Source: Candidatus Abyssobacteria bacterium SURF_5 (GTDB lineage Bacteria; Abyssobacteria; SURF-5). From it: a stretch of 31,086 bases of DNA. Positions 1 to 31,086 of the stretch are shown here, piece by piece. Under the pieces are notes generated by a model, which worked only from the letters and a program-made list of their open reading frames with translations, had not been told where the DNA came from and searched no databases. The position numbers were made by a program, and so were the translations under genes. Each line of letters starts with the position of its first letter. Within the stretch, counting starts at the first letter, position 1. The stretch is from assembly GCA_003598085.1 (NCBI GenBank), contig QZKU01000056.1, positions 1 to 31,086 of the forward strand, given 5' to 3'.

Positions 1-73
1 TCCAGGTCCTCCTGATTAGAATGGGTGGCTACTGCCCGTGGTGCCAGACGAGATTTCCACGATTTGACAGCTC

Positions 74-758
74 TTAACTACTTAACTTAGTATAATTAAT
101 GCACAAGCCGCAAGGATGCTTATATCCCAGTTGCGGCCGGAATTGTTCTCTTCTACGACTGCAAAGGAAAGGGGCGATCATGCTCTTTCTTTCCAGACCT
201 GCGCGCCAGTCCGCGCCCTTGATAGCTCCATAAGGACATGCCCTCACACATGCAGCGCATTGGCCGCATCTGCTTTGGGTCACTGGTTTACCGAAGGGCA
301 TGAAAGATTTTGTTAACACAGGGCATGAAAGATTTTGTTAACACTGTTGCCAGGCGAAGACCGCAGCCCAACTCTGCGGACACGAATAGTGCATTTTTTC
401 CGATCCATCCTAATCCTGCCTTCGTAGCAGCCAATTTATGCGGGAAATCGCTCAGCAGGCCCGGCAGGTTCTTGGAAATTGGGGGAATCCATGCTGTGGA
501 TCCCTTTTTCTGCAGGTAATCTCCGCAGACTTCCAGAATTCGTTTCATTCTGTCCTTAGTATCCTGAAGATGTCTCTCAAAGGCGTCCACGTCTGTTTCG
601 CAGTTATCAAGAATCCCCCGGTCGTAAGATATCCCGATAGAAACGGCGGTCAGATATATTTCGCCGTGAAAAGCCATATCCGACACGTCGGCAAAACCGA
701 CGAGGTTTGCACCGGATTCCAAGAGAATCGATTTCAGTTCTTTCTGAGTGGCATCCAT
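74..758 (-). pseudogene. Broken 4Fe-4S double-cluster protein (epoxyqueuosine-reductase-like)
   Basis: Two minus-strand reading frames (288-758 and 74-319) are halves of one iron-sulfur protein. The first half has the family's N-terminal region and the block AGLGWIGKNALFV; the second has CGQCAACVRACPYGAI, a CX2CX2CX3CP 4Fe-4S motif. Both halves contain LTKSFMP because a 25-bp unit (296-320) is repeated in tandem (321-345). Since 25 is not a multiple of three, the frame is lost; removing one copy rejoins the halves as about 219 residues. The second cluster motif stops at CGLC and runs into an unrelated tail and a stop at 74-76, so the C-terminus also looks lost. It follows the ACT gene by 25 nt, and the ATG at 758 has no good Shine-Dalgarno. 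The family includes queuosine-tRNA and corrinoid-linked reductases; the role here is unknown. An assembly error at the repeat could mimic the frameshift. Confidence 0.8.
296..345. repeat. 25-bp tandem duplication, frame-breaking
   Basis: Positions 296-320 and 321-345 are identical except for the last base (a versus t). The direct duplication lies inside the Fe-S gene and adds 25 nt, which explains why LTKSFMP appears at the end of one frame and the start of the next. It looks recent, as only one base differs. Confidence 0.95.
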
Positions 759-783
759 AGCGACGGGAAATTTTGAGGCATCG

Positions 784-1305
784 TCATAAGAAACTCAGGT
801 CCAGATTCATATCGGCGGCGAGGGCGGAGAGTTCTTCTTTCACTTTCACGATGGATTCTTCGGCGGGCACGGCTGCGTCCAGCAGGAGATCGAAAAGCGG
901 AGTCCCGGAAAGCGGGGCGCTGGTAACCTTTGTTTCGAGCGAATGGATATTGACGTTGTGCCGGTGCAGGATTGCGACCACCCGCTGAACGATTCCCGGA
1001 TGGTCCATCGCGATGACTTCCATCCGCAACGGCAGTTCCGGATGGTGCGGGAGCAAGGCGGGGTCGTCAGCTTCATGCAGCGACACTTCGAATCCCGAGC
1101 CGGCCAGTTCCGGGATTCCTCCTCTGATCGCGCTGATGTGCTCTTCCGGGCAGGAGAACAGCGTCATGATGGAAAATCGTCCGCCCATGGCGGCCATGCG
1201 GCTATCTTCGATGTTGGCGCCCCGCGTGAAAAGGAAACTGGAGACCTCGTCGACGATTCCGGGCCGGTCCTTGCCGACCAGGAAGAGGATCATATACTTT
1301 TTCAT
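784..1305 (-). CDS. Double ACT-domain protein, GcvR-like regulator
   Basis: A 173-residue protein made of two ACT domains: residues 1-75 open with MILFLVGKDRPGIVDEV and residues 90-170 open with MEVIAMDHPGIVQRVV. The DRPGIV/DHPGIV signatures mark the ligand-binding loops of ACT domains, which usually sense amino acids. Tandem ACT proteins of this size resemble GcvR, the E. coli glycine cleavage repressor partner, and position directly after gcvPB supports a role linked to glycine. The start is set at the ATG at 1303-1305 because GGAG lies about 9 nt upstream; an upstream in-frame start would overlap gcvPB and adds low-complexity residues. GcvR acts by binding the activator GcvA, and no GcvA-like gene is in this window, so a regulatory role is inferred. 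A formyltetrahydrofolate-deformylase-type ACT module is less likely because no catalytic domain follows. Confidence 0.85.
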   Translation of the reverse strand: MKKYMILFLVGKDRPGIVDEVSSFLFTRGANIEDSRMAAMGGRFSIMTLFSCPEEHISAIRGGIPELAGSGFEVSLHEADDPALLPHHPELPLRMEVIAMDHPGIVQRVVAILHRHNVNIHSLETKVTSAPLSGTPLFDLLLDAAVPAEESIVKVKEELSALAADMNLDLSFL

Positions 1306-1354
1306 CTGTCCGGCTCCACGTAGTGCTAATGAATTGCCTCTTGCGGCAACGGCC

Positions 1355-2809
1355 TCAGCCGCCGAGGCATGGGTGTCGCGCCGCGGACGTCTCGTCAAGC
1401 CGTCTCACCTTGGTACGCCCGGGAGCACGGCGCAACTGGTCGGGATACTGCTCGGCCTCGACGGCAACTGTTTTGAAGGCCTCGATGAAGGCGTCGATGG
1501 TCTCTTTCGATTCAGTCTCAGTCGGCTCGATCATGATTGCGCCGTCCACCACCAGCGGGAAATAAACCGTCGGCGGATGAAACCCATAATCGATCAACCG
1601 CTTCACCATGTCGAGAGTGGTGACCTTGTGCTTCTTTTGCAGCTTGTCCGAGAACACGCATTCATGCATGCAGGGCCTATCGTACGCGAGGTGAAGCGTT
1701 CCCTTCAGACGTTCCTTGATGTAGTTCGCATTGAGTACGGCGAGCTCGCTGACACGCTTCAGATCGGCGCCCATGCTGAGAATATAGGCGTGCGCCCGCA
1801 CCATGATCGAGAAATTTCCGTAAAACGAGTGCAGCTTGCCGATGGAATCGGGAAAATCGCTCGAGAGCGCATACGATCCTTTGCGCTCGACCACGCGCGG
1901 CACGGGGAGAAACGGCTCGAGATGTTTCCTCACGCAAATGGGGCCGGCGCCGGGTCCGCCGCCTCCATGAGGAGTCGAGAATGTTTTGTGCAGATTCAGG
2001 TGCAATACGTCGACGCCGATTTCGCCCATCCGCACGATTCCCATGACGGCATTCATGTTCGCGCCGTCGCAATAGACGAGGCCGCCTTTGCGGTGTACGA
2101 TTTCGGCGATCTGCTTTATATGTTCCTCAAACAACCCAAGCGTATTCGGATTGGTTACCATGATGCCGGCGGTCTGATCGTCCATCGCTTCGGCAATTGA
2201 TTCGGGAGAGAGGATTCCGTTCTCGTTCGATTTTACTGGAATCGGCTCATACCCGCACAGCGCTGCGCTGGCGGGGTTCGTGCCGTGGGCGGTATCCGGA
2301 ATAATGATTTTTGTACGGCGGCCGCATTTCTTCTTGTGGTAGGCATGAATGAGCAGCATGCCGGCCAGTTCGCCTTGCGCCCCCGCCGCCGGCTGGAGAG
2401 AGACGGCCTGCATCCCGGTGATTTCTGCAAGAAGGCGTTCCAATTCCGACATCACCTTCAGCGCGCCTTGAGAAAGCGAATCCGGCGAAAGAGGATGCAA
2501 TTCGGCGAATCCTCTGAAGGCGGCCAATTTCTCATGCAGTTTGGGGTTGTACTTCATCGTGCATGAGCCAAGGGGATACATCCCGCTGTCCACTCCGAAA
2601 TTCCACTGGGAGAGGCGTGTGTAATGACGGACGATCTCGGGCTCGCTCAATTCCGGAAAATCGGGTGGGTCGCCCGCAACGGCATTATCTATTTGCCGGC
2701 GTTCGACGTCGCGCCGGGGCAGGTCCGCGGCGCACCGCCCGGGTTTTCCCATCTCCCATAACGGCGGCTCGTTGAAAACCAGGCCGGTGGCTCCGGGAAA
2801 AGTAGTCAT
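1355..2809 (-). CDS. gcvPB: Glycine dehydrogenase (decarboxylating) subunit 2
   Basis: This is the C-terminal half of the split P-protein of the glycine cleavage system, 484 residues, the usual size. With GcvPA it decarboxylates glycine using pyridoxal phosphate and passes the aminomethyl group to lipoyl-GcvH in the cytoplasm. The PLP-binding lysine is Lys275 in LNLHKTFSTPHGGGGPGAG, followed by the glycine-rich loop; PDTAHGTNPASAA (residues 171-183) and YPLGSCTMKYNPK (78-90) are further family signatures. Its ATG overlaps the gcvPA stop by 4 nt (ATGA, 2806-2809), so translation is probably coupled. The C-terminal 20 or so residues are arginine-rich and unlike the core. The split PA/PB form is typical of Gram-positives, archaea and many candidate phyla rather than enterobacteria. 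Confidence 0.97.
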   Translation of the reverse strand: MTTFPGATGLVFNEPPLWEMGKPGRCAADLPRRDVERRQIDNAVAGDPPDFPELSEPEIVRHYTRLSQWNFGVDSGMYPLGSCTMKYNPKLHEKLAAFRGFAELHPLSPDSLSQGALKVMSELERLLAEITGMQAVSLQPAAGAQGELAGMLLIHAYHKKKCGRRTKIIIPDTAHGTNPASAALCGYEPIPVKSNENGILSPESIAEAMDDQTAGIMVTNPNTLGLFEEHIKQIAEIVHRKGGLVYCDGANMNAVMGIVRMGEIGVDVLHLNLHKTFSTPHGGGGPGAGPICVRKHLEPFLPVPRVVERKGSYALSSDFPDSIGKLHSFYGNFSIMVRAHAYILSMGADLKRVSELAVLNANYIKERLKGTLHLAYDRPCMHECVFSDKLQKKHKVTTLDMVKRLIDYGFHPPTVYFPLVVDGAIMIEPTETESKETIDAFIEAFKTVAVEAEQYPDQLRRAPGRTKVRRLDETSAARHPCLGG

Positions 2810-4131
2810 CGTCCGACCTCCTCAGCGAGCGCATCCAGATCCGAGCGGGATTTCGTCTCTGTGACGCAGAGCAGGTGATGGTCCTTCAGTTCCGGATAAT
2901 AGGCATCGAGCGGGAGTCCGGCGAGCACTTTCCTTTCGAGAAGCCGGCGATAATCGCCAGGATTGGGGAAGCGCACGACAAATTCATTGAAAGTCGGGCC
3001 GGAGAAAGGAAGCTCGCACCCTTTCTCGCGCAGCCGGTCTTTGAGATATTCCGCCTTATCATGGTTCAACTGAGCCATTTCCCGGAAACCCGTTTTTCCG
3101 AGTGTAGCCATGTACATCGCCGCCGCCAGCGCACACAGACTGCTGTTGGTGCAAATGTTGGACGTTGCTTTTTGCCGGCGGATGTGCTGTTCGCGGGTGG
3201 CGAGCGTCAAGACATATCCGCCTCGCCCTTCCACATCCTGGGCGCGTCCGACGAGGCGTCCGGGCATGTTGCGAACGTACTGCATCTTTGAGGCAAATAT
3301 CCCCAGTCCCGGCCCTCCGAATGACTGCGGGATACCGAGGCTTTGTCCTTCGCCGCAAGCGATATCCGCGCCGTACTTACCGGGCGGTTTCAGGATTCCA
3401 TATGCGAGCGGCTCCGTAAAAGAGACGATCAACAGAGCGTCATGCGCTCTTGCCGCTTCGGCGGCGGAATCCAGGTCTTCGATCACGCCGAAGAAGTTGG
3501 GCGATTGAACGACCACAGCAGCAACTTCACCGGCTTGCTGAAGAGAAGAGTAGTCGGTGCGGCCGTCAGAAAGATGAGGAAGTTCGATCGCGCTGTAGCC
3601 CGTGGGCGCAAAATACGTCTGCGCCACTCTCCGATAATGAGGGTGAATCGACCGGGAAATCGCCACAGTTGGTTTCTTCGTGATTCGAATGGACATCAGC
3701 AACGCTTCGGCCAGCGAGGAGGCGCCGTCGTAGAGCGAGGCATTCGCCACTTCCATTTGCATCAGCCTGGCTGTGAGCGTTTGATATTCATAGATTGCCT
3801 GAAGAGTTCCCTGGCTGATCTCGGGTTGATATGGAGTGTAGGCGGTGTAGAATTCCGAACGAGAGAGCAGCTGCCTGTTTGATTCCGGGATGAAGTGGTC
3901 GTAGCTGCCCGCTCCAATGAAGGAGGAGAATCCTTGGGCGGCGGCGGTTGTATTGGAAAGGAGTTCGAAATAACCCTCGAGCTCCCACTCATTCAGCGGT
4001 TCGGGAAGCGTGAGCGGTCCGCGAAGGCGGCAGTCATCCGGTATCGGAGAGAACAGTTCTTCCAGCGAACGCACGCCGATAACTGCGAGCATGGCAGCTA
4101 CGTCGCTGTCGGTATGAGGCAAGTATCGCAT
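2806..4131 (-). CDS. gcvPA: Glycine dehydrogenase (decarboxylating) subunit 1
   Basis: The N-terminal half of the split P-protein, 441 residues, normal for the family. It opens with MRYLPHTDSDVAAMLAVIG, the standard GcvPA start, and has IGAGSYDHFIP (about residues 92-102), YTPYQPEISQGTLQAIYEYQ (115-134) and the FGGPGLGIFA loop. It pairs with GcvPB to form the PLP enzyme; the PLP lysine itself sits in GcvPB. The gene begins directly after the gcvH stop codon with no gap (4131/4132) and overlaps gcvPB at its end, so the two subunits should be made together. Confidence 0.97.
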   Translation of the reverse strand: MRYLPHTDSDVAAMLAVIGVRSLEELFSPIPDDCRLRGPLTLPEPLNEWELEGYFELLSNTTAAAQGFSSFIGAGSYDHFIPESNRQLLSRSEFYTAYTPYQPEISQGTLQAIYEYQTLTARLMQMEVANASLYDGASSLAEALLMSIRITKKPTVAISRSIHPHYRRVAQTYFAPTGYSAIELPHLSDGRTDYSSLQQAGEVAAVVVQSPNFFGVIEDLDSAAEAARAHDALLIVSFTEPLAYGILKPPGKYGADIACGEGQSLGIPQSFGGPGLGIFASKMQYVRNMPGRLVGRAQDVEGRGGYVLTLATREQHIRRQKATSNICTNSSLCALAAAMYMATLGKTGFREMAQLNHDKAEYLKDRLREKGCELPFSGPTFNEFVVRFPNPGDYRRLLERKVLAGLPLDAYYPELKDHHLLCVTETKSRSDLDALAEEVGR

Positions 4132-4536
4132 TTATTCCGTTCCCTCAAGCATCTTCCGATAATCGTCCTTCGTCATCAGGTCGTCATATTCTGACACATC
4201 GAGCGCCTTCACTTCTATTATCCATCCCCTGCCGTAGGGGTCTTGATTTATAGAACCGGGCGACTCCTCGAGGAGATTGTTGACGGCAACGACTGTTCCA
4301 CTGACGGGTGTCAGCATCTCGGAGGCCGCCTTTGTCGATTCTACAGTTCCGAATTCCTCCCCCTGATGGAGAATATCGCCGATCTCGGGCAGCTCAACGA
4401 AAGTGATATCCCCGAGCCGATCCTGGGCGTAATCTGAAATGCCGACTCGTATATGATTTCCCTCCAGGCGCGCCCATTCGTGATCGGTGGAATATCGGAC
4501 ATCGTCCGGCAGCTTCAACTCATCAAGTTCTTTCAT
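4132..4536 (-). CDS. gcvH: Glycine cleavage system H protein
   Basis: A 134-residue lipoyl carrier protein that shuttles the aminomethyl group from P- to T-protein and is reoxidised by lipoamide dehydrogenase. The lipoylation site is Lys69 in GTVESTKAASEMLTPVSG; the more common form reads ESVKAAS, so a threonine replaces the residue before the lysine. The N-terminal YSTDHEWARLEG and VGISDYAQDRLGDI segments are characteristic. GAGGAG lies just upstream of the ATG. It sits 11 nt after gcvT. No lipoamide dehydrogenase or lipoate ligase gene is in the window, so the L-protein must be supplied elsewhere. Confidence 0.97.
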   Translation of the reverse strand: MKELDELKLPDDVRYSTDHEWARLEGNHIRVGISDYAQDRLGDITFVELPEIGDILHQGEEFGTVESTKAASEMLTPVSGTVVAVNNLLEESPGSINQDPYGRGWIIEVKALDVSEYDDLMTKDDYRKMLEGTE

Positions 4537-4547
4537 TCGTTCTCCTC

Positions 4548-5822
4548 CTACTCTCCAAGGAAATGCTTCATGGGAAGCCGGGCGGTGCGGTCGGGTCGAA
4601 TGTCCTTAACTATCTCGACAGGAATTTCCCGCCGCTTGTCCCGTAAAACCACGTGAGTTCCGGGTTCCAGCCGGGAGCGCACTTTTGCAAAGCCGCAGCA
4701 CAAGCCCAGCGGATTGAAGTTTTGAGGTCTTTGGGGACTGGCGACGCTGCAGATGGCCCCGTTAACCCGGCCGATGGCCAGATCGGCGACACACGTCAGC
4801 GCGAGACCGATCTCATTTCCATCAGATCCGATACCGAGCGCCGGGTCGCCGATGGAGGCCTTACGCGGGTCGAACCCCACGAATGCAAGTGTATGATCGG
4901 ACGCCTCACGCAACTGCAGAACGATATCACCAATGAATTGTTTCGTAAACGTCAGCCCATCTTCCGCGAACGGCAGCGCGAACAGCCACGGATGATTGAT
5001 GTACGGCCATGAGCCGATATCTTGCCCGCTGAGCGGCAGGACGGCGCCCGCACGCAGAGAATCGCGGGCCGCAAGACCGCAGGGAAGAAGGCCGAATTCC
5101 TCGCCCGCCTCAAGAAGGGTTTCCCAAATTTCGAGCGCATCGGCCGGATTGACAAACAATTCGAACCCGAACTCGCCGGTATAGCCTGTACGCGAGAGCA
5201 AGATCTGTCGGGCGCGCGCGAGCCGGACCCCCGAAAAGCCGGCGGCTTTTTCATAAGTTCCCTTAAAGCTGAAATAGACCATACTGCGCAAAAGCGCCGG
5301 ACCATCCGCCAACACTTTTGCCAGGATGCGCGCTGAGTGCGGTCCCTGAAGGTCGATTTTCGCCATCTTTTCGGAAACGTCCGCAACGCCAGCAGACCGG
5401 GCGGCCGAATATCTTTGAAGATGATCGCCCACTGCCGCCGCCATTCCCGCATTCACAATCACAAGATAATCCTGCGAAGTGAGCTGATAGACAATGGCGT
5501 CATCTATGGTTTCGCCGCGTTCGTTCAAAAAGACGCCGTACACGCACCTGCCGGGAGTGAGCGGGGCTTTCCCGCCGCCCAGGCATCTTTCCAGATCCTT
5601 TGTGAAACACGACTGGAGCAGGTGGAAGGCGTCACGCCCGGTCACGCTGAGGGCGCCCATATGGCCTGTATCAAAAATACCGGCGGCGGTGATGACCGAC
5701 AGATGCTCCTTCTTGGCGCCGGATGCATACCACAGCGGCATATCCCAGCCATGGAATTTCGCTATGTTGGCGCCGTGCGCTGCATGCCACGGAAAGAGAG
5801 ATGTTCGTCTGTTCTCAGCCAT
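4548..5822 (-). CDS. gcvT: Aminomethyltransferase (T-protein)
   Basis: First gene of the glycine cleavage operon. T-protein releases ammonia from the aminomethyl-lipoyl arm and gives 5,10-methylene-tetrahydrofolate. Signatures: HAAHGANIAKFHGWDMPLWY near the start, GIFDTGHMGALSVTGRDA (about residues 48-65), the folate/acid loop ERGETIDDAIVYQL, and RTGYTGEFGFELF in the middle. At 424 residues it is longer than the common 360-370, with extra sequence in the C-terminal half including a cysteine pair (LGLCCGF), so some function outside the standard enzyme cannot be fully excluded. Operon position makes true T-protein by far the best reading. The ATG at 5822 follows AAAGGG about 14 nt upstream, a loose spacing. 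Confidence 0.93.
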   Translation of the reverse strand: MAENRRTSLFPWHAAHGANIAKFHGWDMPLWYASGAKKEHLSVITAAGIFDTGHMGALSVTGRDAFHLLQSCFTKDLERCLGGGKAPLTPGRCVYGVFLNERGETIDDAIVYQLTSQDYLVIVNAGMAAAVGDHLQRYSAARSAGVADVSEKMAKIDLQGPHSARILAKVLADGPALLRSMVYFSFKGTYEKAAGFSGVRLARARQILLSRTGYTGEFGFELFVNPADALEIWETLLEAGEEFGLLPCGLAARDSLRAGAVLPLSGQDIGSWPYINHPWLFALPFAEDGLTFTKQFIGDIVLQLREASDHTLAFVGFDPRKASIGDPALGIGSDGNEIGLALTCVADLAIGRVNGAICSVASPQRPQNFNPLGLCCGFAKVRSRLEPGTHVVLRDKRREIPVEIVKDIRPDRTARLPMKHFLGE

Positions 5823-5856
5823 ATAAATTCGACCGACCCTTTCTTATCCTGAAAAG

Positions 5857-5884
5857 AGTATGCCACTGTCGGCATTTTTGTCAA
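5857..5884 (-). promoter_or_regulatory. Promoter of the gcv operon with embedded palindrome
   Basis: On the minus strand TTGACA (5879-5884) and CATACT (5857-5862) are spaced by 16 nt, a good sigma70-type promoter about 35 nt upstream of gcvT. The spacer carries the inverted repeat ATGCC-N6-GGCAT (5860-5875), which reaches into the -10 box, so a bound repressor would block transcription. No glycine riboswitch fold was recognised in the leader. Confidence 0.65.
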
Positions 5885-6102
5885 ATACTTTCATTCCACG
5901 AGGCGGCGCGAAATTTAATTTTATGAGAGGGAACCCGCCGGGGGAATTCATGCTTGAAGTGGAAGAGGGGTGGCCGGAGGCGAGGCATCAGCAAAAAATT
6001 AATTCTCATCTTAGGCATAAAAAATGCTCTTCCTTTCGGGAAGGCGCGGGAAAATCCCCGCACTGCCCGTTTACCCTGTATTTATCTGCTGGGCGTACAA
6101 AA

Positions 6103-6130
6103 TTGAACCCGAAAAGTGTCGAAATATGAT
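6103..6130 (+). promoter_or_regulatory. Promoter of the HDOD gene
   Basis: TTGAAC (6103-6108), a 16-nt spacer and TATGAT (6125-6130) form a plausible sigma70 promoter about 57 nt upstream of the HDOD start. Together with the gcv promoter it accounts for most of the divergent 364-nt gap (5823-6186); the rest (5890-6100) holds only small GC hairpins near 6029-6062 and no gene I can support. Confidence 0.55.
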
Positions 6131-6186
6131 TGTCCAACGAGAAGGGACAATGCGGAGCGGGCAGAAAAGCATGAGGAGTTGGGATT

Positions 6187-7056
6187 GTGAATCGAAAGGA
6201 TGAAATCATATCCAGAATTTCAACCATAAAAGCGATGCCCCCGGCGGCAGTCGAAGTGGCGCGGCTGCTCCAGAGCCCGGAAACGAACATAAAGGAAATC
6301 GTCAAGGCGATTGAATTCGATCCCGGAATGGCGGCTAACATATTGCGCATGGCCAACTCAGCCTACTACGGCTGTTCCGATCGAATATCCTCGATCCGAG
6401 ACGCAATAGTCCGGCTGGGGACTAACCGCATCTTTCAAATGATTGTCTCATGGGCTTTCTCTCCCATGGCACAGCAAGAGATTCCGGGTTACGGCCTGCC
6501 GGCGGGGCAACTGTGGGAGCATGCGATTGCTGTCGCCGTTGGAGGTGAGGAGTTGGCAGCCGATCTGAATTTGAAGACGCCGGCGCACATGTTCACTGCA
6601 GGTCTTTTGCACGACATTGGGAAGGTTGTATTGGGCAGCTTCATCCAAATTGACATTGACTTGATTCAGAAGGTGGTTTCAGAGGAGAAGGTATCTTTCG
6701 AAGTGGCCGAACAGGAAATTCTGGGCATAGACCATGCCGAAACCGGCGCGGCGCTGCTGGAGACGTGGAATTTGCCGCCGTCCGTTGTCGAGGTTTGCCG
6801 GTGGCATCATCAACCGGAATGGCATTCAGGTGAAATGCTCGCAGTCGACCTGGTTCATGTCGCGGACACAATGTGCCTTATGGGCGGAATAGGAGCGGGC
6901 ATCGATGCGGCTTATTATAACACCTCCGCCGAAGTCAGCGAGAGATTGAAGCTGTCCGCTCTCGCGACCGAAGAAATTATCTCTCAGATTCTGAAGAAAC
7001 TCCACGAGGTGCGCGAGTTATTTTCAGATAACGGGAGCACCAAGAAGAGGCACTGA
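6187..7056 (+). CDS. HDOD-domain signalling protein
   Basis: A 289-residue protein that is almost entirely an HDOD domain, a relative of HD-type phosphodiesterases found in bacterial signalling and motility control. The N-terminal part (residues 10-95) has the signature LPP-like KAMPPAAVEVARLLQ, FDPGMAANILRMANSAYYG and IRDAIVRLGTNRIFQM. Unlike many HDOD proteins, which have lost the metal-binding pair, this one keeps HD at residues 142-143 (LLHDIGK) plus conserved histidines in EHAIA and WHHQPEW, so weak hydrolase activity is possible. The start is GTG at 6187 with GAGGAG 8 nt upstream. It stands alone in a single-gene unit. No receiver or GGDEF domain is attached, so its input is unknown. 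Confidence 0.9.
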   Translation: MNRKDEIISRISTIKAMPPAAVEVARLLQSPETNIKEIVKAIEFDPGMAANILRMANSAYYGCSDRISSIRDAIVRLGTNRIFQMIVSWAFSPMAQQEIPGYGLPAGQLWEHAIAVAVGGEELAADLNLKTPAHMFTAGLLHDIGKVVLGSFIQIDIDLIQKVVSEEKVSFEVAEQEILGIDHAETGAALLETWNLPPSVVEVCRWHHQPEWHSGEMLAVDLVHVADTMCLMGGIGAGIDAAYYNTSAEVSERLKLSALATEEIISQILKKLHEVRELFSDNGSTKKRH

Positions 7057-7195
7057 TTATCAGACCTTCCTTCGGTTCCCCCGCCTCTTCGAATGATCGG
7101 AGAGGTGGCCGAGGGCGTGAATGTTGAAGAGCAGGACAGGATGAGAGGTCAGATGCCGGAAGGTATAAATTCAACAGAAAGAACAAACAGGAAGA

Positions 7196-7234
7196 CCTGA
7201 GGCCGGATAATTTCTCAGATATTCCGGTCTCAGG
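7196..7234. repeat. Inverted repeat / stem-loop between convergent genes
   Basis: Arms 7196-7207 (CCTGAGGCCGGA) and 7223-7234 (TCCGGTCTCAGG) are complementary except for one position that can pair as G-U in RNA. The loop is 15 nt. There is no run of T on either side, so it is not a classical intrinsic terminator. It lies between the HDOD gene and rpsU, which face each other. Confidence 0.6.
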
Positions 7235-7245
7235 CCGAAATTTAA

Positions 7246-7286
7246 TATGAGGGGGACAGATTCACGCGCCGAAGGCGCCCCTCATA
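7246..7286. repeat. Nested palindrome, REP-like
   Basis: Outer arms TATGAGGG (7246-7253) and CCCTCATA (7279-7286) enclose an inner hairpin GCGCC-GAA-GGCGC (7266-7278), with an asymmetric bulge containing GGACAGATTC. The structure lies downstream of rpsU. Structured GGGGACAGA-type elements between genes are reminiscent of dispersed palindromes, but copy number in the genome is unknown, so REP identity is only a suggestion. Confidence 0.45.
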
Positions 7287-7341
7287 ATGCAGGACGTTGA
7301 ACAGGCTTTGCCAGATTTCATGCTGAACCTTTGGGAATCGG

Positions 7342-7515
7342 TTATCTGCTCCGTCTCTTGCGACTGGCCTTGATCGCTTTCTTGCGTCTGCGTTCTTTTT
7401 GAGGCATGAAGTGCTTGCGATCCTTGAGGCGCCTTTGATCACCATCTTCCGAAAGTTTTCTCTTCAGTTGCCGTAGCGCTTTGTCGACATCGCCTTCAAC
7501 AAAAACTTCAACCAT
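7342..7515 (-). CDS. rpsU: 30S ribosomal protein bS21
   Basis: A 57-residue, very basic protein starting MVEVFVEGDVDKALRQLKRK and containing RRLKDRKHFMPQKERRRKKA, the bS21 pattern. bS21 sits on the 30S platform near the anti-Shine-Dalgarno region and aids translation initiation. The start at 7513-7515 gives the family's standard N-terminus and length. It is the second gene behind the RRM protein on the same strand with an 86-nt gap and no promoter seen between them. An S21 gene placed after a cold-inducible RRM gene is a known arrangement in cyanobacteria, so co-regulation is likely. The overlapping frame at 7242-7445 is not a gene. Confidence 0.93.
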   Translation of the reverse strand: MVEVFVEGDVDKALRQLKRKLSEDGDQRRLKDRKHFMPQKERRRKKAIKASRKRRSR

Positions 7516-7601
7516 TCAGTCATCTTCCTTTCCATAATTTATTTAAGACATCCAAAGCATTTCTGCCGGGAGGCTCTTCGATTCCGCCGTCCCTGGTTCA
7601 C

Positions 7602-7955
7602 TCAGCGCGGACGCCCGCCGCCGCCCCGTCTCGCTCCACCGGGCCCGCCCGGACGGTATCCCCCGCCTCGTGGGCCGCCGCCTCTCGGTCCTCCGCCCTC
7701 CCGTCGTCCTTCTGGACGAGGCCGGGCCTCGTTCACGTTCAGCGTTTGCCCCTTCAGGTCTTTGCCGTTCAGACCGTTAATTGCTTCGCGGGCTTCGGCG
7801 TCGGCTGGCATCTCGACAAACCCGAAGCCTCTCGATTCACCGCTGAATTTGTCGGTGATAATTTTGGCGGATGCAACCTGTCCGAATGCTGCAAAGGCCT
7901 CTCGCAAATCGTTTTCGGTTACTCCCCTTGCCAGATTTCCTACATAGATGTTCAT
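7602..7955 (-). CDS. RRM-domain RNA-binding protein with RGG-like tail
   Basis: A 117-residue protein with one RNA recognition motif (residues 1-80): RNP2 is IYVGNL (3-8) and RNP1 is RGFGFVEM (42-49), both with the RNA-stacking aromatics. The last 35 or so residues are nearly all Gly, Arg and Pro, a flexible RGG-type tail that binds RNA non-specifically. This resembles bacterial and cyanobacterial Rbp proteins, which are induced by cold and act as RNA chaperones. The start is the ATG at 7953-7955 because the Shine-Dalgarno GGAGGCG falls inside what would be the codons after the upstream ATG at 7967. It shares an apparent transcript with rpsU and has a leader of about 270 nt. Confidence 0.93.
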   Translation of the reverse strand: MNIYVGNLARGVTENDLREAFAAFGQVASAKIITDKFSGESRGFGFVEMPADAEAREAINGLNGKDLKGQTLNVNEARPRPEGRREGGGPRGGGPRGGGYRPGGPGGARRGGGGRPR

Positions 7956-8235
7956 TTGCGCCTCCATTCGCCAGGACGAGTTGATATTCCCGGTGTTCCT
8001 ATTCCAGGGGAGGACAAAAAGCCGATTCCGCCAATCCCCTTTTGCAAACTATGCTTCAACAGCGCCCGCGAGTAAAATGAATATTAAGTTTTTCGAAAGC
8101 TAAAGAAGGAGATCAGATTCTCGAAGTGAACGCTGTCAGGCTGGTCACCTGCGTTGGTGCCACACTTAGAGAGCGCAATCTGGCCTGGCTTGCACATTGC
8201 CGAAACAGTAAAACATATCGCTTTAGCTTCAGTAT

Positions 8236-8265
8236 AGTATAGCGGCTCTGACAACCAGTTGTCAA
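8236..8265 (-). promoter_or_regulatory. Promoter of RRM-rpsU unit with overlapping palindrome
   Basis: On the minus strand TTGACA (8260-8265), an 18-nt spacer and TATACT (8236-8241) form a near-consensus promoter. A second TATACT overlaps at 8231-8236. The palindrome TGACAACcaGTTGTCA (8249-8264) covers most of the -35 box and may be an operator. Transcription would begin near 8228, leaving about 270 nt of untranslated leader before the RRM start at 7955; I see no gene in that leader. Confidence 0.7.
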
Positions 8266-8297
8266 TCACCCCGCGCAAAGTCGAGAACAACCTTTTC

Positions 8298-8326
8298 TTG
8301 ACGCTGATTATGAAACCGCGTATAAT
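8298..8326 (+). promoter_or_regulatory. Consensus sigma70 promoter for the mS38-like gene
   Basis: TTGACG (8298-8303), exactly 17 nt, then TATAAT (8321-8326). The predicted start near 8333 gives a short leader containing AAAGGAGGG. This is the closest match to the vegetative promoter consensus in the window, as expected for a ribosomal protein gene. Confidence 0.8.
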
Positions 8327-8351
8327 ATAGTGTTGCGAAAGGAGGGATGAT

Positions 8352-8447
8352 ATGCCCAATCTGCGTAAGCGGCGAAAGAAGAAGATTGCAAAGCACAAGC
8401 GCAAGAAGAAGATGCGCGCTAATCGTCATAAGAAGAAGCTTCGCTAA
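8352..8447 (+). CDS. AURKAIP1/COX24 (mS38-like) small ribosomal peptide
   Basis: A 31-residue peptide, MPNLRKRRKKKIAKHKRKKK followed by MRANRHKKKLR, with about 60% Lys/Arg. It matches the AURKAIP1/COX24 domain pattern, in which a conserved KIxxHKRKKxxRxNRHKKK core is shared by small bacterial proteins and the C-terminus of the mitochondrial ribosomal protein mS38. In mitochondria this helix sits at the decoding-side of the small subunit, so the bacterial peptide is likely a 30S component. Support for it being a real gene despite its size: a consensus promoter, a strong AAAGGAGGG site about 7 nt before the ATG, and motif conservation. hisG follows 59 nt later. Such genes are commonly missed by annotation because of length. 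Confidence 0.85.
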   Translation: MPNLRKRRKKKIAKHKRKKKMRANRHKKKLR

Positions 8448-8482
8448 AAGCTGAACCGAAGAGCCAACCCTTTGGAAAGTGA

Positions 8483-8497
8483 CCGGCCGACGGCCGG
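8483..8497 (+). promoter_or_regulatory. GC palindrome at the hisG ribosome-binding site
   Basis: CCGGCCG-A-CGGCCGG is a perfect 7-bp inverted repeat whose last GG begins the hisG Shine-Dalgarno (GGAGA, 8496-8500). In RNA it could compete with ribosome access, though a one-base centre must open to form a hairpin loop. A DNA-binding site is also possible. Confidence 0.4.
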
Positions 8498-8506
8498 AGA
8501 CGAAAT

Positions 8507-9379
8507 ATGAATAAATTGAGGATGGGACTTCCTAAGGGCAGTTTGCAAGAGGCTACCCAGGAATTATTTCGGCGCGCCGGCTATACCATTACCTATTACG
8601 AGCGCTCTTATTATCCCCACGTGGACGATCCCGAATTGGAAACTTTATTGATCCGGGCACAGGAGATTCCGCGCTATGTCAGTCATGGGATCCTGGATGT
8701 CGGGATAGCGGGATTGGACATGATCGAGGAGGACGATGCGGACGTCGTCCAGGTTGCCGATCTTGTTTACTCAAAGCGCGGCATCGGTACGGTGCGCTGG
8801 GTGCTTGCCGTTCCCGATGATTCTCCGTTCAAATCGGTGGAGGATCTGGAAGGAAAAACGATTGCGACTGAATTAGTAAATACGACGAAGAAGTACCTTA
8901 AGCAGAAGGGAATCCGCGCGACCGTGGAATTTTCATGGGGCGCAACCGAAGTGAAACCGCCCGACCTCGCGGACGCGATCGTCGAACTGACGGAGACCGG
9001 ATCTTCGCTTGCCGCCAATAAATTGCGGATCTTGGACGTTGTAACCGAATCGCAGACCTGCTTTTTCGCCAACAAACAGGCGTGGCAAGACTCATGGAAA
9101 CGTCAGAAGATCGAGAACCTGGCGACGCTCCTGCAGGGGGCGCTGAATGCCGCCAGGATGGTCGGCCTGAAAATGAACTGTAACCGGGCGGATTTAAGCA
9201 ACGTGCTGGCCGAACTGCCGGCGCTGAAAAATCCCACGATATCCAATTTGAGCGATCCGGGATGGGTGGCGGTTGAGACGGCGCTGGAAGAAAAGGTTGT
9301 GCGCGAAATAATTCCCCGTCTCAAGAGCGCAGGCGCCCAAGGAATAATAGAATTTCCCTTAACGAAGGTCATTTATTGA
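8507..9379 (+). CDS. hisG: ATP phosphoribosyltransferase, long form
   Basis: First enzyme of histidine biosynthesis: joins ATP and PRPP to give phosphoribosyl-ATP. At 290 residues it is the long HisG-L type, which carries a C-terminal ACT-like regulatory domain (about 210-290) for histidine feedback and does not need HisZ. The N-terminus [20 protein letters not shown] and the PRPP-binding stretch around residues 158-172 ([16 protein letters not shown]) are family signatures; [15 protein letters not shown] (61-75) is also typical. No other his gene is in the window; it sits between a ribosomal peptide gene and a DUF1844 gene, so it is detached from any his operon. Confidence 0.95.
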
Positions 9380-9406
9380 CGCGGCAGGACGTGGAGGGAT
9401 TTTCTT

Positions 9407-9781
9407 ATGACAGAAAAGAGAGTGGATGAATCCTGGAAAGAGGAAGTCCAGCGGGAGAAAGTGAAAGAGCAGGGTCCGGAGAAACCCCCTTCCGGAAAAG
9501 CCCGGACCGCTCAACCGTCGGGTTTCCCGCCAATGCAAGCCAGCTTCGGCACACTTCTGGCTGAACTCGCGATGCAAGCGTCTCTTTTCCTTGGTGAAAT
9601 ACCCGACCCTGAAACAAATGAGCCGATAGAGGATTTGAACAGGGCAAAGTACCTGATAGACGAATTGGGGATCCTCGAACAAAAGACAGCCGGCAACCTG
9701 ACGCCGGATGAAGCACAGGCGCTCAAGAGCATTCTCTATGAACTTCGGATGAAGTACATAAGAAAGGCGCCGAAACCCTGA
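9407..9781 (+). CDS. DUF1844 family protein
   Basis: A 124-residue cytoplasmic protein. Residues 1-38 are charged and low in complexity (many Lys, Glu, Pro); the conserved part begins at FGTLLAELAMQASLFLGEIPDP (about 44-65) and continues with DLNRAKYLIDELGILEQKT and LTPDEAQALKSILYELRMKYI, which is the DUF1844 pattern. The function of this family is unknown; its two helices suggest a small helical bundle. GGAGGG precedes the ATG, and it starts 27 nt after hisG, so it is probably co-transcribed with hisG and perhaps purA. Confidence 0.85.
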   Translation: MTEKRVDESWKEEVQREKVKEQGPEKPPSGKARTAQPSGFPPMQASFGTLLAELAMQASLFLGEIPDPETNEPIEDLNRAKYLIDELGILEQKTAGNLTPDEAQALKSILYELRMKYIRKAPKP

Positions 9782-9830
9782 GGTGGAAGGGACCCGGAGT
9801 TTGCGGCCAGACGAAAGCTTCCCTTCCTGA

Positions 9831-11174
<1,344 letters not shown>

Positions 11175-11207
11175 AATCCTTTTTTTCGAGAAGAAATGTC
11201 GCCACAG

Positions 11208-11223
11208 AAGGCTCGGCCTTTTT
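11208..11223 (+). terminator. Weak intrinsic terminator after purA
   Basis: AAGGC-TCG-GCCTT followed by TTT gives a 5-bp stem with a short T run, 34 nt after the purA stop. The stem is short, so efficiency is doubtful. Confidence 0.4.
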
Positions 11224-11424
11224 CCCTTCATGGCGTGATCGAGTCACGTAAAGGCCTTGCCGCAACTCGCGCCTCTCTCAGAACGCTTCGCCTTTTTCGA
11301 TTCAGAGCCTAAAGCCCTCATACGCGCGCACTCCCGTTCCTTTTTTGCCGCGCCCAAGGATACAGTTTTGTGTCTTCAAGTCATAACGACACTAATGTTA
11401 AGCATTTATGATTGCACAAAAAAG

Positions 11425-11441
11425 TTGGCACCGTAATTGCT
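11425..11441 (+). promoter_or_regulatory. Sigma54 (RpoN) promoter
   Basis: TTGGCACcgtaaTTGCT matches the -24/-12 consensus TGGCAC-N5-TTGC exactly. It lies about 90 nt before the GTG at 11530, with predicted initiation near 11452. Sigma54 promoters need an enhancer-binding ATPase; an imperfect dyad GTGTC-N13-GACAC at 11370-11392 could contribute, but it is closer than typical activator sites. The gap 11175-11529 holds nothing else I can support. Confidence 0.8.
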
Positions 11442-11529
11442 CATTCCATCGATGACCGTGCGTCCACCGTCCACTCATCTACCCCTGCAGGAGCAAGATG
11501 CTGATAGACAAAGGGGAAAGGAAATTGCT

Positions 11530-12975
11530 GTGAATACGAGGCTGGGGGATTTCCTCGTTGAACACTCCATTATCACTCACGAGGAGTTGGAGAAAGCGCT
11601 TGCCCGTCAAAAGGAAAGCCTGAAGCCTCTCGGCGAGGTTCTGCTCGAACTGAGGATACTTGATGAGGCCCGGCTGGCGCACGCGCTGGCCGACCAACTG
11701 AGCATCTCGTATGTTGATCTGTTTACTACTCCGCTTCAGCCGCAGGCGATCGACCTCATTCCGGAGCACCTGGCTCGAAAATACAAGTGTATTCCGATCC
11801 GAATAAACGGCGGGTTTCTCGACGTTGCGATGTGCGATCCGATGGACCTTGACGCTCTGGAGGAACTGGCAAAAGCGGCCAAGCTGGAAATCAATCCCTT
11901 GATTTCCACGCGAGCCGACATCCTGGAATCGATCGAGCTGCAGTATTTCACCCGGAATTATCGTGCATCGCACGCGCAGAAGCTGGAAAACGAGATCCGG
12001 AAAGAGATCGATGACGAGAAGACAAAAGAGACGCGCATCTTTGCAATAGTCTCGAACAAAGGAGGCGTCGGCAAGACGCATACCGCGGTTAACCTCGCCT
12101 GCTCCCTGGCTTCCCTGAAGGTGAAAACGCTGCTCATCGATCTGGATCTGGGAAACGCTAACGTGGGAGTCAAACTGGGCATCCATCCGAAATACACGCT
12201 TATGGATTTTTTGAACAAAGAGAAGGATATCTTTGAGCTTGTTACCGGCACCGATTACGGGTTTGACTTCATCGGCGGGCAGTCGGGCGAATACAAATTG
12301 GCGAACCTGGCTTACGTGCAGAAGTTGAAGTTCATTCGCAACTTTCAGGAAGTCAGCAAGAACTATGATGTCGTCGTATTCGATCTTGGCGCGGGAATCG
12401 ACGACAGCGTTCTCGATTTCGCGCTCGCGGCGAATGAGGTCATTATCTTGACAACTCCGCAGGACATCGTTTCCGGATATGCCTGCGTGAAGGCATGCTA
12501 TTTCCGATTCAAAGATATCGAGACCAGGCTCGAAAAGAAAATGAAGAATTACCAGATGAAAACGGAGTTCTCGCCCAGGTTCATTATCAATCAGGTCGAG
12601 TCCGTGGAGATGGGACAGAAGGTTTTTGACAAAATCAATGCGACGGCCCAGAAGCATTTCAGGAATGGCAATGGGAGCCAGTTCAAGCTGGATATGGGGC
12701 TTCTGAGTTTCGTGCCCTACGACCGCGAGATGTTCCGAGAGGCCGAAAAAAGAAGGAAACCATATAGCATCGCTTTTCCCGACCGGCCGGCATCAAAATG
12801 TATCCGCCACATCGCCAGTGAGCTGCTGAAGCCGCCGTCTCTACGCGAAGCCATCCCTGCCGGCGGATTGAAACCGCGCTCCGCCACACAAAAACAGGAA
12901 GTTCCCTCGAACAACAATCACTCGCCGAAGAAGAGTTTCCAGCGGTTCGTCGAGATTCTTAAGATGAGATTCTAG
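11530..12975 (+). CDS. MshEN domain-MinD/FlhG-like ATPase fusion
   Basis: About 481 residues. Residues 2-140 form an MshEN (GspE/PilB N-terminal) domain: RLGDFLVEHSIITHEELEKAL, then LGEVLLELRILDEARLAHALADQL and the second repeat; MshEN domains can bind cyclic di-GMP. After a charged linker comes a SIMIBI ATPase with deviant Walker A KGGVGKT (177-183), LLIDLDLGNANVGVKLG (Walker A' region) and GGQSG, closest to FlhG/YlxH-type MinD proteins. The C-terminus KKSFQRFVEILKMRF could form an amphipathic membrane-binding helix, as in MinD. The start is GTG at 11530 with AAAGGAAA upstream; longer versions would begin inside the sigma54 -12 element. The sigma54 promoter suggests a motility, pilus, secretion or envelope role. 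It is not a GspE/PilB motor, since no such ATPase domain follows. Confidence 0.85.
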   Translation: MNTRLGDFLVEHSIITHEELEKALARQKESLKPLGEVLLELRILDEARLAHALADQLSISYVDLFTTPLQPQAIDLIPEHLARKYKCIPIRINGGFLDVAMCDPMDLDALEELAKAAKLEINPLISTRADILESIELQYFTRNYRASHAQKLENEIRKEIDDEKTKETRIFAIVSNKGGVGKTHTAVNLACSLASLKVKTLLIDLDLGNANVGVKLGIHPKYTLMDFLNKEKDIFELVTGTDYGFDFIGGQSGEYKLANLAYVQKLKFIRNFQEVSKNYDVVVFDLGAGIDDSVLDFALAANEVIILTTPQDIVSGYACVKACYFRFKDIETRLEKKMKNYQMKTEFSPRFIINQVESVEMGQKVFDKINATAQKHFRNGNGSQFKLDMGLLSFVPYDREMFREAEKRRKPYSIAFPDRPASKCIRHIASELLKPPSLREAIPAGGLKPRSATQKQEVPSNNNHSPKKSFQRFVEILKMRF

Positions 12976-12995
12976 GACTCCGCGGAAACCTCGCA

Positions 12996-13020
12996 AAGGT
13001 CCTTCCTTCGCAAGGGCCTT
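12996..13020. repeat. Stem-loop after the MshEN-MinD gene
   Basis: AAGGTCCTT (12996-13004) and AAGGGCCTT (13012-13020) pair with one G-U, loop of 7 nt. No T tract follows, so termination would have to be factor-dependent. Confidence 0.4.
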
Positions 13021-13082
13021 CGATGCTCTGCTCATCAATTTTGCGGCATGACATTTCCCTTATTTTTCCTGAGCCGACTCTT

Positions 13083-13091
13083 TGATATAAT
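13083..13091 (+). promoter_or_regulatory. Extended -10 promoter for the DMT transporter
   Basis: TGATATAAT fits the extended -10 form TGnTATAAT, about 66 nt before the TTG start. The expected -35 region (around 13063-13068) is poor, which extended -10 promoters tolerate. Confidence 0.5.
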
Positions 13092-13156
13092 GGCGAAAAT
13101 GCCGACCGGGGCCCGGAACGCGTGCGGCGGCAGATCTTTATGCCCAGAGGATTCCC

Positions 13157-14071
13157 TTGTCTGAACCGCTTCCACATCTTGACTCTCCGCCTGTCCAAGA
13201 AAATGCGCATTCCTGGCATCTCTTTCAAATCCATCTGGCCGTACCGCTGTTTGGGCTGGCGGGAGTATTCGGCAAGATAATTCTCTTGCCGCCCCCTTTA
13301 ATTGTTTTCGGGAGGGTGCTCTTTGCGGCTGTTGCGCTTGCGGGGATCATTCCACTCTTCAGGTTGAACTACAGAGTGCGATCGAGCCGCGATACATTGT
13401 TTCTGCTGTTGCTGGGCATGCTCCTGGCCGTGCATTGGATTGCTTTTTTCCAATCGATAAAGGTGTACACGGTTGCGATTGCGTTGCTCTCGTACTCCAC
13501 ATTTCCGATTTTCGCCTCCCTCATCGAGCCTTTCTTCTTTCATGAAAGAATCAGCATCCGGGAAATCGGTCTTGCCTGTCTCGCATGTGTGGGAACAGCC
13601 GTCATCATCCCTTCTTTGAACATCGAGCACGACATCACCCGCGGAGTACTTTGGGGGATTCTTTCTGGCCTGACATTCGCCGTGTTGTCCATTCTAAACC
13701 GGCGATACGTCAGGAACTATTCAGGATTGACTATCGCATTATATGAGGAACTCGGGGCCGCAATGGTCCTGTCACCGCTTGTGTTCCTTATCGATTTTCG
13801 GCTCCGGGTGCAAGACGTTGCGCTGCTAATTATCCTTGGAATCGTTTCGACTGCGGTCGCTCATTCTTTGTTCATAGGCGGAATGAGGCGGGTACGAGCG
13901 CGCACAGCCGGTCTGGTGGCGGCGTTGGAGCCGGTATATGGAATCCTGTTCGCGTTGGTGGTGCTCGGAGAAAGGCCCTCGCTCAGAACACTCGGTGGAG
14001 GTATGCTGATTCTCGGGGCGGCGGTGCTTGCGACAATCTCATCCAGCCATATGCCGGCACCCGACTCGTAA
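13157..14071 (+). CDS. EamA/DMT-family transporter
   Basis: A 304-residue inner-membrane protein with about ten hydrophobic helices in two EamA repeats (roughly residues 18-150 and 160-298). The repeat signature GIFFALLVLGE-like sequence appears as EPVYGILFALVVLGERPSLRTLGGGMLILGA near the C-terminus, and SFPIF-type YSTFPIFASLIEPFFFHERIS closes the first repeat. Family members export or import small metabolites such as amino acids or drugs; the substrate cannot be told from sequence. The start is TTG at 13157, preceded by AGAGGA at good spacing; the first 20 residues are a polar leader. It converges on the acyl-CoA dehydrogenase gene 52 nt downstream. Confidence 0.9.
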   Translation: MSEPLPHLDSPPVQENAHSWHLFQIHLAVPLFGLAGVFGKIILLPPPLIVFGRVLFAAVALAGIIPLFRLNYRVRSSRDTLFLLLLGMLLAVHWIAFFQSIKVYTVAIALLSYSTFPIFASLIEPFFFHERISIREIGLACLACVGTAVIIPSLNIEHDITRGVLWGILSGLTFAVLSILNRRYVRNYSGLTIALYEELGAAMVLSPLVFLIDFRLRVQDVALLIILGIVSTAVAHSLFIGGMRRVRARTAGLVAALEPVYGILFALVVLGERPSLRTLGGGMLILGAAVLATISSSHMPAPDS

Positions 14072-14123
14072 GTTGGCGAAATCTGGCTTATGGTCCCCTC
14101 GCGTGGATGGCGGCCGGAAAATT

Positions 14124-15386
14124 CTACTTCAGCAGATCCCTTCCATAGCCAAGGATATTGCGGGCGACAATCAGCATGTTGATCTGGCCGGTTCCCTCGA
14201 AGATATCGTTGATCTTGCAGTCGCGCATCCACTTCTCCAGCAGGTATTCCCGCGAATAGCCGAGCGGTCCCATCAGTTCGACCGCCTTCTGGCAAATATG
14301 GGTGACGGCCAGGCCCGCTTTCGCTTTCGCCATCGAGGCCTGCAGGCTGTTGCGCTCCTTGCGGTCGAGCATCCAGCATGCACGCCAGGTGAGCAGACGC
14401 GCTGCCTTCAGGTTTGCTTCCATGCTGTGAATGTCCTTCTCGACGGCGTTCATTTTATAAGGCGAAATACCATACCGCACTTCGATCCCCTGCTCCGCCA
14501 GCTTTTCCTTGACGAATTCGAGGGCGGCACGCCCGATTCCGATTGCGCCGGCGGCGATGCCCGGCCGTGTCGCGTCGAACGTGGCCATCACGCCCTTGAA
14601 CCCTTTGGTGGTCCCCTTCTGCTGCACTTCGGGACTGCCGAGAATGTTATCAAGCGGGATGCGGCAATCTTCGAAGATAACGGTAGCCGTATCCGACGCG
14701 CGAATGCCCAGTTTATGCTCAAGCTTTGTGACAGTCATGCCGGGCGTCCCTTTTTCGACCACAAAACTTTTTATGCCTGCGCGGCCGGCCGCCTTGTCAA
14801 TGGTGGCCCAGACTACCACAAATCCATCGCTTTCCTCACATGCCATTTTGCCGCTGGTAACAAAGATTTTCTCACCATTGAGGATCCAGGAATCGCCGTC
14901 GCGAGTAGCGGTGCAGGTGATTGCGGCCGTATCAGATCCGGCATTGGCCTCGGTAATCGCCATCGCGCCCCATTTGGGCGGACCTTCGGTGAAGCGCTGG
15001 AAGAAGCGCCGCTTTTGAGAAGGAGTGCCAACGGCATTGATTGCTGCTCCGCCGAGCCGGGGGCCGGGATTGCACAGGTTGATACCGGCGTCTCCCCAAG
15101 CGCGTTCCTCTGCAAGAATGGCAGTCAGGATCATCGGCTGTCCGCCGGCGCGCAAGAAACTTCTTTTCCGAGCGTCTTTTTGCTGCTCCTCGGACTGATC
15201 GAGCAGCGCGAGCTGATCGGCCGCCTCTTTTTTCACATCTTCCCATATCACGGAAATGTAGTCCCATGGCTTCTCGTGCTCGCGTTCATCATATTCGCGG
15301 GCGATCGGACGCATGTGCTTCAGAGCCATCTGATGCGTTTCTTTTTGCGCTGCGACTATCTGTTCCGGCAGTTCAAAATCGATCAT
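14124..15386 (-). CDS. Acyl-CoA dehydrogenase
   Basis: A 420-residue flavoenzyme that oxidises an acyl-CoA to the enoyl-CoA with FAD and passes electrons to ETF. Family signatures are AITEANAGSDTAAI (FAD/substrate loop), GEKIFVTSG, and near the end MGPLGYSREYLLEKWMRDCKINDIFEGTGQI. Glu397 in FEGTGQ corresponds to the catalytic base (Glu376) of medium-chain enzymes, so the protein is expected to be active. The start is the ATG at 15384-15386 with GAGGAGGCG upstream; an upstream in-frame start would run to the next gene's stop codon. Chain-length preference is unknown. No enoyl-CoA hydratase, thiolase or ETF gene is adjacent, so it is a stand-alone gene possibly read through from the LVIVD gene 77 nt upstream. 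Confidence 0.93.
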   Translation of the reverse strand: MIDFELPEQIVAAQKETHQMALKHMRPIAREYDEREHEKPWDYISVIWEDVKKEAADQLALLDQSEEQQKDARKRSFLRAGGQPMILTAILAEERAWGDAGINLCNPGPRLGGAAINAVGTPSQKRRFFQRFTEGPPKWGAMAITEANAGSDTAAITCTATRDGDSWILNGEKIFVTSGKMACEESDGFVVVWATIDKAAGRAGIKSFVVEKGTPGMTVTKLEHKLGIRASDTATVIFEDCRIPLDNILGSPEVQQKGTTKGFKGVMATFDATRPGIAAGAIGIGRAALEFVKEKLAEQGIEVRYGISPYKMNAVEKDIHSMEANLKAARLLTWRACWMLDRKERNSLQASMAKAKAGLAVTHICQKAVELMGPLGYSREYLLEKWMRDCKINDIFEGTGQINMLIVARNILGYGRDLLK

Positions 15387-15463
15387 CGGGGCGCCTCCTC
15401 GCAGAATAACATATGTGCGGGATAGGGATGCTGCGCGTATTATATCCTGTTGCAAAGGTGGAT

Positions 15464-16741
15464 TCAAGGTTCCCTTCGGAATCTGAGGATGTCCAAGCCA
15501 TTGTAGCGGTCGATGATATATATCAGGCCGCCTTCATCCACAAAGACGTCATTTGTCTGCGGAAATTTCGATGGGCTCACCGGCTTGGGAACATAATGCC
15601 CGGCCTCTTTCGGGTGGTACGGATCAGATATGTCAATAATGCGCAATCCGCCGGAGAACCAGGCAGAGTAAACCAGGTTATCTTCGCCGATCTTCTCGTG
15701 CGGTTGATGAGCGCCGAACCGCTTGCCTTTTTGGCCGTCGCAGCGGCTGTACTTGCCGCCTTCGGGCAAGGTGAACTGAGACACGATCGAAGGATTCCGC
15801 TCGTCCGTGATATCGACCATCCACATCGAGGCCGGAGGGTCTTCGCACTCATCGCTGATATCCTCATCAAAAATAATGAGCCACCTCTTCCCCGAAATCT
15901 CATGGGCCACGGGCACTGCGGTATGTATCGGCGATTTGTGGTTCGGGTTCAGGTATGTTACGGTTTTTGGATTGGCCATGCTCTCGATATCCACAATGGC
16001 AAACCCTCCAAACCACAGCGGCACGTACAGGCGGTCGTCCAGCCGGTTCGGGTGATGCACATGAAAATTATTGCGGCGCCAAGAGGGTTTTTCGCCGCCG
16101 GCCGTATACTGACCTGAGAGCCACCATCGCCCAGCTTCGGTCGGGTGCGCCGGATCGCTCAGATCGAGCACCATGACTATATTTCCGCGGTACCCATCGG
16201 CGGTCGCGCTGATGTAGGCCAGCTTTCTTTCGCAGTCAAATTCGAAACGATGCACCCCTGCCGGCGCATTCTGCAGATTCACGCCGCTAACTTCAAAAAA
16301 TGCAAGTTCGCGCGGCGCGGTGAGATCGGACACATCGAATACACCCAGCCCCACTTTCTCGGGTTTGCGAAAAAGCGTATCGAAAACGTAACCGGCCATT
16401 GATTCCGAATACTGCTCGAAATTGATTATCAAGATATTTCCGCATGCCCGAGCCTTGTGCGAATGCGTGCGCGAACGCGCTTCGATCCGAGACAATATCT
16501 CCGGCCGCACCGGATCCGAAACGTCCAGAATGCTGGTGGCATATGGGGGCTCCATGTGCCCGATGTATGCAATTCCGTTGTGGACATCGACCATGCCCCC
16601 GCCCTCAATATCAAGGTGACCGACAAGCTCCACATTCCTTGATTCCGCGCGGCCGGGGGAACCGGCCCGAGCCGAACTGCTTGGTTGAAACCCGCTCAGA
16701 AACAGAACAAAGACCAGGAGAACGATCTTGCCGTTCCGCAT
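15464..16741 (-). CDS. Secreted LVIVD-repeat beta-propeller protein
   Basis: A 425-residue protein with a Sec signal peptide (basic MRNGK, hydrophobic IVLLVFVLFLSGF, likely cleavage after SSSARA, residue 26). The rest consists of repeats of the LVIVD type, seen as TSILDVSDPVRPEIL, LGVFDVSDLTAPRELAFF, VMVLDLSDPAHPTEAGRW, MWMVDITDERNPSIVSQF, LRIIDISDPYHPKEAGHY and GLDILRF, which form a beta-propeller predicted to be periplasmic or surface-exposed. Conserved FGAHQPHE resembles other such proteins. The function of LVIVD proteins is unknown; protein or ligand binding is likely. AAAGGAGAG precedes the ATG. A TATAAT on the minus strand lies near 16770-16776 but lacks a clear -35. Confidence 0.85.
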   Translation of the reverse strand: MRNGKIVLLVFVLFLSGFQPSSSARAGSPGRAESRNVELVGHLDIEGGGMVDVHNGIAYIGHMEPPYATSILDVSDPVRPEILSRIEARSRTHSHKARACGNILIINFEQYSESMAGYVFDTLFRKPEKVGLGVFDVSDLTAPRELAFFEVSGVNLQNAPAGVHRFEFDCERKLAYISATADGYRGNIVMVLDLSDPAHPTEAGRWWLSGQYTAGGEKPSWRRNNFHVHHPNRLDDRLYVPLWFGGFAIVDIESMANPKTVTYLNPNHKSPIHTAVPVAHEISGKRWLIIFDEDISDECEDPPASMWMVDITDERNPSIVSQFTLPEGGKYSRCDGQKGKRFGAHQPHEKIGEDNLVYSAWFSGGLRIIDISDPYHPKEAGHYVPKPVSPSKFPQTNDVFVDEGGLIYIIDRYNGLDILRFRREP

Positions 16742-16827
16742 AATGACTCTCCTTTCAGGAAGTTGCGGTTATTATACTGATCCGCCTGCGGCATTTCCAG
16801 ACATCCGGATTATTTGGACGGGTTGTG

Positions 16828-16846
16828 GAACATTTCATGGATGTTC
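16828..16846. promoter_or_regulatory. Inverted repeat in divergent intergenic region
   Basis: GAACAT-N7-ATGTTC lies between the LVIVD gene and the OmpA-like gene, about 80 nt upstream of the latter's promoter. It could be an operator, but 6-bp arms can arise by chance. The rest of the 304-nt gap (16742-17045) holds only promoters. Confidence 0.3.
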
Positions 16847-16927
16847 GTTGAGCGACACTCGTCCCAAGAGGCCGCTATGCCTCCTGCGCAACTTGTTTAT
16901 TTTTAATCGAAACCTTTTCCTCTGCTC

Positions 16928-16956
16928 TTTACAAAACGTCTTAGAAGGGCTATATT
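16928..16956 (+). promoter_or_regulatory. Promoter of the VWA-OmpA lipoprotein gene
   Basis: TTTACA (16928-16933), 17 nt, TATATT (16951-16956), about 90 nt before the ATG at 17046. A leader of about 80 nt follows, ending with AGGGAGAATGTT before the start codon. Confidence 0.65.
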
Positions 16957-17045
16957 TGTTCTGAATCGTTTCTATCAGATCAGAATCTGGCTGGCCAACA
17001 AACGTTCAGCGAAAACAGTTCGACAGTACAAAAAGGGAGAATGTT

Positions 17046-18347
17046 ATGAAACGAAAGACGGTAGGACTACTTATTGTATTCTTTTGTCTGCTTACGGCTG
17101 CAGGATGCGCGACAACACCGGCGGAAGCTCCTGGTTTCGCCATGATGCAGCCCGTGCCGCCGCCGGCGCTGGGATATACGGTGATCGTCGACAACCTGCT
17201 GGTGGTCGCCGATATTTCCCGTTCGATGAAGGAAGATGCCAAGATAGAGATTGAAAGGGGTGTTCTCTCCTCGTTCAATTCCGGAATACCGCAGGGCCTG
17301 GACTCGGCCGGAATGCGCACGTTCGGCAAGAGCACGTATGACGATACGATTCTCGTTCAGCCGATCCAATCCTATGACCGCACCGCAATGGCGAGCCTGA
17401 TTGATGATCTCAAAGCCGGGTGCGGGAATACGCCGCTCGCCTGGGCGCTGACGAAGGCTCAGGGCGATCTGGAAGACACGCAAGGCAACATAGCGGTCCT
17501 TGTTGTCAGCGACGGCGAAAACGTTAGCCGCGATCCGATCGAGCCGGTGCTGGAACTCAAGGAAATGTACCGCGACCGGCTGTGCATTCATACGATCCAT
17601 GTCGGCGAGTCCGAGGAAGGCAGAAGGATAATGCAGTCGGTCGCAGAGCATAGCGGCTGCGGGATGGCTGTGATCGCCGATCGGCTTCAATCCGAAGCGG
17701 GAATGAGAGACTTTATTACCCAAATTTTCTATGAGAGGACCGACAGGGACAGTGACGGCGACGGCGTGCTCGATGCCGCCGACCGATGCCCGAACACTCC
17801 GCCGAACGTAAAAGTAGATGGAAGAGGATGTCCGCTGGACAGCGATAAAGACGGCGTTCCCGATTATCTCGATAAATGTCCCGGTACGCCTGCAGGTGTG
17901 AAGGTGGATGAAAACGGTTGTCCGCCGGACAGCGACGGCGACGGTGTGCCGGACTACCTGGATCGATGCCCGAATACGCCGAAGGGCGCCACGGTCGATT
18001 CGGTCGGATGCTGGAGCATCCAGGGCATCAATTTCGAATACAACAAATTCGACATCCAGCCTCAGTACTTTGATGTACTCGACCAGAACGTGCAGGTTCT
18101 CAAGAATAACCCGAGCATGCGGGTGGAGATCAAAGGGCATACCGACAGCATCGGCTCGATGGGATACAATCAGACCCTGTCGGAGCGAAGGGCCGAGGCG
18201 GTCAGAGATTATTTCGTTTCCAAGGGAGTCGATCCCTCGCGGATGTCTACCCGCGGCCTGGGCGAAACGCAGCCGATAGCCACCAACGAAACTCCTGAAG
18301 GACGCGCTGAAAACAGAAGAATTGAAATCGAAATTCTGTCTCGATAG
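17046..18347 (+). CDS. VWA-TSP3-OmpA lipoprotein
   Basis: A 433-residue lipoprotein. The signal peptide ends in the lipobox LTAAGC (Cys21), so it is anchored to a membrane. Residues about 45-225 resemble a von Willebrand A domain: the MIDAS-type DISRS (56-60) starts it and VVSDGEN follows. Three thrombospondin type-3 calcium-binding repeats then read DSDGDGVLDAADRCP, DSDKDGVPDYLDKCP and DSDGDGVPDYLDRCP, separated by TPxxVKVDxxGCP linkers. The last 110 residues are an OmpA-C peptidoglycan-binding domain with the core IKGHTDSIGSMGYNQTLSERRAEAVRDYF and GRAENRRIEIEI. It probably ties the outer membrane to peptidoglycan and carries a calcium-rich adhesive or sensing module. It has its own promoter and terminator, so is monocistronic and likely abundant. 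Confidence 0.92.
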   Translation: MKRKTVGLLIVFFCLLTAAGCATTPAEAPGFAMMQPVPPPALGYTVIVDNLLVVADISRSMKEDAKIEIERGVLSSFNSGIPQGLDSAGMRTFGKSTYDDTILVQPIQSYDRTAMASLIDDLKAGCGNTPLAWALTKAQGDLEDTQGNIAVLVVSDGENVSRDPIEPVLELKEMYRDRLCIHTIHVGESEEGRRIMQSVAEHSGCGMAVIADRLQSEAGMRDFITQIFYERTDRDSDGDGVLDAADRCPNTPPNVKVDGRGCPLDSDKDGVPDYLDKCPGTPAGVKVDENGCPPDSDGDGVPDYLDRCPNTPKGATVDSVGCWSIQGINFEYNKFDIQPQYFDVLDQNVQVLKNNPSMRVEIKGHTDSIGSMGYNQTLSERRAEAVRDYFVSKGVDPSRMSTRGLGETQPIATNETPEGRAENRRIEIEILSR

Positions 18348-18371
18348 GAGAGACTTTTTCTCTCCTATTTT
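18345..18371 (+). terminator. Hairpin with short T run at the OmpA-like stop
   Basis: TAGGAGAGA (18345-18353) and TCTCTCCTA (18359-18367) pair perfectly over 9 bp, followed by TTTT. The left arm includes the stop codon. It may be a first terminator ahead of the stronger one downstream. Confidence 0.5.
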
Positions 18372-18381
18372 CTCCACTGTT

Positions 18382-18414
18382 GGGCCGGCTCCCGTCGAGC
18401 CGGCCCTCTTTTTT
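18382..18414 (+). terminator. Strong intrinsic terminator
   Basis: GGGCCGGCTC and GAGCCGGCCC form a perfect 10-bp GC stem (18382-18391 with 18397-18406), loop CCGTC, followed by TCTTTTTT. A classical rho-independent terminator for the VWA-OmpA gene. Confidence 0.9.
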
Positions 18415-18577
18415 ACGGCAGGATATGCAAGATCTTCAATGAACGGGAAGCCCGGCTCGAGTAAATTTCTTGATCTCGATCGAAGCATCTGACAGCAGCG
18501 GGAATCACTTCCAAGCTCTTCTTTCGCTATAGAAAGCGGCGATAAATGCCCGTTGTCTGACCCCGAGTATGTTCCAG

Positions 18578-18607
18578 TTGCTCTAATCATCCCGAATGGT
18601 ATATACT
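18578..18607 (+). promoter_or_regulatory. Promoter of the hydratase-lyase operon
   Basis: TTGCTC (18578-18583), 18 nt, TATACT (18602-18607), about 44 nt before the start at 18651. Confidence 0.55.
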
Positions 18608-18650
18608 GCGGCAGCTTTCTTCATCTTCCTTCTTTACTGGGAGAATGCAC

Positions 18651-19898
18651 ATGGGCCAGACAATTGCCGAAAAAATTTTTTCTACGAAGGTCGGGCGACA
18701 GGTTTCGGCGGGCGAATATGTTGTGGCGCCAGTCGATTGTGCGATGCTGCATGAAGGTTTCGCGATGAGTTGGCTCCAGCTCATGGGGGCGGGCGTCAGT
18801 GAGATTTGGGATCCGCGCAAAGTGGTGGTTCTGTTCGATCATTACGTTCCGGCGCCGACCGAACGACTGGCCACCGCCCATATGATGATCAGAAATGCCG
18901 TCAAGGACGCCGGGATTCAAGCGTTTTATGGTGAGCGGGAGGGCATCTGCCACCAAGTCATGATGGAGCAAGGCCATGTTCGCCCGGGCGACCTTATTGT
19001 CGGCACCGATTCTCATACCTGCACGTATGGCGCTCTCGCGGCTGCCGGAACCGGCCTGGGCACGACGGAGATGGCGTACGTGCTCGCTCGCGGCGAGTTA
19101 TGGTTTCTGGTTCCCGAGACCGTGCGACTTCGGCTGGAAGGGGAGCTTCCGCGCGCAGTATTTGCGAAAGACGCCATTTTAAGCATTGCCGGCACGTTCG
19201 GGACCGAGGTGGCGCAGTATAAAGCGATCGAATTCGTGGGTTCCGGCGCGGCCTCAATCGACATTGAAGGGCGCATGACGATCAGCAACATGGCGGTTGA
19301 AATAGGGGCCAAATTCGGCTTTTTCGATGCTGATGATAAAACATTGTCTTTTCTTTCCGGGCGAGTCGAGGGCGCTGGCAAGCTTTCGGCCGATGCCGAT
19401 GCGAAATATGCTGCAACGCACGAAATCGATCTGGCCGAACTTGAGCCGCAGGTAGCGTGCCCGCATGCTGTGGATAATGTCAAGCCGGTGGCCAAATTGA
19501 AGGGCCTGCCGATCCAGCAGGCGATTTTGGGTTCGTGCACGAACGGTCGCTACAGCGATTTGAAGACGGCCGCGCGGATACTGGAAGGAAAGACGATTCC
19601 CCCTTCCGTTCGTCTTTATGTATATCCGGCCTCGCGCCAAGTGTACCTGCAGGCGGTGATGGAGGGTGTGGTCGAGATATTTTTGAAGGCAGGGGCGATC
19701 ATGTGTAACCCGAGCTGCGGTCCGTGCTTCGGCGCACACACCGGTTTGCTTGCGCCGGGTGAAGTCTGCGTCTCTTCAACGAATCGCAACTTCAAGGGCC
19801 GCATGGGAAGCGCGGAGGCGGAAGTCTATCTGGCATCTCCGGCCACCGTGGCGGCTTCGGCTGTCCGCGGCGAGATCGCCGACCCGCGCGAGGAGTAG
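18651..19898 (+). CDS. Aconitase-superfamily hydratase, large subunit (LeuC/DmdA-like)
   Basis: About 415 residues, the length of the short bacterial/archaeal LeuC type. It holds the 4Fe-4S cluster: Cys296 (GSCTNGRYSDL), Cys356 and Cys359 (NPSCGPCFGAHTG), with GTDSHTCTYGALAAAGTGLG in the N-terminal half. The family reversibly dehydrates and rehydrates 3-isopropylmalate, homoaconitate, methylmalate or 2,3-dimethylmalate. ATG at 18651 is favoured over the one at 18645, since GGGAG lies 7 nt upstream of the former and only 1 nt from the latter. The small subunit follows after 3 nt and an isocitrate-lyase-family gene after that. No leuA or leuB is nearby, so a non-leucine substrate is plausible. 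Substrate assignment is inference. Confidence 0.88.
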   Translation: MGQTIAEKIFSTKVGRQVSAGEYVVAPVDCAMLHEGFAMSWLQLMGAGVSEIWDPRKVVVLFDHYVPAPTERLATAHMMIRNAVKDAGIQAFYGEREGICHQVMMEQGHVRPGDLIVGTDSHTCTYGALAAAGTGLGTTEMAYVLARGELWFLVPETVRLRLEGELPRAVFAKDAILSIAGTFGTEVAQYKAIEFVGSGAASIDIEGRMTISNMAVEIGAKFGFFDADDKTLSFLSGRVEGAGKLSADADAKYAATHEIDLAELEPQVACPHAVDNVKPVAKLKGLPIQQAILGSCTNGRYSDLKTAARILEGKTIPPSVRLYVYPASRQVYLQAVMEGVVEIFLKAGAIMCNPSCGPCFGAHTGLLAPGEVCVSSTNRNFKGRMGSAEAEVYLASPATVAASAVRGEIADPREE

Positions 19899-19901
19899 AA
19901 C

Positions 19902-20393
19902 ATGGAGCGATTGAAAATAAGAGGAAAAACGTGGACCTTCGGGGACAACGTGGACACAGATCAAATCACTCCCAGCCAGTACATGGACCTTCCGGTCGAA
20001 GAGATGAGCCGGCATGTGCTCGAGCCGGTCGATCCCGATTTTGCCAAGAAGTTTCAGCCGGGCGAAATCATTGTCGGCGGTTCCAACTTCGGCTGTGGAT
20101 CCAGCAGGGAGACGGCTCCCGAGGCATTGAAGTACATTGGAGTTGCAGCGGTAGTCGCGGAGAATTTCGGCCGCATCTTCTTCAGAAACTCGATAGCCAT
20201 CGGGCTGCCGGTGCTTGTTTGTCCACATGTTTCCCGTGAAATCACGCAGGGAGACGAGATCGAAATCGATCTCGATGCGGCGCAGGTGACTATTCTCAAG
20301 AACAAGAAGACGCTGCCCGGGCTCCCCCTCAATGCCATGATGCTGACCTCGCTCAAAAAAGGCGGCATTATGAAATTGTTAGTGGAAATATGA
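19902..20393 (+). CDS. Aconitase-superfamily hydratase, small subunit (LeuD/DmdB-like)
   Basis: A 163-residue swivelling domain subunit that closes the active site of the large subunit encoded 3 nt upstream. Family signatures: GDNVDTDQITPSQYMDL (about residues 12-28), GGSNFGCGSSRETAPEALKYIG (57-78) and AENFGRIFFRNSIAIGLPVL. The length fits the archaeal/short LeuD type. The substrate-specificity loop directly after NVDTDQI reads TPSQYMD, which differs from the YLK/YLR seen in many isopropylmalate isomerases. Operon position makes it the partner of the LeuC-like gene. Confidence 0.9.
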   Translation: MERLKIRGKTWTFGDNVDTDQITPSQYMDLPVEEMSRHVLEPVDPDFAKKFQPGEIIVGGSNFGCGSSRETAPEALKYIGVAAVVAENFGRIFFRNSIAIGLPVLVCPHVSREITQGDEIEIDLDAAQVTILKNKKTLPGLPLNAMMLTSLKKGGIMKLLVEI

Positions 20394-20399
20394 TCGTTT

Positions 20400-20450
20400 C
20401 CACCATCTTTTTTCCGAAGCATAGAGCCTGTCCGATTGCGGAAAAGGTGG
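20400..20450 (+). promoter_or_regulatory. Intercistronic stem-loop covering the lyase ribosome-binding site
   Basis: TTTTCCG (20410-20416) pairs with CGGAAAA (20439-20445), and CCACC (20400-20404) pairs with GGTGG (20446-20450). The 3' arms contain GGAAAAGGTGGG, the Shine-Dalgarno region of the next gene (ATG at 20455), so folding could lower its translation relative to the hydratase. RNA structure is inferred, not tested. Confidence 0.4.
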
Positions 20451-20454
20451 GACC

Positions 20455-21318
20455 ATGAGCCAAGGGAAAAAACTGAAAGAACTGCTCGCTTGCAAAAAGA
20501 TCATTGTTGCGCCGGGCGCCTATGATGCGCTGACTGCAAAGATGATCGAGGGCGCCGGATTTGAAGCCGTCTATATGACAGGTTTTGGAACGGCGGCTTC
20601 GATGCTGGGTCTGCCCGACATCGGCCTGCTTACCATGAGCGAGATGCTGCAAAACGTCCGCGCTATAGCCGGCGCGGTCGATATCCCGCTTATCGCCGAC
20701 GCCGACACCGGCTACGGAAATCCGGTGAACGTCATTCGGACCGTCCGGGAATACGAGAAGGCCGGGGCCGCCGCCCTTCATATCGAGGACCAGATCTGGC
20801 CGAAACGCTGCGGTCATATGACCGGGAAACAGCTGATTCCCAAAGAAGAGATGACGTCCAAACTGCGGGCCGCAGTTGATGCGAGGAGCACGGACGATTT
20901 CCTGATTATTGTGCGTACCGATGCGCTTGCAGTCGAGGGATGGGACGCAACGGTCGAGCGGGCGAATGCATATGTGGAGACGGGCGTGGATGTGCTTTTC
21001 GTGGAAGCGCCCGAGACCGAAGAGCAAATGGAGCTCATCCCGAAGTTGTTTCCCGTGCCCTGCTTGATCAATATGGCGCCTCGAACGCCCGCGCTGCCGG
21101 TGGAACGCCTCGAGGAAATGGGGTTTGCCGTCGCTATCTTTCCCGCCGTCTGTCTTGCGGCAACGATTCAGGCGAATATCGACGCGCTGAAGCAATTGAA
21201 AGAGATCGGCCGACCCGCTGCCTTTGGCGACATCCTGGCGGCCTTCATGCAGTTTAATCAGTTCATCGGCGTGCCCCGCTACAGCGAACTGGAAGAGAAG
21301 TATAAAGCGGACATTTGA
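20455..21318 (+). CDS. Isocitrate lyase/PEP mutase-family lyase (Dml/PrpB-like)
   Basis: A 287-residue TIM-barrel enzyme of the isocitrate lyase/PEP mutase superfamily, cytoplasmic and Mg2+-dependent. Key signatures are the metal-binding DADTGYGN (82-89), HIEDQ (109-113) and the catalytic loop KRCGH (117-121), whose Cys119 is the general base in methylisocitrate and dimethylmalate lyases. PEP mutases and oxaloacetate hydrolases lack this full motif, so a C-C lyase releasing pyruvate is expected. It follows the hydratase subunits. In Eubacterium barkeri, dimethylmaleate hydratase DmdAB and 2,3-dimethylmalate lyase Dml are the same three families, giving propionate and pyruvate; 2-methylisocitrate cleavage is the main alternative, but no methylcitrate synthase is present. 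Confidence 0.88.
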   Translation: MSQGKKLKELLACKKIIVAPGAYDALTAKMIEGAGFEAVYMTGFGTAASMLGLPDIGLLTMSEMLQNVRAIAGAVDIPLIADADTGYGNPVNVIRTVREYEKAGAAALHIEDQIWPKRCGHMTGKQLIPKEEMTSKLRAAVDARSTDDFLIIVRTDALAVEGWDATVERANAYVETGVDVLFVEAPETEEQMELIPKLFPVPCLINMAPRTPALPVERLEEMGFAVAIFPAVCLAATIQANIDALKQLKEIGRPAAFGDILAAFMQFNQFIGVPRYSELEEKYKADI

Positions 21319-21339
21319 TTTCGCAGGGAATGACTTTGC

Positions 21340-22146
21340 TCACTTCTTTTCCGCAACCGCTTTGAAAAACGTGTAACAGAACACCCCATCCAATTGTGCC
21401 GTTCTGTAGAGGGCTTCAATGCCTCTGTCAAAAGTAAACGCATCGATTAGCCCCGCCTCAAGAGCACAGCCGCGAACGCCTTCAATCATGGCGGTGAAAG
21501 TCTTCTTTGTAAATCCTTCAACAAGTTCCGGTTTGCTGGAATCGGCATAGACCATTCTCGGAGAGACGCGAATCAAGTGAAAACCTGCTTTTCTCAAGAG
21601 CGGGAAGAGTTGTCTCCCTATCATGGCATTGCCGCCGACCCGTTTCTGTAGTTCGACTTGACATTGGATCGCTTTATGTGCTGCCTCATTATCGGGATAA
21701 AAATAGGCTGAACCGTGGTCGCCCTCGATGACGGTGATGGTTCCGGCGGGCCTGAGAACTTCCTTGAGCGAACGTAACGCCTCGACGGGGTTTGATAGAT
21801 GTTCGAGAACAAAGCAGACAAAGACATGGTCGAAGGATGCAGGCTTGAATGACAGGTGGAAGATGTCGCCCTGCTGGAATTGGACATTGGTTAAGCCGGC
21901 TGCCTCGACCGCTCGTTTCGCTTCCGCGACGGAAGCTTCGGAGAAATCAATGGAGATGATGGATGCGCAGGGGCTGGTTCGGGCCAAGGTGACAGTCTGA
22001 GCACCGACTCCGCAGCCGGCTTCCAGAACCTCGCTCCCCGCCGGATATGAGGTGTCGGAATGCAAAAGTTCGACTAAGGTCGATGCCTGATCCTGGAGGC
22101 GAATATTTTCCCTGTGATCGTATCCGTGGACGTATGGTTTCTTCAT
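21340..22146 (-). CDS. Class I SAM-dependent methyltransferase
   Basis: A 268-residue Rossmann-fold methyltransferase. Motif I is LEAGCGVGAQ (41-50), the acidic ribose-binding residue lies in ISIDFSEASV, then QFQQGDIFHLSF and FDHVFVCFVLEHLSNPVEALRSLKEVLRPAGTITVIEGD (motifs II-IV region). The substrate is unknown. Initiation is either the GTG at 22149 or the ATG at 22146; GGAGGG precedes both. It is the last gene of the minus-strand unit with the UxaA-like subunits and a second methyltransferase 24 nt upstream, and converges on the lyase gene across 21 nt. Confidence 0.88.
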   Translation of the reverse strand: MKKPYVHGYDHRENIRLQDQASTLVELLHSDTSYPAGSEVLEAGCGVGAQTVTLARTSPCASIISIDFSEASVAEAKRAVEAAGLTNVQFQQGDIFHLSFKPASFDHVFVCFVLEHLSNPVEALRSLKEVLRPAGTITVIEGDHGSAYFYPDNEAAHKAIQCQVELQKRVGGNAMIGRQLFPLLRKAGFHLIRVSPRMVYADSSKPELVEGFTKKTFTAMIEGVRGCALEAGLIDAFTFDRGIEALYRTAQLDGVFCYTFFKAVAEKK

Positions 22147-22173
22147 CACGTTTCGCCCTCCGAAGTCAATTCA

Positions 22174-22950
22174 TTATCTGCTCTCAAACACCATCTGCCG
22201 CAAGGTCCATTGGATTTCGATTTCGTCCTTCTTTGCGGCGCTCAGAATTCCCATTGCTTTTTCCAAATTTTCAATCGATGAACTGTAATAATTTGTCCGG
22301 ACAAACGGTTGACGTTTCCATGTTTGGATATTGAGATAAAACATCAATGCCGCCTGGTGGGTTGGCACAACTAACTGGTTTAGGGTGCTCCTTACCTTTT
22401 TCAGCGAGCCCGGCGGGTGGATTGAATCCAGTGACGGACCTATGTAAAGCATGCGGTTTTGAGCCTTCAGCATTGCGTCAACGATCTGGAGATACTCCGT
22501 AAATATTGGGTTCGCCGTCATGATGGTTTCCACTTCTTCAATCAGGAGAAGACCTTTAGGGACCACCTGCGTCGCCCACCGAGAAAGCGCAGCCTGCGGA
22601 TCGAGGAGATGCGTCATGAGGAACCGGCAGAAAAGGAGATCCGCGGGACCGGCGGGAAAGGGAATTTTTGTAACATCATGAAGCTGAAAGGAAACGCTGT
22701 CCGTGGCGGATTTTTGAGCCAGAGATATGAAGTGTTCAGAATTATCCAACCCGACAGCTTGCTCGCAGCCAAGAACGTTTGCGATGAGATGCGTGGTATA
22801 GCCGGGTCCACATCCCACGTCGAAGAAAAGGCGCGGCTTCCTTCGAACATGGCCAATTACAAACGCTTTGGTGGAATCGGCATAGACCTCCGCAAGGATT
22901 TTTAGCCGGTGTCCCGCCAGGTCAGAATCACCGAAAAGATATTCCGTCAA
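22174..22950 (-). CDS. SAM-dependent methyltransferase, TTG start coupled to UxaA-like gene
   Basis: A 258-residue methyltransferase: MTEYLFGDSDLAGHRLKILAE at the start, motif I FFDVGCGPGYTT (42-53), VGLDNSEHFI, VSFQLHDVTKIPFP and a typical LLFCRFLMTHL/LSRWATQVVPKGLLLIEE continuation. The start is TTG at 22948-22950, which shares three bases with the TGA stop of the UxaA-like gene (TTGA overlap), implying coupled translation. The much longer open frame reaching 23151 is not used: its extra 67 residues read through the upstream gene in another frame and are Arg/Gly/His-rich. C-terminal region is specific to a poorly described group; substrate unknown. Confidence 0.85.
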   Translation of the reverse strand: MTEYLFGDSDLAGHRLKILAEVYADSTKAFVIGHVRRKPRLFFDVGCGPGYTTHLIANVLGCEQAVGLDNSEHFISLAQKSATDSVSFQLHDVTKIPFPAGPADLLFCRFLMTHLLDPQAALSRWATQVVPKGLLLIEEVETIMTANPIFTEYLQIVDAMLKAQNRMLYIGPSLDSIHPPGSLKKVRSTLNQLVVPTHQAALMFYLNIQTWKRQPFVRTNYYSSSIENLEKAMGILSAAKKDEIEIQWTLRQMVFESR

Positions 22951-24098
22951 AAAGTCGGTCCCTGCTTCAAGTAATTGAAGGGAATGGACCGGTTCAATTC
23001 GGCGCAGGTGCGCTTGCCGCTCGCGACCTCGAGCGCCAGGTCGAAAATCTGCCGACCGACCTCCTCGATGGTTTTGCCCGCGTCGGTTATCGCGCCTGCG
23101 TTCACGTCCATGTCTCCCGGCATCTTGTTGAAGGTGCGCGAGTTGCTGCACACTTTGACGACCGGGATAGCGGGGAATCCGGCGACCGAGCCCCGGCCCG
23201 TAGTGAAAAGAATGAGCTGTGCTCCGGCGGCCGCCATGCCGGCCATCGAGTCGATGTCGTAGCCGGGCGTATCCATGATGACGAACCCGCGGTTGGTCGG
23301 TTTGCCGGCATATTCGACAATTTCGGTAATAGGAGTTGTCCCGCCCTTTCTGATACAGCCGAGCGATTTTTCCGTGATTGACGAGAGGCCGCCGTCGATG
23401 TTGCCGGGTGCGATCACCATTCCCGCGAGTTCTCCGAGGCTCTCGCGCACGTGCCTCTCATGGTTGTTCACGAGGCGCTCCACCTGCTCGCCAAGTTCGG
23501 GAGTTGCGCACCGGCGTTTGAGGATATGGGCCGTCCCGATCATTTCTGTCGTCTCGCTCAGAATGACAGTGCCGCCCTCGCGCACGAGAAGATCAGCCGC
23601 CGCGCCGACGGCCGGGTTAGCGGTGATGCCGGAGAAAGCGTCCGACCCGCCGCACTCGAGCGCGATAATCAGCTCGCTTGCCGGCGCCGACACTCGCTCC
23701 TGCCGCTCGAGCTGCTTCAGGAATCGGCTTGCGATCTCAATGCCCTTCGCCGTAGTGGCTGCGCTGCCGCCGGAATCCTGAATCACAAGCGCCTCGATGG
23801 GCTTGTTTTCCACAACTTGCGTGAGAAAGGAGCTGTTCAGATTTTCGCATCCGTGGCCGATCACAAGAGCCGCGCCCACGTTCGGATTATTCAGAAGTCC
23901 GGAAAGAGTGCGCATCATCACGCCGAGATCTTCAGGTCCACACCCGCAGCCATAGGGATGCGTCAGCGGAACGATCTCGGGCAGCGCACGGCTGATGGCG
24001 TCCACAACTCCGTTAGCGCAGGCAACCGACGACATGACCATGACATGGTTCCGCGTGCCGAACCGCCCGTCCTCCCGCTTGTATCCTGAGAAATTCAT
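22947..24098 (-). CDS. UxaA-family hydro-lyase, large subunit
   Basis: A 383-residue protein of the altronate/galactarate dehydratase and sulfolactate sulfo-lyase family (UxaA, GarD, SuyB). It starts MNFSGYKREDGRFGTRNHV, typical of the large subunit. Probable iron-binding cysteines: Cys51/Cys53 (YGCGCGPED), Cys149 (ECGGSDAFSGITANPA) and Cys317 (VCSNSRTF); MDTPGYDIDSMAGMAAAGAQLILFTTGRG is highly characteristic. The enzymes remove water, or sulfite in SuyAB, from 2-hydroxy acids, using Fe2+. The split into a SAF small subunit and this large subunit is shared by SuyAB and many dehydratases, so the substrate is not resolved. No uronate pathway genes are nearby. GGAGGAGG precedes the ATG. Confidence 0.9.
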   Translation of the reverse strand: MNFSGYKREDGRFGTRNHVMVMSSVACANGVVDAISRALPEIVPLTHPYGCGCGPEDLGVMMRTLSGLLNNPNVGAALVIGHGCENLNSSFLTQVVENKPIEALVIQDSGGSAATTAKGIEIASRFLKQLERQERVSAPASELIIALECGGSDAFSGITANPAVGAAADLLVREGGTVILSETTEMIGTAHILKRRCATPELGEQVERLVNNHERHVRESLGELAGMVIAPGNIDGGLSSITEKSLGCIRKGGTTPITEIVEYAGKPTNRGFVIMDTPGYDIDSMAGMAAAGAQLILFTTGRGSVAGFPAIPVVKVCSNSRTFNKMPGDMDVNAGAITDAGKTIEEVGRQIFDLALEVASGKRTCAELNRSIPFNYLKQGPTF

Positions 24099-24135
24099 TT
24101 CCTCCTCCTTATTGAGCCTTTTGCCGCCGATATCC

Positions 24136-24414
24136 TTAATCTTTCAAATCGCCCGGGATCGGCTGAGTATTGTGCACGTGGACCCATTCGCCCTTCTTGA
24201 TTGCGCGCGTGGCCTCTACGATCGGCTCGCCATAACGGAACACCTCTTCCCCCTTCCGGATTTCCGAAAGCGCCACTTTATGGCCCGCATCGACATCCTC
24301 AATGGTTTCCACCAGCGGTTTGCCTTCGACTACAACCGCTTCGCCTTTGGCTATCGGATGAACTGCTATGGCCACGTTGTCTTTTTGATCTATTTTCAGC
24401 GCATTATTCTTCAT
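24136..24414 (-). CDS. SAF-domain small subunit of UxaA-family hydro-lyase
   Basis: A 92-residue SAF domain, the family's small subunit (UxaA N-terminal domain, SuyA-like). VAIAVHPIAKGEAV and GHKVALSEIRKGEEVFRYGEPIVEATRAIKKGEWVHVHN are the conserved core. The start is ATG at 24412-24414 with GGGAGGAGGCGGC upstream, in preference to the upstream start at 24435. It heads the minus-strand operon with the large subunit 37 nt downstream and two methyltransferases. The 176-nt gap to the BFN gene contains the divergent promoters. Confidence 0.9.
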   Translation of the reverse strand: MKNNALKIDQKDNVAIAVHPIAKGEAVVVEGKPLVETIEDVDAGHKVALSEIRKGEEVFRYGEPIVEATRAIKKGEWVHVHNTQPIPGDLKD

Positions 24415-24546
24415 GCCGCCTCCTCCCGTTAACAACGTTCGCGTGTACGTGCGGAATTCGTCTCATTTTATCATAAAGAGCGAATCCGGCGAAATGAGAA
24501 CCGTCTCGACGGGCAAGACTAGCCATTGGGCATTTTCGTGCAGTCC

Positions 24547-24575
24547 TTGCACTTTCATTCCGGGATTTGTATAAT
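24547..24575 (+). promoter_or_regulatory. Promoter of the bifunctional-nuclease-family gene
   Basis: TTGCAC (24547-24552), 17 nt, TATAAT (24570-24575), about 36 nt before the ATG at 24612; GAGGGAGGA precedes the start. Confidence 0.75.
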
Positions 24576-24611
24576 CGAATTAGCAAATCATACTGAGGGA
24601 GGAATCGTATT

Positions 24612-25085
24612 ATGGCATTACTTGAAATGAAGCTGGACGGCGTGATGTATGATGTACTAAAAAGGCCGATTGTCATTCTCAGGTATGAGGACAGAATCCT
24701 GCCGATTCTCGTGGGAAATGCGGAAGCTTTTGCGATCGCGAACGGGATGGAGAAGGTCGAGATGCCGCGTCCGATGACGCACGACCTGATCACGTTCATC
24801 CTGAAAGGTTTCCAGACCAGCCTGCAAAGTGTGCAAGTTTACAAGCTTGAAGGCGGCACTTTCTACGCCTATCTCATGTTGAATCAGGAAGCCAATGGCG
24901 AGGGCGACATGAGCATCATAAAGATCGACTGCCGTCCCAGTGATGCCATTGCGCTGGCGGTCCGGATGGCCAGCCCCATCTTTGTCGAGGAAGAAGTTCT
25001 TCGGGTCGCCGGACAAGACAGTATTCCGCAGGAGGAGACGGAGGGAGGCGAGGAAGACGAGGGAGAAGAAGATTTCCTGGATTAA
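24612..25085 (+). CDS. Bifunctional nuclease (DUF151) family protein
   Basis: A 157-residue protein of the BFN/DUF151 family, known from a plant-type nuclease and a thermophile structure. The core spans residues 1-135: MKLDGVMYDVLKRPIVILR, RILPILVGNAEAFAIA, RPMTHDLITFILKGF, and IKIDCRPSDAIALAVRMASPIFV, the last being the most conserved stretch. In bacteria the family often sits near tRNA-modification or translation genes and its role is unclear. The C-terminal 22 residues are almost entirely Glu/Asp (EETEGGEEDEGEEDFLD), an acidic tail not needed for the fold. It stands alone under its own promoter. Confidence 0.9.
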   Translation: MALLEMKLDGVMYDVLKRPIVILRYEDRILPILVGNAEAFAIANGMEKVEMPRPMTHDLITFILKGFQTSLQSVQVYKLEGGTFYAYLMLNQEANGEGDMSIIKIDCRPSDAIALAVRMASPIFVEEEVLRVAGQDSIPQEETEGGEEDEGEEDFLD

Positions 25086-25308
25086 CCGCTATCCTCACCA
25101 TTTTTCTTGTTCCCGGGCGCGTCTCAGTTCCGAACATCCCCTCAGCATTACGTCCCCAGTAGCATCCTCCTGATGAAGCCTGCGATTGGATGCGTATCCG
25201 CCTGATCTTTTGCCGCCATCGGCGAGAATCCCTTCCGGCGCATTGATCGTCTTATCCGGAGGAGAAACCGCTGAATCAGCGCGTTATGAATCGGACTTGG
25301 AGAGATAT

Positions 25309-26940
25309 TCAGGAGGCGATATCCACGCGCACATTCAGATATTGGAGCAAGGTTCCGGTGGCGCGGCGAAGGTTGGACAGGGCGATTCGATAATCCGCTT
25401 GCGCGTTGACCAGCCTGGCCTCGGCTTCGGCAAGTTCCTCCTCGAACTGCAGGAGATCGAACGTGGTCGTTGCGCCTACTTCATATCTCTTCTTTTCGGC
25501 ATCGAGGCTTTTTTTGCGGAAATCCATTGTCACGCGAGCGGCCTGAACGCGTTCCCATGTCGTGGCGATCTGCCGAAGCGCGTTGCGAACGTCCTGTATG
25601 ATCAGCAGGCGCACGTTTTGGATTGAGCTATCCAACTGCGAGACCGTGAGGTTTGCCACGCGGTATTGGCCTCGCTCGAAATTCCGGCCGAGCGGCATCT
25701 CGAACGTGAACCCGAGCAACCACTGAAAATTGTCTCCCGAGAAAAGGTCGTCAGCCGCAGGGTCGATGCCTATATCCGGCGGCTGTATGAGCGAGACGCC
25801 GAAATCTTCGTCCAGTCCGATAAGCCCGACAGTTGCGTTCAGATTCAGCGCCGGCAGGAGCTGATTCTTTGCGAATTTCGCCTGAAGTTCACCCGCTTCA
25901 CGCTGGAGAAGAAGCGCCTCGAGATCGCGTCTTGATCGAAAAGCGGTCGCTATTTCTTCCGCTTCGGCATATTTATCCGGCGGAGCGAAATCCACCTCAT
26001 CGGTAGGGAAGACTACAAGATCCCAATTCATCTGTTCCGGAAATAAATTGATAAGCGAAACCAGCGTGTCGCTTGCTGTCTCCAGCAGGCTCAAGGCTAC
26101 TATCACTTCCTCTTCCCTGAAAGCGACCCCTGTTTCCGACTGCAGGACGTCAAGCGGCGCCACAACACCCACTCTCAGTCGTATCCGGTTCTCACGAAGC
26201 AGGTTTTGCGCAACGTTGAGGGAGTTCAACTTCACGTACAGGTTCTTATAGGCGAACACGAGGTTCCAATATGCCTGCTCTACTTCAAAGAACGTATCTA
26301 TGACGGCCTGCTCGAACAGAGCGATCGAGGCTTCTTTATTGATTTCGGCTGCACGTATTCCGGTTGTATTAACATCTATGCCGAAATTTTTCAGGAGCGG
26401 CTGAGAAACGCTCAGAACCGTCTCGAACTGCTGCTGTCCTGATGTACCAAGGAATTCAGTGATCGTCGACATCGGAGTATGTTCGCTTATGACAGTCGCT
26501 TCATACGTGAGACCGGATGGGAGCGCACCCGCCACGCCGCCCGTTAAAACCCACTGTTCGGCTTCGACTGCATTCAGACCTCCGGTGGCAATCGAAACGC
26601 TCGAGGGCAGCGGCACGGTAGTGTCGACATACGTGGCATTGAAGAACGCGACTGGATCGAAAACACCTTTTTGGACGTCAACTTCAACAGTACTGATGCG
26701 AGGTGAATACCTCTGGATCTGAATATCAAGGCTGTTGGTCAGGGCGATGCAGAGCGCATCGCGCAGCGAGAGCGGCGTCAGGTTTTGTGGTGGCAGCAGT
26801 TGTTCAATCGCAGGCGGCCCTTGAGATTCGCCCTCCTCAATTCGGGATTGGGCATCCGTTTCGGAAAGAACGGACACGGGTGCGAAGAGAACGAACAGGA
26901 CCAAGGCGAATCCTGCGAGCGACCATCTAGAACTCTTCAT
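25309..26940 (-). CDS. TolC-family outer membrane protein 2
   Basis: A 543-residue outer-membrane efflux protein with a Sec signal peptide (MKSSRWSLAGFALVLFVLFAPVSVLS). It has the two TolC-type repeats: helical hairpins LSLRDALCIALTNSLDIQIQRYSPRI, QAYWNLVFAYKNLYVKLNSLNVAQNLLRENRIRLRVG, and later YRVANLTVSQLDSSIQNVRLLIIQDVRNALRQI and KKRYEVGATTTFDLLQFEEELAEAEARLVNAQADYRIALSNL. It forms a trimeric beta-barrel and periplasmic tunnel for type I secretion or tripartite efflux. The start is ATG at 26938-26940, overlapping the upstream TolC gene by 14 nt; a TTG at 26949 is less likely. No inner-membrane pump or adaptor gene is adjacent. Confidence 0.9.
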   Translation of the reverse strand: MKSSRWSLAGFALVLFVLFAPVSVLSETDAQSRIEEGESQGPPAIEQLLPPQNLTPLSLRDALCIALTNSLDIQIQRYSPRISTVEVDVQKGVFDPVAFFNATYVDTTVPLPSSVSIATGGLNAVEAEQWVLTGGVAGALPSGLTYEATVISEHTPMSTITEFLGTSGQQQFETVLSVSQPLLKNFGIDVNTTGIRAAEINKEASIALFEQAVIDTFFEVEQAYWNLVFAYKNLYVKLNSLNVAQNLLRENRIRLRVGVVAPLDVLQSETGVAFREEEVIVALSLLETASDTLVSLINLFPEQMNWDLVVFPTDEVDFAPPDKYAEAEEIATAFRSRRDLEALLLQREAGELQAKFAKNQLLPALNLNATVGLIGLDEDFGVSLIQPPDIGIDPAADDLFSGDNFQWLLGFTFEMPLGRNFERGQYRVANLTVSQLDSSIQNVRLLIIQDVRNALRQIATTWERVQAARVTMDFRKKSLDAEKKRYEVGATTTFDLLQFEEELAEAEARLVNAQADYRIALSNLRRATGTLLQYLNVRVDIAS

Positions 26941-28606
26941 TAATGACAATATTGCTTCTTTCCAGGATCGTGCCGGTCGCAGCGGCTAAATTGACGAGCG
27001 CAAGCCTGTAATTGACTCTCGCAATGGCTTCGCGTCTTTGCGCGTCAATAAGGGCATCTAAAAATTCCAGCACGTCGTGACTGGTCGAGATGCCCACCTC
27101 CAGCTTCTTTTGCTCCGCCTCGAGGCTCCTTTGCGAGAATTCGGTGGTCTTGCGGCTTGCCTGGATGCTTTTCAGGCTGGTTTCGATACTGCGAATGGCT
27201 TGTCGCACGTCCACGATAATCAAGAGCCGCAGATTCTCGGAGACCAACATGGACTGCTGTTCCGTAAGCCGTGCAGCCTCATAGTTTCCTTTTGCGGCCC
27301 GGTTCCCGATCGGGTATTCCAGCGTCAGGCCCGCTTGCCAGCTTGGCGATTCTCCAGTTCCTATGTCATCCAAAGCGTTGTTCAGATCGTTATCGACCGC
27401 CTGGAACTCGTAGCGCCCCAGCATATCCACTACCGGAAGCGTCTGATTCCGCGCAAACTGGACGTTAATCCTGTCGCTTTCCACCTGCGTCAGCGAGCTC
27501 TTGTAGTCGGGCCGGTTCTCAAGGGCGATCTCGATCTGGTCGGACAGCGAAAATTCTTCTTCAAGGATGACCGGCTTGTCCGTCGGCACTATGATGACGT
27601 TCCACTCGTCGGAATCCCGCGAAAGGTTGAGCAGGCGCTTCAAATTGTCTTCGGCGTCTTTGACCAGACTCCGTGAAACGATGACGCCTTCCTCGCGCTG
27701 CGCGACACCTGCTTCCGCTTCGATAACCTCCAGCACCGACATGGTACCGACTTCGAGTCGGATGCGATTCTCTCTGAGCAGGTCCCTCGCGAGGACCAGC
27801 GAGTTTTCCGTAACCCGCAGGTTTTCGATTGCGAGCACCAGATTCCAATAGGCCCTTTGGACTTCGGCAATAATATCGATCACGTTCTGGCGAAAATCAT
27901 AGAGACTGATTGACCGCTGGGCGCGCGCGATCCTGATGCCGGCCAGGTTCGCATTCAGGCCGAAATCCCTCAGGAGCGGCTGAGTCACCTCGACATACGT
28001 ATCGAGCACATATTCCCAGGGGTCTTCAATGGTGCCAAGGGGCCCGAGAACCGGATCAAAAGCGTCATGTCGGATAAACTGGGAGAATTGGCGGTCGAAT
28101 ACCAGATTGTACTCGGCCCCGCTGATGAGCTTGCCGAACAACGAACCTGTCAACTCATTCTCGTGGGTCTCTGTTGTGCCCGCAGAGGTGGCCAAGCCCT
28201 CAACAGAAGATTGCGGGACTTCGGCTTCGGAATACGAATAATCGACCCGAAAGATGGGATCGAACTCGCCTTTTGCGATGAGCACTTCCGAATCACGGAT
28301 ATCGGGCACGAAGCGTTCGACGGCAATGTCAAGATTCGAAGCAAGCGCCCGCGCAACCACCTCGCACAGGCCGAGGGGGATTACGCGCTGGGGCGGGATG
28401 GCCGGTTCTTCAGGAGCCGGGATCGCATTCTCTGCGGACGATGCAGGCTGCTCGGCTGAAGGCGCAGCGTCCGGTTCGGCCGGCCGTGAGACAACAGGCT
28501 CAGCCTGCGGCGATGGTGGTTCTTGCGCCGCCGCAGAAGAGGCGAGAATAAGAGTGGCGCCCACTATAATCAAAAAGCACACACAGAACCTGACCCGATG
28601 CAACAT
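26927..28606 (-). CDS. TolC-family outer membrane protein 1
   Basis: A 559-residue TolC-family protein. The signal peptide (MLHRVRFCVCFLIIVGATLILASSAAA) is followed by about 50 residues rich in Pro, Ala, Glu (QEPPSPQAEPVVSRPAEPDAA and onward), an unusual flexible spacer before the first helical repeat, LGLCEVVARALASNLDIAVERF. The body repeats VQRAYWNLVLAIENLRVTENSLVLARDLLRENRIRLEVG and QRREAIARVNYRLALVNLAAATGTIL, parallel to its neighbour; the two genes look like an ancient tandem duplication. The ATG at 28604-28606 follows GAGGAGGTGGAGGAG, and a frame extending to 28720 lacks signal-peptide logic. It overlaps the next gene, so the two are co-translated. Confidence 0.9.
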   Translation of the reverse strand: MLHRVRFCVCFLIIVGATLILASSAAAQEPPSPQAEPVVSRPAEPDAAPSAEQPASSAENAIPAPEEPAIPPQRVIPLGLCEVVARALASNLDIAVERFVPDIRDSEVLIAKGEFDPIFRVDYSYSEAEVPQSSVEGLATSAGTTETHENELTGSLFGKLISGAEYNLVFDRQFSQFIRHDAFDPVLGPLGTIEDPWEYVLDTYVEVTQPLLRDFGLNANLAGIRIARAQRSISLYDFRQNVIDIIAEVQRAYWNLVLAIENLRVTENSLVLARDLLRENRIRLEVGTMSVLEVIEAEAGVAQREEGVIVSRSLVKDAEDNLKRLLNLSRDSDEWNVIIVPTDKPVILEEEFSLSDQIEIALENRPDYKSSLTQVESDRINVQFARNQTLPVVDMLGRYEFQAVDNDLNNALDDIGTGESPSWQAGLTLEYPIGNRAAKGNYEAARLTEQQSMLVSENLRLLIIVDVRQAIRSIETSLKSIQASRKTTEFSQRSLEAEQKKLEVGISTSHDVLEFLDALIDAQRREAIARVNYRLALVNLAAATGTILERSNIVINEEF

Positions 28607-28657
28607 TCTCCTCCACCTCCTCGCGAAGACGATGAAACAGCAGGAAAAAGTTTGCCT

Positions 28658-28687
28658 ATTATATATCCGCGACCCCTGGAAATTCAA
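28658..28687 (-). promoter_or_regulatory. Promoter of the TolC pair
   Basis: On the minus strand TTGAAT (28682-28687), 18 nt, TATAAT (28658-28663). It sits about 52 nt upstream of the first TolC-family start. Confidence 0.6.
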
Positions 28688-28748
28688 CCGGATTCGTCGC
28701 CGGGTCATGGTCGTTGTCAAAAGGCAATACCCGACGCGCTTGTTTTCC

Positions 28749-29072
28749 CTATTCGATCGCTTTCATCGCTATGCAACTGTGAGCGATGGAGGCGCCCGCA
28801 CTCAAGGCGACTCCTACCATTATAGCTTCCGCTATCTCCTCATCCGTTGCGCCGGCTTCTTTCGCCTTGCGCGTGTGGCCGTCTATGCAGTACGGGCAGT
28901 GTGTGATGTGGGCGCAGCCGACCGCAATCAGCTCCTTCGTTTTCTCCGGCAGCGCTCCGGCCTCAAACACTTTCTGGTTGAATTGGGCAAAAGCCGCAAG
29001 GAGATCCCCTTTTACCTCGGCGAATTTTCCCATGGCCAGCAGTGCGTCTTTCGAATAAAAATGCTCGGTCAT
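28749..29072 (-). CDS. Carboxymuconolactone decarboxylase/AhpD-family protein
   Basis: A 107-residue helical protein of the CMD/AhpD family. The redox/active-site motif is CPYCIDGH within AHITHCPYCIDGHTRKAKEAGA, CX2C followed by His three residues later, as in AhpD-type peroxidase-linked disulfide proteins; true gamma-carboxymuconolactone decarboxylases lack the cysteine pair. It probably takes part in thiol-based peroxide defence or an uncharacterised disulfide reaction. The start is ATG at 29070-29072 with GGAGG upstream. It has its own promoter (29137-29165). Confidence 0.92.
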   Translation of the reverse strand: MTEHFYSKDALLAMGKFAEVKGDLLAAFAQFNQKVFEAGALPEKTKELIAVGCAHITHCPYCIDGHTRKAKEAGATDEEIAEAIMVGVALSAGASIAHSCIAMKAIE

Positions 29073-29136
29073 ATACACCTCCGGTAATACCTGAGCTACC
29101 TGCTTCTTATCTGCATACGACGACTATATTCACATA

Positions 29137-29165
29137 AACATACCACCTTCCCCGCCGGCAGTCAA
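29137..29165 (-). promoter_or_regulatory. Promoter of the CMD/AhpD-like gene
   Basis: On the minus strand TTGACT (29160-29165), 17 nt, TATGTT (29137-29142). It lies about 65 nt before the ATG. The remainder of the 332-nt gap (29166-29404) is the downstream flank of the transposase and holds no gene I can support. Confidence 0.65.
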
Positions 29166-29404
29166 CAAGAAAAAAAGATGGCGGGAATGCGCGCCTCCCA
29201 ATGGCGCGGGAAGTCCATGCCGGAATAGAGCCGGTTGCGCTGTGAAACGTGTAAACATGACGGGGATGGATAAGTTGTGAATAAATCAAGCAGGAAATCG
29301 CTGGATAAGAGCCAAATGGAGGGAGTTTGGGCGGGACAGGTGGGGAAGAGCCTGCTTGAGAAGACTTTTGTAGTGTGCCGCGGTGATTGATTGCGGGTTG
29401 ATGT

Positions 29405-30772
29405 TCAGCCTAGCGCTTTAGTGCGGCCTGCAATTCCTTTTGCACATGTCCCATCCGCATCTTGCCCAAAGGTCCGAGTACAGCGAGGAGTGGCGGCCAA
29501 GAGCGTGGCGAAAGCCAGATGAACTATCATTACAGCACCCACGAAGGCGTGGAAGCGTCGTGCTCCGGTGATATTGCCGTCATCAGCGCCCCAGAACAGT
29601 TTGAGGCGCGCATTGACCCGCTCGACCGCTGTGCGGCCCTTGTATAAACGCTCAAACTGTTTAGTCGAGCGTGGAATGGGCGGAAAGCGCCGCAAATCGA
29701 GTTCCTGTTTAATTCGCACCGTCTTGCCATACTTCTTATCCTCGTTACATGGCCTGTCGCTGGGACAAAGCCAACCTTCGTGGCGCGCCGGACACCGGTA
29801 TTTGAGCGTCCCGCGATTCGGTTCGTGACCGATATAGGCCATCTTGTGCCGCACACAAGGATCGCTTTCCATATCATAGCAGTACAGCGTTCCTGCTTCA
29901 TCATGCACCATGTTCGTCACCTCGCCCTCGCGGCCGGGTAACGATCTCTCGGATTCCCCCTTCCACAGGGAGCGGTTCTGGATCACCGGTTTCACTTTTT
30001 CCCTGTGCAGAACCCGATGCACTGACTCGCCGTCCGCTGCTTTGTCATATGCCAAGGTTCGCATGCGGCCCGCCGGCAGATTAGCTTGCGCTTGCTTTAG
30101 CACCGCCGGCAGCGTTTCTCCGTCTCCGGCCTTGGTATCCGTCACCGCGTAGCCCAGGGCCACCTCGTGTTTGACGTCCACAATCAGGTGCAGCTTGTAT
30201 CCAAACCACTCCAATACCCTGACCACTTGACCCGCCTCGTCCTCATATTCCTTACGGCCTCCGCTGGCCTGTGGCAGTCCTTCTGCCGCATCCTTGCGCC
30301 GCCCTTCCGGGCTCTCGGTGTGACGCGCGTTGAGCGCAGTCGCGTCTCCCGCCGAATTGCGCCCCAAATCTTCCACCGCTATTCCCAATGGCTTTACCAT
30401 GGCGTTGAACACGTTCCCCGCGAGAGTCCGGTGCGGCTCGCTGCCCAACACCTCCAAGAAGCGCGACATGTTCCACGGCTTGGGTATTCCGCTCTCCGAC
30501 TCTATCCCGATCAACCCCCGTAAATCCTTATTGCGCGACAACTCCGCAAGGCACGGCTCGATTCCCTGATGTCGTAGCGCAATGGTCAGCGCCAGCACAC
30601 CCCACAGCACATGCACCGGATAATCGTTACGACCTTGACCGCGCCACTGGCGCAGCGATTCGAGCAATTGTCCGTCAGGGATCGCAGCCAACAACTGCCG
30701 CAGTGTCGCAATCGACGGCGAATCTTCCAACGCTTCCCACGGGAACAACGGCGCATTCAGATGGACGTACAT
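29405..30772 (-). CDS. DDE transposase, IS1182-like
   Basis: A 455-residue transposase. The DDE triad candidates are Asp143 (SAGDATAL), Asp243 (AYDKAADGE) and Glu384 (GRTAVERVNARLK), spaced as in IS4/IS1182-type enzymes, with a cysteine-rich insert (CYDMESDPC, CPARHEGWLC, PC; about 298-342) also typical of IS1182. The N-terminal 130 residues are the DUF772-like DNA-binding region. The start is the ATG at 30770-30772 with AAAGGAG upstream. The frame is intact, so the element may still be mobile. I could not identify terminal inverted repeats or a target-site duplication by eye, so the element's borders are unset. Confidence 0.85.
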   Translation of the reverse strand: MYVHLNAPLFPWEALEDSPSIATLRQLLAAIPDGQLLESLRQWRGQGRNDYPVHVLWGVLALTIALRHQGIEPCLAELSRNKDLRGLIGIESESGIPKPWNMSRFLEVLGSEPHRTLAGNVFNAMVKPLGIAVEDLGRNSAGDATALNARHTESPEGRRKDAAEGLPQASGGRKEYEDEAGQVVRVLEWFGYKLHLIVDVKHEVALGYAVTDTKAGDGETLPAVLKQAQANLPAGRMRTLAYDKAADGESVHRVLHREKVKPVIQNRSLWKGESERSLPGREGEVTNMVHDEAGTLYCYDMESDPCVRHKMAYIGHEPNRGTLKYRCPARHEGWLCPSDRPCNEDKKYGKTVRIKQELDLRRFPPIPRSTKQFERLYKGRTAVERVNARLKLFWGADDGNITGARRFHAFVGAVMIVHLAFATLLAATPRCTRTFGQDADGTCAKGIAGRTKALG

Positions 30773-31086
30773 AGGTGGTTCTCCTTTCGTGAGGAAGTAT
30801 ACACAGCAACACATCCCCGCGTCAAGAGAAAAATGGTCGAAAAATCACAAAAAATGAGAATTTTTCGCTCGCCATCCTCAAAAAATAGGGACTTTCATTT
30901 CGCACTTGCGGGTAAGCTCAAAACTGCACTCCAGCAATACCACTGTTACTACGATACTTCCTAACAACGCAACCGGCTCGCCGGAATATCAGGGCTTACG
31001 CATCTAAATTCCGAGTAATTTCTGTAGGAAAGTTTGATCGAGGGCGGCTTTTGTTCTTTTTCTTCTGAGTGATAGCTTTGGTGTTT
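30773..31086. other. Transposase upstream flank and window edge
   Basis: Contains the transposase promoter (30796-30825) and an AT-rich hairpin CGAAAAAT/ATTTTTCG near 30839-30872. From about 30900 to the edge the base composition changes to mixed. A minus-strand frame open from 31086 to a TAA at 30996-30998 (about 29 codons, basic, reading NTKAITQKKKNKSRPRSNFP at its start) could be the C-terminus of a gene entering from the right, but it is too short to call. Confidence 0.35.
30796..30825 (-). promoter_or_regulatory. Transposase promoter
   Basis: On the minus strand TTGACG (30820-30825), 18 nt, TATACT (30796-30801), about 24 nt upstream of the transposase ATG. Confidence 0.65.

Follow-up and report, generated by a model that had tools for sequence, protein, structure and literature searches.

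A sigma54-associated fusion of an MshEN domain with an FlhG-like ATPase as a candidate c-di-GMP-responsive switch for type IV pili and/or flagella

In the genome of Candidatus Abyssobacteria bacterium SURF_5 (G000; 5.1 Mb, 98% complete) we found a gene that joins a complete MshEN module to an FlhG/FleN-like MinD-type ATPase. Judged from its sequence, we read the product as a c-di-GMP-responsive, membrane-cycling FlhG-like switch for type IV pili and/or flagella, with a probability of about one half. Each part of the protein belongs to a known family. An earlier note on this DNA knew of no described system with the same architecture; likewise, our search of the open-access literature for characterised homologues found no description of an MshEN-MinD/FlhG fusion (in one search the matches were mostly to the unrelated word 'mind').

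The fusion gene and its distribution

The gene runs from a GTG at position 11530 to position 12975 on the forward strand of the window, which is the whole stretch of 31,086 nucleotides that was analysed. It encodes 481 amino acids, as supported by its translation, its domain matches and an orthologue that is 72% identical over the full length. This orthologue (locus L001) lies in a genome of the same family and another genus (G001), evidently a Candidatus Poribacteria MAG (contig JACRIR010000075.1). Its start codon is the same (GTG-AAC-ACG, NTRLGDF), and the alignment begins exactly there, while the upstream frame diverges, so we placed the coding start at GTG 11530. The longer frame from TTG 11437, proposed earlier as the coding region, was rejected, since it begins inside the sigma54 promoter and is not conserved in the orthologue. 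Upstream of the start, the DNAs of the two orthologues share little. In the window, the fusion gene is flanked by purA (adenylosuccinate synthetase) and a gene for an EamA transporter; no partner gene adjoins the fusion gene there, and no neighbour is common to the two loci, so gene neighbourhood was dropped as a functional clue. The fusion gene thus stands alone in unrelated neighbourhoods, and its neighbours give no pointer to an envelope machine. The window also holds, on the reverse strand, a full operon for glycine cleavage, in which the P protein is split (GcvT, GcvH, GcvP1, GcvP2; 1355-5822), and a gene for a small RRM-type RNA-binding protein of 121 amino acids (7602-7967). On the forward strand (18645-21318), genes for aconitase-type large and small subunits precede one of the PEP mutase/isocitrate lyase family.

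The domain search for MshEN-MinD fusions and their neighbours that had been suggested earlier returned this one full-length orthologue among the searched genomes. No fusion was found in a third genus of the same family (G002), nor in 386 diverse genomes (about 255 families) or 195 genomes of one MshEN-rich phylum, both searched with strict E-values that may overlook a remote fusion if its two domains are weak. A scan of 84,980 species genomes, which detects close relatives only, returned one relative; plasmids gave ATPase-only matches and no fusion, and viral contigs gave no relative of the fusion. An idle or degenerate flhG paralogue, fused by chance and lacking a selected function, would suit a fusion known from only two genomes, as well as its degenerate enhancer helix (see below). 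Yet 72% identity is maintained along 481 residues, catalytic residues, tail and promoter are kept in two genera, and one linker has diverged to 21% identity while the rest was kept. We therefore consider such an origin very improbable.

Two further MshEN fusions were observed in the same genome. On contig 68, a protein of 468 amino acids (L044:9899-11305, reverse strand) joins MshEN to a DnaA-type ATPase domain; its gene adjoins the MshEN-pilB gene of a pilB-pilT-pilS-pilR-pilC cluster. This protein has degenerate c-di-GMP motifs (6/11 and 7/11). Similar-sized genes adjoin MshEN ATPases in G001 (C14) and G002 (C62), and this unusual fusion is perhaps more widely conserved than the FlhG-like one. 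On contig 16, an MshEN-HDOD fusion (L048:6678-7988) in one reading frame has an N-terminal part that matches the MshEN of the FlhG-like fusion and a C-terminal part that matches the HDOD protein of the window. Judged by its FlhG-like, DnaA-type and HDOD partners, this lineage uses MshEN as a mobile module, which makes one more combination less surprising.

The MshEN module and its c-di-GMP motifs

The MshEN domain that the earlier note had recognised occupies residues 4–136 of the fusion; the module is complete, having two c-di-GMP motifs of 24 residues each and a 5-residue spacer. The N-subdomain (residues 4-56; 11539..11697, forward strand) carries motif I RLGDFLVEHSIITHEELEKALARQ, the spacer and motif II PLGEVLLELRILDEARLAHALADQ, and matches the NCBIfam MshE-related c-di-GMP-binding domain NF053729 with 59.4 bits against a cut-off of 38. 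The C-subdomain (residues 57-140; 11698..11949, forward strand) matches PF05157 MshEN at residues 58-136 with 63.5 bits against a cut-off of 23.1. The best solved relatives of residues 3-146 are PilF, MshE and PilB. The whole module, with its two motifs, spacer and C-subdomain, is thus shared with MshE, PilB, PilF and GspE, whereas the output differs, being a T2SSE hexameric ATPase in those proteins and a MinD-type ATPase in the fusion. This motif layout is published, and such motifs bind c-di-GMP with high affinity (PMC5013675).

When the motif residues were compared, 19 of the 22 consensus positions were kept in the fusion (10+9) and 20 in the orthologue (11+9). This places the fusion among the best-kept MshENs in the comparison; other MshENs of the two genomes mostly retain fewer consensus positions. 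R/K/L1, L2, G3, L17, L21 and Q24 are retained in both motifs, except for a Pro at position 1 of motif II, and the residue types that contact guanine or phosphate (L2, G3, L17, L21, Q24) are kept in both motifs of both orthologues. The alignment check proposed earlier for c-di-GMP-binding residues thus found almost all of them. The turn glycine at motif position 10 (G18/G47 of MshE) is absent, with Ser in motif I and Arg in motif II of the fusion; the orthologue has Gly and Lys, respectively. Several PilB-type MshENs also lack this glycine. It has been shown that PilF binds c-di-GMP with Lys/Leu instead of Arg at motif position 1, and that its c-di-GMP-binding domain GSPII-C has a Pro at the start of motif II (PMC11731258). 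Since the motif residues are kept and position 1 is tolerant, as PilF illustrates, c-di-GMP binding by the fusion is likely, and the six GGDEF proteins of the genome can supply the ligand. The replaced turn glycines could nevertheless make binding weak or abolish it. An AlphaFold2 model built from two sequences (pLDDT 36) was usable only for four helices of the MshEN N-subdomain, at modest confidence.

The same comparison bears on a c-di-GMP-independent function, in which MshEN would imitate the N-terminus of PilB/GspE and fasten the MinD-type ATPase to a pilus or secretion platform as a docking module. The C-subdomain is the best-conserved region between the orthologues (81% identity against 72% in the motif-bearing half), which suits a protein interface. 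The turn glycines are replaced, and XpsE/GspE of Xanthomonas lost c-di-GMP binding, as stated in PMC5013675. Docking alone, however, needs none of the contacting residue types that both orthologues keep, and we regard it as rather unlikely.

An FlhG-like side branch with a conserved tail

The ATPase part (residues 169-436; 12034..12837, forward strand) contains a deviant Walker A (KGGVGK) and the segments DLDLGNANV and DLGAGID, and matches AAA_31 with 62.5 bits against a cut-off of 27. Walker A K177/K182, D204, D206 and D285, the catalytic and switch residues, are invariant across the ATPase alignment set. FleN and FlhG are the closest solved relatives of residues 167-432 (E 8e-29 to 2e-23; 8e-29 for FleN 5j1j and 1.5e-24 for GtFlhG 4rz2), followed by archaeal MinD (E 1e-10), and the MinD equivalog cut-off is missed (61.8 bits against 212.9). 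With matches above cut-off and solved relatives for each part, the fusion of MshEN to a MinD-type ATPase in one protein was borne out.

The two domains are connected by a linker helix (residues 141-168; 11950..12033, forward strand). Comparison with the FlhGs of the host and other genomes placed the sequence SHAQKLE where FlhG has its enhancer helix DQAxxLR, which provides the co-catalytic Gln for FlhF (PMC12826062). The orthologue has SHAQQLE and the host's own FlhG DQAQKLR, and the FlhF-activating Gln is missing in both the fusion and the orthologue. A canonical flhA-flhF-flhG operon, with flhG directly after flhF, was found on contig 62, while the fusion gene is not next to flhF. The fusion is therefore not the true flagellar FlhG of the genome but an extra paralogue, which calls for a second role.

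In a tree of 32 ATPase domains, in which outgroup sampling is thin, the fusion grouped with two tandem FlhG-like proteins of another genome (G111) with support of 100/98, apart from the canonical FlhGs. These tandem ATPases (L190:8070-10220), the sister clade of the fusion ATPase, lack both the enhancer helix and MshEN. Each has a GFW-type amphipathic stretch near its C-terminus, and their genes lie between unrelated ones for a 2-hydroxyacid dehydrogenase and an RF3-like protein. The separate clade, the changed enhancer helix and the canonical flhG elsewhere indicate that, by sequence, the fusion is an FlhG-like side branch, additional to the flagellar FlhG. The earlier description as an FlhG-like ATPase thus held as far as the nearest solved structures go, but enhancer helix and flhF linkage are lacking and the clade is its own. 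Deviant Walker A, switch residues and sigma54 context are shared with FlhG/FleN (YlxH), as may be the C-terminal membrane-targeting tail; from FlhG/FleN the fusion differs by the MshEN in front, SHAQKLE without the co-catalytic Gln, its distance from flhF and its clade.

The last 16 residues form a conserved, probably amphipathic tail, PKKSFQRFVEILKMRF (residues 466-481; 12925..12972, forward strand). It is 75% identical to PKSSLRRFVEILKMKF of the orthologue, while the preceding linker is only 21% identical. The C-terminal membrane helix suggested earlier was ruled out, as the Kyte-Doolittle mean over 19 residues reaches at best -0.78 in the tail. A helix at 467-480 appears at low confidence in the AlphaFold2 model. 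Based on its position, its conservation and what is known of the family, the tail is a candidate membrane-targeting sequence like that of MinD/FlhG; its hydrophobic moment is not above that of shuffled tails (p 0.17-0.30).

Two known systems resemble this arrangement. TadZ/CpaE of Tad pili combines a sensor-like N-terminal domain with a MinD-type ATPase that places the pilus machine, but this domain is receiver-like, where the fusion has MshEN. The CpaE-type model TIGR03815 matched the fusion weakly (26 bits against 154). In cellulose secretion, the c-di-GMP sensor BcsE partners the MinD/SIMIBI NTPase BcsQ(R) on a membrane machine (PMC7439463). Unlike the fusion, this system keeps sensor and NTPase as separate proteins, with a degenerate REC-GGDEF instead of MshEN as the sensor, and BcsQ belongs to another SIMIBI branch.

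Sigma54 regulon and proposed function

A sigma54 (-24/-12) promoter, TGGCACCGTAATTGC, was found at 11426..11440 on the forward strand, from which transcription is expected to start near 11452, giving a 5' leader of about 78 nt. It fits the -24/-12 element (GG-N10-GC, TGGCAY-N5-TTGC) and is the sole exact TGGCAC-N5-TTGC in the window, where 0.08 were expected, and 7 of 100 shuffles had one or more. A counterpart, TGGCATTCTTATTGC, lies at position 7859 of L001, 142 bases before the start of the orthologue, so the site is kept in two genera although the gene order differs. We estimate the odds of a random match there, on the right strand within about 400 bases, at near 0.0025, based on the rate in G001, which has 67 sites over both strands of its 5.5 Mb. 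No sigma70-like site was found nearby on the same strand. The pattern TGGCAYN5TTGC occurs 63 times in G000 and 67 times in G001, compared to 14 and 12 for its mirror control; this is an approximately 5-fold excess, and by these counts about one fifth of single sites may be chance. The genome encodes rpoN and 33 enhancer-binding proteins, both of which the earlier note had asked to be looked for. Together with the promoter it had recognised, now seen to be unique in the window and kept at the orthologue, these data make sigma54 dependence of the fusion gene well supported.

About 30 of the G000 sites lie upstream of a protein that matches one downstream of a G001 site. Among the conserved targets that were identified are flagellar rod proteins, PilM, two PilT, a PilB-like MshEN ATPase, a polysaccharide exporter and a T2SSG-like protein, as well as ClpB, DnaK, GroES and sensor kinases. 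In both genomes the flagellar site precedes flgB, at a distance of about 3 kb from fliG, and the pil cluster of G000 is the one on contig 68. Co-expression of the fusion with pilus and flagellar genes is therefore supported by these predicted sites, and it is this regulon, not the neighbour genes, that links the fusion to pili and flagella. Co-regulation does not name the target, since chaperone and sensor-kinase genes are also included. The consensus sites close upstream of clpB, dnaK and groES (L113, L069 and L099 in G000; L179, L074 and L173 in G001) suggest that core chaperones of the lineage are under sigma54 control. Another site lies 78 bases upstream of a gene on contig 89 (L112:67-2511) whose 815-aa product unites an acyltransferase and an NAD-dependent glycerol-3-phosphate dehydrogenase; a site is likewise present for the related downstream frame of G001.

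Membership in a sigma54 regulon and the many enhancer-binding proteins of the genome would also fit a c-di-GMP-gated antiactivator that binds such a protein, as FleN does FleQ, and tunes sigma54-dependent motility transcription, possibly including its own. FleN is the nearest solved relative, and FlhG/FleN acts on FlrA/FleQ, but FleN-FleQ pairs have been described from monotrichous flagellates only (PMC12826062). Moreover, no FleQ-like partner is adjacent, and no inverted repeat that could serve as an activator-binding site is common to the upstream regions of the two orthologues. We consider this function improbable.

For the favoured c-di-GMP-responsive, membrane-cycling switch, we propose that in an extra FlhG-type ATPase the FlhF-activating N-terminal helix was superseded by a c-di-GMP receptor domain. 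ATP would dimerise the FlhG-like part and press its amphipathic tail against the inner membrane, from which hydrolysis would release it. Binding of c-di-GMP between the two MshEN motifs would change the orientation of the MshEN subdomains, as it does in PilF (PMC11731258). The linker helix would relay this change to the ATPase dimer, shifting its membrane residence or its partner. Expressed under sigma54 along with pilus and flagellar genes, the protein may set the number, place or activity of pili or flagella according to c-di-GMP. The spatial regulator reading a second messenger, as first proposed, is in our view plausible. Somewhat more tentative is the claim that this would be the first positioning ATPase of the MinD/FlhG type to carry a c-di-GMP receptor of its own, through which the second messenger directly gates a membrane cycle for placing or counting pili or flagella.

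Whether a cell swims or lives on a surface is governed by c-di-GMP, and MinD-type ATPases determine the number and location of its machines. The link between the two usually runs through transcription factors or partner proteins, such as FleQ/FleN and BcsE/BcsQ. If our reading is true, sensor and positioning ATPase are combined in one polypeptide, and their coupling is testable with one purified protein. The MshEN partners named in the text of PMC5013675, the defining paper, are REC, HD-GYP, CheA, CheX, cyclase and kinase; to these outputs the fusion would add a MinD-type ATPase, which is absent from that list.
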